Source of the DNA: Methylobacterium brachythecii
GTDB taxonomy: Bacteria > Pseudomonadota > Alphaproteobacteria > Rhizobiales > Beijerinckiaceae
Length of the DNA: 64,000 nucleotides
Direction: 5' to 3'
NCBI RefSeq assembly: GCF_014196345.1
Contig: NZ_JACIDN010000001.1
Coordinates: 441,393-505,392 of the forward strand
Below are positions 1 through 64,000 of this stretch, piece after piece. Position 1 is the stretch's first letter. Each line of letters starts with the position of its first letter. The notes under the pieces were generated by a model, which saw only the letters and a list, made by a program, of their open reading frames with translations, was not told where the DNA came from and made no database searches. The translations under genes were made by a program, and so were the position numbers.

Positions 1-90
1 GCGGACGCGAAGCGGAAGCCTCGAAGGAGGGCTCCAGCCAGCCGCTGCGATCCCTGGAGCCCTCCTTCGAGGCTTCCGCTTCGCGTCCGC
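1..90. repeat. Long perfect inverted repeat (dispersed palindromic element)
   Basis: Bases 1-36 and 55-90 are exact reverse complements around an 18-nt spacer, so a transcript would fold into a very stable hairpin. The sequence just after it (about 91-107) continues with a CCTCAGGATGAGGGG-like tail that I associate with intergenic repeats of Hyphomicrobiales. It lies downstream of the minus-strand gene ending at 131, so it could also act as a transcription barrier. The left end touches the window edge, so the element may be longer. Confidence 0.8.
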
Positions 91-130
91 ACCTCAGGAT
101 GAGGGGATTTGGCGGGAGAGCCCGTGACCG

Positions 131-1576
131 TCATCGCACCACGATCCGCGCGGTAGCCTCGGTGACGCCGGGCGTCGCTCGGATCTTGTCCAGGAGATCG
201 AGCACGTCGGCCGGCTGCAGCAGCCGGGCCTCGCCATCCGCGGCCGGCGCCGCCGCGAGCCAGCGTTCGGCGAGTTCGGGCGGCAACCCGTCCTCCACGC
301 CGAAACAGGCAAACAGGTTCTCGAAGGGCTCGCCCGCGACGATCTCGTCGAGGCCGTAGCCGCGCGGATAGCGGCGGGTGTCGCCGGGCTTCAGCGGCGC
401 GAGCGAGGCCGCGTTGCCGCGCACCGGCAGGGCGACATAGGCGGTCTCGTCGGAGGCGACGACCCAGCAATACAGGCTCTGGCGCGCCCGCGATTCGATG
501 CGCATTTCCAGGCGCTGCCCGGCCGAGAAGGGCGTCGCCGTGGCCGCGACGGTGAGGCGGCCGCCATCGGTGCGGGCGGTCGCGGCAAGGTGGTCGAGGA
601 AGGGCCGCGGGGTCGGATCGCAGCCGAGGCCCTCGATGCCGATCCGGCGCCGGCCGGTCGGCGCGATCACGGCGCCGTCGCGCTGGAATTCGAGCTCCAT
701 CCAGGACTGGCGCTGCTGGTCCATGGAAAAGCGGCCGCGCGCGGTGAGGGCGCCGGAGCAGGCAGTGGCAGGCGGTCGGCGGCGCACGTCGAGGCGGTTG
801 CCCTTGAGGACGCGGTTCGGCGCGCGGGCCTCGGCATCCAGCGCGATCATCAGGCGGTCGGTCAGCGCGCCGGCGCAGGTCGAGTGGCCGCCCTCCGCCA
901 CGAAGGGACAGACCTCGATCGCGCTCGCATTCGGCGCGGCCTGCGCGAAGGCCTTCACCGCGCCCTGCATGACGGCATCGACGTCGGAGACGCCGGCCCC
1001 AACGCGGATCGGCACGATCATCGGCTCGCTCGTCGCCTTGCAGGCGGCGTTGCGGGTAATGGCCTGGAGCCGGATCGCCGCGGTCTCGCCGGCCCGGCGC
1101 GGCTCGACCAGGAAGACGCTGGCATCTCCCGCGAACGCCTCGCGGATCTGGCTCTCGGCCTCGGCGCCCGAGAGGCCGGTGGTGCCCTCGCGCAGGGCCT
1201 TGATCCGCACGACGTCGGCCGAAGCGGCAAGTTTGACGCGGCCGGTGGCCTGCAGGCGGCTCTCGACGGCGAGGCGGATTTCTTCCGCTTGCTCGCGGGA
1301 GAGCGCGGCCTGGCTCGGCTCCACGCCGATGACGGCGAGGGTCAGGTCGGGGTGCCCGGCACAGGCGGAGACCGCGTCGAGGAAGGGGGCGAGGGAGGCG
1401 GTGGCGGGGTTGGCTTGGGCGGAGCTCGACAGGAAAAGCCCTGCAAGAACAACCCAACCCGTCATTCCGGGGCCGCGAAGCGGAACCCGGAATCCACGGC
1501 TGGCCTCGGCGCGTGATCGTGGATTCCGGGTTAGACGCTTCGCGTCGCCCCGGAATGACGGCGCGGTGAGCCTCAT
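131..1576 (-). CDS. Secreted DUF4384-like protein paired with caspase
   Basis: 481 aa if read from the ATG at 1576, whose ATGA overlaps the stop of the upstream caspase gene, implying translational coupling. Residues 1-37 come mostly from a palindromic repeat (1461-1561). A hydrophobic segment with an AQA-N cleavage-like site follows at about residues 40-56. An ATG inside the repeat (1465) is an alternative start, but I see no ribosome binding site for it. The C-terminal third (about 340-440) has the look of a DUF4384 domain, a family often linked to bacterial caspases. No catalytic motif was recognised. The protein probably works outside the cytoplasm with its caspase neighbour. The family call is from pattern memory and moderate. 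Confidence 0.6.
   Translation of the reverse strand: MRLTAPSFRGDAKRLTRNPRSRAEASRGFRVPLRGPGMTGWVVLAGLFLSSSAQANPATASLAPFLDAVSACAGHPDLTLAVIGVEPSQAALSREQAEEIRLAVESRLQATGRVKLAASADVVRIKALREGTTGLSGAEAESQIREAFAGDASVFLVEPRRAGETAAIRLQAITRNAACKATSEPMIVPIRVGAGVSDVDAVMQGAVKAFAQAAPNASAIEVCPFVAEGGHSTCAGALTDRLMIALDAEARAPNRVLKGNRLDVRRRPPATACSGALTARGRFSMDQQRQSWMELEFQRDGAVIAPTGRRRIGIEGLGCDPTPRPFLDHLAATARTDGGRLTVAATATPFSAGQRLEMRIESRARQSLYCWVVASDETAYVALPVRGNAASLAPLKPGDTRRYPRGYGLDEIVAGEPFENLFACFGVEDGLPPELAERWLAAAPAADGEARLLQPADVLDLLDKIRATPGVTEATARIVVR
1461..1561. repeat. Palindromic repeat inserted in frame at a gene start
   Basis: An imperfect inverted repeat: an arm beginning CGTCATTCCGGGGC (about 1460-1498) pairs with its complement at about 1519-1560, with a small mismatch region in each arm. 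It lies inside the 5' end of the DUF4384-like gene and contributes about 34 codons without breaking the frame. A shortened relative occurs at 54297-54339, so it belongs to a dispersed family. Confidence 0.75.
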
Positions 1577-3666
1577 TCCGTCTCGTTCGCCTTGGCATAC
1601 TGGTCGAGCGCCCTCACGAAGACCGGGTTGAAGCGGCCGTCGATGGCGCCGGGGTAGTAGTCGGCCTCCTTGATGGCCCGCTGGACGGTGCGGATCGTGT
1701 CGGGCTTGAGCTTCTGGGCCGCCGTGTCGGTGGCCGAGACCGAGGCCGCGCCGAGCTCGCCCTTCTTGAGCGCCCGCATCACCATGTCGGAGGAGCGCAC
1801 GCCCGGAAAGAACCCGGCAAAGCCGTTGTCGATCAGCGTCGCCATGGTCGCCATGGCCACCGGGTCGCCCTTGTCCGCTGCCCGGCGGAACAGGTCGAAG
1901 CCCTGCCTGAGGTCCCTCGGGAAGCCGTAGGAGCCGCTGGAATAGTAGGGCACCAGCTTGCTGATCGAGGGCACGTCGCCCCCCTCGGCCGCGCGCTTGT
2001 AGAGGGCCGCCGCCTGCGCCTCATTCTTGGGGATGCCGTTGCCGTATTCGAGCATGCGGGCGGCGTTGGCGAGCGCCACCACGTTCCCGCCATCGCCCGC
2101 CTGCCGATACAGGCGAAACGCCTCCGCCTGGTGGCGCTTCACGCCCTGGCCGTTCTCGTAGAGCGTGGCGAGGTTGTTCATGGCCGAGATGCTGCCGGCC
2201 TTGGCCGCCACGTCGTAGGCCGCGAAGGCCTCCTTGTAGCGATCGACCCGGTCGTAGGCCCGGCCGAGCTGGTAGGAGAGGCGCCGGAGGTTCGGATAGG
2301 CGGTCGCGGCATTGCGGCAGGCCTCGATCGCCGAGGCCGACTCGATCCGGCCCATCTTGACGCCGGTGACGCCCTTGGGCCGATCGCGGTCGTCGGTGGC
2401 GGCCGCGAGCTCGTCGCAGCGTTTCACGCGCGGGTCGCTGCTCGGATCGGAGCCGCCGAGATAGCCCTCGGCGAGGGACTTGTAGGCGCAGACCTCGCGG
2501 CAAGATTCGAGATAGGCCTGATATTGGCGCTGCGCGCTGAAGCGGCCCCAGTTTTCCTGGTCGATCGCCGCCGCGTCGCGTTTGCGCCCGGCGAAGAGGC
2601 GCTCCATGGCGCTGTCGCGATAGGCGCAGATCTCGCCGCAGGTGCCGACATAGGTCTCGAAACCCTCGCGGGTGCCGAGGCCCTCGGCCCGGCGCCAGGC
2701 GGCCTCGTCGCGCACGGCGGCGACGCCCTTGGCGACGGCGTCGACGGGCAGCGACGCCTTGAGCACGATCGGGGCGTCGTCCACTTCCGGAACCTGCGCT
2801 CGGCCGCTTGCACGGCGAGCGGCGTCCTCGACCTCCCTGCGCAGGTAGCTCTTCAATTCGGGCCATGCGATCTGCCCGTCGCCCTGCCCATCCTTCGCAT
2901 CGGCGAGCCCCGAGACGCCCATCAGGAAGCGGCTGGTGAGCAGGCCGAGCCTGTTCGGCTCGTCCCAGTTTGCCGGCGTCGCGCCGGAAGTGGCGACGAC
3001 GCGCACGATGCCGGCCTCCGTCTTGGGCTTGGCCGGTGCGAAGCCGGGAGCCGAGACCGCGAGCAGGCTCTCGCCCTTGCGGCCGGTCTCGCCGGTGAAG
3101 CAGGCATCGACCATCACCACGAGTTGGCGGTCCGCACCGATCTTGCGCTTTACGAGATCGAGGTTGCGGTAGAGCGTCTCCAGCGCATAGCCGCTCTCGC
3201 CCTGGTTCGGGTTGCCGTCCTCCGGCAGCAGGAAGGGCTGGTGCGTGGCGAGGTCCGGCACGCCGTGGCCGGAATAGTAGACGAAGACGTTCGAGCGGCC
3301 CTCGCGGACGCTGCGCCAGAGGCGGCCGGATTGCGGGTTGCGCTCGGTGCCGAAGGCCTGGTTGAACTCGTTGAGAGTCGCGTCCTTCAGTACGAAGACG
3401 TTGCTCTCGCGATAGCCGAGGCGCTGGACGAGGTAGCTGCGGATCGCGTCGGCATCATTGTGGGCGTAGTCGACCGGCACCGTCTGCTTGTAGGTGCGGT
3501 TGCCGATGACCACCGCCACCGAGTCGGCATTGTCGGCGAAGATCGCTGGATCGGCGGCAGCTCGCGCTCGTGGTGGGAGAATGAGTCCGAGGCCTGCTGC
3601 GAGAAGAATGGCTCCGGCAATGCGCATGCCCTTGCGCATGACGGACATCACGGCCTCTCTCGGCAT
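1573..3666 (-). CDS. Caspase-family (C14) protein with Sel1 repeats
   Basis: About 697 aa. A signal-like hydrophobic stretch (residues 15-37) precedes a caspase domain with both dyad residues: His134 in YYSGHG and Cys189 in VDACFTG. About 495-625 are Sel1/TPR-like repeats, and the last 45 residues resemble a peptidoglycan-binding fold (VQRAIKEADYYPGAIDGRF). I chose the ATG at 3666 for its GGAGAAG seven bases upstream; 3648 (AGAGAGG upstream) is also possible. The frame stays open to 3822, but that part does not look coding. Its stop overlaps the start of the DUF4384-like gene by ATGA. The substrate is unknown; a periplasmic protease or scaffold role is inferred. Confidence 0.82.
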   Translation of the reverse strand: MPREAVMSVMRKGMRIAGAILLAAGLGLILPPRARAAADPAIFADNADSVAVVIGNRTYKQTVPVDYAHNDADAIRSYLVQRLGYRESNVFVLKDATLNEFNQAFGTERNPQSGRLWRSVREGRSNVFVYYSGHGVPDLATHQPFLLPEDGNPNQGESGYALETLYRNLDLVKRKIGADRQLVVMVDACFTGETGRKGESLLAVSAPGFAPAKPKTEAGIVRVVATSGATPANWDEPNRLGLLTSRFLMGVSGLADAKDGQGDGQIAWPELKSYLRREVEDAARRASGRAQVPEVDDAPIVLKASLPVDAVAKGVAAVRDEAAWRRAEGLGTREGFETYVGTCGEICAYRDSAMERLFAGRKRDAAAIDQENWGRFSAQRQYQAYLESCREVCAYKSLAEGYLGGSDPSSDPRVKRCDELAAATDDRDRPKGVTGVKMGRIESASAIEACRNAATAYPNLRRLSYQLGRAYDRVDRYKEAFAAYDVAAKAGSISAMNNLATLYENGQGVKRHQAEAFRLYRQAGDGGNVVALANAARMLEYGNGIPKNEAQAAALYKRAAEGGDVPSISKLVPYYSSGSYGFPRDLRQGFDLFRRAADKGDPVAMATMATLIDNGFAGFFPGVRSSDMVMRALKKGELGAASVSATDTAAQKLKPDTIRTVQRAIKEADYYPGAIDGRFNPVFVRALDQYAKANETE

Positions 3667-3815
3667 GCGCGTCTTCTCCGGTCGGCCTCGGCCTGGTCGT
3701 CGGTCCTTGGAATGGCGCGCACCCGTCTCCGGGCGCGGCAGAGGGTTAGCCGCTGGAGCCGGGAGAAACAATCGCGCGCCATGGTGGTCGGCCGGAGGCC
3801 GTTCCCGCTCGTTCC

Positions 3816-3890
3816 TCAGCATCCGGCGATCAGTGCCACGGCGAGGCTGAGGACGATGAGGTGGAGGGGCGAGATCGTGACGAGCACCAT
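3816..3890 (-). CDS. Possible 24-residue membrane peptide
   Basis: A 24-codon ORF beginning MVLVTISPLHLIVLSL and almost entirely one hydrophobic helix, ending in Gly-Cys. It starts 13 bases after the preceding minus-strand gene, so it could be co-transcribed. A GAGGCG stretch lies only two to three bases before the ATG, closer than ideal. It could be chance; the coherent hydrophobic helix is the only argument for it. Confidence 0.22.
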   Translation of the reverse strand: MVLVTISPLHLIVLSLAVALIAGC

Positions 3891-3903
3891 CGCCTCGCGC
3901 GCC

Positions 3904-4155
3904 CTACGGCAGGTAAAGGCCGCGGCCGCAGCGGCGGACCCTGCGGGCTTCGACGTAGCCGGTGTAGCGGTTGTAGACGTCGACGGTGCGGTAGAGGCAG
4001 TAACGGCCCGAATTGTAGCCGTTGTAATAGACCCCGCCATTGTCGAGATCGACGCCGAGGAACTCCTGATTGCTAGCGGTTCCCTGGGCGCGGGCCGGCT
4101 GAGCGAGGCCGAGCAGGCCGAGGCCCACCAGTACGAGGATCGTCGTCTTGGTCAT
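3904..4155 (-). CDS. Small secreted hypothetical protein
   Basis: 83 aa from the ATG at 4155, which has GGAGATGG just upstream. A typical signal peptide (MTKTTILVLVGLGLLGLAQP, cleavage near ARA-Q) precedes a short mature part rich in Tyr, Asn and Arg with two cysteines that could form a disulfide. The frame opens five codons earlier, but that ATG has no ribosome binding site. I do not recognise the family. It is probably periplasmic. Confidence 0.6.
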   Translation of the reverse strand: MTKTTILVLVGLGLLGLAQPARAQGTASNQEFLGVDLDNGGVYYNGYNSGRYCLYRTVDVYNRYTGYVEARRVRRCGRGLYLP

Positions 4156-4242
4156 GATTCCATCTCCCATGTCGGGCGGCGATCACCGCCTTCGACAGGG
4201 GCATGGGACGGGCAGAGCGGTTTTCGCGCAGGCTGGCGGAAG

Positions 4243-4378
4243 AATCGTCAGGTGGACGCCCGCAGGAAACAGGCTTCGGCATCAGGCGACCGATCGCGGC
4301 CCACTCCGCATCCGTCACATCGGTTTCGTAGCGAAGACCCGCGCGGCCATGCTGCCGCAGGGCAGTCGGGGCCCGCAT
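4243..4378 (-). pseudogene. N-terminal fragment of IS5-type transposase
   Basis: Translation of the minus strand from 4378 gives a stretch around LRYETDVTDAEWAAIGRLMP followed by KPVSCGRPP. This matches the usual opening of IS5-family transposases (DUF4096: Y-x-x-D-L-T-D-x-x-W ... GRP). After about 45 codons the similarity ends and no DDE domain follows, so only a remnant remains. No terminal inverted repeats were found. Confidence 0.55.
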
Positions 4379-4744
4379 GGCGCCTAGATCACAGGCCTCA
4401 GCACCGTTCTAGAAACACCGCCATCTCAGCCACTCAACCCTCTCGTACCCTTGTCGAGCACACTCTCAGCGAAACTTGATTACTCCGGGCTTTGCTCGCG
4501 CGACTTCAATCGAGGTTATACGCCGACGAAGTTCGGGGCGGTTGGCGGCCTGCTTTTCCGGTGGTGGCCAAGATTTTGCTGCGCATCATCAGCAGATTGG
4601 GCGGTCCCACCATTGAGGCCGCGATATCGATCGGCGAGTGGCCAAAGAAGCGGAGACGATACGGCTGGAGAAAAGAGGGGCAATTCGAGGTGTCTTCTCG
4701 GCGAGAAGCGGCCCAAAGGCGTATCGAGCGAGGAGCGGCACTCG
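4379..4744. other. Intergenic stretch, no gene recognised
   Basis: The region before the type I secretion ATPase. The ATPase frame is open upstream to 4451, but that extension has none of the family's features and no good start. No RNA gene or clear operator was seen. Confidence 0.4.
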
Positions 4745-6541
4745 ATGACGAAGGATGGACGCGGCAAGGCCTTCGAGCAGCGCGCCGATGCTGGCGAAGC
4801 GGAACTTCGACTGGCGATGAGCCGGTCTCGCGCCGCTTTCGTCGGCACGGCCGTGATGAGCGGGCTCATCAACATCCTCTATCTCACCGGCTCGTTCTTC
4901 ATGCTCGAGGTCTACGACCGGGTCATTCCCAGCCGGTCCGTTCCGACCCTGACCGGCCTTCTGGTGTTGGCCCTGGCGCTCTTTGTCTTTCAGGGCGCTC
5001 TCGAGATGCTTCGGTCCCGCATCCTCGCCCGAACGGCCGCCAGCCTCAATGAAGACCTCGGCGGCCGCGTCTTCGATCTCATCGTCAAGAGCCCGCTCAA
5101 GGGCAGCCTGCCTGGCGACGGCCTGCTGCCGTTGCGTGACCTCGATGCGGTGCGCAGCTTCATGTCCGGATCAGGACCGAGCGCGTTCTTCGACCTGCCT
5201 TGGATGCCGATCTACCTGTTCGTCTGCTTCTTGTTTCATCCCCTACTTGGCAGCATGGCGCTCGCGGGGGTCTTCGTGCTCGCGGGCCTGACCGTGCTGA
5301 CAGACCGCGCGACGCGCCAGCCGACACTGTCTGCCACCCGATCCATGCAGCAGCGCAACGCTTTAGCCGAGGCAGGCCGTCGAAACGCGGAAGTCCTGTC
5401 GGCCTTGGGCATGCAAGAGCGTTTCGCTCACAGATGGATTCGCGCGAACGACGACCATCTCCAGGCCCAACAGAGCCTCTCCGACGCGACCAGCGGCTAC
5501 GCCACCGTCTCCAAGACCTTCCGAATGGTTCTGCAATCCGGCGTGCTGGCCTTGGGCGCGTGGCTCGTGATCAACAACATGGCCACCGGCGGCATCATCA
5601 TCGCCTCCTCGATCCTGGTCTCTCGCGCGCTTGCGCCCGCTGAGCTCGCCATCGCGAACTGGAAAGGCTTCGTCCAGGCCCGTCAGAGCTGGGGACGCCT
5701 TGCCGATCTTCTCAACCGTATTCCCCCTTCGAACCCGCTTCACGCGCTACCCGCGCCACGGCAGTCGCTCGTCGCGGAGGCGGTCAGCGTCGCGCCTCCC
5801 GGTGTGCCGCGCCTGATCGTCCAGGACGTCAGCCTCGCGCTACAGGCCGGTCAGGGATTGGGGATCATCGGTCCCTCGGCCTCCGGCAAATCCACGCTCG
5901 TGCGCTGCTTGGCCGGGATATGGCCGACTGTGCGAGGCAAGGTCCGTCTCGACGGCGCCGCCTTGGGCCAATGGTCGGCTACCGACCTCGGCTCCCATCT
6001 CGGCTTTCTGCCCCAGGAGGTCGAACTCTTCGCCGGCACGGTCTCCGAAAACATTGGGCGCTTCGACCCGGCGTCGTCCGCCCAGGCCGTCATTGCGGCG
6101 GCCCAGGCCGCCGGCGTGCACGACATGATTCTTCGCTTGCCGGATGGCTACGACACACGACTCGGCGAAAGCGGTACCGGCCTTTCAGCCGGTCAGCGCC
6201 AGCGAGTCGGCTTGGCCCGCGCCCTCTACGGCGAGCCGTTCCTCGTCATTCTGGACGAGCCCAATGCCAATCTCGATGCCGTGGGTGAGCATGCCCTGAC
6301 CCAGGCCATCCTCGGTGTTCGTCAGCGCGGCGGAATCTGCATCGTCGTGGCCCATAGGCCGAGCGCGTTGGCAGCAGTCGACCTCGTCCTGATGATGAAC
6401 GAAGGGCGCGCCCAGGCTTTCGGCCCGCGAGACGAGGTGCTGAAGCGCGTGCTCCAGCCTGTTCCTGCCGCGCAGTCCGGGCAGGTGTCATCGCGGTCCG
6501 TAGAGGTTGGCGGGCGCGCCTCCCAGGGAGGTCTGCAATGA
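4745..6541 (+). CDS. Type I secretion ABC transporter (PrtD-type)
   Basis: 598 aa. An inner-membrane exporter with fused membrane and ATPase domains. Hydrophobic helices lie at about 32-56, 66-85, 148-185 and 262-300. The nucleotide-binding domain has Walker A GPSASGKS (376-383), signature LSAGQRQ (480-486), Walker B VILDEPN (501-507) and an H-loop in VVAHRP. No N-terminal peptidase domain is present, fitting the PrtD/LapB-like class that exports RTX or protease-like substrates. I chose the ATG at 4745, preceded by GAGGAG; the longer frame lacks support. The stop overlaps the HlyD-type gene by ATGA. No TolC homologue or obvious substrate gene lies nearby. Confidence 0.9.
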   Translation: MTKDGRGKAFEQRADAGEAELRLAMSRSRAAFVGTAVMSGLINILYLTGSFFMLEVYDRVIPSRSVPTLTGLLVLALALFVFQGALEMLRSRILARTAASLNEDLGGRVFDLIVKSPLKGSLPGDGLLPLRDLDAVRSFMSGSGPSAFFDLPWMPIYLFVCFLFHPLLGSMALAGVFVLAGLTVLTDRATRQPTLSATRSMQQRNALAEAGRRNAEVLSALGMQERFAHRWIRANDDHLQAQQSLSDATSGYATVSKTFRMVLQSGVLALGAWLVINNMATGGIIIASSILVSRALAPAELAIANWKGFVQARQSWGRLADLLNRIPPSNPLHALPAPRQSLVAEAVSVAPPGVPRLIVQDVSLALQAGQGLGIIGPSASGKSTLVRCLAGIWPTVRGKVRLDGAALGQWSATDLGSHLGFLPQEVELFAGTVSENIGRFDPASSAQAVIAAAQAAGVHDMILRLPDGYDTRLGESGTGLSAGQRQRVGLARALYGEPFLVILDEPNANLDAVGEHALTQAILGVRQRGGICIVVAHRPSALAAVDLVLMMNEGRAQAFGPRDEVLKRVLQPVPAAQSGQVSSRSVEVGGRASQGGLQ

Positions 6542-7884
6542 GTGGCGCTTTGGTGACGACCGGGCCGCTTCCCTTGCCGGCCAACTTAGGCTCGCGCGCT
6601 CAGGGCTCGATCCGTCGCCATCTGGCCGTGGCTCTCGGCCTCAGCGGCGTGCTCGTCTTCGGCATCGGCGGTTGGGCGACCTTCACTCAGATTTCAGGCG
6701 CCATCATCGCGCCAGGGCAACTGGTCGTCGAGTCGGACGTCAAGAAGGTACAGCACCCCACCGGCGGGGTCGTTGGTGAACTTCTGGTACGCGAAGGTCA
6801 GGCCGTCACGGCCGGGCAAGTGCTGATACGACTGGACCAGACGCAGACCCGTGCCAATCTCGACATCATCATCAAAGCGTTGGACGAGCTTGCAGCCCGA
6901 GGCGCGCGCGACGAGGCCGAGCGCGACGGGGAAACGACGGTCATGTTTCCACCCGAGCTCCTCGCGAAGATCGCCGAGCCGACGGTGGCGCGGTTGATCG
7001 ACGGGGAGGCGCGCCTGTTCGTCTTGCGTGTGACCGCACGCGCCGGACAGAAGGCGCAGTTGCGCGAACGGGTGGCTCAACTCGGCCAGGAGGTTGCCGG
7101 CCTGACGCAGCAAGCGTCGGCCAAGGTGCGTGAGATTGCGCTGATCCAAAGCGAGCTGACCGGCGTGCGCGCGCTCTACGCCAAGAATCTTGTGCCTTTC
7201 TCCCGGGTTACCTTGCTGGAGCGGGACGGTGCCCGACTGGAAGGTGAGCGCGGGCAGCTCATCGCGCAGACGGCCTCGGCGAGGGGCAAAATTACCGAAA
7301 CCGAGCTGCAGATCCTTCAGATCGATCAGGAACTGCGCACCGAGTCCGGTAAGGATCTGGCCGAGATCCGGGGCAAGCGGTCCGAATTGATCGAGAAGCG
7401 GATCGCTGCGGAGGACCAGCTCAAGCGGATCGAGCTGCGCGCACCCCAGGACGGGACCGTCCATCAGTTGACGGTCCATACGATCGGCGGCCTGGTGACC
7501 CCCAACGAGCCGGCGATGTTGATCGTGCCCTCAGCCGATCAGCTCGCGGTCGAGGCGCGTATTCAGCCACAGGACATCGACAACGTGCGTCTCGATCAGA
7601 AGGCGATGCTGCGCTTCTCTGCGTTCAACCAGCGGACCACGCCCGAAGTCGAAGGCGCCGTCAGCCGCGTCTCGGCAGACGTGATGACCGATCCGAAGGC
7701 CGGCACGAGCTATTACACGGTGCGCATACGGGTCCTTCCGGACCAATTGAGTCGGCTCGGCGGCGCGCGCCTCGTGCCGGGCATGCCCGTGGAGAGCTTC
7801 GTGCAGTTGGGAGACCGCTCCGTGCTGAGCTACCTCACGAAGCCGATTTCGGACCAGATCGCAAAAGCTTGGCGGGAGCGGTGA
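6538..7884 (+). CDS. HlyD-family membrane fusion protein of type I secretion
   Basis: 448 aa. One transmembrane helix (about residues 26-50) anchors a long periplasmic part: a biotinyl-lipoyl-like half (GQLVVESDVKKVQHPTGGVV), a long coiled-coil region (about 140-290), the second lipoyl half (ELRAPQDGTVHQL) and a beta-barrel C-terminus. This is the PrtE/HlyD architecture that bridges the ABC exporter to an outer-membrane channel. It starts inside the stop of the ATPase gene (ATGA), so the two are one operon and almost certainly one complex. Confidence 0.92.
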   Translation: MSGALVTTGPLPLPANLGSRAQGSIRRHLAVALGLSGVLVFGIGGWATFTQISGAIIAPGQLVVESDVKKVQHPTGGVVGELLVREGQAVTAGQVLIRLDQTQTRANLDIIIKALDELAARGARDEAERDGETTVMFPPELLAKIAEPTVARLIDGEARLFVLRVTARAGQKAQLRERVAQLGQEVAGLTQQASAKVREIALIQSELTGVRALYAKNLVPFSRVTLLERDGARLEGERGQLIAQTASARGKITETELQILQIDQELRTESGKDLAEIRGKRSELIEKRIAAEDQLKRIELRAPQDGTVHQLTVHTIGGLVTPNEPAMLIVPSADQLAVEARIQPQDIDNVRLDQKAMLRFSAFNQRTTPEVEGAVSRVSADVMTDPKAGTSYYTVRIRVLPDQLSRLGGARLVPGMPVESFVQLGDRSVLSYLTKPISDQIAKAWRER

Positions 7885-8019
7885 TGCCGGTTCGCCGGTG
7901 GCGGGCGAATCTCGGTCGCGGCTGTTTCAGCAGTCGTTGATCTTTACCGATCGGCTCAATGACATTTTGGATTTCGAAAACCCCGATCTGATCGCCCGCT
8001 TATGTCGGCATCCATCGGC

Positions 8020-9336
8020 TCAAGCCGCGTCGAGGTTGACCTGTAGGCCGGAGCCATCCGGGCGGTTGCGCAGCCGCAGGGCGAGGCGCGAGCGACGCGC
8101 CGCCATCTCGGTGATCGCCAGCCCGAGCCCGCTTCCCGAGGCGCTCTTGTTGCGTCCGCGGAAGAAACGGGTCGTAACGTGCGGCAGCTCCTCCTCCGGG
8201 ATGCCCGGTCCTTCGTCGCGTACGAAGAAGCCGGCCCCGGTGGGGCTCAAGCCCCATTCGACCGTGCCGGCGCCCATGTGTTGGATGGCGTTCTCGTGGA
8301 GGTTGCGGATGGCGAGCCGCAGGCTTTCCGGGTCGCCTCTCATCCTCAGATCGGCGAGGCGCGGGTCGACGATCGTCCGGATACCGTCGCCGACGCGCAT
8401 GCCGCCCACCGTCTCGGCGATCAGGGCGCCCACCTCGACGTCGACCAGCGGGCGTTCCTCGGTCTCGGCATCGAGCCGGGCGGCGTCGAGGAGCTGGCGC
8501 ACCAGCCGGGTGGTCTGATCGACGGCGACGAGGATCTGGCGGAGAGCCGCCTTCACGACGCCGGGATCGGTGGTCGCCATGGCGACCTGGGCCTGCGTCT
8601 TCAGCCCCGCGAGCGGCGTGCGCAATTCGTGGGCTGCGAAGGCGGTCACCGTCCGCTCGTGCCGCCGCGCCGTTTCCACTTTCAGGAACAGGGCGTTGAG
8701 GGCATCGGCAAGCGGCCGCACTTCGGCCGGCGCGCGCCCGGCATCGATCGGACGCATGTCGTCGGCGTCGCGCGCCGAGAGGTCGCGCGCCATGCGCCGA
8801 AGGGGACGCAGGCCACGCCCGAGGCTGACCCAGATCAGGAGGCCGAGCAGCGGCACCACGAGGATCATCGGCATCAGGAAGCTGCGCACGAGGTCGGTGG
8901 CCAGCCGCTCGCGCATGCCGACCCGGTCGCCGACCATGACGCGGAGGCCCTTGCCCGGATCCTCAAGGGTAAAGACGCGCCAGGTCTCACCGTTGATCTC
9001 CCGCTCCGAGTACCCCGAAGCGGTGTCCGTCATGCGGTGCTCCGGGGCGCCGCTGGAGCGGGCCAGCATGCCGCCGGAGAGCGACCAGATCTGGCAGGTG
9101 AGCTGATGCTCGTAGCCCAGCGCCGGGATCGGCGTCTCGAGTGCGCCGGTTCGGGAGCCCGGCGTGACCCTGTCGGCCACTGAGATCACCATGCGGGCGG
9201 CTTCCTGGAGCTGCGTGTCGACGAAATGCTCCACCTCGCGCTTGGAGCTGACGTAGATCCAGAGCACCGCGCTCAGCCAGATCAGGCCGGTGGCGACGAC
9301 GAGGATGGCGAAGAGCCTGGTGCGAAGCGCGCTCAT
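8020..9336 (-). CDS. Two-component sensor histidine kinase (QseC/PmrB-like)
   Basis: 438 aa. TM helix at about 8-30, a periplasmic sensor loop (31-150), TM helix 152-174, HAMP, then the H-box FAAHELRTP with phospho-accepting His236, an N-box (NLHENAIQH), a G1 box (DEGPGIP) and GSGLGL. Order and length fit classical OmpR-partner kinases such as QseC or PmrB. Its start overlaps the response-regulator stop by one base (TGATG), so the two are co-translated. The signal is unknown; the loop has no recognised ligand motif. Confidence 0.92.
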   Translation of the reverse strand: MSALRTRLFAILVVATGLIWLSAVLWIYVSSKREVEHFVDTQLQEAARMVISVADRVTPGSRTGALETPIPALGYEHQLTCQIWSLSGGMLARSSGAPEHRMTDTASGYSEREINGETWRVFTLEDPGKGLRVMVGDRVGMRERLATDLVRSFLMPMILVVPLLGLLIWVSLGRGLRPLRRMARDLSARDADDMRPIDAGRAPAEVRPLADALNALFLKVETARRHERTVTAFAAHELRTPLAGLKTQAQVAMATTDPGVVKAALRQILVAVDQTTRLVRQLLDAARLDAETEERPLVDVEVGALIAETVGGMRVGDGIRTIVDPRLADLRMRGDPESLRLAIRNLHENAIQHMGAGTVEWGLSPTGAGFFVRDEGPGIPEEELPHVTTRFFRGRNKSASGSGLGLAITEMAARRSRLALRLRNRPDGSGLQVNLDAA

Positions 9337-9995
9337 CAGACGCCCCTCATCCGGTAGCCGAGGCCGCGCACCGTCTCGATGGCGTTCCGGCCGATCTTGG
9401 CGCGCAGGTTGTGGATGTGCACCTCCACCGCGTTGCTCTCGACCTCCTCCTGCCAGCCGTAGAGCCTCTCCTCCAGTTCGGACTTCGCGTGCAGGACGCT
9501 CGGGCGTTCCATCAGCGCGCCGAGCACCATGAACTCGCGCCGCGAGACCGGGACCGGCCTGTCGTCGACGCTTACCGCGAAGCTGCCCGGGTCGAGCCGG
9601 ATGCCGCCGTGCACGAGGGCGGCCGAGGCCCGCCCCGCCGCGCGGCGAACCACCGCCCGGATGCGGGCCGAGAGCTCGTCGAGGTCGAACGGCTTGCCGA
9701 TATAATCGTCTGCCCCGCCGTCGAGGCCGGCGATCCGGTCGGCGACCGCGTCGCGCGCCGTCAGCAGAACCACCGGGGTCCGATCACCCCGCGCCCGCAG
9801 GGCGCTCAGGACGTCGAGGCCCGAGCCGTCCGGCAGCATGAGGTCGAGGACGACGGCCGAGAAAGCGCCAGCGATGAGAGCAGAATCCGCATCCTCGCAG
9901 GTGCCGACGCAGTCCACGGTCGCGCCGGACAGGCCGAGCCCGACCCTGAGGCCGTCCGACAGGATGGGATCGTCCTCGACCACAAGCAGGCGCAA
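9336..9995 (-). CDS. OmpR-family response regulator (QseB/PmrA-like)
   Basis: 219 aa. Receiver domain with acidic pocket (EDD at 7-9), phospho-acceptor Asp51 in VVLDLMLPDGSG and the conserved Lys in GKPFDLDEL. A C-terminal winged-helix DNA-binding domain ends in NLRAKIGRNAIETVRGLGYR. It is the first gene of the regulator-kinase operon. A CTTAAG-N5-CTTAAG direct repeat 40 bases upstream of its start matches the box bound by PmrA/QseB-type regulators, suggesting autoregulation. Confidence 0.94.
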   Translation of the reverse strand: MRLLVVEDDPILSDGLRVGLGLSGATVDCVGTCEDADSALIAGAFSAVVLDLMLPDGSGLDVLSALRARGDRTPVVLLTARDAVADRIAGLDGGADDYIGKPFDLDELSARIRAVVRRAAGRASAALVHGGIRLDPGSFAVSVDDRPVPVSRREFMVLGALMERPSVLHAKSELEERLYGWQEEVESNAVEVHIHNLRAKIGRNAIETVRGLGYRMRGV

Positions 9996-10034
9996 CGCGT
10001 GTCTCCTCGGTTGCGGGGCAGTCTAAAGCGTTGC

Positions 10035-10051
10035 CTTAAGCCTGGCTTAAG
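10035..10051. promoter_or_regulatory. PmrA/QseB-type direct repeat CTTAAG-N5-CTTAAG
   Basis: Two CTTAAG hexamers spaced by five bases lie between the divergent response regulator (start 9995) and L,D-transpeptidase (start 10104). This matches the known YTTAAK-N5-YTTAAK box of PmrA-like regulators. Because CTTAAG is itself palindromic, the box reads the same on both strands and could serve either gene. Confidence 0.55.
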
Positions 10052-10103
10052 CTGCGTTTCCGACCTGGGGCGACCTCATCGAACAACCGACCGCGTCGCC
10101 ATC

Positions 10104-10922
10104 ATGTCGAACACCGTCCATACACGTCCCGCTCACCGCCGTGATCCTGTCCGCGGTGCATCGGCCTGTGTGCTGCGCCTCGCCGCGGTCCTGGCCCTCG
10201 CGTCGGCGCTGGGCGCCTGCACGGCCTCAATGGGCGGGCAGCCCGAGGTGGCTGCCGTGAGCCATCGCTTCGGTCCCGACGTGCTGCGCCGCTACGCGGC
10301 CCTGACCGACGAGCCCTTCCCGGTCGCGGCGATCGAGGACCGGGATCTCAAGCCCGACTACGTCCGCCGCGTCGTGGACTACCCGACCCGGGAGCAGCCC
10401 GGCACGCTCGTCGTCGATCCCAACAACCGCTACCTCTATCTCGTCATGGAGGGCGGCCAGGCGATGCGCTACGGGGTCGGCGTGGGCAAGGCCGGGCTCG
10501 AGTTCACCGGCACCGCCACGGTCGGCCGCAAGGCGAACTGGCCGCGCTGGACGCCGACGCCGGACATGCTGCGCCGCGAGCCCGAGCGGAACGGCAAGTG
10601 GGCCGGCGGCATGCCCGGAGGTGCCGGCAATCCCCTCGGAGCACGTGCTCTCTACCTGTTCAAGGACGGCAACGACACGCTGTACCGCATCCATGGGACC
10701 ACGGAGCCGTGGAGCATCGGCGAGGCCGTGTCCTCGGGCTGCATCCGCATGCTGAACCAGGACGTCATCGATCTGCACCGCCGGGTTCCGGTCGGCACGC
10801 GCGTCGTCGTGCTCGGTGGGCAGGGAGCGGTCGCCGCGCGGCCGCAGGCCGCCGAACCGTCGGAAGCGTTCGGCGAGGCGCCGGTAGACCTCGACGACGC
10901 GCCCTCGCCGGTGCGAGGCTAG
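10104..10922 (+). CDS. L,D-transpeptidase (YkuD) lipoprotein
   Basis: 272 aa. An N-terminal lipoprotein signal with lipobox LGAC (Cys39) precedes a YkuD domain. The catalytic signature is complete: His197 in HGTTEP and Cys213 in SSGCIRMLN. Such enzymes make 3-3 cross-links or attach proteins to peptidoglycan in the periplasm. Start at the ATG 10104, the first Met before the signal. It is divergent from the two-component operon with a PmrA-type box between, suggesting envelope-stress control. The Pro/Ala-rich tail after about 235 has no recognised role. Confidence 0.88.
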   Translation: MSNTVHTRPAHRRDPVRGASACVLRLAAVLALASALGACTASMGGQPEVAAVSHRFGPDVLRRYAALTDEPFPVAAIEDRDLKPDYVRRVVDYPTREQPGTLVVDPNNRYLYLVMEGGQAMRYGVGVGKAGLEFTGTATVGRKANWPRWTPTPDMLRREPERNGKWAGGMPGGAGNPLGARALYLFKDGNDTLYRIHGTTEPWSIGEAVSSGCIRMLNQDVIDLHRRVPVGTRVVVLGGQGAVAARPQAAEPSEAFGEAPVDLDDAPSPVRG

Positions 10923-10988
10923 ATCGAGCCACGGACGGGCGGCGCGGCAAATCGCGCCGGACCCGCTTTTCCGGGACAGGAGGACGCC

Positions 10989-11513
10989 ATGACCGATGCC
11001 ATTCCCGACACGTCGAGCCGGCGGGAGGTGTTGGCGGCTTCGCTCCTCGGTGCGCTTCCGCTGCTGCTCGCAGGCTCTGCGACGGCGAGCCCTCTCGACC
11101 CCGCCCAGACCATCATCCAGCCGCCGGATGAGCTGAAGTGGATTCCGACGAAGGGCTATCCCGAGGGCGCATCCGACCGGTGCGTCCTCGCCGGCGACAT
11201 GAACGGTAGTGGGCTCTACTACACCCTGGTGCGCTGGTGGCCGGGCTACATGAGCGCCCCGCACCACTACACGACCGACCGCTTCTGTATGGTCGTGTCG
11301 GGCACCTGGTGGTGCAACAGCGGCGCGGATTTCGACCCGGCCTCCTGCGTGCCGGTGAAGGCCGGCAGCTATGTCCACCGCGTCGCCGGCACGCCGCACT
11401 ACGACGGCGTGGTCGCACAGGGGACCGAGCCTGCCGTGATCGCGATCTGCGGGATCGCGCCGATCAATTACGCCCTGGTCGATGCCTCCAAGCCCGGCTG
11501 GCGGAAGGTCTGA
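10989..11513 (+). CDS. Tat-exported cupin-domain protein
   Basis: 174 aa. A twin-arginine-type leader (SSRREVLAASLLGALPLLL) is followed by a single cupin fold at about 50-150, with HHYTTDRF and a Gly-rich turn (VKAGSYVH). Tat export suggests folding with a metal in the cytoplasm before export. The substrate is unknown. A GGACAGGAGG ribosome binding site precedes the ATG. It follows the L,D-transpeptidase by 66 bases and may be co-transcribed. Confidence 0.7.
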   Translation: MTDAIPDTSSRREVLAASLLGALPLLLAGSATASPLDPAQTIIQPPDELKWIPTKGYPEGASDRCVLAGDMNGSGLYYTLVRWWPGYMSAPHHYTTDRFCMVVSGTWWCNSGADFDPASCVPVKAGSYVHRVAGTPHYDGVVAQGTEPAVIAICGIAPINYALVDASKPGWRKV

Positions 11514-11538
11514 TCGGCCGGCCCTGAGACTGAGACGA

Positions 11539-11721
11539 TCAGCGCTCGGCGGCGAGGAGCTGAAGCAACTCCACGAGATGCGGATCGAGCTGTTCCTCGA
11601 TGATCGGATCGTAGAGCCGCTTCAGCTGCTCGCCCAACCGTGCCCGCGTGCCCTCGTCCAGCTTCGGCGACGCGTCGAGGTTCGGCTCCGGTGCGCGCAG
11701 GGGGCGTTCGCTGTTCGACAT
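11539..11721 (-). CDS. Small NepR-like anti-sigma factor candidate
   Basis: 60 aa, acidic and helical. The core LGEQLKRLYDPIIEEQLD followed by PHLVELLQLL resembles the two-helix NepR family, which binds the general stress sigma factor EcfG and is countered by PhyR. No phyR or ecfG lies nearby, so it would be an orphan paralogue or a look-alike. The usual Pro-Asp-Arg of the loop is replaced by Asp-Pro-His. It converges on the cupin gene. Confidence 0.5.
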   Translation of the reverse strand: MSNSERPLRAPEPNLDASPKLDEGTRARLGEQLKRLYDPIIEEQLDPHLVELLQLLAAER

Positions 11722-11862
11722 CGTCCCTAGATCGCGCTCTCCGGACGCGCGGCAACGGGCCGAACCGGTCGTGCGGTCATTTTTGATGCTGGCGCACCGC
11801 GCATTCTCGATGCGCCCCGAGGATCGACTGCAAATTTCCGCGGACGCGATCCGTGCAAACGA

Positions 11863-11896
11863 AAAGCGCCGCGGGCCTGCCAGCCCGCGGCGCTTT
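11863..11896 (-). terminator. Rho-independent terminator of the minus-strand membrane-protein gene
   Basis: A perfect 14-bp stem (11863-11876 with 11883-11896) and 6-nt loop. On the minus strand it is followed by a T-rich run (CTTTTCGTTT). It begins 22 bases after the stop of the gene ending at 11918. Confidence 0.8.
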
Positions 11897-11917
11897 CGGA
11901 TTCTCGGTGTCGGAGGC

Positions 11918-12148
11918 TTACGCGCCGACGATGGTCTTGAGGTGGCCGATCAGCGAGGCGACGCTGCCGAACTTCTCTGCGAAGTTCGGATTGAAATAGG
12001 CCGCACGCGCCGCGACGATCACGACGACCATCGCCCAGAACAGTCCGACGCCGGTGCGCAGAGCGATCCGCGATACGCTGCTGGGCGCGCCGTGGTCAGT
12101 GCCGTGAGCGACCGGCTCGCCGAATGGGTCGAATTGGATGGGGCGCAT
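11918..12148 (-). CDS. Small single-pass membrane protein
   Basis: 76 aa from the ATG at 12148. A polar N-terminus (MRPIQFDPFGEPVAHG) precedes one transmembrane helix at about residues 33-52 (GLFWAMVVVIVAARAAYF). A strong terminator lies directly downstream, supporting a real transcription unit. The frame continues upstream to 12514, but that part looks non-coding. I do not recognise the family. Confidence 0.6.
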   Translation of the reverse strand: MRPIQFDPFGEPVAHGTDHGAPSSVSRIALRTGVGLFWAMVVVIVAARAAYFNPNFAEKFGSVASLIGHLKTIVGA

Positions 12149-12356
12149 GACGACCAAGATTGCTCGAAACCAGATCTGTAAGTCGTCACAGCATAGCCTC
12201 GACGCAATGGAGACGGTTTTCGAATTTCGGGCTCGGCGGGGAGAGTCCTTCTCCGTGGAAATTCCGGCAGAGAAGAATTCTCTCGGGGGGCTTTGGAGCG
12301 CCCGGCGATCGCGCCGAGGACGATGGCGAGGTTCTCGATCTCCGGTCATGCGGGCC

Positions 12357-12385
12357 TCGATCGATGCGCGTCTGGCATCGATCGA
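12357..12385 (+). promoter_or_regulatory. Operator site 1 of the glucarate regulon (LysR box)
   Basis: A perfect 11-bp inverted repeat, TCGATCGATGC, a 7-bp spacer, then its reverse complement. It contains the LysR-type T-N11-A core (T12365, A12377). Its centre lies near -63 of the promoter proposed at 12399-12427, where LysR activators usually bind. The same arrangement recurs at 14782-14810 upstream of gudD. Confidence 0.7.
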
Positions 12386-12398
12386 TCCAGTGTTTGAC

Positions 12399-12427
12399 TT
12401 GGACGGCGCATCGATCCGCCTTTTAGG
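12399..12427 (+). promoter_or_regulatory. Candidate gudP promoter
   Basis: TTGGAC (12399-12404), a 17-bp spacer and TTTAGG (12422-12427). It starts 13 bases after operator site 1 and leaves a leader of about 95 nt before the gudP ATG. The -10 is weak, as expected for an activated promoter. Confidence 0.45.
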
Positions 12428-12528
12428 TTGTCTTCGGAAAAGGCCGCCTCGTGCCGATCGGGACGAAGAAGCCGGCCGACCTCCGCTACGGTAACAGCCG
12501 GGCGGCTCGATCACATGGGAGAACGCTC

Positions 12529-13854
12529 ATGGGCGCCACGCTTGCCGTGTCGCTGGCCAGGCCGAGCCGCGTCCGGCTCGTCATCGTGACGATGATCTTC
12601 GTCGCCAGCACCATCAACTACGCCGACCGGGCGACGCTCTCGATCGCCGGTCCGTCCCTCGCCAAGGATCTCGGCCTCGACGCCGTCTCCATGGGCTACG
12701 TATTCTCGGCTTTCGCCTGGTCCTACGTGCTGGCGCAATTGCCGGGCGGCTGGCTGCTCGACCGCTACGGCGCGAAATCGGTCTACGCCGTCGCCATCTT
12801 CCTGTGGTCCTCCTTCACCCTGATGCAGGGTGCGGTGGGGTTCTTCACGGGCTTTACCGCGGTCGCGCTGCTGTTCTGCCTGCGCCTGATCGTCGGCCTG
12901 GCCGAGGCGCCGGTCTTCCCGGCCAATGCCCGCATCACGGCCGCCTGGTTCCCGGCCTCCGAGCGCGGCACGGCCTCCGCCTTCTTCAACTCATCGCAAT
13001 ACTTCGCGACGGTGCTGTTCACACCGCTGATGGGCTGGGTGGTGCACAATTTCGGCTGGCACCACGTCTTCACCTTCATGGGCGTGCTCGGCATCGCCTT
13101 CGCGCTGCTCTGGACGCAGGTCATTTACGGGCCGAAGGAGCACCCATCCGTCAACCAGGCCGAACTCGATTACATCAGAGAGGGCGGCGCGCTGCTCGAC
13201 ATGGATGGTCACACCCGGGCCACGGCCCCGGGCCAGACCTGGGAGACCATCCGCAAGCTGCTCTCCAACCGGATGCTGCTCGGCATCTATATTGGCCAGT
13301 ACTGCATAACGACGCTGACGTATTTCTTCTTGACCTGGTTCCCGGTCTACCTCGTCAAGGAGCGCGGCCTGTCGATCCTCCAGGCTGGCTTCGCAGCGGT
13401 CCTGCCGGCGCTCTGCGGCTTTGCCGGCGGCATCCTCGGCGGATGGGTCTCCGACCTGCTGCTCAAGAACGGCTACTCGCTCACGGCTGCGCGAAAAATC
13501 CCGATCGTCGGCGGCATGCTGCTCTCGATGGTGATCATCGGCTGCAACTACGTTCAGGCGGATGCGGTGGTGATCGGGCTGATGGCGCTTGCCTTCTTCG
13601 GCAAGGGGATCGGCGCGCTCGGCTGGGCCGTGGTGTCGGACACCTCTCCGAAGGAAGGCGGCGGCCTCTCGGGCGGCCTGTTCAACACCTTCGGCAACAC
13701 TGCCGGCATCACCACACCGATCGCCATCGGCTACATCGTCCAGCAGACCGGCTCGTTCAACGGCGCGCTCGTCTTCGTCGGACTGAACGCGCTCGTGGCG
13801 GTGTTCTGCTATCTGGTGATCGTCGGCGAGATCAAACGGGTGGAGCTGCGCTGA
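12529..13854 (+). CDS. gudP: MFS glucarate/galactarate transporter (GudP-like)
   Basis: 441 aa with about 12 transmembrane helices. The opening NYADRATLSIAGPSLAKDLG and MGYVFSAFAWSYVLAQLPGG is characteristic of the anion:cation symporter (ACS) sugar-acid transporters GudP/GarP. It would import D-glucarate or galactarate with protons. Start at the ATG 12529, preceded by GGGAGAA. A LysR gene, gudD and a garL-like aldolase follow on the same strand, which supports the substrate assignment. Operator site 1 lies upstream. Galactonate or other aldarates remain possible substrates. Confidence 0.85.
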   Translation: MGATLAVSLARPSRVRLVIVTMIFVASTINYADRATLSIAGPSLAKDLGLDAVSMGYVFSAFAWSYVLAQLPGGWLLDRYGAKSVYAVAIFLWSSFTLMQGAVGFFTGFTAVALLFCLRLIVGLAEAPVFPANARITAAWFPASERGTASAFFNSSQYFATVLFTPLMGWVVHNFGWHHVFTFMGVLGIAFALLWTQVIYGPKEHPSVNQAELDYIREGGALLDMDGHTRATAPGQTWETIRKLLSNRMLLGIYIGQYCITTLTYFFLTWFPVYLVKERGLSILQAGFAAVLPALCGFAGGILGGWVSDLLLKNGYSLTAARKIPIVGGMLLSMVIIGCNYVQADAVVIGLMALAFFGKGIGALGWAVVSDTSPKEGGGLSGGLFNTFGNTAGITTPIAIGYIVQQTGSFNGALVFVGLNALVAVFCYLVIVGEIKRVELR

Positions 13855-13896
13855 CGGCGCGCGACGTCTCCACCCACGCTTCGTCAGGGTGGGGGC

Positions 13897-14778
13897 ATGC
13901 TCGACTTCAGCCAGCTCCGTTGCTTCGTCGCCGTCGCCGAGGAGCTGCATTTCGGCCGCGCCGCCGCGCGGTTGAACATGACGCAGCCGCCTCTGTCCCG
14001 GCAGATCCAGGTGCTGGAGCGGGTGCTCGACGCGGCCTTGCTGGAGCGGACCAGCCGCTCCGTGCGCCTCACCGCGGCGGGGCGGAGCTTCCTGCCCGAG
14101 GCGCAGCGCATCCTGCGGCTCGCGGAAACGGCGGCCCACGTGACCCGGCAGGTTGCGGCGGGACGCGCCGGCACCCTCCGGCTCGGCTTCACGGCAGCCT
14201 CGGCCTACGATTTCCTGCCGCGTCTCGTCATCGGCTTCCGCAATGCCCTGCCGGACGTGACGCTGGCTCTGCGCGAGATGGTTTCCCGCGACCAGCTCGA
14301 AGAGCTTCTTTCCGGGCGGATCGACGCGGCGCTGATGCGGCCGCCGGTGACCCATCCCGACCTCGTCTGCGCCCGCGCGCTCGCCGAGCCTCTCGTCGTG
14401 GCGGTACCGGCCGATCACCCCCTGGCCCGGTCCGAGGTCATCACCGTCCGGCACCTGCACGAGATGCCGTTCATCGACTACGCTCCGCACGACGCGCGCT
14501 ACTTCCACGACCTCGTCCAGGGCCTGCTCGACGAGGCAGGCGTGCGCCCGCGCGTGCTGCAGCAGCTCACCCAGATCCATTCGATCCTCGCCCTGGTGCG
14601 CGCCTCGCTGGGCCTCGCCCTGGTGCCGGAGGCCGCCGAGCGCCTGCGCTTCGAGGGCGTCGTCTTCAAGCCGCTGGTGACGATGCGGCCGCGACTCGTC
14701 GAGCTCTACGTGGCGTGGCGGCGCGACCGGGACGACCCGCTGATCGGCGCGCTCGTCGGCCTGCTCGACGGGCTTTGA
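13897..14778 (+). CDS. LysR-family regulator of glucarate genes
   Basis: 293 aa. An N-terminal winged helix-turn-helix (MLDFSQLRCFVAVAEELHFG, then AAARLNMTQPPLSRQIQVLE) and a LysR substrate-binding domain from about residue 90. It is 43 bases downstream of gudP and so probably co-transcribed, with gudD 127 bases further on. The two inverted-repeat operators flanking this block, both centred near -63 of candidate promoters, are the natural sites for this protein. Activation by an aldarate or pathway intermediate is inferred. Confidence 0.92.
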   Translation: MLDFSQLRCFVAVAEELHFGRAAARLNMTQPPLSRQIQVLERVLDAALLERTSRSVRLTAAGRSFLPEAQRILRLAETAAHVTRQVAAGRAGTLRLGFTAASAYDFLPRLVIGFRNALPDVTLALREMVSRDQLEELLSGRIDAALMRPPVTHPDLVCARALAEPLVVAVPADHPLARSEVITVRHLHEMPFIDYAPHDARYFHDLVQGLLDEAGVRPRVLQQLTQIHSILALVRASLGLALVPEAAERLRFEGVVFKPLVTMRPRLVELYVAWRRDRDDPLIGALVGLLDGL

Positions 14779-14781
14779 CGA

Positions 14782-14810
14782 TCGATCGATGCGTATCGTG
14801 CATCGATCGA
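14782..14810 (+). promoter_or_regulatory. Operator site 2 of the glucarate regulon (LysR box)
   Basis: The same 11-bp inverted repeat as at 12357-12385, with the same 7-bp spacer length but a different spacer sequence. Similarity continues downstream (TCCA, then TTTGGCTTGGAC). It begins four bases after the regulator's stop codon and controls the gudD-garL-garR block. Confidence 0.7.
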
Positions 14811-14823
14811 TCCATCCTTTGGC

Positions 14824-14852
14824 TTGGACCCGCATCGGCGGCCATGATGAGA
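14824..14852 (+). promoter_or_regulatory. Candidate gudD promoter
   Basis: TTGGAC (14824-14829) lies 13 bases after operator site 2, exactly as at gudP. At the matching -10 position is ATGAGA (14847-14852), a poor match. The leader to the gudD ATG would be about 46 nt. Confidence 0.35.
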
Positions 14853-14904
14853 TTGCCTCCGGACGCCCGGCGCATCGCACGCTGGCGCCGCACGGGAGGA
14901 AGCC

Positions 14905-16266
14905 ATGCTCGCCCAGTCCGCCGCCGCGCAGTCGCGTGGCCTGTCGCGCACGCCGACCATCGCCGAGATGCGGGTCGTGCCCGTCGCCGGCCGGGATTCG
15001 ATGCTGCTCAACCTCAGCGGCGCGCATGGACCGTTTTTCACCCGCAACCTCGTCGTCCTCACCGACTCGACCGGAGCCACCGGCCTCGGCGAGGTGCCCG
15101 GCGGAGAGGGTATCCGCAGAACTCTGGAGGATGCCCGCGACCTCGTGATCGGCCGGTCGCTCGGCGACTGGCAGGCGGTGCTCAACGCCATGCGGACCCG
15201 CTTCGCCGACCGCGACGCGGGCGGGCGCGGCCTGCAGACCTTCGATCTGCGCGTGACGATCCACGCGGTCACTGCGATGGAATCCGCCTTCCTCGACCTG
15301 CTCGGCCAGTTCCTCGACGTGCCGGTAGCGGCGCTTCTCGGCGAAGGCCAGCAGCGCGAGGCGGTCGAGATGCTCGGATATCTCTTCTATGTCGGCGACC
15401 GCCGCCGCACCGATCTGCCCTACCGCGAGCCGGAGGCCCGCGACGGCTGGCTGCGCCTTCGCGACGAGGAGGCCCTGACGCCCGACGCCGTGGCGCGCCT
15501 CGCCGAGGCCGCGCACGAGGCCTACGGCTTCAACGACTTCAAGCTGAAAGGCGGTGTGCTCGCCGGCGACGATGAGATCGCCGCCGTCACGGCGATCCAC
15601 GAGCGCTTCCCTCAGGCCCGCGTCACCCTCGATCCGAACGGCGCCTGGTCGCTGCAGGAGGCGATCCGCCTCTGCAAGGGCCGGGGCGACGTCCTCGCCT
15701 ATGCCGAGGACCCTTGCGGAGCCGAAGACGGCTTTTCGGGCCGCGAGATCATGGCCGAGTTCCGCCGCGCCACGGGCTTGCCCACCGCCACCAACATGAT
15801 CGCCACCGACTGGCGGCAGATGAACCACGCGATCCAGCTCGGTTCGGTCGACATCCCGCTGGCCGATCCGCATTTCTGGACCATGGCCGGCTCGGTCCGC
15901 GTTGCCCAGCTCTGCCGCGACCATGGCCTGACCTGGGGCTCGCACTCGAATAACCATTTCGACATCTCGCTCGCGATGTTCACGCATGTCGCGGCGGCGG
16001 CGCCCGGCAAGGTCACGGCGATCGACACCCACTGGATCTGGCAGGATGGCCAGCGCCTGACCCGCGAGCCTTTGCAGATCCGCGGAGGGCTGGTTCGGGT
16101 GCCGGAGCGGCCGGGGCTGGGCATCGAGATCGACTGGGCCGAGGTCGAGGCGGCGAACCTCCTCTACGAGAGTCACGGCCTTGGCGCCCGCGACGATGCG
16201 GCGGCGATGCGGTTCCTGATCCCTGGCTGGACCTTCGACAACAAGCGCCCCTGCCTGCTGCGCTGA
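14905..16266 (+). CDS. gudD: Glucarate dehydratase
   Basis: 453 aa, the usual length. Enolase superfamily: dehydrates D-glucarate to 5-keto-4-deoxy-D-glucarate in the cytoplasm. The opening [20 protein letters not shown] followed by HGPFFTRN is a GudD hallmark. Catalytic residues are visible: Lys213 and Lys215 (FKLKGG), Asp243 and Asn245 (DPNGAW), Glu268 (YAEDP), Asn297 and His347 (GSHSNNH). The ATG at 14905 follows GGGAGGAAG. Operator site 2 is upstream and the aldolase follows after 27 bases. Confidence 0.95.
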
Positions 16267-16293
16267 ACGAGACACCTCGAGGAGACCCGTGCG

Positions 16294-17064
16294 ATGGACG
16301 TCCTGACCAACCGCTTCAAGGCCGCGCTCCGCGAGGGGCACCAGCAGATCGGCCTATGGTGCAGCCTGGCGAGCCCGATCTCCACCGAGATCGTCGCGGG
16401 CTCCGGCTTCGACTGGCTGCTCCTCGACATGGAGCACTCGGCCAACGACCTGCGCGACATATACGGGCAGCTTCAGGCCATGGGTGAGGGCACGGCCAGC
16501 GCCATGGTGCGCGTGCCTAGCGACGAGCCGATCACCATCAAGCGCATCCTCGATACGGGCGCGCAGTCGCTGATGATCCCGAACATCGACGATGCTGACC
16601 AGGCCCGACGCGCGGTGGCGGCGACGCGCTACGCCCCGCGTGGAGTGCGGGGCTTCTCGCAAGCACCGCGTGCCGCCCGCTTCGGCCGCATTCCCGACTA
16701 CCACGCCCGCTGCGAGGCCGAGATCTTCGTGGCCGTGCAGATCGAATCCCGCCGTGCCCTCGACAACCTGGAGGAGATCGCCGCCGTCGAGGGCGTCGAC
16801 GGCGTCTTCATTGGCCCCGGCGACCTCTCGACCAGTCTCGGCTTCATCGGCCAGCAGAACCACCCGGACGTGGTGCAGGTGATCGAGACCGCGATCGCGC
16901 GCATCCGCGACGCAGGCAAGCATGCCGGCATCCTCACCGCAAACGAGGAGCTGGCCCAGCGCTACATCACCGCCGGCACCACCTTCACGGCGATCGGATC
17001 GGATATGGGGCTGCTCGCGCGCAGCTCCGAGGCGCTCGCCAAGCGCTTCCGCCACGACGACTGA
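16294..17064 (+). CDS. garL: HpcH/HpaI aldolase, probable 5-keto-4-deoxyglucarate aldolase
   Basis: 256 aa. Class II aldolase of the HpcH/HpaI family with LLLDMEHSAND (general acid/base region), RVPS, metal-binding Glu in QIES and GPGDLSTSLG. In this position after gudD it should cleave 5-keto-4-deoxyglucarate to pyruvate and tartronate semialdehyde, as GarL does. Sequence alone cannot exclude a related 2-keto-3-deoxy acid aldolase. The start ATG at 16294 has GAGGAGACC upstream. The garR pseudogene follows after 20 bases. Confidence 0.82.
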   Translation: MDVLTNRFKAALREGHQQIGLWCSLASPISTEIVAGSGFDWLLLDMEHSANDLRDIYGQLQAMGEGTASAMVRVPSDEPITIKRILDTGAQSLMIPNIDDADQARRAVAATRYAPRGVRGFSQAPRAARFGRIPDYHARCEAEIFVAVQIESRRALDNLEEIAAVEGVDGVFIGPGDLSTSLGFIGQQNHPDVVQVIETAIARIRDAGKHAGILTANEELAQRYITAGTTFTAIGSDMGLLARSSEALAKRFRHDD

Positions 17065-17084
17065 TCGGTATCTCGGAGACGGAC

Positions 17085-17984
17085 ATGAAGGTCGGATTCG
17101 TCGGCCTCGGCATCATGGGCGCGCCTATGGCCGGGCACCTCATCGCGGGCGGCAACAGCCGGTTTCTTAAGACGCGCCGAGAGGTGCCGCAGGCATTGAT
17201 CGAGGCCGGCGGCTAGGCCTGCGGCACGCCGGCCGAGGTCGCCGAGCGCTCGGACGTCATCCTGCTGATGCTTCCAGATACGCCGGACGTCGAGACGGTC
17301 TTGTTCGGCGCCGATGGCGTCGCGGAGAGCCTGAGCGCCGGCAAGACCATCGTCGACATGAGCTCGATCTCACCGATCGCCACGCGCGACTTCGCTGCGC
17401 GGGTCGCCGAGAAGGGCTGCGACTATCTCGACGCTCCGGTCTCCGGTGGCGAGGTCGGCGCCAAAAACGCCGCTCTCTCGATCATGGTAGGCGGCAAAGT
17501 AAAAGCTTTCGAGCGGGTGAAACCGCTCTTCGACCTCATGGGCAAGACCGTGACACATGTCGGCGAGGCCGGTGCGGGACAGGTCGCCAAGGTCGCCAAC
17601 CAGATCATCGTTGCCCTGACGATCGAAGCTGTGGCCGAGGGCCTGCTCTTCGCCTCGAAGGCCGGCGCGGACCCGGCCAAGGTCCGCCAGGCCATCACCG
17701 GGGGGCTCGCCACGTCGCGCATTCTGGAACTGCACGGCGAGCGCATGATCAAGCGGACCTTCGATCCCGGCTTCCGCATCAGGCTGCACCAGAAGGATCT
17801 CAACCTGGCCCTCGAGGGTGCGCGCTCCCTCGGCATGGCCTTGCCGGCGACGGCCCTCGCTCAGCAGCTCTTCTCGGCCTGCGTCGCCAATGGCGGCGCC
17901 GATGCCGATCATTCCGCCATGGTTCGGGCCCTGGAGCTGATGGCTGGTCACGAAATCGGCGAGGCCCCCCCAACCGAACGCTGA
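17085..17984 (+). pseudogene. garR: Tartronate semialdehyde reductase, interrupted by TAG
   Basis: A full-length reading frame of 299 codons (300 with the terminal stop) except for an in-frame TAG at 17214-17216 (codon 44). Before it is the NAD(P) motif GFVGLGIMGAPMAGHL; directly after it the frame continues ACGTPAEVAERSDVILLMLP, then the catalytic region DAPVSGGEVGAKNAALS and Lys in GAGQVAKVANQI. The stop replaces one residue with no frameshift, so a single substitution (for example GAG to TAG) explains it. An internal start at 17268 would give a protein lacking the cofactor motif. Function would be reduction of tartronate semialdehyde to glycerate. A sequencing error is the main alternative. 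Confidence 0.85.
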
Positions 17985-18092
17985 CCGGGCGGTTTCTTCT
18001 CAAAACGGTGCGCTCTTCGACCGCGCCGTCCAGGCTGTGCACGCGAGCGAATCCTTCATGGCTCGCTAAGCGTGGCCGGCTATTCTGGAGGC

Positions 18093-18566
18093 ATGTTCCG
18101 GTCGGTCCTCAGCCTCGCCGTTCTGCTCACCTTCGTCGGGGCGGCCTCGGCCCTGCCGAAGACGGCAGAGGTTCCCACGCTGGCGACCGTCAAGGGCACC
18201 TGCGAGCGGCTGGTGATCGGCGGCCAGGATGTCACCGGCCAATGCAGCGGCACGCTGCTCAACACGAGCTACGCGACCGGGCGCGTCGGGTTCTACTTCG
18301 TCACCAGCGACGGGGCGGCGCTGACCTTCACGGGGCTCGGCAGCAGTCAGGTCAAACCAGATCCGGACACGGCGGTGCAGCCCGTCGACGGGGTGATCTT
18401 CGGCTTCAAGGGGCAGTACGACCGCGAGAAGGCGGTAGGGATCTGCCGCTTCACCAACCCCAACGACCGCCCGGGCAGCGTGAATTGCAGCGCCGAGACG
18501 CGCGGCGGCAAGTTCTCGGCGGATTTCACCACCGACGGCAAGCCGCCCGAGATCGTGAAGCCCTGA
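18093..18566 (+). CDS. Secreted hypothetical protein
   Basis: 157 aa from the ATG at 18093, with GGAGGC immediately upstream. Signal peptide (MFRSVLSLAVLLTFVGAASA) followed by a beta-rich mature domain with cysteines at CERL, QCSG, ICRF and NCSA, likely two disulfides. No family recognised. It converges on hyi; the two stop codons are separated by five bases. Confidence 0.65.
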   Translation: MFRSVLSLAVLLTFVGAASALPKTAEVPTLATVKGTCERLVIGGQDVTGQCSGTLLNTSYATGRVGFYFVTSDGAALTFTGLGSSQVKPDPDTAVQPVDGVIFGFKGQYDREKAVGICRFTNPNDRPGSVNCSAETRGGKFSADFTTDGKPPEIVKP

Positions 18567-18571
18567 CGCGA

Positions 18572-19363
18572 TCAGGCCGCCGGCTTGGTCCGGTGCGGCG
18601 CGAACCAGGCGAGACCGTCCTGCGTGCCCGCGGCAGGGAGATACTCGGCGCCGACCCAGCCGTCGTAGCCGATGCGGTCGAGCCGTTCGAACAGGCCTGC
18701 GAAGTCGATCGCGGCAGTGCCCGGTTCGTGCCGGCCGGGTGCGTCGGCGATCTGGATGTGGTCGATCCGCCCGAGATGCTTCTCGATCACGGCACCTGGA
18801 TCCTCGCCCATGAGCTGCATGTGGTAGACGTCGTACTGTACGGACAGGTTGGCGGAGCCGGTCTCGGCAATCAGGTCGAGCGCCTGCGCGGTACCGGTCA
18901 GGAAGAAGCCGGGCACGTCGCGGGTGTTGATCGCCTCGATCACCAGCCGGATTCCGGCCCGTTCGAACGCGGCGGCGGCGAAGGCGAGGTTGCCGACGAA
19001 GGTGTCGCGCAGCCGCGCCTGGCTCACCCCCTCGGGGGCCAGTCCGGCAAGGCAGTTCAGCCGGGGGCAGCCGAGCATTCCCGCATAGTCGATCGCGCGG
19101 GCGACGCCTTCACGGAACTCGGAGACCCGCTCGGGCAGGATGGCGATGCCGCGCTCACCCGCATCCCAGTCTCCCGGTGGCAGGTTGTGCAGGACGCAAG
19201 TCAGACCGTTTCGCACCAGCCGCTCGGCGATGGCCTCCTTCGGCGTTTCATAGGGAAACTGGATCTCCACCGCCTCGAATCCGGCCTGGGCCGCACGGTC
19301 GAAGCGGTCGAGAAAGCGGTGCTCCGTGAACAGCAGGCTGAGATTGGCGGCGAAGCGGGGCAT
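18572..19363 (-). CDS. hyi: Hydroxypyruvate isomerase
   Basis: 263 aa, close to the 258 of E. coli Hyi. A TIM-barrel xylose-isomerase-like enzyme interconverting tartronate semialdehyde and hydroxypyruvate. The opening MPRFAANLSLLFTE is typical, and the two catalytic glutamates fall at Glu143 (VIEAIN) and Glu240 (GAEYLP). The related 2-oxo-tetronate isomerase OtnI cannot be excluded. ATG at 19363 with AGGAT just upstream. It sits beyond the broken garR on the opposite strand and could handle the tartronate semialdehyde produced by the glucarate pathway. Confidence 0.85.
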   Translation of the reverse strand: MPRFAANLSLLFTEHRFLDRFDRAAQAGFEAVEIQFPYETPKEAIAERLVRNGLTCVLHNLPPGDWDAGERGIAILPERVSEFREGVARAIDYAGMLGCPRLNCLAGLAPEGVSQARLRDTFVGNLAFAAAAFERAGIRLVIEAINTRDVPGFFLTGTAQALDLIAETGSANLSVQYDVYHMQLMGEDPGAVIEKHLGRIDHIQIADAPGRHEPGTAAIDFAGLFERLDRIGYDGWVGAEYLPAAGTQDGLAWFAPHRTKPAA

Positions 19364-19533
19364 CGATCCTGGAACTTCGGGTGGGGGTCGTCGCTTCAGT
19401 CCTTCACGCCCGGCCATCATGGAGGGCGATCGCCGACAGGCGGCGTCCTTCTCCGCGAACCGGCGGACCCCGCATCCGGGCGGGGCCGCCATGTCCTGAT
19501 GAGACCGTGAGCTGCGAAGGGCAAGGCGGCGGC

Positions 19534-19686
19534 ATGACGGAGATGGTCGTTTCCATCCTTTGTGCAGCCGGGCTCGGCATTGTCGCCGGAGCCTCATTTT
19601 GGCTCACGCGAATCGTCTTGCGCAGTCGGCGCAGGGAGAAACCGGCCGACCAGGAGCGCGGTTCACGAGACCTGCGCACCTGGTAG
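19534..19686 (+). CDS. Small predicted membrane protein
   Basis: 50 aa with one hydrophobic helix (MVVSILCAAGLGIVAGASFW) followed by a very basic tail (RSRRREKP). GGCAAGGCGGCGGC precedes the ATG, a mediocre ribosome binding site. No homologue recognised. Support is only the orderly membrane-plus-basic-tail layout. Confidence 0.35.
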   Translation: MTEMVVSILCAAGLGIVAGASFWLTRIVLRSRRREKPADQERGSRDLRTW

Positions 19687-19790
19687 GCACTCGTGCCTTG
19701 CCTCGGGCGCACGCCTTGCGCGGCTTCCGGCGGCCCCGTATTCAGCTCCCGGACCGGCTCCGATCGGGCGGAGCGGCGAGGCCCGTTTCG

Positions 19791-20138
19791 ATGATCCGTT
19801 CCATCGCCAGCTTCCTCGGCCTGCCCTTCCTCAGCCGCGCGCTCGGGTTCCTGTTCCTGGCCGCCGGCTTCGTCCAGGTCGTCTATGACGGCGCCCGCTC
19901 CATCGCCAACAACACCCTGCGCATCACCACGGTGAGCGAGCTGCTCTTCGCGCTGTTCAAGGATAAGGCGAGTGCGCTGCAGGTCTCGATTGAGGGTGTC
20001 GCTCCCTGGCTCTGGAAAGTGCTCGTGCTGCCGCTGACGCTGGCACCGGCTGCCGCCTTGGCCCTGCTGGTCGGCGCGGCGCTGCTCTGGCTCGGCCAGC
20101 CGAGCCGCGAGCCGATCGGTTTCGCGATGCGGACCTGA
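19791..20138 (+). CDS. Hypothetical membrane protein
   Basis: 115 aa. Hydrophobic segments at about 8-32 (LPFLSRALGFLFLAAGFVQV) and 75-102 (VLPLTLAPAAALALLVGAAL) with a polar region between (DGARSIANNTLRITTVSE). Probably two helices in the inner membrane. No family recognised. A GGCGAGG stretch precedes the ATG at a slightly long distance. Confidence 0.55.
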   Translation: MIRSIASFLGLPFLSRALGFLFLAAGFVQVVYDGARSIANNTLRITTVSELLFALFKDKASALQVSIEGVAPWLWKVLVLPLTLAPAAALALLVGAALLWLGQPSREPIGFAMRT

Positions 20139-20173
20139 GGCGGCCCGTGCCCGCACGGCGCTTGACCGGCTGA

Positions 20174-20428
20174 TCAGGCGATGCGGTCGGCCACCTCGGA
20201 CCACTGCACATTGAAGGCGAGCCGTACCTCGGCCTTCGCCTGTCGGCCGTGATCCCGAACGGTCACGACGACGGCTCCGCCATCCTCCGGCCGCGTTGTC
20301 GGATCTTTCATGAAATCACTGGCGATGACGGCTGCATGACGAATGGCCGCTCTGTCGTTGGGACAGTCGCACCCATCGTGATCGACCATCTCGCGCCCGT
20401 CGTGAGCATCGAAAAAGTAACGCGGCAT
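20174..20428 (-). CDS. DUF6894-type small protein
   Basis: 84 aa starting MPRYFFDAHDGREMVDHDGC, the pattern of the short DUF6894 proteins common in Hyphomicrobiales (M-P-R-Y-F-F-D-x-H-D-G ... D-x-x-G). Function unknown. I chose the ATG at 20428 (GGGAGGCGACAGGCTG upstream) over an in-frame TTG six codons earlier. Confidence 0.65.
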   Translation of the reverse strand: MPRYFFDAHDGREMVDHDGCDCPNDRAAIRHAAVIASDFMKDPTTRPEDGGAVVVTVRDHGRQAKAEVRLAFNVQWSEVADRIA

Positions 20429-20752
20429 CAGCCTGTCGCCTCCCAACGGTCCTGATCATCTTTCAATGTAAATTCGAGGATGTCCAGGTTGATGAAACCT
20501 TGAAAATACAAGATTTTGCTTTCGCTCAACTATCGCCCGGCCCGTGCAACGCATTCAAAATTAGGAGTATGACCAAAACTCACGGCTCGTGATATTTTGT
20601 CACGGCTTTGGAATGCTTGACGGTTTCGATGCTCGCCTGGCGCCGTACCGTTGTTCACGCCACGCGCGCACAACTTTACGTTCGAGGCTCGCGGTGGCCT
20701 CGAAGACGGCCATCGTGCTACGTAGTCCGGCCCAACTCACTCAGAGGCGGCT
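20429..20752. promoter_or_regulatory. AT-rich intergenic region with inverted repeats before MarR gene
   Basis: Visibly richer in A+T than its surroundings (about 20455-20610). It holds AGGTT-gatga-AACCT (20486-20500), directly abutting CTTG-AAAATA-CAAG (20499-20512), which are plausible operators for the divergent MarR-type regulator or for the DUF6894 gene. A seven-codon ORF, MTKTHGS, with AGGAGT just before it lies at 20569-20592. No further gene seen. Confidence 0.35.
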
Positions 20753-21184
20753 GTGCCGCAGCAATCTTACGTACCCCCGCCCTGCCATTGCACGGCCATC
20801 CGGCAGGCCGCCCGGCAGGTCACGCAGATTTACGATCGCCATCTGGCACCGGCGGGCCTGCGCGCATCGCAGTTCGCCGTGCTGCGTGCCGTCCGGCGAT
20901 ACGCGCCCGTCGGGATGCAGGGCCTCGCGGAACGATGCGTCATGGACCGCACCACGATGAGCCGGGCGCTCCGTCCGTTGGAGCGTGGAGGGCTGATCGA
21001 GGTGAGTGCGGGCACCGACGCGCGCACGCGTCTCGTCGAGCTGACGCCGGAAGGGCACTCTCTGCTGGAGCGGATCGCACCCGCCTGGGAGCAGGCGCAG
21101 GCGGAGTTCGAGCGGCGCTTCGGCGCGGACGAAACGAGCGGCTTCCGCGCGATGCTCTCACGGGCCGTCGTGCAGATGGCTTGA
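20753..21184 (+). CDS. MarR-family transcriptional regulator
   Basis: 143 aa from a GTG at 20753 with GAGGCG upstream. Winged-helix core: LRASQFAVLRAVRRYAP, QGLAERCVMDRTTMSRALRP, then the wing (DARTRLVELTPEGHSLLERI). It begins with a CHCTAIRQAARQ segment containing two cysteines, which in some MarR proteins sense oxidants; that role is inferred. The target genes are unknown. Divergent from DUF6894 across an AT-rich region. Confidence 0.85.
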   Translation: MPQQSYVPPPCHCTAIRQAARQVTQIYDRHLAPAGLRASQFAVLRAVRRYAPVGMQGLAERCVMDRTTMSRALRPLERGGLIEVSAGTDARTRLVELTPEGHSLLERIAPAWEQAQAEFERRFGADETSGFRAMLSRAVVQMA

Positions 21185-21211
21185 CGGCGGTCTTCGCGAC
21201 CGGCCCGGTCT

Positions 21212-21613
21212 TCAGATCCCCCAATACGGCGCCGCATTGTAGTAGCGGTGGACGTGCTCTTCCCATTCACGCTCGTCCTGCGGATCGCCACCTTCGGGCG
21301 AGCGCGCCGGCGCGTTGCGGAGTTGCTCTTCGGTGATGTCGACGGAATAGGCGTCCATGCCGGTGTCGTAGGTCAAGACGGCCCAGGGCAGCGTGTAATA
21401 GTCCTCGCCGAGGCCGAGGAAGCCGCCGAAGCTCATCACCACGTAGGCGACGCGGCCGGAGGCCTTGTCGAGCATCAGTCGCTCGATGCGCCCGATCTTG
21501 CTGCCGCCCGGCCGCCTGACCTCGGCGCCCACGACGCGGTCGCTCGCGATGAGGGTACGGGGCGGTCGACCGGCGGTGGCGGCGGGCGAGGGGGTGTGGG
21601 TGTCCGTGTCCAT
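21212..21613 (-). CDS. PRC-barrel domain protein
   Basis: 133 aa. Residues about 20-95 form a PRC barrel: LIASDRVVGAEVRRPGGSKI, then RIERLMLDKASGRVAYVVMS and YYTLPWAVLTYD. The C-terminal tail is acidic, ending YYNAAPYWGI. Such proteins in alphaproteobacteria are mostly cytoplasmic and stress-associated with no defined reaction. ATG at 21613 follows a weak ribosome binding site. Divergent from mepA. Confidence 0.8.
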   Translation of the reverse strand: MDTDTHTPSPAATAGRPPRTLIASDRVVGAEVRRPGGSKIGRIERLMLDKASGRVAYVVMSFGGFLGLGEDYYTLPWAVLTYDTGMDAYSVDITEEQLRNAPARSPEGGDPQDEREWEEHVHRYYNAAPYWGI

Positions 21614-21727
21614 GGCGCGCGGCTCGCAACCTTGTTACATCTCGCCTCGAAAACGCCTGGGCGACCGGGCACGTTCCGGTGCGGCGAGCCCGTCGGCTTG
21701 CCTCATGGTCGAGGGATCCCCCCGCCG

Positions 21728-22657
21728 ATGCTGCTGACTGCCCGTCTGCCCGCCGCTCTCGCCCTCACTCTGGCGATTCTCGCAGGACCGGCACAGGCGC
21801 AGGACAAGGGGACGCTGGACCCGAAACCGCTGCCGCCGCTCGCCAACCCCAACGACCCGTCGACGCCGGCCAAGGCGCTGTTCGGCCGCGTCACCGTGCC
21901 GTCGAGCGGCGCCAGCCACATCTACGGTTCCTATGCCAAGGGCTGTTTCGCCGGCGGCGAAGGTCTGCCGTTCGACGGGCCGACCTGGCAGGTGATGCGC
22001 CCCTCGCGCAATCGGCGATGGGGTACGCCCTACCTGATCAACTTCATGGAGCGCCTCGCCAACACGGCACCGCAGGTCGGCTGGCCGGGGCTGCTCGTCG
22101 GCGACATGGCGCAGCCACGCGGCGGCCCGATGCTCACCGGCCATGCCTCGCACCAGATCGGCATCGATGCCGACGTCTGGCTGACGCCGATGCCCGACCG
22201 CACGCTGACCCGCGCCGAACGCGAGCAGACGTCGGCCACCGATATGGTGCGCGGCGACCGCCTCGACATCGATCCCGACGTCTGGACCTCGGCGCATCTC
22301 GCCCTGATCCGGCTCACGGCCAAGCAGCCGGAGGTGGCGCGCATCTTCGTCAACGCAGCGATCAAGAAGGCGCTGTGCCGGAGCGCCGGCGGCGACCGCG
22401 GTTGGCTCACCAAAGTGCGCCCGATGTACGGTCACAACTACCACTACCATATCCGGCTCGCCTGCCCGCGCGGCTCCGAGACCTGCGAGGACCAGGCGCC
22501 GCCTCCGGGCGGCGATGGCTGCGGCTCCGAATTGGACTATTGGTTCAGTAACGCGGTGCTGCATCCGCAAAAGCCCAAAAACCCACCGCGGCCGAAGCCG
22601 CCGATGACCATGGCTGCCCTCCCGGCTGCCTGCCAGGCGGTTTTGCACGCGCGATAG
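21728..22657 (+). CDS. mepA: Penicillin-insensitive murein endopeptidase
   Basis: 309 aa. Signal peptide (residues 1-24, cleavage after AQA) and an M74 metallopeptidase domain. Zinc-binding and catalytic motifs are visible: GHASHQIGIDADVW and NYHYHIRLACP. Cysteines at YAKGCF, KALC, RLAC, ETC and DGC would form the family's disulfides. The enzyme cleaves D-Ala-mDAP cross-links in the periplasm. A Pro/Lys-rich stretch near the C-terminus is unremarkable. Confidence 0.9.
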   Translation: MLLTARLPAALALTLAILAGPAQAQDKGTLDPKPLPPLANPNDPSTPAKALFGRVTVPSSGASHIYGSYAKGCFAGGEGLPFDGPTWQVMRPSRNRRWGTPYLINFMERLANTAPQVGWPGLLVGDMAQPRGGPMLTGHASHQIGIDADVWLTPMPDRTLTRAEREQTSATDMVRGDRLDIDPDVWTSAHLALIRLTAKQPEVARIFVNAAIKKALCRSAGGDRGWLTKVRPMYGHNYHYHIRLACPRGSETCEDQAPPPGGDGCGSELDYWFSNAVLHPQKPKNPPRPKPPMTMAALPAACQAVLHAR

Positions 22658-22711
22658 GCGTCCGAGCTACGGCTCTCGCCCCGGCGGCCTGGTTCGTGCA
22701 CCATCGGGTGC

Positions 22712-24112
22712 ATGACCGTTCCCGCCCAGGAGCCCTGCCCGGACACTCTCGCGCCCACGCGGCCTGACGGATCGGCCGGCGCCCTGCGCGAGGGGCTCCG
22801 CCACCGCCATCTCGGCATGATCGCGCTCGGCGGCATGATCGGCGCCGGATTGTTCGTCGGCTCAGGGTCCGTAATCCGACAGGTCGGGCCGGGCGCTTTC
22901 CTGTCGTACGCGGCCACCGGCCTCCTGATCATCCTGGTGATGCGGATGCTCGGCGAGATGGCCACCGCCGCACCCTCGACCGGCTCGTTCGTCACGTATG
23001 CCAGGGAGGCGCTTGGCGACTGGGCCGGTTTCTCGACGGCGTGGCTCTACTGGTATTTCTGGGTGATCGTCGTCGGATTCGAGGCGGTGGCCGGGGCCGG
23101 CCTGCTGCAGGTCTGGCTGCCGCAGGCGCCCCTCTGGACCCTGTCCCTCGGCCTGATGCTGCTGATGACGGCGACGAACCTCACCTCAGTCGGAGCCTAC
23201 GGCGAGTTCGAGTACTGGTTTGCCGGCATAAAGGTTCTGGCGATCCTCGCCTTCCTCGCCCTCGGCGGCTCATTCGCCCTCGGGCTCTGGCCCGGCCATG
23301 CGATGGATCTGTCGAACCTGTCCCGCGGCGGAGGCCTGTTTCCGAACGGCGTCGGCGCGATCTTTTCAGGGATCGTCGTCGTGGTTTTCTCGATGGTGGG
23401 GGCGGAGATCGCCACGGTCGCCGCCGCCGAAACCAAGGACCCCGCGAAGGCCGTCGCGCGGGCGACCCGCACCGTCGCGTTCCGCATCATCGTCTTCTAC
23501 GTCGGCGCGATCCTGCTGCTCACGATCATCCTGCCCTGGGACGGTCTGACCCCGGGCGGCTCACCCTTCGTCGCGGCCTTCGAGCGCATGGGGTTCGGCT
23601 GGGCGGGCGGCGCGATGAACGCGGTGGTTCTCACCGCTGTCCTGTCCTGCCTGAATTCGGGGCTCTACACCGCCTCGCGGATGTTGTTCGTGCTTGGGGA
23701 GCGTGGCGAGGCGCCGAGGGCGCTGATGCGGCTCAATCATTCCGGTGTACCGGTGCTCGCGATCCTCGTCTCGACGGCGATGGGCTACCTCGCCGTTGTG
23801 GCGGCCTACGTGTCGCCGGATGCGGTGTTTCTGTTCCTGCTCAACTCGTCGGGCGCCGTCATCCTGCTGGTCTATCTGGCGATCGCGGTCTCTCAGTTGA
23901 TCCTGAGACCGCGCATCCCGCCGGATCGTCCCGTTGTGCGGATGTGGCTCTATCCCTACCTGACGCTCGCCACGATCGCGGCGATGCTCGGCATCCTGGC
24001 CGCCATGGCCTTCCAGCCGGAGACGCGGTCGCAGCTTCTACTCAGCCTGCTCTCGGCCGCGCTCGTACTGGGCGCCTATGGCATCCGGCGCAGGTTCGTC
24101 GCGGCGGCCTGA
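22712..24112 (+). CDS. APC-family amino acid permease
   Basis: 466 aa with about 12 hydrophobic helices. The AAT-family opening LREGLRHRHLGMIALGGMIG followed by AGLFVGSGSVI is clear, and the second helix pair (MRMLGEMATAAPSTGSFVTY) matches GABA/proline/cationic amino-acid permeases. The substrate cannot be fixed from sequence. The translation start at GTG/ATG 22712 lies 55 bases after mepA. Convergent with the UPF0114 gene, four bases between stops. Confidence 0.87.
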   Translation: MTVPAQEPCPDTLAPTRPDGSAGALREGLRHRHLGMIALGGMIGAGLFVGSGSVIRQVGPGAFLSYAATGLLIILVMRMLGEMATAAPSTGSFVTYAREALGDWAGFSTAWLYWYFWVIVVGFEAVAGAGLLQVWLPQAPLWTLSLGLMLLMTATNLTSVGAYGEFEYWFAGIKVLAILAFLALGGSFALGLWPGHAMDLSNLSRGGGLFPNGVGAIFSGIVVVVFSMVGAEIATVAAAETKDPAKAVARATRTVAFRIIVFYVGAILLLTIILPWDGLTPGGSPFVAAFERMGFGWAGGAMNAVVLTAVLSCLNSGLYTASRMLFVLGERGEAPRALMRLNHSGVPVLAILVSTAMGYLAVVAAYVSPDAVFLFLLNSSGAVILLVYLAIAVSQLILRPRIPPDRPVVRMWLYPYLTLATIAAMLGILAAMAFQPETRSQLLLSLLSAALVLGAYGIRRRFVAAA

Positions 24113-24116
24113 CCGA

Positions 24117-24620
24117 TCAGGTCTCGTGGTGTCCCGCCGAGGTCCGGTCCGTCAGCGCCATCAGCAGACCCGAGACCACGAAGACCATGTGGATCCCGAC
24201 GAACCAGGCGAGGTCGCGATCCGTGTAGTTCTTCATGTCCATGAAGGCCTTGAGGAGTTGGATCGCCGAGATCGCGACGATCGACGACATCAGCTTGAGC
24301 TTGAGCCCCGTGAAGTCGATCGTGCCCATCCATTCGGGCCAGTCCTTGTGTTCCGTATGGTCGAACTTCGAGACGAAGTTCTCATAGCCCGAGAACATCA
24401 CGATGATGAGCAGCGAGGCGGTGAACGACAGGTCAACCAGGGTCAGCACGCCGAGGATGGTCTGCGATTCGTTCAGTTCCAGCAGGTGCCCGGCAAAGTG
24501 CCAGATCTCCTGGCCCAGCTTGACCAGGAGGATCAGCAGGCCGAGCACCAGGGCCGCATAGAACGGCGCGAGCAGCCACCGGCTCGCGAAGAGAAAACGC
24601 TCGAAGCCCCGTTCCAACAT
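24117..24620 (-). CDS. UPF0114/YqhA-family membrane protein
   Basis: 167 aa. Four predicted transmembrane helices: WLLAPFYAALVLGLLILLVK, the TLVDLSFTASLLIIVMFSGY segment, KLMSSIVAISAIQLL and FVGIHMVFVVSGLLMALT. The ERFLFASRWLLAP and GYENFVSK motifs are typical of YqhA/TIGR00645 proteins. Inner-membrane, function unknown. Confidence 0.88.
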   Translation of the reverse strand: MLERGFERFLFASRWLLAPFYAALVLGLLILLVKLGQEIWHFAGHLLELNESQTILGVLTLVDLSFTASLLIIVMFSGYENFVSKFDHTEHKDWPEWMGTIDFTGLKLKLMSSIVAISAIQLLKAFMDMKNYTDRDLAWFVGIHMVFVVSGLLMALTDRTSAGHHET

Positions 24621-24688
24621 CCGTCCGCCGATCCCTTGCTGAGCGATCAGCGGTGTGGCACGCGACTGCTACGCCTTCAAGGCAGCCG

Positions 24689-25354
24689 CTACGCTGCGGC
24701 GACGCCCGCTCCCAGGCCGACCGGGCACGACACGCCGGTGCCGCCCAGCCCGCAATAGCCGGCCGGATTCTTGGCGAGGTACTGCTGGTGGTAGTCCTCG
24801 GCGAAGTAGAACGCCGTGAGCGGCGCGATCTCGGTGGTGATCGCTCCGTAGCCCTGCTCCGCCAGCGCCTGCCCGTAGCGCGCGCGCACCGCATGAGCGG
24901 TCTCCGCCTGAGCCTCGCTCGTGGTGTAGATGCCCGAGCGGTACTGCGTGCCCGTGTCGTTGCCCTGGCGGTAGCCCTGGGTCGGATCGTGGCTCTCGAA
25001 GAAGGTCCCGAGCAGGCTCTCGAGCGGCAGCACGGCAGGATCGTAGGCGACGAGCACGACCTCGTTGTGCCCAGTCAGGCCCGAGCAGACTTCCTCGTAG
25101 GTCGGATTCGGCGTGATGCCGGCGGCATAACCCACAGCCGTAACGAAGACTCTCTCGGGCAACTGCCAGAACTTGCGCTCGGCGCCCCAGAAGCACCCGA
25201 GCCCCAGCGCGATCGTCTCGACGCCGGGCGGATAGGGTCCTTTTAGTGGATTGCCGTTGACGAAGTGCCGCTCGGCGGTGGGCAGCGGGGTCTGCCGCCC
25301 CGGCAGGGCATCGGCGGCAGACGGCATTTCGGCGCGCTTGCGGAAGAACAGCAT
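24689..25354 (-). CDS. msrA: Peptide methionine (S)-S-oxide reductase
   Basis: 221 aa. Repairs oxidised methionine with thioredoxin. Catalytic Cys54 in GLGCFWGAE; conserved [20 protein letters not shown], then HNEVV and FFESHDPTQ follow. Resolving cysteines are probably in [12 protein letters not shown] near the C-terminus. No signal peptide is evident, so it is cytoplasmic. ATG at 25354 with AGAGGCG upstream. trxA, its likely reductant, lies at 40340. Confidence 0.95.
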
Positions 25355-25442
25355 GGATACGCCTCTCGCGTGTCGGGAGATCTTTGGGGTCTCCCGGATA
25401 TGGGGTGCGAGCCCTGCTCTTGCGATGGGCGTGTCTGGTCGC

Positions 25443-25925
25443 TCAGTGCCTGTCGTCGAGCGCCGGCGGCAGAGGGGCAACCTCGATGCCCTCGTCGATG
25501 AGCGCGCGGGCCTCGTCCGGGCTCGCTTCGCCGTAGATCGCGCGGGTCGGCGCTTCGCCGTAATGCATGGCGCGGGCCTGCTCCGGGAACTCGGCCCCGA
25601 CATTGTCGGCGGTGCGCGTCACCTCCTCGCGGACCGCCCGCAGCAGGGCGCGCAGGCGCCGCTCCGGCTCGGCGATCATCGGGACCGCAGCCTCCGTCGC
25701 TGCAGGCGGCGCGTCCCCTTGCGGTTCTGCCGGGGCGGGCAGGCCCGAGCGCTCTCTGTCCCGACGCGCGATGGCGGGGGCCATCAGGGCCTTGGAGACC
25801 TTGCGCGAGTCGCAGATCGGGCAGGTGACGAGGCCGCGTTCTACCTGCTCGTCATAGGCGCTGCCGGAGGGAAACCAGCTTTCGAAGCCGTGGCCGGAAT
25901 CGCAGGCGAGGGTGTAGCGGATCAT
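25443..25925 (-). CDS. DUF1178 protein with zinc-ribbon-like start
   Basis: 160 aa. [18 protein letters not shown] and [19 protein letters not shown] form the cysteine/His pattern (C-x3-H ... CPxC) of DUF1178 proteins. The middle is a Pro/Ala-rich linker and the C-terminus ([20 protein letters not shown]) is conserved in the family. Function unknown. It follows the nitrilase-family gene by five bases, completing a grx-nitrilase-DUF1178 run that I recall as conserved in Hyphomicrobiales. Confidence 0.85.
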
Positions 25926-25930
25926 GCGGT

Positions 25931-26773
25931 TCAAGCGTGCCGCACGGTGAAGGGCCGCGCATTTCGTAGAGCCGGGATACGTCCCCGCACCTCGGCGACC
26001 TGGGCGAGATCGATCTCGGCGAGGATGATGCCCGGAGCGTCGCCGGCGGCTTCGGCGAGGATGCGGCCCCAGGGATCGACGATCAGCGAGTGGCCGTAGG
26101 TCTCGCGCCCGTCCTCGTGCAGACCGCCCTGGGCGGCAGAGATCATGAAGGACCCCGTCTCGACCGCGCGGGCACGCTGCAGCAGGTGCCAATGCGCTTC
26201 GCCCGTCTGCCGGGTGAAGCAGGCTGGTGCGGTGAGCACCTCGGCGCCGGCCTCGGCCAGCGCGCGGAAAATCGCGGGGAAGCGGATGTCGTAGCAGATC
26301 GAGATGCCGATCTTGGTCCAGGGCAGAGCGGCCACAACGGCGCAATCGCCGCCCGTATAGGTCGCCGATTCCCGCCAACTCTCGCCGTTCGGCAGGTCGA
26401 CGTCGTAGAGGTGGACCTTGTCGTAGGAGGCTCGGATCTCGCCCTCGGCATCGATCAGGAAGGCGCGGTTGGCGACCTTGTCGCCGTTCCTGACCGCGAG
26501 CGAACCGATCTGGACGACGACCTGGTTCTCCCGCGCCGCTTCGCGCAAGCTCGCGAGCGTCGGATCGCTCTCCTCGGGTCCGACGTGCTCGAAAAGGCGA
26601 GCCCGGTCGCGCTCCACCAGCGAGGTCATTTCAGGGGTCTGGACGTAGTCGGCGCCCTGCCCAGCCGCCTCGCGCACCGCCGCCACGGCCGCGTCGCGGT
26701 TGACCAAAGGCTCGCGACCCGAGCGCATCTGCACGCAGGCGGCGACGAAACGCGGAGGTTCGATTTGCGCCAT
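25931..26773 (-). CDS. Carbon-nitrogen hydrolase (Nit1/NitFhit-type)
   Basis: 280 aa. The nitrilase catalytic triad is complete: Glu48 (TPEMTS), Lys119 (YDKVHLYD) and Cys160 (ICYDIRFP). The DKVHLYDVDLPNGESWRESA segment fits the Nit1-like group that hydrolyses deaminated glutathione, so a metabolite-repair role is likely. ATG at 26773 overlaps the glutaredoxin stop by one base; the glutathione-linked neighbour supports this reading. Confidence 0.88.
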   Translation of the reverse strand: MAQIEPPRFVAACVQMRSGREPLVNRDAAVAAVREAAGQGADYVQTPEMTSLVERDRARLFEHVGPEESDPTLASLREAARENQVVVQIGSLAVRNGDKVANRAFLIDAEGEIRASYDKVHLYDVDLPNGESWRESATYTGGDCAVVAALPWTKIGISICYDIRFPAIFRALAEAGAEVLTAPACFTRQTGEAHWHLLQRARAVETGSFMISAAQGGLHEDGRETYGHSLIVDPWGRILAEAAGDAPGIILAEIDLAQVAEVRGRIPALRNARPFTVRHA

Positions 26774-27030
26774 CAAGCGGTCAGCAGCGGATCGAGGCGT
26801 CCGGCCCGGTCGAGGGCATAGAGGTCGTCGCAGCCGCCGACATGAGTCTCGCCGACGAAGATCTGCGGCACGCTGGTGCGGCCGCCGGCACGCTGCGTCA
26901 TCTCGCTGCGTGCGCCGGCTGTCTTCTCGACGTCGATCTCGTTGAAGGCTGCTCCCTTCTCCTTCAGCAGGCTCTTCGCTGCCGAGCAGTAGGGGCACCA
27001 GGCCGTGGTGTAGATGGTTACCGGAGGCAT
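26773..27030 (-). CDS. grxC: Glutaredoxin 3
   Basis: 85 aa. Active site WCPYC (Cys12, Cys15), the cis-proline motif TSVPQIF and the glutathione-binding GGCDDLYAL. Reduces disulfides with glutathione in the cytoplasm. First gene of a run with the nitrilase-family and DUF1178 genes, connected by one-base overlap and a short spacer. Confidence 0.93.
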   Translation of the reverse strand: MPPVTIYTTAWCPYCSAAKSLLKEKGAAFNEIDVEKTAGARSEMTQRAGGRTSVPQIFVGETHVGGCDDLYALDRAGRLDPLLTA

Positions 27031-27130
27031 GTTTGGGAAAGGCCGTGCGAGGGATTGCCCGACCCATATAGTGTCCCGGCAGGCGGTTCCTATTGCAGGC
27101 GCCACACAGGCGCCCGCTTTGCCGAGCCGA

Positions 27131-27487
27131 TCAGGCGGCCAGCAACTTCTCGACCTCGTTGACGAGCTCACGCAAGTGGAAGGGCTTCGAGAGCACCTTC
27201 GCGTCCTTCGGAGCCTTCGAATCGGGGTTGAGGGCCACCGCGGCGAAGCCCGTGATGAACATCACCTTGATGTCGGGATCGAGCTCGGTGGCGCGGCGCG
27301 CCAACTCGATGCCGTCCATCTCCGGCATCACGATGTCGGTGAGCAGCAGCTCGAAAGGCTCTTCGCGCAGGCGATTGTAGGCGGAGAGGCCGTTGTCGAA
27401 CGACAGCACTTCGTAGCCGGCATTCTGCAGCGCCTTGGCCAAGAAGCGGCGCATGTCATTGTCGTCTTCCGCCAGAAGGATCTTCAT
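27131..27487 (-). CDS. cpdR: Response regulator CpdR
   Basis: 118 aa, a stand-alone receiver. MKILLAEDDNDMRRFLAKAL and FITGFAAVALNPDSKAPKDA are near-invariant in alphaproteobacterial CpdR. Phospho-acceptor Asp51 in LLLTDIVMPEMDG. Unphosphorylated CpdR is the ClpXP adaptor that primes cell-cycle proteolysis; phosphorylation through the CckA-ChpT relay switches it off. I chose ATG 27487 (AGGAAG upstream), not the in-frame TTG before it. Confidence 0.95.
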   Translation of the reverse strand: MKILLAEDDNDMRRFLAKALQNAGYEVLSFDNGLSAYNRLREEPFELLLTDIVMPEMDGIELARRATELDPDIKVMFITGFAAVALNPDSKAPKDAKVLSKPFHLRELVNEVEKLLAA

Positions 27488-27640
27488 CAAACGGCTTCCT
27501 GGGGCTCTTCGAGGCCCGACATGACTCGGTAGTTCTTTTCATAAAGCGGCGGCTTGGTAAACACGACGTTAAGCGTTGCGCGGCTGACCCGGTGTCGCGG
27601 CTCGGTGGACAGGATCGCGCGCGCGCAGCAAACTGCGTCG

Positions 27641-28537
27641 ATGATCGAGCGCCCCGCGCCCCCGCCTTCCGGTTTCGAGCTGCCCTTCGCCGTGGACGAG
27701 CCGGACGCCCACGCGGTTCCGTTCGTGTTCAACACGCCACACTCGGGCGCGATCTATCCGGATCATTTCCTGGCGGCCTCGCGCCTCGACGCGCTGGCGC
27801 TGCGGCGCTCTGAGGACGCCCATGTCGACCGGCTGTTCGCGCCCGTCGTCGCGCTCGGCGCGCCGCTGATGCGGGCGAATTTTCCGCGCGCCTATCTCGA
27901 CGTGAACCGCGAGCCCTACGAACTCGACCCGCGCATGTTCCTCGGGCGCCTGCCGCCCTTCTCCAACACACGCTCAATGCGTGTCGCCGGAGGGCTAGGC
28001 ACCGTGCCCCGTATCGTCGCGGACGGTCAGGAGATCTATCGCGAGCGGCTGCCGGTCGAGGATGCGCTCGCCCGGATCGAGCAACTCTACAAACCGTATC
28101 ACCGGATGCTGCGCAGCCTGATCCAGCGCACGGTGAAGTCGTTCGGCAATGCCGTGCTGGTCGATTGCCACTCGATGCCCTCGACCAGCCTCGGTCGGAA
28201 CGACGATGCCAGGACCGACATCGTGCTCGGCGACCGCTTCGGCACCGCCTGCGCGCCGGCCCTGATCGACAGCTTCGAGCACTACATGCGCGCGGAGGGT
28301 CTGCGGGTCGTGCGCAACAAGCCTTATGCGGGTGGCTTCATCACCGAGCATTACGGCGAACCGAACCTGTCCCGGCACGCGCTGCAGATCGAGATCAACC
28401 GCGACCTCTACATGAACGAGCGCACGCTCGCCCTGACGGCCGAGTTCGATGGTCTCGTGGAATGCCTGACGCGGGTCGTGGCGGCAGTGGCGGCCGATTG
28501 GTCGGGCTGGGGCACGCAGCGCATCGCCGCCGAGTAG
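27641..28537 (+). CDS. N-formylglutamate amidohydrolase family protein
   Basis: 298 aa. Motifs of the family: VFNTPHSGAIYPDHF, SEDAHVDRLF, NFPRAYLDVNREPYELDP, VDCHSMPS and ALQIEINRDLYMNE, with the His, Asp and Glu residues that bind the metal. May hydrolyse N-formylglutamate of histidine breakdown or a related formyl amino acid; no hut genes are nearby. ATG 27641 is the best start, though its ribosome binding site is weak and the frame opens further upstream. Divergent from cpdR. Confidence 0.85.
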   Translation: MIERPAPPPSGFELPFAVDEPDAHAVPFVFNTPHSGAIYPDHFLAASRLDALALRRSEDAHVDRLFAPVVALGAPLMRANFPRAYLDVNREPYELDPRMFLGRLPPFSNTRSMRVAGGLGTVPRIVADGQEIYRERLPVEDALARIEQLYKPYHRMLRSLIQRTVKSFGNAVLVDCHSMPSTSLGRNDDARTDIVLGDRFGTACAPALIDSFEHYMRAEGLRVVRNKPYAGGFITEHYGEPNLSRHALQIEINRDLYMNERTLALTAEFDGLVECLTRVVAAVAADWSGWGTQRIAAE

Positions 28538-28563
28538 ATCCTGCTCCCGAAACGGTGGCCCGA

Positions 28564-28659
28564 AAAGAAAAAAGGCCACTCCCGAAGGAGCGGCCCGAAG
28601 TCTAGGGAGGAAACGCCCAAGAAGGGCTGCAAAACCGCGACGCCATCGCGATCTCGCAA
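28564..28659 (-). ncRNA. Candidate small RNA with anti-Shine-Dalgarno loop
   Basis: On the minus strand a possible promoter (TTGCGC at 28692-28687, 16-bp spacer, TATCTT at 28670-28665) is followed by three stems. They are CGCGA/TCGCG; GCCC-TTCTT-GGGC; and a strong UUCG-capped terminator. Between the last two lies single-stranded UUUCCUCCCUAGAC, complementary to Shine-Dalgarno sequences. The layout resembles the suhB/alpha-r14 sRNA class of Hyphomicrobiales, but that family match is from memory. Both ends are inferred. Confidence 0.45.
28565..28595 (-). terminator. UUCG-loop intrinsic terminator
   Basis: A nine-base stem (28574-28582 with 28587-28595, one mismatch) and, on the minus strand, a TTCG tetraloop and a run of six T followed by CTTTT. 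It ends the candidate sRNA and would also stop read-through from the DUF4142 gene. Confidence 0.8.
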
Positions 28660-28792
28660 TGCACAAGATACAGTGCGGCGCACAAAGCGCAAGCTGCCTT
28701 GCATGAAAATTCCCCGCGCTAAGCGCATGGCCGGCCTGCAAGGGCTGCGAGCTATGCAATTCTGCGGGTAACTGCGCACCCTTTCAGCTGCG

Positions 28793-29473
28793 TCAGCTGC
28801 CCAGGCTGAGGTCGATATTCGACGAGCGATCATGTTCGGCGGCGATGTAGGGCAGGGCTTCGTTGGCGAAACGACGGCCCTGGGTGCTGTCGCCACTGCG
28901 CGCATAGCCTTCGTAAAGCGCCAGCGCCCGCGCATCGGCGCGCGCCTGCTGTGCGACGTAGAGCTGATCGAAGCTGCCGCCATCCGGCGTCGCGCGAAGC
29001 CGATCGACCCGGGCCTGGCCCTGCGCGCCGAGGGCGACGCGCCGGCCGGGCTCTCCCGAATCGCCGTCGGCCATCCGTGACGGGACCGCCACGGGCGTCA
29101 GCACGATGCCGGCCGGATTTCCCGACGCGGCCGCGTCGCCCATGCGATCGAAGGCGATGAGGCCGCTGGCGGTGAGCAGGGTGCCGGGCGGAAGCAGGGC
29201 GTCGGTCGTCGCCTCGCGGGTTTCGATCACACGGCGGGCATAGTCGCGCACGTCGCGATTGCGCGAGCGCTGCAGGGCGAGTTGGCTCGACGCGATGCTG
29301 GCGGCATCCGAGCGCAAGGCCTCCACGCGGAAGGTGCCGGTGTTCGTCAGGGCGCCGACGGGAAGCGACGCCTCCGGCGGCGCGACGCGCACGGGCAATG
29401 GCTCCTGCGCGAAAGCGGGGCCGGCGAGAACCGCGGACAGGCCGAAGGCGGCCAAGGCGAGGGTCTGTTTCAT
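28793..29473 (-). CDS. Secreted DUF4142-like protein
   Basis: 226 aa. Signal peptide (MKQTLALAAFGLSAVLAGPA, cleavage after FAQ or AFA) then a helical domain. The stretch ASIASSQLALQRSRNRDVRD followed by YARRVIETREATTDAL and the late AQQARADARALALYEGYARS fit DUF4142, a periplasmic four-helix family of unknown function. GAGAAGAG precedes the ATG. It stands alone, with the terminator at 28565-28595 some 200 bases downstream. Confidence 0.75.
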   Translation of the reverse strand: MKQTLALAAFGLSAVLAGPAFAQEPLPVRVAPPEASLPVGALTNTGTFRVEALRSDAASIASSQLALQRSRNRDVRDYARRVIETREATTDALLPPGTLLTASGLIAFDRMGDAAASGNPAGIVLTPVAVPSRMADGDSGEPGRRVALGAQGQARVDRLRATPDGGSFDQLYVAQQARADARALALYEGYARSGDSTQGRRFANEALPYIAAEHDRSSNIDLSLGS

Positions 29474-29601
29474 AGACAATACTCTTCTCGATCCATGCAC
29501 CACTCCGCCCCTTGCGGCGCAACCGGCCGACCAACCGATGGGCGGAATCGCCGTTCCTGCATTGCAGCGTTGTGCTGAGGGGGATTCCCACAGCCGGGAC
29601 G

Positions 29602-30117
29602 TCACTCCTCGCCAGCGGCCTGAGGCTGCTGCGGTTCGGCGCGGTGCAGGAGGAAGATCGAAATCACCATAACCAGGATCAGGCCGGCGAGTACGCCGAG
29701 TTCGACCATCGAGGCATTGAACAGGGCCTGTCGCTCTGCGGTCATCGACCCGTGCATCACCTCCGATGACTGAAGCGTGATCACCAGGACCCGCCGGATC
29801 GAGGCGATCAGCCCGACGATCAGGAAGGGCTCGCAGGTCAGCCGGCCCGAGCGCATCGAGACCCGCACCGTATGCAGGATCTCGACGATCATCAGCAGGA
29901 AGAGCAGCCGGTCGATGACATCGAGCATCGGCTGCGCGCCGCCGAACTTCTTGAGCGCCTCGAACAGCACGCCGGCCGCATCGAGCAGAGCGAGGGCGGC
30001 CGTCACCGCGAGCAGGCCGCCGAGCAGGGCGTAGACCAGATGCTCGGTGTGCAGGAACAGGAAGGCCGACAACTTCGTCAGCCGGTTCTCGACCTCGTCG
30101 TCGGAGCGCTGCGCCAT
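29602..30117 (-). CDS. PsiE-like membrane protein
   Basis: 171 aa, four transmembrane helices: LVYALLGGLLAVTAALALLD, VIDRLLFLLMIVEILHTVRV, FLIVGLIASIRRVLVITL and LGVLAGLILVMVISIFLL. The EILHTVRVS and EPFLIVGLIASIRRVL motifs belong to the phosphate-starvation-inducible PsiE family. Function unknown; I saw no Pho box. Start at ATG 30117. Confidence 0.8.
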   Translation of the reverse strand: MAQRSDDEVENRLTKLSAFLFLHTEHLVYALLGGLLAVTAALALLDAAGVLFEALKKFGGAQPMLDVIDRLLFLLMIVEILHTVRVSMRSGRLTCEPFLIVGLIASIRRVLVITLQSSEVMHGSMTAERQALFNASMVELGVLAGLILVMVISIFLLHRAEPQQPQAAGEE

Positions 30118-30220
30118 GGCCGGCCCGTCCGCTGCGGCTCGGAGAGAGGCCGCCAAGCGCAACTCTGACAGGCGTGTCCGGCGAACGCTACACGTCTCCT
30201 CGTCGCGGGAGCTGGCCGGA

Positions 30221-30793
30221 TCAGTGCAGGAAGGGCAGCGTGTGCGGCGCGAACATGCCGAAGGCGGCGAGCGCCAGGCCCGCGAAGCCGAGGAAGCCGC
30301 CGGCGAATGCCAGCAACACGATCCCGGTGATCACCTGAGCCGAGGCCAGCACGATGCCGACCTGGAAGGCTGCCGAGGCGAGCTCGTAATGATGGTAACG
30401 CTCCAGGGCGAGGTCGCGCCGGTGCTCCGCGTCCTTGGCTTTGGCGGCCAGTTCCTTGCGGCCCTCGCCGGTGGCGGGCTCGGATTCCCAACGCGCGATG
30501 GTCTTGGCCCAATCCTCGCGCTTGGCCTTCACGGCCGCCTCGTTTCCCGCGGCGGGGGAGGTCAGCGCCAGGGTCTCGTCGGCGGTCTTGAGGACGGTCG
30601 CGCGGATGGTGCGGGCCTGGAAATACGCCCATTGATTGGAGGCCTCGACGTTGGCTCCGAGTGCTTCGGTCTGCGCGCTCTTGGCCAGCGTCTCTGCGCC
30701 GGCCAGAAACAGCGCCAGAACCGAGATCAGCAGCGCGACGCGCTTATTCGACCCCTCGACTGCCCCGTGACCGCCACCCGACATCCGTGTCAT
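30221..30793 (-). CDS. DUF4337-type membrane protein
   Basis: 190 aa. One N-terminal helix (RVALLISVLALFLAGAETLA), then a characteristic KSAQTEALGANVEASNQWAY, FQARTIRATVLKTADE and a coiled charged stretch, then two C-terminal helices. This is the usual DUF4337 pattern. Function unknown. A second ATG three codons in (30784) is an equally good start. Confidence 0.75.
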   Translation of the reverse strand: MTRMSGGGHGAVEGSNKRVALLISVLALFLAGAETLAKSAQTEALGANVEASNQWAYFQARTIRATVLKTADETLALTSPAAGNEAAVKAKREDWAKTIARWESEPATGEGRKELAAKAKDAEHRRDLALERYHHYELASAAFQVGIVLASAQVITGIVLLAFAGGFLGFAGLALAAFGMFAPHTLPFLH

Positions 30794-30896
30794 CCCTTAG
30801 TGATTCGCAAGCGTCGCAGTCACAGCCCATGACGGGACGGCGCGCAATGCGAAACTGCTACGGTGGATCGACCCTGGACGACGGAACGGAGTGACC

Positions 30897-31628
30897 ATGC
30901 GGCTTCAGGTTCTCGGCTGCGGCGACGCGTTCGGATCGGGCGGGCGCTTCCACACCTGCTTCCACGTCGAGGCGGAGCGAACCAACTTCCTGATCGATTG
31001 CGGAGCCTCCTCGCTCATCGCGATCCGCCGCTTCGGCGTCGACCCGAACGGGGTCGACACGATCTTCGTCACCCATCTCCACGGCGACCATTTCGGCGGC
31101 CTGCCCTGGCTGATTCTCGACGGGCAACTCGTCAGCCGCCGGACCAAGCCGCTGGTCATCGTCGGGCCGCCGGGGATCCAGGCGCGGTTGTTCGCGACCA
31201 TGGAGGCGCTGTTTCCGGGATCGAGCACGGTCGAGCGCCGGTTCGCGGTGGATGTCCGGGAGATCGAAGCGGGAGCACCGCTGACGGTTGGCGAGGTCGA
31301 GGCCGAGGCCTTCACCATGAGGCACCCGTCCGGCGCGCCGTCCCAGGCGCTGCGTCTGGAGAGCGGCGGCAAGGTCGTCGCCTATACCGGCGACACGGAG
31401 TGGGTCGACGCCATCGTGCCGGCCGGCCGCGAGGCCGATCTGATGATCGCCGAGGGCTACACCATCGCGCGTCCCGTGAAGTACCATCTCGACTGGGCGA
31501 CCTTGAAGGCGCGCCTGCCGGAGATCGCCCCGAAGCGGCTGATGCTCACCCACATGAGCGACGAGATGATCGCGCATCCGCCCGACGGCTACATCGCGGC
31601 CGAGGACGGCCTGGTCGTCTCGTTTTGA
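30897..31628 (+). CDS. Metallo-beta-lactamase fold hydrolase (RNase Z-like)
   Basis: 243 aa. Opens with LGCGDAFGSGGRFHTCFHVE and carries the complete metal motif HLHGDH (His60, His62, Asp64, His65), plus Asp in YTGDTEW and His in LTHMSDEM. The layout matches RNase Z/ElaC-like enzymes and also phosphodiesterase relatives; without the RNase Z exosite arm a tRNA role is unsure. Start ATG 30897 with CGGAG upstream. Confidence 0.82.
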   Translation: MRLQVLGCGDAFGSGGRFHTCFHVEAERTNFLIDCGASSLIAIRRFGVDPNGVDTIFVTHLHGDHFGGLPWLILDGQLVSRRTKPLVIVGPPGIQARLFATMEALFPGSSTVERRFAVDVREIEAGAPLTVGEVEAEAFTMRHPSGAPSQALRLESGGKVVAYTGDTEWVDAIVPAGREADLMIAEGYTIARPVKYHLDWATLKARLPEIAPKRLMLTHMSDEMIAHPPDGYIAAEDGLVVSF

Positions 31629-31694
31629 GCGCTGTCGCCGTTGCGTCGTGGAAGGAGGATAATCCGCCCTCCTCGCGAGATAAGGAATCCCATC

Positions 31695-32228
31695 ATGCGC
31701 TCACTGGTCGTGGCCGGGCTTTTCTCCCTCGGCGTCGGTCTCTCGCTGGCGATGGCGCAAGTCCCGGCAAAACCCGGCGCGACGCCTCAGGTCGCGGCAG
31801 ACCCGGAGCGCCTCGCTGCCGCAAAAGAGGTCGTGGCAGCCGCGCAGGGTGACCGCGCAGCGGTCCTGGCGGCCATGAAGACGCCCATGGTCGGGATGAT
31901 GCAGCAGATGGGCATCAAGGAACTCGATCGCGCGCAGATCATGGTCGACGAGGTCGTACTGCCGACGCTCGCCGCGCATTACGACGATCTGCTCTCGGTG
32001 CAGGCGCTCGCCTTCGCGGCGGTTCTGTCGAAGGACGACTTGAAGGCGGTCGCCGCGTTCTACGGCACGACGGCCGGCAAGAACATGGTCAAGGCTCAGC
32101 CGCAGCTCTCCCAGGCCATGCTGACCGGCATGCAGCAATGGATGGGCTCGCTGACGCCCGAATTGCGCGACAAAATCGCCAAGGCCGCGCAGGCCCATGG
32201 CTGGGACGGGAAGTCCGTGAAGCCCTGA
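31695..32228 (+). CDS. Secreted DUF2059 protein
   Basis: 177 aa. Signal peptide to about residue 21 (AMAQ), then a helical domain. The late segment LSKDDLKAVAAFYGTTAGKN followed by MVKAQPQLSQAM is the DUF2059 signature. Periplasmic, function unknown. GGAGGA about 30 bases upstream is too far; AAGGAATCCCATC directly precedes the ATG. Confidence 0.82.
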   Translation: MRSLVVAGLFSLGVGLSLAMAQVPAKPGATPQVAADPERLAAAKEVVAAAQGDRAAVLAAMKTPMVGMMQQMGIKELDRAQIMVDEVVLPTLAAHYDDLLSVQALAFAAVLSKDDLKAVAAFYGTTAGKNMVKAQPQLSQAMLTGMQQWMGSLTPELRDKIAKAAQAHGWDGKSVKP

Positions 32229-32243
32229 GGCTTCAACGGCCGC

Positions 32244-33578
32244 CTACTCCGCGGCGGCGGCGAAGATCGTCCCCGCCCGCGGCAAGTCGAGCGTGTCCCA
32301 GGTCTCGACCAGCGCCGTGGTCAGCGTGGCGATGCGGGCATCGTCGTGGAACGGCGTCGGCGTGATGCGCAGGCGCTCCGTTCCGCGCGGAACAGTCGGG
32401 TAGTTGATGGGCTGGATGTAGATGCCGTGATGCTCGAGCAGATGGTCGGCGGCCGCCTTGCACAGCTCGGCATCGCCCACCATCACCGGCACGATATGCG
32501 TGTCGGTGGCCAGCACCGGCAGGCCGGCAGCGTCGAGCGCGGCCTTGGTCTGTGCGGCCTGGCGCTGATGCGCTTCGCGCTCGGTCTTCGAGCGCTTGAG
32601 GTAGCGCACGGAGGCCCGCGCCGCTGCGGCGATGGCGGGCGGAAGGGCGGTGGTGAAGATGAAGCCGGCCGCATGGCTGCGCACGGCATCGCAGAGCACG
32701 GCCGAGCCGGTGATGTAGCCGCCGACGCAGCCATAGCCCTTGGCCAACGTGCCCTCGATCACGTCGATCCGGTGCATGACGCCGTCACGCTCGGCGATGC
32801 CGGCCCCGCGCTCGCCGTAGAGGCCGACCGCGTGGACCTCGTCGATATAGGTCATGGCGCCGTATGCATCGGCGAGGTCGCAGATCGCCTCGATCGGCGC
32901 GATGTCGCCATCCATCGAGTAGACCGACTCGAAGGCGATCAGTTTCGGCCGGTCGCCGGCCTCGCGCAGCAATTGCTCCAGGTGGCCGCGATCGTTGTGG
33001 CGGAAGACGCGCTTCTCGCACCCCGAATGGCGTACGCCCTCGATCATCGAATTGTGATTGAAGGCGTCCGACAGGATCAGGCAGTTCGGGATCAGCTTGG
33101 CGATCGTCGAGATGCCGGTCTGGTTCGAGACGTAGCCCGAGGTGAAGACGAGGCCCGCCTCCTTGCCGTGCAGGTCGGCGAGCTCGCGCTCGAGGTCGAC
33201 CAGGGGCGAGTTGTTGCCGGCGATGTTGCGGGTGCCGCCAGCGCCGACGCCGCAGCGCTTGGCCGTGTCCGTCATCGCGCCGACGACCTCGGGGTGCTGA
33301 CCCATGCCGAGATAATCGTTCGAGCACCACACCGTGATCTCGCGGGTGCCGCCATCGGGCTTGCGCCACTTCGCCTGCGGGAAGCCGCCAGCGATCCGCT
33401 CGATGTCGGCGAAGACGCGGTAGCGGCGCTCGGCGTGCAGCCGGTCGACGGCCTCGCGGAAATGGCCGTCGTAGTCGATCTTCGGCGAGGAACTGGCCCG
33501 AGCTTTGCTGGGACGGTCGAAGCCCATGTCCAGACGATCGGAGCCGATGGTCTGCGCAGGCACTAGGGTCACGGGCAT
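32244..33578 (-). CDS. hemA: 5-Aminolevulinate synthase
   Basis: 444 aa. PLP enzyme joining glycine and succinyl-CoA, the first step of haem, cobalamin and bacteriochlorophyll synthesis by the C4 route used in alphaproteobacteria. Conserved [30 protein letters not shown] and PLP-binding Lys280 in [13 protein letters not shown]. About 35 residues longer than the usual 405-409 because of an N-terminal extension; ATG 33578 has GAGGA upstream, and Met18 (33527) is an alternative. Convergent with the DUF2059 gene. Confidence 0.96.
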
Positions 33579-33943
33579 CCGTCCTCGCCGCTCTTCTCGG
33601 CTGCGGGCCTCGACGCCTCCCGACCAGCCGCAAGACCGGTTTCGCCTCGGGAGAGTGATCTCCTACGGCGGCCCGGCCGAGTGTGTTCTGTGGCCGGGAC
33701 AATAGTAGCGATTTTGGAATTGGTTCAAGGTGACTTCTGGGCAATCCAGCTCTGCACCTGTTGAGACGGCTTCGCGAAATCGCTAGCCCTCATCGAGAAC
33801 GGAATGCGGCCGCTTCCGACCCGACAGCGACCCCGTTGCGAAAAGTTGTGGTTTGCCAGAAGTCTAGCGCCGCTTTGCGATGCGAGCCGGGGCGGGCTCC
33901 GGTGGCGACGATGCGTCGCGCAAGGGGGACGGGATCGAAGCCG
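33579..33943. other. Intergenic region upstream of hemA
   Basis: A 365-base divergent region before hemA and the 51-codon gene at 33944. It contains an AT-richer stretch at about 33700-33735. I looked for an Fnr/FixK-type TTGAT-N4-ATCAA box and found none. Confidence 0.4.
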
Positions 33944-34099
33944 ATGTCGCGCCAGGAACGATTGAAGTCAGCTCTGCGGGACAACCTCAAGCGCCGGAAA
34001 GAGCAGGCGCGCGGACGGACGCAGGCCGCAGACAACGGCACCGAGCAGGCCGGCGAGCCGAAGCCGCCTGCGGAGAAAGGCGACGGCGACCGGTCGTAA
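33944..34099 (+). CDS. Small basic hypothetical protein
   Basis: 51 aa starting MSRQERLKSALRDNLKRRKE, a Lys/Arg-rich helix, then a Glu/Pro/Lys-rich tail. Very short charged proteins of this kind often lie before murA in Hyphomicrobiales. An in-frame ATG 11 codons earlier (33911) is possible. Function unknown. Confidence 0.55.
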   Translation: MSRQERLKSALRDNLKRRKEQARGRTQAADNGTEQAGEPKPPAEKGDGDRS

Positions 34100-34291
34100 C
34101 CGGACCGGCGCGGGAATCGCTGTCCGGTGGCCGGCGCCCACGATGCATCGCGGCCACAGAGCGTGAGTTCCGCGATCCCCCATCATCCTCTTTCCGCCCC
34201 ATAGCGCTTATACTTGGCCGTTTAGAGGGGCGTCGGCCCCGCGATTGACGGGGCGGCGCTCGGCAGACGGGTTCGCGCTCGGGGAACGGAC

Positions 34292-35581
<1,290 letters not shown>

Positions 35582-35590
35582 CCAGAGCAT

Positions 35591-35621
35591 GTTCCGGCGA
35601 AGCGTCTCCGCTTCGCCGAAC
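35591..35621. repeat. Short palindromic hairpin after murA
   Basis: GTTCCGGCGAAGCG, loop TCTC, CGCTTCGCCGAAC, with one bulged base. It follows an AGAGCAT-like lead that I associate with a Methylobacterium intergenic repeat. It sits between the convergent murA and the minus-strand gene ending at 35644 and may end both transcripts, but there is no clear T-run. Confidence 0.5.
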
Positions 35622-35643
35622 GTCGTGACGTCGAGGCGCGCGT

Positions 35644-35955
35644 TCAGTATCCGTTGTCGATGGCGCCACGCTTCGGGCCGAAGCCGGGAATCTGGCAGCG
35701 GCACGGGGAATCCTGCGGCGCCGGCGGGTAAGGGCAATTGCCGCGCGGAGTCACGCAGACGCTTCCCTGACGGCCATAGGGCCGCGGGCGCGGGCGATAC
35801 TCGTCGTCGTAGCGGCGCTCGTAGCGGCGCGGACGATCGTATTCGTCGCCGTTGTAGTACTGGCCGCCATATTGCGCGGCTGCAGGAACGGCACCGGCCG
35901 TCAGCCCCAGTACCGTCGCGGCCATCGCGGCCAGGGTTACTCGTTTCAGGATCAT
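35644..35955 (-). CDS. Small secreted Tyr/Arg-rich protein
   Basis: 103 aa. Signal peptide to about residue 27 (VPAAAQ), then a repetitive Tyr/Arg/Pro/Asp segment (YERRYDDEYRPRPRPYGRQG) and a Cys-bearing tail (VCVTPRGNCPYPPAPQDSPC, then RC). Three to four cysteines suggest disulfides. GAGGAATGG lies before the ATG. No family recognised; periplasmic or surface location inferred. Confidence 0.65.
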   Translation of the reverse strand: MILKRVTLAAMAATVLGLTAGAVPAAAQYGGQYYNGDEYDRPRRYERRYDDEYRPRPRPYGRQGSVCVTPRGNCPYPPAPQDSPCRCQIPGFGPKRGAIDNGY

Positions 35956-36215
35956 TCGCTGCCATTCCTCGCCTTCGGGCCATCGCGCAGACGCTGCGGA
36001 TCGCCTCGCTCGTCGCCGGATCGTCCGCATCGGACACGGCGCGCGCTGCAAAATCATTTCTACCGGTGGCGGATGAACCGCGGCTGACACGGCGGACAAA
36101 GCCACACCTGGGCTTTATCGGTTGGTGACTTGACCAGGATCGCGATGGTGCCTTGCAGCCGAGTCGGGCCCTCGGCAAAAAGGTGGTTCTGCTTCTGGTT
36201 GCGCCGACCCCTGAG

Positions 36216-37640
36216 ATGAAGACCCCGATGGCTCCGACAATCGGCCTGCGCGGCGGCCTGTGGACCATCGGTCTCGTCGGGCTGCTGGTCGTGCTGCCCC
36301 TGTCGATCGTCGCTCCCGTCGCGGGAGCGTTGGGCCTGGCCGTGCTCGGGCTCATGGCCGCGCTGCTGACCGCGATCATCCAGCAGCGCCGTGCCGCCGG
36401 CCTCTCAGCCTCTCAGGAGAAGCTGTCGAACGAGATCGGCGTGCTCTCGCAGCGCCTGCTCAAGGCGGAGGCCGCCATCACCGTTGCCGCCCGCGCCGTG
36501 CTCGCGAAGACCGAGCCGCCGGCCGCGGCGCCGGCGGCCGCCGACGCGGTGCTGGCAGCCGGGGTCGAGGACGTGACCCGCGAGATCGGTCTGCTCAGCG
36601 GCATCGTGCGCGAACTCGCCGAGGTCGTCTCGGCGCAGGAGGCCGAGATCGGCCGCCTCAAGGCTGTTCCTCGTTCCGTGCCCGCGGCGCCAATGGAACC
36701 GCCATCCGTCACCCCGCCGCATCGCGGACCGGCTCCGATCGCGGCGTTCAAGCCGCCCGCCTTCGTGCCGGCCCCCCGCGATCCCGAGCACGAGAGGGCG
36801 CTGGTCGAGGCCTTCGACGGCGACGGCCTCGAGGTGTGGCTGCAGCCCATCGTGACCCTGCCGCAGCGGAAGGTGGTCTCCTACGAGGCGTTGGCGCGTT
36901 TGCGACTCGGTGCGGACATCCTGGCGCCCGAGGCGTTCCTGCCCGCGCTGGAGCGCCAGGGCCGCACGACGTCCCTCGATCGCCGCATGATCCGCAGCAG
37001 CACCGTGATCGCCCGTCACCTACAGGGTCGCGGAAGCACGGCGACGGTGGCCTACGGTCTCTCGCCGCTCTCGCTGTTCGAGCCGGATTTCCTGCGCTCG
37101 CTCGGCGGCCTCGTCTCGGACGGCTCGGACATCGTTGGCCGCGTGACGGTGATCCTGCCGCAGGCGAGCTGGCGCAGCCTCGACGCGGAACAGAATGCCG
37201 TCCTGGGCACCCTGCGGGGACGGCTCGGCTTCGGCCTCGACCGGCCGACGGACCTCCGCTTCGATGCCGGGCAACTCGCCGAACGCGGGGTCTCGCAGAT
37301 CAAGGTGCCGGCCGCGCTGCTGCTGCGGCCGTCCTCACGTGAGACGATGCCCGACATCGCGATCGAGGACCTCGTCACCGCCCTCGGCCGGGCCGGCATC
37401 CGGCTGGTGGCGACCGAGGTCGAGCGCGAGGGCGAGGTACCGGACCTGATCGATCTCGACGTGCCGCTGGCGCAGGGCACGGTCTTCGCCGGCCCGAAGG
37501 CCGTGCGGGCCGAGGTCTTTGCGGAGGCCAAGGCTCCCGCCGTCGCGTCCGCCGGGCAGGAGATCGGCGAGGATCGGCCCGCCTCAGAGGCGCCGCAGCA
37601 GCGCAAGGCCTTCCGGGACTTCCTCCGCCGCGCCGTCTGA
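36216..37640 (+). CDS. Membrane-anchored degenerate EAL-domain protein
   Basis: 474 aa. Two hydrophobic segments (about 12-50), a helical/coiled linker to about 160 and a C-terminal EAL fold (about 195-425). LQPIV, YEALARL and QGTVFAGP are kept. However, the metal-binding Asn is replaced (AYGLSPLSL), the DDFGTG loop has become RFDAGQL, and the mid-domain Glu is lost. It is therefore unlikely to hydrolyse cyclic-di-GMP and more likely binds it or a partner. Start uncertain: ATG 36216 or 36228. Confidence 0.8.
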   Translation: MKTPMAPTIGLRGGLWTIGLVGLLVVLPLSIVAPVAGALGLAVLGLMAALLTAIIQQRRAAGLSASQEKLSNEIGVLSQRLLKAEAAITVAARAVLAKTEPPAAAPAAADAVLAAGVEDVTREIGLLSGIVRELAEVVSAQEAEIGRLKAVPRSVPAAPMEPPSVTPPHRGPAPIAAFKPPAFVPAPRDPEHERALVEAFDGDGLEVWLQPIVTLPQRKVVSYEALARLRLGADILAPEAFLPALERQGRTTSLDRRMIRSSTVIARHLQGRGSTATVAYGLSPLSLFEPDFLRSLGGLVSDGSDIVGRVTVILPQASWRSLDAEQNAVLGTLRGRLGFGLDRPTDLRFDAGQLAERGVSQIKVPAALLLRPSSRETMPDIAIEDLVTALGRAGIRLVATEVEREGEVPDLIDLDVPLAQGTVFAGPKAVRAEVFAEAKAPAVASAGQEIGEDRPASEAPQQRKAFRDFLRRAV

Positions 37641-37724
37641 CGGGACTGAGCACCGGGTCATCCGCTGGCGATTGATTTCCGAGGCTGCGGTCCCTAACCC
37701 GGCGGCTGATCCCCGAGCCTCGAG

Positions 37725-38630
37725 ATGTCCATGTCCGACCGCGCCGCCGCGGCCCCCGTTCCCACGCTTCGCGGCTTCGCGGAGGTCGCCGAGTCCTACG
37801 ACCTCATCCTGTGCGATGTCTGGGGCGTGCTCCATGACGGCCGGGTCGGTCACAAGGCGGCCAGTGAGGCGCTGATCCGGTTTCGCGGGTTGTCCGGCGA
37901 GCGCCCGCGCCGCGTCATCCTGGTCTCGAACGCCCCGCGGCCCTGGCGCGGCGTCCAGACCATCCTCGACGGTTACGGCGTGCCGCGGGAGGCCTACGAC
38001 GCCATCCTGACCTCGGGCGACCTCACGCATGCGCTGCTGGCGCAGCATCCGGGAGAGCGGGTCTACCATCTCGGCCCGGACCGCGACCGGCCAATCTACG
38101 AGGGACTCGATCTGAGGCTGGTTCCGGCGGCCGAGGCGCAACGCGTGGTCTGCACGGGCCTGTTCGACGACGACATCGAGACGGCCGAGGATTACCGGGA
38201 GGAGCTCGCCGACTTACGGGCGAGAGGGATCCCGATGATCTGCGCCAACCCGGATCTCGTGGTCGAGCGCAATCGCCGGCTGATTCCCTGCGCCGGCGTC
38301 ATCGCCGCGGCCTATGCCGAGATCGGCGGCGAAGTCGTCTATGCCGGCAAGCCGTACCGTCCGGTCTATGACGCAGCCCTGGCCAAGGCCGGGACGCTCG
38401 ACGGCTTGCCTGCGCCCGACCTCGCGCGGGTAGTCGCGGTCGGCGATGCCATTCGTACCGACATCGCCGGGGCCAGCGCTGCGGGCATCGCCTCGATCCT
38501 CGTCGCCCGCGGCATCCATGCCGAGGAGCTCGGTCTCACGGCGGAGCATCACAGCCTCGGCGACGTCGCCGACTGGCTCTCGCGCCAGCCGGTCAGACCC
38601 AACGCGGTGATCGAGCGGCTGGCCTGGTAA
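37725..38630 (+). CDS. HAD-IIA hydrolase, TIGR01459 family
   Basis: 301 aa. HAD motif I ILCDVWGVLHDG (nucleophile Asp31), motif II in VILVSNAPRPW, and motif III/IV in VYAGKPYRPVYDAAL and VGDAIRTDIAGASAAG. The DVWGV form is characteristic of this alphaproteobacterial family. Probably a cytoplasmic phosphatase; substrate unknown. Met3 (37731) is an alternative start. Confidence 0.87.
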   Translation: MSMSDRAAAAPVPTLRGFAEVAESYDLILCDVWGVLHDGRVGHKAASEALIRFRGLSGERPRRVILVSNAPRPWRGVQTILDGYGVPREAYDAILTSGDLTHALLAQHPGERVYHLGPDRDRPIYEGLDLRLVPAAEAQRVVCTGLFDDDIETAEDYREELADLRARGIPMICANPDLVVERNRRLIPCAGVIAAAYAEIGGEVVYAGKPYRPVYDAALAKAGTLDGLPAPDLARVVAVGDAIRTDIAGASAAGIASILVARGIHAEELGLTAEHHSLGDVADWLSRQPVRPNAVIERLAW

Positions 38631-38651
38631 GCCGCTCGACCGGCGCGAGGC

Positions 38652-39938
38652 TCAGCTCCCCTTCTTCGGCGTCAGCTTGAGGATCTCGCCGTTCTCTCCC
38701 TCGGTGACGGCGTAGATCGCGCCGTCCGAGCCCACCTTCACGTCGCGGATGCGGCGATCGAGGGACAGCCGCTCCTCGGTCACGACGGTGTCTCCGGTCA
38801 GCTTGAGGATGACCAGGCCCTTGCTGACCAGTCCGCCGACGACGAACTCGCCCTTCCAGGCCGGAAACGCGTCCTTATCGTAATAGGCGATGGCCGAGGG
38901 GCCGATGACAGGGTCCCAGTAATAGACCGGCTGCGAGGTGCCGGCCGCCACGGTGGCGCCATCGGCGATCTTCTCGCCCGAATATTCGATGCCGTAGGTC
39001 GCCAGCGGCCAGCCGTAATTGATGCCGGGGCGGGGCCGGTTGAGCTCGTCGCCGCCGCGCGGGCCATGCTCGACGATCCAGAGCCGGCCCTGGCCGTCGA
39101 GCGTCGCGCCCTGCACGTTGCGGTGCCCGTAGGACCAGATCTCGGGCTTGGCCTTGTCGCTGCCGGCGAAGGGGTTGTCCTTCGGCGCGTTGCCGTCGGT
39201 GTCGATGCGGAAGACCTTGCCGAGGCCGCTGGTGAGGTCCTGGGCCTGTCCGCGAGTCTGCTTGTCGGAGCGCTCGCCTACGGTGACGAACAGCTTGCCG
39301 TCCGTCGAGAAGACGAGGCGCGAGCCGAAATGCTTGTCGCCGTCATAGGTCGGCGTCTGGCGGAAGATTACCTTCAGATCGTCGAGCTTGGCCGTGCCGC
39401 CGGCCTCGATCAGCTTGGCTTTCGCCACGCTGGTGCCGTTGCCCTTCTCGCGCGGTTCCGAATAGCTGATGTAGACGAGCCTGTCGGCGGCGAAGCTCGG
39501 GCTCAGGGCGATGTCGAGCAGGCCGCCCTGGCCGCGGGAATCGACCTTCGGCACGCCTGCGATCGGATCGCCGACGGCCCCTTCCTTCGAGACGATGCGG
39601 ATCTTGCCGGCCTTCTCGGTCACGATCATGCGACCGTCCGGCAGAAACTCCAGAGCCCAGGGCGAGGCCAGGCCCTTGGCGACCGAGGCGACATCGACCT
39701 CCGTCTTCTGCGCAGGCTGGGGCGCCCGGGTCTGGTTCGGCAGCAGCGGCTTGTAGTCGGTGTTCGGCGCCTGCGACTCGGCGGTGCTCCCGGTGCCGGA
39801 GGCGGTCGGCGCCTGGAAGGCTTCACCGCCGACGCGCGCTGCCGGGGTTCCCGCGTCGTTGGTCTGGGCGAGACCTGCCTGCTGTCCCAGTCCGAGGGTG
39901 GCGGCGGTCGCGAGCAGAAGGAAGAGAGTGCGCTTCAC
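38652..39938 (-). CDS. PQQ-dependent sugar dehydrogenase (soluble GDH-type)
   Basis: 428 aa from a GTG at 39938 with AAGGA upstream. Signal peptide (VKRTLFLLLATAATLGLGQQ, cleavage after LAQ), a low-complexity linker (to about 75) and a six-bladed propeller: LASPWALEFLPDGRMIVTEK, GLLDIALSPSF, GDKHFGSRLVF (PQQ/Ca-site histidine region), GHRNVQGATLD and VEHGPRGGDELN. Periplasmic aldose or aldose-like dehydrogenase (Asd/YliI type). The longer upstream frame has no signal and looks spurious. Confidence 0.85.
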   Translation of the reverse strand: MKRTLFLLLATAATLGLGQQAGLAQTNDAGTPAARVGGEAFQAPTASGTGSTAESQAPNTDYKPLLPNQTRAPQPAQKTEVDVASVAKGLASPWALEFLPDGRMIVTEKAGKIRIVSKEGAVGDPIAGVPKVDSRGQGGLLDIALSPSFAADRLVYISYSEPREKGNGTSVAKAKLIEAGGTAKLDDLKVIFRQTPTYDGDKHFGSRLVFSTDGKLFVTVGERSDKQTRGQAQDLTSGLGKVFRIDTDGNAPKDNPFAGSDKAKPEIWSYGHRNVQGATLDGQGRLWIVEHGPRGGDELNRPRPGINYGWPLATYGIEYSGEKIADGATVAAGTSQPVYYWDPVIGPSAIAYYDKDAFPAWKGEFVVGGLVSKGLVILKLTGDTVVTEERLSLDRRIRDVKVGSDGAIYAVTEGENGEILKLTPKKGS

Positions 39939-40339
39939 GTGATCAAATCCTTGAAATCGGGCACGGCCGCGGATGGGTCCGCCGTCGGGCGCCTTCCCGC
40001 CCGCGTCGGCGCTTGCGCCGCGAGGTGACGGGACGGGTCTGAAAACCGCGAGTTGGCGCGGGTCACACCCGCAGATGGGGCGGCAAAGCCTCGCGGCGAG
40101 GGCTGAGCGCGTCATCGGCGTCGTCAACCAGCCCTGGGAGCGGGCGTGGCTGCCCCCGCCGGGGCGGTCGACGGCATGAGATACCCGCGTGCCAGGGCTG
40201 TCTCCAGCGAAGGTGCCTTGACCGTGCGTCGGGCCGTCGCCAATTCTGCACGTATTCCCCGGCATCGGTCCTCGGTGAGGACGGATCGGCCGTCGCGGCA
40301 TGGGTCCGCGGGGAAACGAGATTGCGAAAGGGTTTTACG
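39939..40339. other. Divergent intergenic region before trxA
   Basis: 400 bases between the sugar dehydrogenase and trxA. Several frames are open but none has coding character or a ribosome binding site. No convincing operator or RNA gene was seen. Confidence 0.4.
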
Positions 40340-40660
40340 ATGGCGACGGTCAAGGTAACCGATGCGAGCTTCGAGCAGGACGTCCTTCAGTCCGCCGAGC
40401 CCGTCGTCGTAGATTTCTGGGCGGAATGGTGCGGCCCCTGCCGGCAGATCGGTCCGGCGCTCGAGGAGATCTCCACGGATCTGCAGGGCAAGGTGAAGAT
40501 CGCCAAGGTCAATGTCGACGAGAATCCCGGCATCGCCTCGACCTACGGCATCCGCTCGATCCCGACGCTGTTGATCTTCAAGGACGGCAAGCTCGCCAGC
40601 CAGAAGGTCGGCGCGGCTCCCAAGGGCGATCTCTCGCGCTGGATCCAGGCCAGCGCCTGA
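40340..40660 (+). CDS. trxA: Thioredoxin
   Basis: 106 aa, standard size. Active site WCGPC (Cys31, Cys34), cis-Pro motif SIPTLLIF. Cytoplasmic disulfide reductase, also the likely reductant of MsrA. The ATG at 40340 is chosen over an ATG six codons upstream because [15 protein letters not shown] is the usual start of the family. A strong terminator follows. Confidence 0.97.
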
Positions 40661-40688
40661 ACGTTCCGACAAGATTATCGATAGAGCG

Positions 40689-40716
40689 AAGCCCGGCCAT
40701 TTGGCCGGGCTTTTTT
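40689..40716 (+). terminator. Rho-independent terminator of trxA
   Basis: Stem GCCCGGCC (40691-40698) with GGCCGGGC (40703-40710), loop ATTT, followed by six T. A second small hairpin (GTCTGC/GCAGAC, 40717-40733) follows. Confidence 0.9.
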
Positions 40717-40751
40717 GTCTGCACTTCGCAGACGGCTTGGCGCAAACGAAG

Positions 40752-40777
40752 AAAGCCCGGCCAGATGGCCGGGCTTT
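40752..40777 (-). terminator. Terminator of the porin gene
   Basis: Stem AAAGCCCGGCC (40752-40762) with GGCCGGGCTTT (40767-40777), loop AGAT. The core stem is identical to the trxA terminator 60 bases away. On the minus strand it is followed by CTTCGTTT. Confidence 0.8.
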
Positions 40778-40807
40778 CCTGCGAGGATCGAGATCCTAGA
40801 GTTCGGC

Positions 40808-41713
40808 TTAGTACGAGCCGAACTTGTAGTTGATGCCGGCGCGCACGACGGCGAACTCGGTGTCGCGGGTGCGGGCCCCACCGGAGACCAGGACGACGCC
40901 CGGGCCGCCGATGGCGGAGACAACGCCGTCGGCGCTGGTGGCGAAGGCGCCGTTGTTGCGGTTGCCGCGGTCGAGGTTCACGTAGAGACCTTCGACCTTG
41001 AACGTCACAGCCGACGAGCGGAAGAAGTTCAGGAACGAGTCGGTCGGGAGAGCGTACTCGATACCACCGCCGGCAGCGTAACCGGTCTTGAAGTCGTCGG
41101 TGGACGTGCCCGAGCCGAACTGGCGGCCGCCGCCGGCGCCGTAGGCGAAACCGCCGGTGCCGTAGAACAGGACGCGGTCGAAGGCGTAACCGATGCGGCC
41201 GCGGACGGTGCCGAAGTAGTCGAGGCCCGAGATGCCCGACGGGTTGTACACCAGGGTGCCCGGGATCACGCCGCCGGCAACGCCACCGTTCGGGAAGGCG
41301 CTGAAGCGGTTACGGTTGCGGCCGAAGTCGGCGTACTGAGCGTCAGCCTCGACACCGACGACCACGCCGTTGCCCGGGGTGAACTGGTAGTTGTAGCCGA
41401 TCTGGCCACCACCGACGAAGCCGTCGCTGCTGTTGCTGTTGCCGAAGGCGAGAACGCCGTTGCGGAAAGCAGCCGGAGCAGCACCCGTTGCGAAGACGTG
41501 ACGCGAAGCGTCAACGCCGACCACGGTCGGGCCGCCATCGTTGGAGCCGGCATCGAAGCCGTAACCAGCGTTGAAACCGGCGTAGAAGCCCGTCCAGGTG
41601 AAGACCGGAACCGGCGTGAAGACGGGAGGAGCCGCGCGGCGCGGCAGGTCGGCCGCGGAAGCGGCGGCGGTGAGCGCCGTGAAGGCGGCGAACGATGCGA
41701 GAAGCTTTTTCAT
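40808..41713 (-). CDS. Omp25/RopB-type outer membrane beta-barrel protein
   Basis: 301 aa. Signal peptide (MKKLLASFAAFTALTAAASA, cleavage before ADLP), then alternating hydrophobic strands opening WTGFYAGFNAGYGFDAGSND and ending in aromatic-rich NYKFGSY, the C-terminal targeting signature for the BAM machinery. The ADLPRRAAPP start of the mature protein is typical of Hyphomicrobiales Omp25/31 proteins. Probably abundant, with its own terminator. The 259-base upstream region is AT-richer but has no recognised site. Confidence 0.9.
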   Translation of the reverse strand: MKKLLASFAAFTALTAAASAADLPRRAAPPVFTPVPVFTWTGFYAGFNAGYGFDAGSNDGGPTVVGVDASRHVFATGAAPAAFRNGVLAFGNSNSSDGFVGGGQIGYNYQFTPGNGVVVGVEADAQYADFGRNRNRFSAFPNGGVAGGVIPGTLVYNPSGISGLDYFGTVRGRIGYAFDRVLFYGTGGFAYGAGGGRQFGSGTSTDDFKTGYAAGGGIEYALPTDSFLNFFRSSAVTFKVEGLYVNLDRGNRNNGAFATSADGVVSAIGGPGVVLVSGGARTRDTEFAVVRAGINYKFGSY

Positions 41714-41972
41714 TGTTTGATCCCCAGCGAGGTGCCCGATCGCCGGAGAAGCTAGACCATTCTCAACCGACGGGATGTAGCCTCGAGGACACACCGCCGG
41801 CTCGGAGACTCCCGGATGGTTCCGACAGAGTGCTGATCGGCCCGCTCTGCAGAGGCGATTCCCTTCGCAACGGCCTAAATCACATGATCGGTATTCGATG
41901 CATTCTTGGTTATTGAATTCTTAATTGAAACCGCTGCCGCCCTAGGCAGCGATTGCTGACGAGAGCTTAGGC

Positions 41973-43298
41973 CTAGACCGGCGGCGTCCCGTTCGCTTCG
42001 AGAACGGCACCGGCGAGATAGAGCGAGCCGCAGATCAGCACGCGGGGCGGCCGCTCGAAGGCCTCTGCAGACAAGCCGAGCAGGGCGGCCTCGGTGCCGC
42101 GCGCCACGCGGGTGACGAGTCCGACGGATTGCGCGATCTGCGCGACCTCCTCGGCCGGGCGGGCAGCGATCTGGCCGGGAATCGGCACCGCGACCAGCGT
42201 TCGGGCGAGGCCGACGAAGTTCTTCAGGAAGCCTTCGGCGTCCTTGGTCCCAAGGAGCCCGACCACCAGCACCAGCGGCACGTCGCTGCGCTCGCACAGG
42301 TCGGCCATGGCGGCGGCGAGGATGCGGCCGCCATCGGCGTTGTGGCCGCCGTCGAGCCAGAGCTCGGCATCTTTCGGCATCAGGTCGGCGAGGCGGCCGC
42401 GGGTGAGCCTCTGCAGGCGGCCCGGCCAGTCGACGTTGCGCAGGCCCGCCTCGTAGGCGGCTGTTCCGAGATCGCCGAAGCCGGCCGCGCGCAAGGCGGT
42501 GATGGCGGTTCCGGCATTCACGAGTTGGTGGCGCCCGGCGAGCCGCGGCAGCGGCAGGTCGAACAGCTCGGTCTCGTCCTGGTAGACAAAGCGCCCGCTC
42601 TCTTGATGGACCGAGAAATCCTGGTTGCCGACGAGGATCGGAGTGGCGCCGACCCGCTCGGCCTGCCGGCACAGGACCGAGTCGGCTTCGGCATAGTCCT
42701 GCGCGGCGATGACGGCCGGGCAGCCGCGCTTGAAGATGCCGGCCTTTTCGGTGGCCACCGATTCGAGCGTGTCGCCGAGATACTCGGCATGGTCTCGTCC
42801 GATCGGGGTGACGACGGCACAGGCCGGCTGCGCGATCACGTTCGTGGCGTCGACCCGGCCGCCGAGGCCGACCTCGAGGAGAAGCACGTCGGCCGGGGCT
42901 TCCGAGAAGAGCAGCAGGGCCGCCGCCGTGGTGATCTCGAAAACGGTGATCGGATCGCCGGCATTGACCGCCTCGCAGCGGGCAAAGGCCTCGGCGAGGC
43001 GCTCCTCGGGGACGAAGGTGCCGCCGCCGATGCCGCCGATGCGGATACGCTCGTGGAAGCGCACCAGATGCGGTGAGGTATAGACGTGCGCGGCGAGGCC
43101 GCCGGCTTCGAGGATCGCCCTCATGAAAGCGATCGTCGAGCCCTTTCCATTGGTGCCGGCGACGTGGATCACCGGCGGCAGCCGCCGCTCCGGATGGTTC
43201 AGCCGAGCGAGAAGGCTCTCGATCCGGCCGAGAGACAGGTCGATCGTGCGCGGATGAAGGGCGAGGAACCGCCCCATCAGGGCGTCTGAAGAGTCCAT
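41973..43298 (-). CDS. folC: Folylpolyglutamate/dihydrofolate synthase
   Basis: 441 aa. ATP-binding P-loop VAGTNGKGSTIAFM, the omega-loop region (VYTSPHLVRFHERIRIGG), LLEVGLGGRVDATNVI and the C-terminal domain motif LWLDGGHNADGGR. Adds glutamate to dihydropteroate or folates in the cytoplasm. It follows accD on the same strand, the common alphaproteobacterial accD-folC pair; I did not see trp genes upstream. Confidence 0.95.
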   Translation of the reverse strand: MDSSDALMGRFLALHPRTIDLSLGRIESLLARLNHPERRLPPVIHVAGTNGKGSTIAFMRAILEAGGLAAHVYTSPHLVRFHERIRIGGIGGGTFVPEERLAEAFARCEAVNAGDPITVFEITTAAALLLFSEAPADVLLLEVGLGGRVDATNVIAQPACAVVTPIGRDHAEYLGDTLESVATEKAGIFKRGCPAVIAAQDYAEADSVLCRQAERVGATPILVGNQDFSVHQESGRFVYQDETELFDLPLPRLAGRHQLVNAGTAITALRAAGFGDLGTAAYEAGLRNVDWPGRLQRLTRGRLADLMPKDAELWLDGGHNADGGRILAAAMADLCERSDVPLVLVVGLLGTKDAEGFLKNFVGLARTLVAVPIPGQIAARPAEEVAQIAQSVGLVTRVARGTEAALLGLSAEAFERPPRVLICGSLYLAGAVLEANGTPPV

Positions 43299-43353
43299 GT
43301 CTCGCTGATCGCGGTCTTCGTCGATGGTGGGCCGGCCATGGATGGCCGGCGGG

Positions 43354-44232
43354 TCAGGCTGCCTTGGACGTCGGCACGTTCAGGAGAAGGCCGCAAACCC
43401 GCGCGATCGTCTCCCTGAGATCCTTGCGGTGGACCACCTGGTCGACCATGCCGTGCTCTCGCAGATATTCCGAGCGCTGGAAGCCATCCGGCAGCTTTTC
43501 GCGGATGGTCTGTTCGATGACCCGCGGGCCGGCAAAGCAGATCAGCGCGCCGGGCTCGGCGAGATGCACGTCGCCGAGCATCGCATAGGAGGCGGTGACG
43601 CCGCCGGTGGTCGGGTTGGTCAGCACGACGATGTAGGGAAGCTTCGCCGCATTGAGCCGGCGCACGGCCACCGTGGTGCGCGGCATCTGCATCAGCGAGA
43701 GGATGCCCTCCTGCATGCGCGCACCGCCCGAGGCCGAGAACAGCACGTAGGGTGTGCGCTTCTCCAGTGCCGTCTCGGCGCCGCGGACGAAGGCCTCGCC
43801 TGCCGCCATGCCGAGCGAGCCGGCCATGAAGGCGAATTCCTGCACCGCGATCGTCGTGGGCAGGCCGCTGACCCGGCCGAAGCCGATCTTGAAGGCGTCC
43901 GGCATGCCGGTCTTGGTGCGGGCCTCCTTGAGGCGGTCGATATATCTCTTCTCGTCGCGGAACTTCAGCGGGTCGGTGGCGACCTCGGGAAGCGGCACGT
44001 CGATCCAGGTGCCCTCATCGAACATCGTCTTAAGGCGCGCCTGGGCGCTCATCTTGAGGTGATGCTCGGAGCCGGGGATCACCCAGAGGTTCTGCTCGAC
44101 CTCCTTGTGGAAGACCATCTGCCCGGTATCGGGGCACTTAATCCAGAGGTTCTCCGGGGTCTCGCGCTTGTTGAAGAGCGTTTTGATCCTCGGCCGAACG
44201 ACCTCCGAGATCCAGTTCATCGGTTCGACCAT
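43354..44232 (-). CDS. accD: Acetyl-CoA carboxylase carboxyltransferase beta subunit
   Basis: 292 aa. Carboxyltransferase fold with GGSLG-like [31 protein letters not shown] and [19 protein letters not shown]. Works with AccA to form malonyl-CoA. The N-terminal zinc ribbon is degenerate: the first knuckle reads KCPDTGQ and the second VIPGSEHH, so only one of four cysteines remains, as I recall for other Hyphomicrobiales. ATG 44232 has AAGGA upstream; MNW (44220) is the alternative. Confidence 0.95.
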
Positions 44233-44363
44233 GCGAACGTCCTTGCCGCGAAGCCACGGATGGTGAGCACGACTGCCCATTGGGCGATCGGATCTCGGCG
44301 AGCGCTTTATCCCAGATCCTGTCGCGGCGAAACGGATCGCGCGCGGCTGGTGTGCGCCGGCCC

Positions 44364-45326
44364 TCAGTCGGGGATGGCGATCGCGTCGGGATTGCCGCCA
44401 TCGACGGGCGCGGGCTTACGGCGCACGGGCCGCGGCGCGACGCTCGCAGTCGGTGCGGTCACGCCGAGCCGGGTCGCGAGCGAGACGGCGCGGGCCTCGG
44501 TGAAGCGCAGGTGGCAGAAGCCGTGCGCGCCCTCGCGGGCGTAGGTCCGGCAGACCTCTTCGCGATCGGAGGAGAAGGCGGCCTGCTCCTGAACCACGGG
44601 GCGCACGTCCTGGCCGCGCACGCGCTGGGTCATGACCTTGTAGTTGTCGTAGACGGCCCGATCCGCGGTGCCGCGGGCGCTGTCGAACTCAGCCGAGCGC
44701 GAGATCAGGCTGGCGGCGGCCGGTCCCCACAATCCTTTCGGCGTGGTGGCGCAATCCGCGGCGGAGAAGGTGCAGATCGCGCTGCCGCCGAGGGGCGTGG
44801 CGAGCACGCTGCCGTCGAGCACGTCGAAACGCAGGGGGCACTCGGCCGCGGCCGCCTCGAACCGCGCGACGCCCTCGGGCTTGCCCGACGACGTCAGGGC
44901 GATCGGGTTGCCGGCGTTGAGCTTCACCGTGCAGGTCTCGGCCGGCTGCGAGATCTTGGTGCCCGGCAGCGTGACGCGGGCGCTGACGGCGGTGCCGGCC
45001 CGCTCCAATTTCAGGCTGCCGGTCAGGCCGTTGAGCAGAAGATCCTGCCCGACGACGTTGTCCTCGGTCGGCGCCCTGAGCACCACCGGCTGACGCGGCG
45101 GCGGAGGGGCGGCCGGTGTCGCGGGCGGAACGTCGCCGGGAGGCGGGGCGCCGGGCTCTCCCGGAATCGGTGCGCCCGGAACCGGCTGGCGCGGCTGCGG
45201 GGGACGCGCCGCGCGGCCAATCCCGAACAGTTCCTCGAAGAAATTTTGCGCGTTCGCTGGGCCCGACGCTGCCAAAGCCGCAGGCAGCATCATCGCCGAG
45301 AGGAGGAGAATGCGGGGGAGGCGCAT
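44364..45326 (-). CDS. Secreted extensin-like/hypothetical protein
   Basis: 320 aa. Signal peptide (to about ANAQ, residue 27), a proline-rich linker ([20 protein letters not shown] and beyond, to about 75), a beta-rich middle with paired cysteines (ETCTVKL, AECPLRF, AICTF, ADCATTP), then [20 protein letters not shown]. The Cys pattern suggests a disulfide-stabilised periplasmic domain. I do not recognise the family with confidence. ATG 45326 follows a weak ribosome binding site. Confidence 0.65.
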
Positions 45327-45537
45327 CGAAAGTCTCGCCCGTGGAGCGGAGGATTCGCCCGCGGCGAGGCCGGTCTCGCCGAAGGCGCGAGGGCATCGAC
45401 AGGGCAGGGTCGGATGGCGCTGTAGCACGCGACCCGTGGCGGGGACGTGGCAGGCCCGTAACATTTCGGGGGCAGAACGGCGAATCGGGCCGCCTAACCG
45501 TCGACGATCGCGGCTTCGCGCCCGTCTCCGCGATCGT

Positions 45538-45566
45538 CTTGCGGCTCCGCGACCACATTCTTATAT
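45538..45566 (+). promoter_or_regulatory. RpoH (sigma-32) type heat-shock promoter of dnaK
   Basis: CTTG (45538-45541), 18 bases, CTTATAT (45560-45566): an exact match to the alphaproteobacterial RpoH consensus CTTG-N17/18-CYTATNT. Transcription would start near 45573, leaving a leader of about 160 nt before dnaK. Confidence 0.65.
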
Positions 45567-45673
45567 CCGGCTAGGCACGGCGAGGGGGCCGATCCGACCG
45601 GGTTACGGTGCGGACCCTCCCCCAGTTCGTTTCCACGCTTTCAGTTTTGCACCGCCAGTAAACCCAGCCATGG

Positions 45674-45696
45674 GCCGAGCTGCTTCGGGGCTCGGC
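45674..45696 (+). promoter_or_regulatory. Hairpin in the dnaK leader
   Basis: GCCGAGC (45674-45680) pairs with GCTCGGC (45690-45696) around a nine-base loop, 35 bases before the dnaK ATG. It could affect translation or mRNA stability; it does not cover the ribosome binding site. Confidence 0.35.
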
Positions 45697-45731
45697 GGTC
45701 TGCTTGAACAGATAAACAGAGGGATCCCACC

Positions 45732-47654
<1,923 letters not shown>

Positions 47655-47714
47655 TCCGCAGATGGACCCGGCGCTCGACGGTGCCGGGTCCTCGCTCGTG
47701 ATCGAGGTGGGCCG

Positions 47715-48071
47715 ATGACCGACTCGCTGCGCGTTTCCCGGGCCGATCGGCGTCAGGTCGAAAACCTGACTTACGTCGAGGTCGAGTTGACGAACGGTTC
47801 GGCCTCGATCGTGCCTCCCGGCGGTTTGCGCGTGCGGGCCGGCCGCAGCTACGGCGACCCGCATGCCTACCTGTCCGCCTCGAACCACTGGCCGATCGCG
47901 CCCGGTGCAGTGGTTTTTATGACCGTCATCCTGCCGACCGACAGCTTGAAGCACATCGATTTCGTCGAGTACATCGACGCGAACGGCACCGCTCATGCAC
48001 TCGGCGATCGGCTCTCGATCGGATGGCTGGGGTGCGAATTCAAGCGGGGAGCCGCCGGCGCCGATGTCTAA
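47715..48071 (+). CDS. Uncharacterised protein between dnaK and dnaJ
   Basis: 118 aa, mixed alpha/beta, no signal peptide or membrane helix. Segments such as [20 protein letters not shown] and [20 protein letters not shown] suggest a small beta-sandwich. I do not recognise a family. It begins 61 bases after dnaK and its end overlaps the dnaJ start by eight bases, so it should share the heat-shock transcript. This gene is not part of the usual dnaKJ layout. Confidence 0.7.
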
Positions 48072-49215
48072 GCGTGATTATTACGAGGTCCTCGGGGTCA
48101 CCAAGACGGTGACCGAGACCGAGCTGAAGGTCGCCTTCCGCAAGCTCGCCATGGTCCATCACCCGGACCGCAATCCCGGCGACAAGGAAGCCGAGATCAA
48201 GTTCAAGGAAGTCAACGAGGCCTACCAGTGCCTCTCCGACGGCCAGAAGCGCTCGGCCTACGACCGTTTCGGCCATGCCGCGTTCCAGCAGGGCGGCGCG
48301 GGCGGTCCCGGATTCGGAAACGAGTTCGGCGACTTCATGTCGGACATCTTCGAGAACTTCTTCGGCGAAGCGCAGGCCGGGCGCGGCGGCGCTCGCGGAC
48401 GTGGCGGGGCGCCGGGCCGCGAGCGTGGTGCCGATCTTCGCTACAATCTCGAGATCACCCTTGAGGAGGCGTTCTCCGGCAAGACCGAGACGATCAAGAT
48501 CCCGACCTCGATCGCCTGCGAGACCTGCTCCGGAACAGGCGCCAAGCCCGGCTCCAAGGCGCGGACCTGCCAGACCTGCGCCGGCTACGGACGGGTCCGG
48601 GCGGCGCAAGGCTTTTTTGCGATCGAGCGGACCTGCCCGAACTGCCACGGCCGCGGCGAGGTGATCGACGATCCCTGCTCAGCCTGCTCCGGCGCGGGCC
48701 GGCTCGAGCGCGAGCGTAGCCTCTCGATCAACGTGCCAGCGGGCGTCGATGACGGCCTGCGTATCCGGCTGGCCGGCGAGGGCGAGAGCGGGTTGCGCGG
48801 CGGCCCGTCGGGCGACCTCTACGTGTTCCTCTCGATCGCGCCGCATCTCTTCTTCCAGCGCGACGGCGCCGACCTGTTCTGCCGCGTGCCGATCTCGATG
48901 GTCACCGCGGCGCTTGCCGGCGAGATCACCGTGCCGGTGATCGACGGCGGACAGACCCAGGTGCGCATCCCGGCCGGCACGCAAGCCGGCAAGCAGTTCC
49001 GCATCAAGGGCAAGGGCATGCCGGTGTTGCGCTCGCGCGAGGTCGGCGACCTCTACATCCAGGTCTCGGTCGAGACACCGCAGAACCTGACCAAGCGCCA
49101 GCGCGAGCTGCTCCAGGAGTTCGACCAGTCCGCCTCGGACGAGAACCATCCCGAGAGCGCCGGCTTCTTCTCCAAGGTCAAGGACTTCTTCGTCAGCGGG
49201 GCGACGCGCCCGTGA
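48064..49215 (+). CDS. dnaJ: Chaperone protein DnaJ (Hsp40)
   Basis: 383 aa, type I. J domain with HPD ([10 protein letters not shown], residues about 34-43), Gly/Phe-rich region (about 75-120) including a Gly/Arg-rich insert ([16 protein letters not shown]), four zinc-ribbon repeats ([32 protein letters not shown]) and C-terminal peptide-binding domains. Stimulates DnaK ATPase. The ATG at 48064 lies within the end of the preceding gene, so translation is probably coupled. Confidence 0.97.
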
Positions 49216-49385
49216 TCGCCGAGCGCGGGATCAAACGCGGCACATTTCCTGTTATGCCTGTGGCGGCAGGTCGCACCGGGTCGCGATCTGCCGATGGCAT
49301 ACCTCAGAAAGGTTGCCGGCTTGACTGTGTGAAGGCTTTCGTCGTCTAGCCTTTTCGCCCATCTCCGACCCGAGGGTCCTCGCTC

Positions 49386-50033
49386 TTGCCGCCGCTTCGC
49401 CGTTCCAGCGCCAAAGCCGTCGCCGTGTCCAACAGCGTCAAGCGATCGCCGGCGGAACGGCGGGAGTCGCTCGAGGACGATGCCCGCTTTCTTCGCTCCT
49501 GGTTCGAGCGCCCCCTCGTCACCGGCTCGGTGACGCCGTCGGGCAAGATGCTCGCCCGCACCATGGCCTCCTACGTCGATCCGCGCATGAGCGGCCCGGT
49601 GATCGAACTCGGACCCGGCACCGGTCCGGTGACCGAGGCTCTGATCCGTCGCGGGATCGAGCAGGAGCGGCTGATCCTGGTCGAGTTCAATCCGGGCTTC
49701 TGCGAGCTGCTGCGCAGCCGCTTCCCCCGCGCGACCGTGCTGCAGGGCGACGCCTACCGCATCCGCGACACGCTCAAGGGCCTGGTCGAGATGCCCTGTG
49801 CGGCGACGATCTCCAGCCTGCCGCTCTTCACCAAGCCATTGGAGCAGCGCATGGAGCTGCTCCAGAGCGCCCATGACGTGATGCATCCCGGCGCACCCTT
49901 CGTGCAGTTCACCTACGCCGTCGTGCCGCCGATCCCGGCGAAGTGCGAGGCGGGCAGCTACACGGCCAGCCGCTCCAACAAGGTCTGGCTCAACCTGCCT
50001 CCGGCGCGTGTGTGGGTGTATCGCCGGCCCTGA
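49386..50033 (+). CDS. PmtA-like phospholipid N-methyltransferase
   Basis: About 215 aa. Class I SAM-methyltransferase: motif I VIELGPGTGPVTEAL, motif II LILVEFNPGF, then QGDAYRI and SSLPLFTKP (post-II). The sequence pattern fits Rhodobacter-type PmtA, which methylates phosphatidylethanolamine to phosphatidylcholine at the inner membrane; rRNA methyltransferase KsgA-like relatives are an alternative. The start is uncertain: TTG 49386 gives the longest form and GTG 49425 a shorter one; neither has a clear ribosome binding site. Confidence 0.75.
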   Translation: MPPLRRSSAKAVAVSNSVKRSPAERRESLEDDARFLRSWFERPLVTGSVTPSGKMLARTMASYVDPRMSGPVIELGPGTGPVTEALIRRGIEQERLILVEFNPGFCELLRSRFPRATVLQGDAYRIRDTLKGLVEMPCAATISSLPLFTKPLEQRMELLQSAHDVMHPGAPFVQFTYAVVPPIPAKCEAGSYTASRSNKVWLNLPPARVWVYRRP

Positions 50034-50272
50034 AAGCCCGCGACAGCAGCGAAGCGCGTCAAAGCCTACACGCCTGCATTGCGGGTTTAATCCCGGGTTG
50101 CTTCTCTGCGCTCGTAATTCCGAGACGATTGCCAGTGCTGCCGCAGTATTGCCCGGCGTCTGCCGTGCATTGTTGCAGTTTGTTGCTTTCCCTCTCACGT
50201 CACATTCATGGCGGGCGCCCTAACTCTCGTCGTCCAAGCCGGGATCGTCCGGCTCGACGACAGGAGCTCAGC

Positions 50273-50605
50273 ATGATGAAGGATCGCACTATCCGGCGCG
50301 GGCGTACCGCTCTCGCCGCAGCGGCCGTGATCGCAGGCGGACTCTTCGCAGCCGTGACCGGGTCGGCTCAGGCCGCGCCGCTCGCTCCCTCGGCCGCCGC
50401 AACGGTGGCGGGCGACGCCGGCACCACTGCGGTGCATTGGCGCGGCCATCGCGGCTGGGGGCATCACCATCATCACCACCGCCATTTCGGCTGGGGACGG
50501 CCGCGCCACTATGGCTGGGGTGGGCACCACCACCATGGCTGGGGTCATCGCCACCATGGTTGGGGTGGCCGTCACCACGGCTGGGGCCATCGCCACCACT
50601 GGTAA
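50273..50605 (+). CDS. His/Gly/Trp-rich secreted protein
   Basis: 110 aa. Signal peptide (to about AQA, residue 34), a short Ala-rich stretch, and from about residue 57 an array of GHRHHGWGGRHHGWGHRHHW-like units. Roughly half of the mature end is His, Gly or Trp. CAGGAG before the ATG at 50273 is a good ribosome binding site. The repeats suggest metal binding in the periplasm, which is inferred, with no named family recognised. Convergent with deoA, seven bases apart. Confidence 0.75.
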   Translation: MMKDRTIRRGRTALAAAAVIAGGLFAAVTGSAQAAPLAPSAAATVAGDAGTTAVHWRGHRGWGHHHHHHRHFGWGRPRHYGWGGHHHHGWGHRHHGWGGRHHGWGHRHHW

Positions 50606-50612
50606 ATCGGGC

Positions 50613-51923
50613 TCAGCCGACGCGTTCGAGGATCGCGTCTGCGATCTCCGGGGCGTCGGCGCCCACCCGGTAGGCGGCCCTCAAGGCCGCCGCCGCAACG
50701 TCCGCGGCACCCTCGTCGCGGGCGTGAACCATACCGAGCGGAGCCTCCGCGCCGACGGCATCGCCCGGCCGGACGAGACCCGAGAAGCCGACCGCGTGAT
50801 CGATTCCGTCTTGCGGTCGGCTGCGCCCGCCGCCGAGTCCGATCACCGCAAGCCCGATCTCCCGCGTCGCGACGCCCGCGACGACGCCAGGCTGCTCGGG
50901 CAGCACGGCGCGAATGACGGGGGCGGCCGGCAGAAGAGCGGTTGAGCCTTCCAGGAACCCGCTTGGCCCACCGAGCCCAACGACCATCCGCTCGAACCGT
51001 TCGGCCGCACGGCCCGCTGCCAGGGCCTCCTCCAACCGCCCGGTCGCCTCGGCCGTATCCGCCGCGAGACCGCCGATCACCAGCATCTCGGCGGCCAGTG
51101 CCAGCGTCACGGCGCGGAAGCGCGGCTCCCGCTTCCGACCGGTGAGGTAATCGACGGCATAGGCGACCTCGACGGCATTGCCGGCGGCGGAGGCGAGAGG
51201 CGCGTCCATATCGGTAATCAGCGCCACGGTCCGCATCCCGGCGCCGGTGGCCACGCCGACGATGCTCTCGGCAAGCGCCCGCGCTGCGTCGAGCGTGCCC
51301 ATGAAGGCGCCCGAGCCCGTCTTCACATCCATGACGAGGCCGTCGAGCCCCGCCGCGAGCTTCTTGGAGAGGATGGACGCCGTGATCAGATCGAGCGACT
51401 CCACCGTGCCGGTGACGTCGCGGATCGCATAGAGGCGCTTGTCGGCCGGTGCGAGATCGCCGGTCTGGCCGATGATGGCACAGCCCGTCTCCGCGACGAC
51501 CCGGCGGAAGGCATCAAGTCCCGGCATCGCATCATAGCCGGCAATGCTTTCGAGCTTGTCGAGGGTGCCCCCGGTGTGGCCGAGGCCGCGCCCCGAGATC
51601 ATCGGCACGTAGCCGCCGCACGCCGCCACCATCGGCGCCAGCACGAGGCTGACGGCATCTCCGATGCCGCCGGTGGAGTGCTTGTCGAGGACGGGACCAG
51701 GAAGGTCCCAGCGCAGGACGGTGCCCGACTCCGTCATCGCCCGCGTGAGCGCGACACGCTCGTCGAGCGACAATCCACGGAAGTACACGGCCATGGCGAA
51801 GGCCGCTGCCTGCCCCTCGGTCACGCCGCCATCGGTCAGCCCGGCGATGAAGCCGGCGATCGTCGCCTCATCCAGCGTTTCGCCGTCGCGCTTGGCCCGG
51901 ATGACCTCCTGCGGAAGCTTCAC
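50613..51923 (-). CDS. deoA: Thymidine phosphorylase
   Basis: 436 aa, near the E. coli length of 440. LDKHSTGGIGDAVSLVLAPM, GRGLGHTGGTLDKLESIAGY and VMDVKTGSGAFM are family signatures. Converts thymidine and phosphate to thymine and deoxyribose-1-phosphate. It starts at a GTG (51923) whose GTGA overlaps the deoC stop. Last gene of the cdd-PNP-deoC-deoA operon. Confidence 0.95.
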   Translation of the reverse strand: MKLPQEVIRAKRDGETLDEATIAGFIAGLTDGGVTEGQAAAFAMAVYFRGLSLDERVALTRAMTESGTVLRWDLPGPVLDKHSTGGIGDAVSLVLAPMVAACGGYVPMISGRGLGHTGGTLDKLESIAGYDAMPGLDAFRRVVAETGCAIIGQTGDLAPADKRLYAIRDVTGTVESLDLITASILSKKLAAGLDGLVMDVKTGSGAFMGTLDAARALAESIVGVATGAGMRTVALITDMDAPLASAAGNAVEVAYAVDYLTGRKREPRFRAVTLALAAEMLVIGGLAADTAEATGRLEEALAAGRAAERFERMVVGLGGPSGFLEGSTALLPAAPVIRAVLPEQPGVVAGVATREIGLAVIGLGGGRSRPQDGIDHAVGFSGLVRPGDAVGAEAPLGMVHARDEGAADVAAAALRAAYRVGADAPEIADAILERVG

Positions 51924-52675
51924 GGCGCGGCATCCCGCGCTCGGACGAGGTCGGCATAGAGGCTGCTCGCCCCGAGGCGCATGGTTTTTGGGTTGGCCCA
52001 GCCCGGCCCCATGATGCGGTCGGCCAAGTCGAGATAGGTCGCGGCATCCGCGACGGTCTTGAGCCCGCCGGAAACCTTGAGACCGCCGCTTCCATGATCG
52101 CGGATCGCTGTCAGCATCACCTCGGCCGCCGCCGGCGTCGCCGAGATGGCGGTCTTTCCGGTGGAAGTCTTGATGAAGTCGGCGCCCGATCGAAGGGCGA
52201 TCCGGCTCGCCTCGGCAATAAGGTCGGACGTGGCGAGCAGGCCGGTCTCCAGGATCACCTTGAGTGGCTGGCCCTGGTCGCAGACCTCGCGCACGGCCTG
52301 GATCATGTCGCGCACCAGCCCGGTCTCGCCGCGCAGCAGCGCGCCGTAAGGTATGACCAGATCGATCTCCTGCGCGCCATCGCGAAGAGCCTGGACCGTG
52401 TCCTCGACGGTCCGCTCGATGTCCTCGCCGCCGGCCGGGAAGTTGACGACGGTGGCCACCGCGATCGGATCGCCGTGCAGTCCGCGCAGGCATTGCCCGA
52501 CGAATTGCGGCCAGACGCACACAGCCGCGACACCGCCCTCTCGCGCCGTGCGGCAGAGCGTGTCGACGGCGCTGGCGCGGCAGGCATCGCCGAGATCGGT
52601 GAGGTCGAGGAGCGGGATCGCGCGGCGGGCGAACCCGGCCTCCTCCTGCGGCGAGAGCGTCGGGCTGGCTGTCAT
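51920..52675 (-). CDS. deoC: Deoxyribose-phosphate aldolase
   Basis: 251 aa. TIM barrel with the Schiff-base lysine in FIKTSTGKT and proton-relay lysine in GGLKVSGGLK; Asp in EIDLVIPYGAL. Splits deoxyribose-5-phosphate to acetaldehyde and glyceraldehyde-3-phosphate. Overlaps both neighbours by four bases (ATGA with the PNP gene, GTGA with deoA). Confidence 0.96.
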   Translation of the reverse strand: MTASPTLSPQEEAGFARRAIPLLDLTDLGDACRASAVDTLCRTAREGGVAAVCVWPQFVGQCLRGLHGDPIAVATVVNFPAGGEDIERTVEDTVQALRDGAQEIDLVIPYGALLRGETGLVRDMIQAVREVCDQGQPLKVILETGLLATSDLIAEASRIALRSGADFIKTSTGKTAISATPAAAEVMLTAIRDHGSGGLKVSGGLKTVADAATYLDLADRIMGPGWANPKTMRLGASSLYADLVRARDAAP

Positions 52676-53511
52676 GATCCGGGTGTCGAAGAGGGGAGGG
52701 GAAGGCGCGACAGGAAGGCGGTGACGAGGCGGGCGAGGTCGTCCGCGGCGCGGGCTGCGACAGCCTTGGTCTCTGCGTGGTGCGGATCGCCGCCTGCGAT
52801 GCCCGCGGCGTGGTTGGTGACGACGGACAGCGCGGCGACCCGCAGGCCGAGGAAACGCGCGAGGATCGTCTCGGGCACCGTCGACATGCCGACGAGATCC
52901 GCGCCGAGCCGCCCGGCCATGCGCACCTCTGCCGGCGTCTCGAAGCTCGGTCCCGAGAACCAGGCGTAAATCCCATCGTGCAGCGAAATCCCGGTGGCTG
53001 CGGCGGCTTCGTGCAGCAGCGCGCGCAGGCCGGGATCGTAGGAATCGGTCATCGGCACGAAGCGGGCATCGCTCGGCTCGCCGATCAGCGGATTGAGGCC
53101 GGACAGATTGATGTGGTCGGAGAGCGCCACGAGGCTGCCGGGGCCTGCCTCCGGTCTCAATGAGCCGGAGGAATTCGTCAGCAGGAGCGTCTCGGCGCCG
53201 AGCTGGTGCGCGATCGTCAACGGCAACCGCATCGCGGCGGCATCACCCGCCTCGTAGGCATGGATGCGGCCCTCGAAGACGAGCACGGGGCGCCCTGCGA
53301 GCCGCCCGCGAAACAGTGATCCGGTATGCCCGCTGACGCCCGAGCGCGGGAAACCGGGGATGTCGGCATAGGCGATGCCGATACGCTCCTCCAGGCAGGA
53401 GGCGAGGCCGCCGAGACCGGTGCCGGTGACGATGGCGGAGGCGTACGGCCCTTCGAAGCCGCCCTGCCTCAGGCATGCGAGGGCGCCAGCGAGGAGCGGC
53501 TCCGCCGTCAC
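52672..53511 (-). CDS. punA: Purine nucleoside phosphorylase, class II (trimeric)
   Basis: 279 aa from a GTG at 53511 that overlaps the cdd stop (GTGA). Signatures: IVTGTGLGGL, FEGRIHAYE, LLTNSSGSLRPEAGPGSLVA, DHINLSGLNPL, GPSFETPAEVRMAGRLGADL, VGMST and VTNHAAG (purine-binding Asn). The usual TNAAG is TNSSG and the Ser of GSGLG is Thr, conservative changes. Phosphorolysis of purine (deoxy)nucleosides feeding deoC via a mutase. The frame is open far upstream, but that part belongs to cdd's antisense frames. Confidence 0.88.
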   Translation of the reverse strand: MTAEPLLAGALACLRQGGFEGPYASAIVTGTGLGGLASCLEERIGIAYADIPGFPRSGVSGHTGSLFRGRLAGRPVLVFEGRIHAYEAGDAAAMRLPLTIAHQLGAETLLLTNSSGSLRPEAGPGSLVALSDHINLSGLNPLIGEPSDARFVPMTDSYDPGLRALLHEAAAATGISLHDGIYAWFSGPSFETPAEVRMAGRLGADLVGMSTVPETILARFLGLRVAALSVVTNHAAGIAGGDPHHAETKAVAARAADDLARLVTAFLSRLPLPSSTPGS

Positions 53512-53948
53512 GCGAGGTTCTCCGGGCCGAAGGAAGCCGGCAACAGTGCGTCGAGGGTGAAGCGGGCGCGCAGGCCGGAGGGATCTGCGGCGAGCACGGG
53601 CGTCTCGGGGCCGGCGAATTCCCGGATACGCTGGCGGCAGGCGCCGCAGGGCGTCACCGGAACCGGGCCGTCGCCGAGGACGAGGATCGCCGCGATGCGC
53701 GTGCCGCCTGCGGCGACCATCGCGGAGATGGCCCCAGCCTCGGCGCAGCAGCCGACGGGGTAGGCCGCATTCTCCACGTTGCAGCCGGCATGGATGCGGC
53801 CCGCCTCGTCGACGAGCGCCGCGCCGACGTGGAAGCGCGAATACGGCGCATGGGCGCGCTCGCGCACCGCGCGCGCCGCCTCGAACAGGGCGTCGACGGC
53901 GGGATGATCCGGCACGGAATCGGAGGCCTGCGGGACCGGGCTTGGCAT
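53508..53948 (-). CDS. cdd: Cytidine deaminase
   Basis: 146 aa, tetrameric type. Zinc site CAE (Cys68, Glu70 in GCCAEAGA) and PCGAC (Cys101, Cys104), substrate residues in SRFHVGAAL and GCNVENAAYP. Deaminates cytidine and deoxycytidine to uridine and deoxyuridine. First gene of the salvage operon. ATG 53948; the frame is open to 54086 but that stretch is not conserved in character. Confidence 0.95.
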   Translation of the reverse strand: MPSPVPQASDSVPDHPAVDALFEAARAVRERAHAPYSRFHVGAALVDEAGRIHAGCNVENAAYPVGCCAEAGAISAMVAAGGTRIAAILVLGDGPVPVTPCGACRQRIREFAGPETPVLAADPSGLRARFTLDALLPASFGPENLA

Positions 53949-54058
53949 GGCCGACCATAGGCCCGAGCCGCCACTCCCTGTCGAGAGGCATCTCGGTTCG
54001 ATCGACAATCGCGATCGGACGGCGCTATGACGCGAGGGACGAGACAGGAGTGGCAAGG

Positions 54059-54283
54059 ATGCTCGGTCGCTACGATCGCGGATCACCCGGCGGCGAGGCG
54101 AAGGTCGAGTACGGCGACGGCACGATGCGGGTGGTCAAGCCCGGCAACTTCGTGCGCTGCGCCGTGACCGGCGAGGAGATCGCCCTCGACGCGCTGCGCT
54201 ATTGGAGCGTCGAGCGCCAGGAGGCCTATTCCACCCCGGAGGCCGCCATGCAGCGCCTCAAGGCGATCGGGCTGGCGGGCTGA
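54059..54283 (+). CDS. DUF2093 protein
   Basis: 74 aa: AKVEYGDGTMRVVKPGNFVR followed by CAVTGEEIALDALRYWSVER and QEAYSTPEAA is the DUF2093 signature of alphaproteobacteria. Cytoplasmic, function unknown. CAGGAG and AAGG precede the ATG at 54059. Divergent from cdd. Confidence 0.88.
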   Translation: MLGRYDRGSPGGEAKVEYGDGTMRVVKPGNFVRCAVTGEEIALDALRYWSVERQEAYSTPEAAMQRLKAIGLAG

Positions 54284-54296
54284 AGCTCAGCCGATT

Positions 54297-54339
54297 CCGC
54301 CATTCCGGGTTCACCTACGGCGCCCCGGAATGACGGCGG
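54297..54339. repeat. Shortened copy of the CATTCCGGG palindromic repeat
   Basis: CCGCCATTCCGGG and CCCCGGAATGACGGCGG flank a 12-14 base centre. The arms match the ends of the element at 1461-1561, so this is a deleted or half-size member. It sits between convergent DUF2093 and lpxK stops. Confidence 0.65.
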
Positions 54340-54358
54340 TGGGTTTCAGACCGTCGAG

Positions 54359-55339
54359 TCAGGCCGTGGTCGAGTGCAGAATCCCCTCAAGCTGCGTCCG
54401 TAAAGCCGCCTCATCTTCGAACACCAGCCGCACCGCCAGCGTCTGAGCGAAGGCTTTCGGCAGTCGCACGGCATCCTTCTCGGTCGTAACGAGCGTCGCG
54501 CCGACGCGCCGGGCAGCATCGGCCAAGCCCGCGAGATCGCTCTGCGAGAAGCGGTGGTGATCGCCGAACACCCGCGTTCCAGCGAGATGAGCCCCCACGC
54601 CACGCAGCGTCTCGAAGAACTTTTCGGGCCGGCCGATGCCGGCGAAGGCAAAGACCGGATGCCTTTCGAGGCGGTGGTCGGACTGCGGGACCAGCCGCCC
54701 GCGATGGACCGGCAAACCGCGGCGTTCGGCCTCCCGCGCAATTGCCTCGCCGGGGTGCCCGTCCCCGATCAACACGATCCCGCCGACGTGAGGCCATTGC
54801 CGCGCGAGCGGTACCCTGAGCGGGCCGGCCGGAAAGGTCAGGCCGTTGCCGATGCCGGCGCCGGCATCGATCACAGCGAGTGACACGTCTTTGATCAGGC
54901 TTGGATTCTGCAGCCCGTCATCCATCACGACGATGTCCGCGCCCTGCGCGACGCAGAGCCGGGCACCTGCGGGACGATCGCGCGAGACCACGGTCGGCGC
55001 GACGCGTGCGAGCAGCAGCGGCTCGTCGCCCACCGCATCGGCAATCCGCAGGGCCGGATCGACCACGAGCGGTCCGCGCTCCCGTCCGCCGTAGCCGCGT
55101 GAGAGAAAGGCGGCCCGCTTGCCCTGCTCTCGCAGCATCGTCGCGATCGCGATCGCGGTCGGCGTTTTGCCGGCGCCGCCCAAGGTGAGGTTGCCGATGC
55201 AGAGCACCGGGCAGGCGGCCCGTTCGCCCGGCGCGTCCATGCGCTTGGCCGTGAAGCGTCCGTAGAGGCCGCCTGCCGGCACCAGCGCCCGGGCCAGTGG
55301 AGACGGAGGCGTTTGCGCCCAGAATCCGGGCGCGCGCAT
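54359..55339 (-). CDS. lpxK: Tetraacyldisaccharide 4'-kinase
   Basis: 326 aa. Phosphorylates the 4' position of the lipid A disaccharide at the inner membrane. N-terminal amphipathic/hydrophobic start (FWAQTPPSPLARALVPAGGL), Walker A NLTLGGAGKTPTAIAIA and DDGLQNPSL are family signatures. Third in the DUF374-waaA-lpxK block; waaA ends at the base just before its ATG. Confidence 0.95.
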   Translation of the reverse strand: MRAPGFWAQTPPSPLARALVPAGGLYGRFTAKRMDAPGERAACPVLCIGNLTLGGAGKTPTAIAIATMLREQGKRAAFLSRGYGGRERGPLVVDPALRIADAVGDEPLLLARVAPTVVSRDRPAGARLCVAQGADIVVMDDGLQNPSLIKDVSLAVIDAGAGIGNGLTFPAGPLRVPLARQWPHVGGIVLIGDGHPGEAIAREAERRGLPVHRGRLVPQSDHRLERHPVFAFAGIGRPEKFFETLRGVGAHLAGTRVFGDHHRFSQSDLAGLADAARRVGATLVTTEKDAVRLPKAFAQTLAVRLVFEDEAALRTQLEGILHSTTA

Positions 55340-56644
55340 TCAGGCCGGGGTCCGAGCCGCGAGCTTGAGCTGCGCCACGAAGGGATCGAGCACCGCGAGC
55401 GTGCGCAGGACCGCGCCCTCGAACGGTCGCAAGGCCGCGTGACCCCGCCGCGCCATCACGTCGATGCGACGATGGTCGGCGAGCAGATCGCCGACGGCGG
55501 CTGCCAGGTCGCGCGCATCGGTGACGGTCAGCGCGCCGCCGGCCGCGTCGAGGGCCTGGTAGGGTTCCGAGAAGTTCGCGACGTTCGGTCCGTGCAGGAT
55601 CGCCGTATCGAGCCGGACCGGCTCGATCGGGTTCTGGCCGCCATGCGGTACCAACGAGCCACCGAGGAAGACGAGCCGGCTGAGCCGGTAGAACAGGCCG
55701 AGTTCGCCCAGCGTGTCGGCCACATAGAGATCGATGGAGGCCTGCGGCCTTCCGTTCTTGGCGCGGCGGCTCGTGCGAAGGCCGGCGGCGCTGGCGCAGG
55801 CGGCGACTTCCTCGCCCCGGCGCGGATGGCGTGGCACTATGACGGTGAGAAGGTTCGGCAGGCGTTCCTTCAGCAGGCCGTGGGCCTCGGCGATCACCTC
55901 GTCCTCGCCGGGATGCGTGCTCGCCGCGACCCAGACCGGCCGGTCGCCGACCATGTCGCCGAGATAGGCGAGCTGCTGCGCATCGGCCGGCGGCACGGCG
56001 GAATCGTATTTGAGATTGCCGACGACCTTCACCCGCGGCGCGCCCAGCCGCAGGAAGCGCTCGGCGTCGTCCTTGGTCTGAACGAGGCAGACCGAGATGC
56101 GCGCGAGCAGGGCCTCCGCCGTTCGCGGCGAGCGCGCCCATCCTTTGAACGAGCGATCGGACATCCGGCCGTTGACGAGGATCAGCGGCACCTCGCGCCT
56201 GTGCAGCGAAATCACCGTGTTCGGCCAGATCTCGGATTCGGCGATCACCGCGAGATCCGGCTGCCAATGATCGAGGAAGCGCTCGACCCACCGCGGCGCG
56301 TCGAGCGGCATGTATTGGTGCACCGCGCCGGGCGGCAGCCGCGAGCCGAGCAGCTCGGCCGCGCTCTTCGTGCCCGTCGTCACTAGCACCGAAAACCCCC
56401 GCTCGATCATGCCGTTGATCAGGCCGATCAGCGAGAGCGACTCGCCGATGCTGGCGCCGTGCATCCAGACGAGATTGCCGGCGGGCCGCGCCCGGCCCGG
56501 TCGTCCGCGGCGCTCCGGAAGGCGTCCGGGGTCCTCTTTGCCGCGCCGCGACCGCCAGGCGAGAAGGCCAGCGACGGCCGGTTCACCGAGATACAGGCCA
56601 TAGCGATAGGCCCGCAGCGTCATGGGGAGGGACGGCGCTCTCAC
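55340..56644 (-). CDS. waaA: 3-deoxy-D-manno-octulosonic acid transferase
   Basis: 434 aa. GT-B glycosyltransferase transferring Kdo to lipid A precursors. WMHGASIGESLSLIGLI (with catalytic Glu), SEIWPNTVISL, RMSDRSFKGW and the C-terminal FLGGSLVPHGGQNPIEPVRL are diagnostic. Position 56644 gives a GTG whose GTGA overlaps the upstream stop; an ATG seven codons in (56623) is possible. Between the DUF374 gene and lpxK. Confidence 0.95.
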   Translation of the reverse strand: MRAPSLPMTLRAYRYGLYLGEPAVAGLLAWRSRRGKEDPGRLPERRGRPGRARPAGNLVWMHGASIGESLSLIGLINGMIERGFSVLVTTGTKSAAELLGSRLPPGAVHQYMPLDAPRWVERFLDHWQPDLAVIAESEIWPNTVISLHRREVPLILVNGRMSDRSFKGWARSPRTAEALLARISVCLVQTKDDAERFLRLGAPRVKVVGNLKYDSAVPPADAQQLAYLGDMVGDRPVWVAASTHPGEDEVIAEAHGLLKERLPNLLTVIVPRHPRRGEEVAACASAAGLRTSRRAKNGRPQASIDLYVADTLGELGLFYRLSRLVFLGGSLVPHGGQNPIEPVRLDTAILHGPNVANFSEPYQALDAAGGALTVTDARDLAAAVGDLLADHRRIDVMARRGHAALRPFEGAVLRTLAVLDPFVAQLKLAARTPA

Positions 56645-57363
56645 GCTGGATTCCCGACGCGGTCAGGACGCCCGACGAGCGTGTAGGCGTGGTCGTGAAC
56701 GCGATTCAATTCGGTCTGGACCTTCATGCGCAGGTTATCAACGAACTCGGGCTCGACCTCGCGCGGAACCCAGATCGGTTCGCCGAACACCATGGCACCG
56801 CGGCCAAAGGGCAGCCCGAGACAGGCCCGGTCCCAGCTGTTGAAGCGGATGTGCCGGCTCGTGACCACGGCCACCGGCAGGATCGGCCGGCCGGAGAAGC
56901 GGGCGAGCATGATGATGCCGGCATCGCAGATCCGCGAGACCTTCGGAACGTCGGCCGAGAAGCAGACGGTGTCGCCGCCCTTGAGCGCCCGCACCATTGC
57001 ACGCAAGCCCTCGGCGCCGCCCTTGGCCTTGGCGTCGCGTACCACCCGGCCGCGGGCTCCGGAGGCGCGCATCACGCGCACGCCCATCTTCTCCAGAGCG
57101 TAGGTGTTGATGTTGCCGTCCGGCGACTTCGAGATGATCGTGGCGATCCGATCGTGCGGGCGTTTCATGAACGAGATCATGATGTGCTGGCCGTGCCACA
57201 TCGCGGCGATGAACGGGCCGGTCTCGTCGAGCCAAGCATCGGGCGCGGCGGGCACAACGGTGAAGCGGTTGGTGCGCCGCACGAGGTTCAGATAGCCGTA
57301 GGCGGCGAGGCCGAGGGCCTTCTGCACGGGCGGCTTGCGGCCGATGGTCTTGATGAGGCCCAT
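56641..57363 (-). CDS. DUF374 lysophospholipid acyltransferase-like protein
   Basis: 240 aa. DUF374 signature: FIAAMWHGQHIMISFMKRPH followed by DRIATIISKSPDGN, then FSADVPKVSRICDAGIIMLA. The HGQH and following pattern belongs to the LPLAT superfamily. Its fixed place upstream of waaA and lpxK links it to lipid A/Kdo assembly, but no reaction is established. First gene of the block; its stop overlaps the waaA start. Confidence 0.88.
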   Translation of the reverse strand: MGLIKTIGRKPPVQKALGLAAYGYLNLVRRTNRFTVVPAAPDAWLDETGPFIAAMWHGQHIMISFMKRPHDRIATIISKSPDGNINTYALEKMGVRVMRASGARGRVVRDAKAKGGAEGLRAMVRALKGGDTVCFSADVPKVSRICDAGIIMLARFSGRPILPVAVVTSRHIRFNSWDRACLGLPFGRGAMVFGEPIWVPREVEPEFVDNLRMKVQTELNRVHDHAYTLVGRPDRVGNPA

Positions 57364-57570
57364 GTGCCGGGGGCGGTCTCCCGCTCTTCGTGCGCTGCCG
57401 CCGGAGGCCGCGACGAATGCGGGCGGCGAGTCGCGGCTCTGTACTCTCAGTTAAGATTGCGGCGCAACCTCGCCGGGCGCGCGAAACGCCGCGCGGTTGA
57501 CCTTCGGCGCGACTGCGGCACATGCCGGCGCACCTGACTTTCACGATCGCGTGGCCTCGCTCTCTCGCCG

Positions 57571-58467
57571 ATGTTCCGTCTCGCCCACATCACCGATCCG
57601 CATGTCGGTCCGCTGCCCCGGCCGAAGCTGCGTCAGCTCTTGAGCAAGCGCGCCACCGGCTACGTGAACTGGCATCGCGGGCGCGGTCGGCACCACGACA
57701 TGGATCTGCTGGCGGACCTCGTCGCCGACCTCCACCAGCAGGATTGCGATCACATCGCCTGCACGGGCGACCTCTGCAACATCGGCCTGCCGGACGAGTG
57801 GGAGACCTCGCGGATCTTCCTCGAGGCCCTCGGCGCGGCGGACAGCGTCAGCTTCGTGCCGGGCAATCACGATGCCTATGTGCGCGGCTCCCTCGACGGG
57901 CTGCTCGCTGCCTGTGGCGCGTGGGCGAGCGGCGAGGATGGCAGGGCCGGCATGTTTCCCTATCTGCGCCGCCGCGGACTGGTCGCTCTGATCGGGCTGT
58001 CCTCGGCCATTCCCACGAAGCCGTTCGCTGCGACCGGCCGGGTCGGGCCTTCACAGATCGAGGCAACCGAGCAACTACTTGATGCGCTGGCTAAAGAGTC
58101 CGATCCGCCCTTCCGGATCGTCATGATCCACCATCCGCCCCATCCCGGCGGGGCACGCCAGGGGCGCGAGCTGAAGGATGCCGAGGCTTTCACCGCGATG
58201 ATCGCCCGTGTCGGCGCCGAGTTGGTCCTGCATGGGCACAACCATGTCGGCAGTGTTGCTTTCGTCGAGGGGCCGAAAGGCGCGATCCCCATCGTCGGTG
58301 CGCCCTCGGCCTCGGCCCGCAGTATCCGCGAACACCACCGGGCCTCGTACTACCTCTACGACATCGTCAGGGATGGTGGCCGTTTCGTCGTCACGGCAGC
58401 CGAGCGGGGGCTGACGGCGGAGGGCACGATCGGCCCGCTGCGCCCGCTGACATTGATGCGGGCATGA
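57571..58467 (+). CDS. Calcineurin-like metallophosphoesterase
   Basis: 298 aa. Complete metal-binding motif set: DPHVG (DxH), CTGDLCN (GD), FVPGNHDAY (GNHD), MIHHPPHPG and LHGHNHVGS (GHxH). Similar to cAMP phosphodiesterase/Icc-like or UDP-diacylglucosamine pyrophosphatase relatives; substrate unknown. Divergent from the lipid A genes. The stop overlaps the start of a terminator. Confidence 0.88.
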   Translation: MFRLAHITDPHVGPLPRPKLRQLLSKRATGYVNWHRGRGRHHDMDLLADLVADLHQQDCDHIACTGDLCNIGLPDEWETSRIFLEALGAADSVSFVPGNHDAYVRGSLDGLLAACGAWASGEDGRAGMFPYLRRRGLVALIGLSSAIPTKPFAATGRVGPSQIEATEQLLDALAKESDPPFRIVMIHHPPHPGGARQGRELKDAEAFTAMIARVGAELVLHGHNHVGSVAFVEGPKGAIPIVGAPSASARSIREHHRASYYLYDIVRDGGRFVVTAAERGLTAEGTIGPLRPLTLMRA

Positions 58468-58470
58468 AAA

Positions 58471-58500
58471 AAGGCGCGGACCTCACCGGGTCTGCGCCTT
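58471..58500. terminator. Bidirectional terminator
   Basis: A 12-base stem (58471-58482 with 58489-58500, one G-U pair) and a short loop. The minus strand continues with TTTT; the plus strand with TTCTTCC. Lies between the metallophosphoesterase and the small gene at 58522. Confidence 0.8.
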
Positions 58501-58521
58501 CTTCCAGTCGGTTCGAAGGGC

Positions 58522-58686
58522 TTAGCCCAGGACCGCGATCGGCGTGCTGCGCGGCTGCCGCCGAACGATGCTCGCTTCGTAGCGCTCCGCCTGCAGCCTG
58601 GTGAGGCCCGCGACGAGGGCCATCGTGCCGCGATAGACCGTGTAGGTGCCGTCCTGCGTAGGTTTGACGCGAATCGCTTCCTGCAT
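58522..58686 (-). CDS. 54-residue hypothetical protein
   Basis: Begins MQEAIRVKPTQDGTYTVYRG and ends with a basic SIVRRQPRSTPIAVLG. CAGGGAG seven bases before the ATG and the terminator right after the stop make this a credible small gene despite its size. Soluble, no signal or membrane segment. No family recognised. Confidence 0.6.
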   Translation of the reverse strand: MQEAIRVKPTQDGTYTVYRGTMALVAGLTRLQAERYEASIVRRQPRSTPIAVLG

Positions 58687-59257
58687 ACGTTGGCTCCCTG
58701 CCCCCAGGATGATCGTTTTCGGACGCGACTGAATGGCAACATGCTACCCGGACCGGGCCGTCTCACAAGAGCGACAGGACGCGCGAGCACCAACATTCGT
58801 CGCTGCAGCGCAAGAGGCAATTAGGGGGTAAGGGAGCGCGGCTGCGCGGTCCGATCGTCCTTGCGGCGAGCTACCGGCGCCGGCGGTTATCGGTCGAAAC
58901 TGCGTAAGTACCGAGGCCTGAGTTGTTATCTGCGGCGTGCTCGGTTCTCGGCCGTTTGGGCCCACCCGGATTGTGCCATGCAACAGAAAGTTTTGGGGAT
59001 AGGCCGCCGGCCCCGGTCTCAGTCAGTCTCCGTCACGCGAATGTGAAGGTACGCGAGCGCGGTTCATCCGCGCAGCGCCTGGGGATCGTCGCCGCGCAGC
59101 CGTTCGAGCCTGTGAGCAGCAGAGTCTCGCAGAAGCGCAGGTGAACGATCGCTGGAAATCAGATTTCGGCGTAGCGGTGCAAAAGTCTATTGTTGCGAAA
59201 GCAGATATCAAGATTTCGGTGACAGCATCGCCGCCTTGGGGAGGCGCGGTGGGATCC
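58687..59257. other. Intergenic region, no gene supported
   Basis: 570 bases before the PilZ gene start chosen here. It includes an AT-richer part (about 58915-59000). The PilZ frame is open from a GTG at 59141, so some of this may be coding. No RNA gene or operator recognised. Confidence 0.4.
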
Positions 59258-59689
59258 ATGCCAGGGGAAGGGCTCGTTAGGTTTCTCGCAGAGTCGGGAG
59301 ATGCGAGTGGGGCGGCCTCCGCCGACTCGCGCGCAGTCGAACGACGCAGCGAGCCACGCACACCGACCAACTGGATCGCCAAGATCCGATTGCCCGACGG
59401 TGAGGAGATTGCCTGCACCGTGAAGGACGTGTCGAAGTCCGGTGCCCGGCTTGGCGTTCCCGGTGCGGTTGTTTTGCCCGAGAGCTTCCAGCTCAAGGTC
59501 GTCGGTTACGACTTCCTGTTCAACGTCAGATCGGTCTGGCGGAACGATCGCTGTGCCGGCGTCCGTATCGAGCGGTTCGGGAAGCAGCCGCCTCCGACGA
59601 CCGCGCCGGAGGAGCCGAAGCCTGCGGCCGATTCTCCAGGGACCGGCAGGTTGCTCGGACGCCGCCTGAGCCGATTCTCGCCCTATTGA
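59258..59689 (+). CDS. PilZ-domain protein
   Basis: 143 aa. The cyclic-di-GMP-binding PilZ signature is recognisable: ERRSEPRTPTNWIAKI and DVSKSGARLGVPG (close to RxxxR and DxSxxG), residues about 30-105, followed by a Pro-rich tail. Likely a one-domain c-di-GMP effector. ATG 59258 chosen; an upstream GTG (59141) would add 39 residues without recognisable content. Its stop abuts that of the convergent YcbK-type gene. Confidence 0.8.
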   Translation: MPGEGLVRFLAESGDASGAASADSRAVERRSEPRTPTNWIAKIRLPDGEEIACTVKDVSKSGARLGVPGAVVLPESFQLKVVGYDFLFNVRSVWRNDRCAGVRIERFGKQPPPTTAPEEPKPAADSPGTGRLLGRRLSRFSPY

Positions 59690-61240
59690 TCAGTTGCGGA
59701 GCGGGCGACCGCTGCTCGCCGAGCCCGAGAAATGCGTGGCGGCGAGGTCGTCGCCCGGACTGCGGGCGGTGAACCGGGTCGCGACGGCGTCGACGGTGAA
59801 GATGTTCTCCAGCGCTTCATCCGGCTTCGGTTGGATGGCGGCGAGGCGGATCGGCGCATCGCGGCGCGCCGGCTCGGAGGCGCCCTGTGCCTGGGTCGAG
59901 AACAGAGCGTGCAGGTGATCCCGCGCATCGGCCTCGGGCGGCAGCAGGTGGAAGGCCGCCGGTGCGACCGGCCGATTGCCGAGAGCGAGGTTGGCGAGGC
60001 CGACATTGCCGATGCCGGCAACCTGGACGGCGCGTCCCGGCGGAAGCGGTGCCGCGATGGCGGCGGCGATGGCCGCGAATTCGGCCGGCCGCCGCGGCGG
60101 GAGGGGAGCAAGGCGGGCCGTGGGCTCGCCGGAGGTCTGATCGGCCTTCTCGGCGGTGAGCAGGGCCTTGGCGGAAGGTGTCTCGCGGCCCTCACGACGC
60201 AGCATGGCGTTGCGCAGCGCGTCGGTGCTGTTCGGTGCGGCGTAGGCGAGCGCCTGGCGGGCGCCGGTCGCATCATCCGGATCGGCGCTGGCCACCGCGA
60301 TCGTTGCCTTGCCGCGCGCCTTGGTCGGCGCTGCCGTAGGCGCGGGCGCCGATGCCGTCGTGCTGCCGCCCCCGAAAAGGCCGGCGAAGAAGCCCTTGAT
60401 GCTCGGGCCGTCGTCGAAGTCCTCGTTCGCGGCCATTGCGGTGTAGCCGAGCACGGTGCCGCCGCGCGCCAGGATCTCGGCACGCGCCTCCTCGTAGCGG
60501 GGGAAGGGCTTGCCGTCCGCCGGCAGGTGCACGGTCTTGCCGTCCGGGAAGATGCGGGCGAGCTGGTCGTGGGTCATGCGCGGCCAGGCGCGCACCGAGC
60601 CGACGTCGAGATGCACGAAGGGTGAGCCCGAGCGCGGGTACCAGCCGACGCCGCCGCGCTGCAGCCGGATGCCGGCGGCGCGGATATCGTCGATCGAGGC
60701 GTCGGTCATGAAGAAGTCCATGGCCTTGCCGAGCATGTGCTGGCTTTGCTCGGCAACGGCGCGGGAGCGACGGCGAAGCATGCCGTTGGTCTTCGGGCTG
60801 CGGTAGCCGCAGACGACGCGCAGGGGCTGCGTCGAACCGATGGAACGTTGCGCCTCCCAGACCACGTCGAACAGGCGCGGATCCATCTTCGTCGCCTCGG
60901 CCTCACGCCAGTCGCGCAGCAGCCAGTTCAACTGCTCGAGGGCCGCCTTGTCGTAGCGGCCGTCGCGCTTGAACGTGACGGTTGCGCTTTCCTTGGTGTG
61001 CTCGTTGATCAAGGACAGGGTGCGGGTATCGCCGTTGGCGACCGCGTTCTGGGTCTCGACGGTGCCTGCGAACATCGCGGCGGCGAAGGCCAGGGTCGAG
61101 GCGAGGTGTCTGGACTTCGCGCGGCGCAGGCGGTCGAAGGTTTGCCCGGCGAGAGCGCCGGCCCGGTCGCGAAGCGATGTCAGCACGGTGGTCACCCCTC
61201 GCAGACGGCATGACGGGCTGTGCGCGGCACAGGGCGTCAT
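59690..61240 (-). CDS. YcbK-type (DUF882/M15) murein peptidase
   Basis: 516 aa. Hydrophobic segment (about 45-68, LASTLAFAAAMFAGTVETQN), then a DUF882/M15 domain: VCGYRSPKTN, QHMLGKAMDF (His168, Asp175) and FVHLDVG (His210), the zinc ligands. The second half (about 270-516) is low-complexity Ala/Pro-rich with no recognised domain, about twice the usual YcbK length. ATG 61240; GTG 61195 is possible. Its neighbour is an L,D-transpeptidase, suggesting linked peptidoglycan processing. Confidence 0.85.
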   Translation of the reverse strand: MTPCAAHSPSCRLRGVTTVLTSLRDRAGALAGQTFDRLRRAKSRHLASTLAFAAAMFAGTVETQNAVANGDTRTLSLINEHTKESATVTFKRDGRYDKAALEQLNWLLRDWREAEATKMDPRLFDVVWEAQRSIGSTQPLRVVCGYRSPKTNGMLRRRSRAVAEQSQHMLGKAMDFFMTDASIDDIRAAGIRLQRGGVGWYPRSGSPFVHLDVGSVRAWPRMTHDQLARIFPDGKTVHLPADGKPFPRYEEARAEILARGGTVLGYTAMAANEDFDDGPSIKGFFAGLFGGGSTTASAPAPTAAPTKARGKATIAVASADPDDATGARQALAYAAPNSTDALRNAMLRREGRETPSAKALLTAEKADQTSGEPTARLAPLPPRRPAEFAAIAAAIAAPLPPGRAVQVAGIGNVGLANLALGNRPVAPAAFHLLPPEADARDHLHALFSTQAQGASEPARRDAPIRLAAIQPKPDEALENIFTVDAVATRFTARSPGDDLAATHFSGSASSGRPLRN

Positions 61241-61438
61241 GGTGAGCGCGAGGTTGCCGAAAACCGTGACGGCGCGGTTGACGGGGCCTGATGCTGCTCA
61301 CCTTCTCGTGAACCGGCTAAAGCTCAACCGTGGCGGAATCGTGCCGGGCAAGTGTCCGGACGCACCCGTGCCCTGGAAAGAGTCGTCAGAGCCCGAATTT
61401 CGTGCAGCGAACAGGGGCCGAGGAACGGCCCACTGCGC

Positions 61439-63478
61439 TCACCACCAGAACCGAGGCGCGGCGGGCGGCGGTGCCGGCGTCCACAGATCCGGCTCGCCCT
61501 GCGCCGCCGGCGCGGCGCGGCGCTGACGCTGGACGGTGGAATGCTGCTCGACGGGAGCCCGCATCGCTTCACGCCGAGGCCGTACCGGCCTCGGTTGGGC
61601 ATTGGCCTGCGCCGCCGGTACGGACGGGACGTTCGCCATGCGGCGCGCCGGTTCCTTCGGCACCGAGACCATCGCTCCCGGACGCGTCGACAGGCCGAGC
61701 GCTTCCTTGATGCGGGCGTCGTAGCCGTAGAGGTCTGGCAGTGTCCGGTAGACGCCGGCATCGTCCACGAAGGCTGTGAAATAGGCGATGTGGACCGGCA
61801 ATTTGTGCGGCAGCTTGATCGAGCGCTCGCCCTTGCCGATCAGCTTCCTCAGGCTCGCCTCGGTCCAGGCATCCGGCAGCACGGCGTCGGCGAAGCGGAA
61901 GGGATCGTCGACGCGCACGCAGCCATGGCTGAAGGCGCGCTTGGAGGCGGAGAACAGAGAGCGGTTCGGCGTATCGTGCAGGTAGACCGCGTGCTGGTTC
62001 GGGAACAGGAATTTGATGAAGCCGAGCGCGTTCTTCTCGCCGGGTGGCTGCCGCAGCGAGATCTGGCCATGGCGGTTGACCACCTCGAAGCCGTTGGTCC
62101 GCCCGGAGGCAAGCATCTGCTTGAGGATGGACGGCGGCACGTACCAGGACGGGTTCACCACGGCGGTTTCCATGGCGCCGGAGAAGATCGGCGTCGGGGA
62201 ATCCGTCTTACCGACGATCACCCGAGTCTCGTCGCGCATCACGCCGCCGCGATAGACGCGCAGCCGGTATTCGGGGACGTTGACCAGAACGTAGTCGGAG
62301 CCGAGTTCGCGCGGCAGCCAGCGCCAGCGCTCCATGTTGGAGATCAGCTCGGCCTCGTCTCCGCTGCGCGGCGCCGACGACGGCGCGTCGGCGAGCGCCA
62401 GAGCGACGATCGTCGAACGGGTCAGGTTGCCGTTGTCCGGCAGGCCGTGGCTGCGCTGGAAGGCGGCGACGGCGTCGGAGACGGCCTTGTCGTAGGTGTC
62501 GGGCTCGCCGGGCGCCGCGTCGAGCGTGCCGGCGCTGCGTGCGGGCAGGCTGAAATGGTCGCGCAGGAGCGGAACGCGCGGATCGCTCATCCCGATCTTG
62601 AGGACCGGGCCGACCGGAAGGCGCAGAGCCTTCGGCGCGCTGGCCGTGGCCGTCGTGTCCACGCCGCGCAAGGTTGCGAGCCGCTGCTTGAGGGCGAGGT
62701 AGCCCTCCTGGTTCGGATTGTAGGCCTGAAGCCGGTCGCCGGCCTCGGTGTCAGAGACCGCGAGCTGGCCGAGCACGAGATCGGCCGGCGTGATGTTCAG
62801 GTCCGGCGTGATCAGCTTCGAGATTGCGGCGAGGTTGACGCGGCCGCCGCGGGCATCGCGCGCATAGAGCACGATGGCGGCGGAAAGCTTCAGCTCGGCG
62901 TCGGCGATCTCGGCCGGGGACATCGTCCGGCCGTCGCCGGCGAGCGATGGGATCGGGTAGGCGCTCGGGCTGAGGCCGTCATCGGCAGCAGCGCGCAACC
63001 GCGTGATCAAGGATTGCGCGGCGGGCGTGAAGGCGCTGCCGCTGATCCAGACCGGCCTGTAGTCGGCGATGGTGTAGAACACCTGCATCGCCTCGCGCTC
63101 TTTCGGCGTCAGGCGCGCGACCAGCGGTTTGCCGTCCTTCAGCCGCGCCAGGATCGCCTCGCCCTGCGCGTCGAGCGCCTGCGTCGGAGCCACGGGAGCG
63201 GCTGTGACCGGCTGCTCCTCCTTGGCGGGTTCCTTGAAATCGGATTGCGGCGGCGCGTCGCTGGTGGGAGGCAGCGTGCTGAGGTCGTCGCCCGGAGCCG
63301 CCGGTGAAGTTGCGGCCTTCACCGTCGCGGAGGGCTCGACGGCGGCGCTGCGGATCGTCGAGGATGGCTGGGCCAGCGTCGACTGCGCGCGCGCCAGCGT
63401 GGTCATACCGACGGAAGACGCCAGCGCCATGGCCAGAACAGCGGCGGCCGTACGCGAAGCGTTCGACGAGGCGCGCAT
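61439..63478 (-). CDS. YcbB-type L,D-transpeptidase
   Basis: 679 aa. Signal peptide (to about ARAQ), a linker with Thr/Pro/Ala, a YcbB N-terminal domain (from VFYTIADYRPVWISGSAFTP), a peptidoglycan-binding stretch (AFQRSHGLPDNGNLTRS) and the YkuD catalytic domain with SHGCVRVDD (Ser517, His518, Cys520). Resembles E. coli LdtD, which makes 3-3 cross-links. The C-terminal 75 residues are Pro/Arg-rich. ATG 63478 with GGAGGAG upstream is preferred over the longer frame. Confidence 0.9.
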   Translation of the reverse strand: MRASSNASRTAAAVLAMALASSVGMTTLARAQSTLAQPSSTIRSAAVEPSATVKAATSPAAPGDDLSTLPPTSDAPPQSDFKEPAKEEQPVTAAPVAPTQALDAQGEAILARLKDGKPLVARLTPKEREAMQVFYTIADYRPVWISGSAFTPAAQSLITRLRAAADDGLSPSAYPIPSLAGDGRTMSPAEIADAELKLSAAIVLYARDARGGRVNLAAISKLITPDLNITPADLVLGQLAVSDTEAGDRLQAYNPNQEGYLALKQRLATLRGVDTTATASAPKALRLPVGPVLKIGMSDPRVPLLRDHFSLPARSAGTLDAAPGEPDTYDKAVSDAVAAFQRSHGLPDNGNLTRSTIVALALADAPSSAPRSGDEAELISNMERWRWLPRELGSDYVLVNVPEYRLRVYRGGVMRDETRVIVGKTDSPTPIFSGAMETAVVNPSWYVPPSILKQMLASGRTNGFEVVNRHGQISLRQPPGEKNALGFIKFLFPNQHAVYLHDTPNRSLFSASKRAFSHGCVRVDDPFRFADAVLPDAWTEASLRKLIGKGERSIKLPHKLPVHIAYFTAFVDDAGVYRTLPDLYGYDARIKEALGLSTRPGAMVSVPKEPARRMANVPSVPAAQANAQPRPVRPRREAMRAPVEQHSTVQRQRRAAPAAQGEPDLWTPAPPPAAPRFWW

Positions 63479-63692
63479 GACGAGGTCTCCTCCAGTATGG
63501 CTCAAGGCCATACGGACTGTATGATTATCGTCTTAAGCACGGCCGTGTGCAACCGCACTGCTCTCTTGGGACGACGCTTCGGCGCGACCTGTGTCGAGCC
63601 GGCCACCCTCAAGTCTCTGTCTTTCCACGGCCTCGCGGGCTCATCGCCGCCACCCACGGTGACGGCACCCCGCGAGATCGCGGTGGACAACC

Positions 63693-64000
63693 TCAGGCTG
63701 CAGCCTCGTCCGACTTGTCGTCGCCGTCGAGCCCCAGGTCCTTGAGCTTGCGGTAGAGGGTGGATCGGCCAATTCCAAGGCGGCGCGAGACTTCCGACAT
63801 CCGGCCCCGGTAGAATTGCAGAGCGAAGCGGATCGCTTCGGCCTCGATCTCCTCCATCGTCTTCATCTCGCTGGTGTCCTCGACGACGAGGGACATCGCG
63901 TGCGGGTCGCGAACCTCGACCCGGACGATCTCGCGCACCGGTTCCAGGCCGCCGGCCGGCAGCATCGGCTGGTTCGGCAGCGGCGGGATGCGAACGTCGA
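63693..64000 (-). CDS. Sigma-54-type regulator, C-terminal part (partial)
   Basis: The C-terminal 101 or so codons of a larger gene that runs off the window. A Fis-like helix-turn-helix (EIEAEAIRFALQFYRGRMSE followed by VSRRLGIGRSTLYRKLKDLG) is preceded by linker sequence (RVEVRDPHAMSLVVEDTSEM). This is the usual end of NtrC-class enhancer-binding proteins. The ATG at 63965 is internal: the frame is open to the window edge. The class of N-terminal domain cannot be seen. Confidence 0.8.
   Translation of the reverse strand, partial: DVRIPPLPNQPMLPAGGLEPVREIVRVEVRDPHAMSLVVEDTSEMKTMEEIEAEAIRFALQFYRGRMSEVSRRLGIGRSTLYRKLKDLGLDGDDKSDEAAA

Follow-up and report, generated by a model that had tools for sequence, protein, structure and literature searches.

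Two copies of a long inverted repeat, one upstream of a glucarate-type transporter gene (gudP) and one upstream of a glucarate dehydratase gene (gudD) in Methylobacterium brachythecii, very probably serve as recognition binding sites (RBS) for the product of the LysR-type gene that separates them. On comparative sequence evidence, we assign a probability of just under nine in ten to the proposal that this regulator binds both repeats and, upon binding a metabolite, activates the units gudP-lysR and gudD-garL-garR. The repeats co-occur with orthologs of the regulator, stay beside lysR when the neighboring genes change, and mark genes of the same pathway elsewhere, which bears out the preliminary description of them as candidate operators of the intervening LysR.

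The paired palindromes and their gene cluster

The analyzed stretch of 64,000 nucleotides (the window) contains the following features.

12357–12385, + strand: operator 1, predicted LysR recognition binding site; 11-bp perfect inverted repeat with a 7-bp spacer, upstream of gudP
12399–12404, + strand: TTGGAC, -35-like hexamer of the gudP promoter; 13 bp past operator 1, at the same distance in relatives
12408–12416, + strand: third exact GCATCGATC half-site, in the gudP promoter; predicted activation half-site, 33 bp from the right half of operator 1
12529–13854, + strand: gudP-like MFS transporter (TIGR00893, above cut-off)
13897–14778, + strand: LysR-type regulator, 293 amino acids (Pfam HTH_1 and LysR_substrate)
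14780–14812, + strand: operator 2, predicted; perfect inverted repeat with 13-bp arms and an 11-bp core at 14782–14810
14824–14829, + strand: TTGGAC, -35-like hexamer of the gudD promoter; 13 bp past the 11-bp core of operator 2
14832–14837, + strand: GCATCG in the gudD promoter; predicted activation half-site, 2 bp past TTGGAC and 32 bp from the right half of operator 2
14905–16266, + strand: gudD, glucarate dehydratase (TIGR03247, above cut-off)
16294–17064, + strand: garL-like 2-dehydro-3-deoxyglucarate aldolase (HpcH/HpaI family; NCBIfam matches below cut-off)
17085–17984, + strand: garR-like tartronate semialdehyde reductase

The reading frame of the garR-like reductase carries an in-frame TAG at 17214–17216.

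The 29-bp sequence TCGATCGATGC-N7-GCATCGATCGA occurs at 12357–12385 and again at 14782–14810 with exact copies of the 11-bp arms, and operator 2 begins 1 nt past the lysR stop codon. The preliminary description had reported two identical 11-bp inverted repeats of 7-bp spacing upstream of gudP and gudD, each 13 bases ahead of a common TTGGAC and each with a T-N11-A core, with a LysR gene between them; every element was recovered at its reported position, the core as ATGC-N7-GCAT. This T-N11-A dyad is the hallmark sought in operators of LysR-type transcriptional regulators (LTTRs), and we treat both palindromes as predicted operators. A search for copies at unrelated places, proposed in the same description, returned two matches in the whole 5.4-Mb genome at up to three mismatches, both in this cluster, and the architecture including TTGGAC was likewise confined to these two sites; reversed controls gave no match in either search. 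When the window was shuffled 100 times with its dinucleotides preserved, no shuffle contained two palindrome matches at up to three mismatches (mean 0.01). Shuffles, genome scan, and empty reversed controls together rule out a chance origin. A consensus scan of positions 12250–14950 found no sigma-70-type promoter.

Only 42 nt separate gudP from the regulator gene that follows it in the same direction, and the two probably form one transcription unit; lysR would apparently sit in an operon activated by its own product, an arrangement that would produce positive feedback on the regulator. The gene is thus co-directional with its target rather than in the divergent layout that is usual, if not obligatory, for LTTRs. 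The protein matches PF00126 (HTH_1, the N-terminal winged helix-turn-helix; 79.9 bits against a cut-off of 26.6) and PF03466 (LysR_substrate, the C-terminal domain; 153 bits against 28), and by Pfam these are its only domains, with no GntR DNA-binding domain. No named NCBIfam LTTR (AlsR, HcaR, BenM, CatM) exceeded its cut-off among the best 25 of 51 families matched, of which AlsR scored highest (246 bits against 430). The nearest relatives in the PDB are 7w06, BenM, and 1ixc/7d98.

In the mechanism we propose, a LysR dimer would occupy each palindrome, centered some 60–65 bp ahead of the predicted start, and the second dimer of a tetramer would contact the weaker GCATCG half-site about three helical turns downstream, beside TTGGAC. 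Once a pathway metabolite is bound, the tetramer would reach the GCATCG/TTGGAC region and recruit polymerase, activating gudP-lysR and gudD-garL-garR. We infer direct binding, tetramer contacts, activation over repression, operon structure, and inducer from these arrangements. Glucarate and galactarate dehydratases share the product 5-keto-4-deoxyglucarate. Since the regulon across species includes gudD, garD, and talarate/galactarate dehydratase, this common intermediate would most simply be the inducer; the hexarates themselves are the other candidates.

Conservation with lysR in Methylobacterium

Among 111 genomes of the genus, 86 LysR matches were found, and 80 loci were analyzed: all 50 orthologs (at least 70%, in fact 70–100%, identical to the window LysR), all 14 proteins of 56–60% identity, and 16 of 22 of lower identity. 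The site lies behind lysR at 49 of the 50 ortholog loci; the exception, L087, has none after lysR even under relaxed criteria. Wherever gudP stands upstream of lysR, a site precedes it (21 of 21 loci). At the remaining 29 loci, two of them truncated, no site was found upstream of lysR. Gene order is variable: lysR-garL-garD (19 loci), gudP-lysR-gudD-garL-garR (16), lysR-garL-garR-garD (7), gudP-lysR-garD (2), lysR-gudD-garL-garR (2), and four single cases. The gene next after lysR and its site is therefore gudD, garL, or garD depending on the species, and the retention of the site through these exchanges indicates that it stays at lysR as the structural gene changes.

For co-occurrence we used ATCGATGC-N7-GCATCGATC-N-ATCCA (22 fixed bases, up to two mismatches), which matches 51 of the 111 genomes, the reversed control matching 0 of 111. 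Site and ortholog occur together in 48 genomes, the ortholog alone in 2, the site alone in 3, and neither in 58, counts that overstate the evidence because related genomes are not independent. The two ortholog-only genomes (G013, G035) carry a weaker, more degenerate site after lysR; two site-only genomes (G038, G064) encode a LysR 56–58% identical to that of the window, and the third, G059, has no LysR match. A shorter pattern, TCGATGC-N7-GCATCGA, was discarded as too loose: it matches 36 of 99 genus genomes (reversed control 0), including three matches in G080, a genome in which no LysR reaches the identity threshold applied.

The 22-base pattern also marks 24 further sites, counted after excluding those behind an ortholog lysR, those before the cluster gudP, and the LysR-adjacent sites of G038 and G064. 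Eight stand before a gudP-like MFS transporter and six before a second MFS transporter; the gene after the transporter is garD in every one of the eight and talarate/galactarate dehydratase in every one of the six. Three directly precede that dehydratase, three precede a detached gudD, then garL, and one precedes a 2-hydroxyacid dehydrogenase. Galactarate/talarate or glucarate genes thus follow 20 of the 24. The TTGGAC hexamer stands at its fixed distance, with 5 or 6 of 6 bases, at 20 of 24 sites; it falls below the 5-of-6 cut at L224, although transporter and garD follow there, and is missing at that distance in the three unexplained cases (L207, L218, L219). Pfam and NCBIfam scans of neighbors covered examples, one of each kind for the further sites: garD (L224), talarate/galactarate dehydratase (L217), and both MFS types scored above the NCBIfam cut-off, and the 2-hydroxyacid dehydrogenase below every NCBIfam cut-off listed.

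In a tree of 119 LysR proteins, site presence clusters, requiring 10 changes against a shuffled mean of 36.9, with some long branches, Arthrobacter and Blastococcus included, of unsure placement. The tree labels 47 of the 50 orthologs as site-bearing because the search behind it spanned 700 bp before to 300 bp behind lysR. At 56–60% identity, 2 of 14 Methylobacterium loci have the canonical site, and the recognition helix reads TQPPLSRQ in these two members and TQPPVSRQ in the 12 without it; this helix–operator link is a correlation within one subgroup, since some members lacking the canonical site keep TQPPLSRQ. None of the 16 loci at 43–54% identity reached the site score cut-off. The 14 loci with a 47–54% identical LysR beside gudPD have the helix TQSPLSRQ or SQSPLSRQ, and 12 of them hold a degenerate architecture with TTGGAC (TTAGAC in one). 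The strict claim that the site tracks the ortholog of the window LysR alone is rejected on this ground; paralogous loci keep degenerate forms, so the architecture is not exclusive to the ortholog. Among order-level relatives, 15 of 29 reach the cut-off (one, L191, being the Methylobacterium locus L113 again), and several others have a GGATC half-site in place of GCATC.

Promoter geometry and spread of the site beyond the genus

Turning to the promoters themselves, we scored a downstream half-site as GCATCG with at least 5 of 6 bases at +1 to +3 behind TTGGAC. In Methylobacterium it is present in 19 of 20 gudD promoters, 6 of 21 gudP promoters, 2 of 30 sites before garL or garD, and 6 of 21 extra-locus sites (20 extra sites and the lysR-adjacent site of L223); outside the genus it accompanies 54 of 98 sites (68 loci, among the matches listed). 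Four control offsets gave 0–4 each. In the window, the distance between GCATCG and the right half of the palindrome, both in the same orientation, amounts to 32 bp for gudD and 33 bp for gudP, roughly three helical turns. A TA dinucleotide 18–19 bp behind TTGGAC is found in 17 of 20 gudD and 18 of 21 gudP promoters of Methylobacterium, in 3 of 30 garL/garD sites and 10 of 21 extra-locus sites, and in 90 of 98 sites outside the genus among the matches listed. As the sites are related by descent, these half-site and TA fractions are descriptive.

The optimal spacing between -35 and -10 elements is 17 bp. TTGGAC would be a -35-like hexamer followed by an unusually long spacer, as would suit dependence on an activator; the garL/garD class deviates. 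With the predicted starts taken as such, the palindrome center would fall about 60–65 bp upstream (near -63 in the preliminary description, likewise on predicted starts), a geometry that may fit the LTTR arrangement of a recognition site near -65 and an activation site near -35. Together, the downstream GCATCG and the fixed distance to the -10 region suggest the RBS/ABS layout of LysR activators in several promoter classes, though not in all.

Across species (one genome per species), the pattern GATGC-N7-GCATC-N2-TC-N-AT-N12-TTGGAC, with 20 fixed bases, matched at least 118 stretches, and the matches listed comprise 80 loci. Homologs of the hexarate pathway or of LysR occur at 76 of these 80, one of them doubtful (L249, with only a weak reversed LysR match). 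Close to the site, 61 of the listed loci encode a homolog of garD, of talarate dehydratase, of one of the extra transporters, or of a gene in the window cluster; 15 more have KdgD or TRAP DctP somewhere in the locus (NCBIfam on single examples). Among the remaining four listed, L318 encodes a protein that comes nearest, among solved structures, to uronate dehydrogenases (NCBIfam below cut-off); L244 has a Lactonase-type protein by Pfam, and L270 resembles it; and in L289, from a Planctomycetaceae bin, nothing was recognized. The genera listed include Bradyrhizobium, Methylobacterium, Komagataeibacter, and Inquilinus on the alphaproteobacterial side and Blastococcus, Modestobacter, Geodermatophilus, Rhodococcus, Nocardia, Nocardioides, and Arthrobacter in the Actinomycetota; a LysR homolog adjoins the listed site in Bradyrhizobium, Komagataeibacter, Blastococcus, Geodermatophilus, and Arthrobacter. 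In a phylum sample of 398 genomes that includes the window's order, nine match at up to one mismatch, all from that order (reversed control 0), which makes the distribution of the cassette patchy rather than universal.

The genes behind it are non-homologous: transporters of three families, four dehydratases, and a uronate-dehydrogenase-like gene. The proposed consensus for a glucarate regulon was right in that glucarate genes are marked, and too narrow, as the regulon of relatives appears to span hexarates and uronates, adding galactarate, talarate, and uronate genes. Likewise, the palindrome taken as the whole consensus is indeed conserved, and the element is larger, with TTGGAC at a fixed distance and, in many promoters, GCATCG. 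We lean, with some reservation, towards the view that palindrome, TTGGAC, and frequently GCATCG constitute one conserved operator–promoter cassette of a LysR clade that governs the breakdown of hexarates and uronates in Alphaproteobacteria and Actinomycetota, one that may have been kept or co-transferred with its regulator across phyla, before non-homologous genes, and that would make the regulon readable from raw sequence.

Alternative readings and relation to known regulators

Some LysR proteins repress in the absence of inducer, and PMC5002191 presents models of this kind. The same LysR could act on the palindromes as a repressor, without tetramer activation, and be released from the promoter by the metabolite. 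TTGGAC overlaps the predicted contact region, and the downstream half-site is rare in several promoter classes, as such repression would allow; a palindrome centered about 60–65 bp before the predicted start, however, occupies the position of an activator rather than one that blocks the promoter, and the -35/-10-like spacing of 18–19 bp (where TA can be placed), with no consensus sigma-70 promoter, suits activator dependence. We regard repression as unlikely. Less probable still is that the palindromes belong to another regulator of the same genes, GntR-type like GguR or CdaR-like, to which lysR is only passively linked. Long perfect dyads are typical of other regulator families as well. Known regulators of hexarate use include CdaR of E. 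coli, listed as a glucarate sensor in a biosensor paper (PMC10204090), and GguR of Halomonas, a GntR-family protein with a galactarate/glucarate operon regulon predicted by comparative genomics (PMC5507952), and genome G059 has the site with no LysR match. Against a passive linkage, the site follows lysR despite differing downstream genes, contains the LysR-type T-N11-A core, adjoins LysR homologs in five genera from both phyla, and, within the 56–60% group, separates with the PPLS and PPVS helices (2 site-bearing and 12 site-less members).

A role in RNA, as terminator or leader hairpin, or an origin as a mobile repeat, is the least credible reading and close to negligible. The strands would fold into hairpins (z -1.7 and -3.2), but any long DNA palindrome yields a hairpin; transcription from the predicted start would leave the palindrome out of the transcript, and its conserved spacing to TTGGAC fits protein–DNA binding. 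Two copies in the genome do not make a repeat family, and 12250–14950 holds 0 terminator-like sites; repeat or terminator identity was rejected on these two counts. Because the unexplained sites in the genus turned out to be the ones lacking TTGGAC, we rate each of the three alternatives slightly lower than before that count. Recognition and activation by the intervening LysR remains our preferred reading.

An LTTR with RBS and ABS sites is a known kind of system, and the RBS/ABS layout is that of LysR activators of the CatM/BenM/CbnR group. The system described here shares with them HTH_1 and LysR_substrate domains, a T-N11-A dyad before catabolic targets, a palindrome about 60–65 bp ahead of the predicted start, and, in several promoter classes, a weaker candidate half-site near the -35 region. 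It differs in its GATGC/GCATC half-sites with long GATC arms, in a regulator that is co-directional behind a target gene rather than divergent, and in serving a hexarate instead of an aromatic pathway. PMC5002191 describes an extended LysR motif, CTATA-N9-TATAG, and an IR1/IR2/IR3 model; the T-N11-A palindrome and the combination of a conserved primary site with a weaker neighbor used on induction resemble that model, whereas the bases around T-N11-A are different here and the arms longer. In E. coli, CdaR and its regulon for D-galactarate, D-glucarate, and D-glycerate have the same physiological role, yet the regulator here is LysR-type by Pfam. GguR likewise has a galactarate/glucarate regulon predicted by comparative genomics but is, according to PMC5507952, a GntR-family protein, so that its classification as a LysR protein is wrong. 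Among the literature matches listed, with subscription papers mostly outside their scope, none describes a LysR glucarate regulator, its operator, the clade regulon, or the cross-phylum cassette.

For genera such as Methylobacterium and Bradyrhizobium, the analysis links glucarate and galactarate use to a candidate regulator, with its consensus and the geometry of its promoters. Since many other bacteria also carry this switch at sugar-acid genes, targets should be predictable from sequence alone, and the motif is specific enough for finding pathway genes in unannotated genomes. The natural variation of the clade in half-site (GCATC, GGATC) and recognition helix (PPLS, PPVS, SPLS) is useful for working out the rules by which LysR proteins read DNA, and a hexarate biosensor could come from the system.

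Operator variants and the LysR recognition helix

Three loci of relatives from the window's taxonomic order (L234, L236 and L193) carry a perfect or near-perfect palindrome in which the half-sites read GGATC instead of GCATC; this palindrome is a natural variant of the predicted LysR operator. Among the 14 proteins of the Methylobacterium LysR group (L113–L126), which share the recognition-helix motif TQPP(L/V)SRQ, the Leu/Val difference tracks the canonical operator, present at the two loci with Leu and absent from the 12 with Val, within this one LysR subgroup.

In two related species, tandem half-site units (GCATCGAT...), spaced roughly 20–25 bp apart, lengthen the operator before garL, as if it had been amplified. 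The extended predicted operators, in coordinates of the oriented loci, are:

L088, 4888–4985: extended predicted operator 5' of garL
L085, 4912–4961: extended predicted operator 5' of garL

Gene content and the garR-like reading frame

At the nearest relative's locus (L064), garD sits between gudP and lysR. In the window's own genome, by contrast, nothing scored above the cut-off of TIGR03248, the galactarate dehydratase model, and the regulon of this strain therefore looks glucarate-only. The garR-like reductase (17085–17984) is interrupted at codon 44 by a single in-frame TAG (17214–17216), with the remaining frame intact; this point is read through in all four relatives compared. The TAG reflects a nonsense mutation of recent origin or else an error in the sequence. 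Another reductase homolog in the same genome (C2:424576) also contains one internal stop.

A second site before TRAP transporter genes

An additional site with this architecture precedes a TRAP DctP gene at L251, L261 and ten Bradyrhizobium loci like them. This placement suggests that uptake of uronates or hexarates is regulated by this LysR clade.
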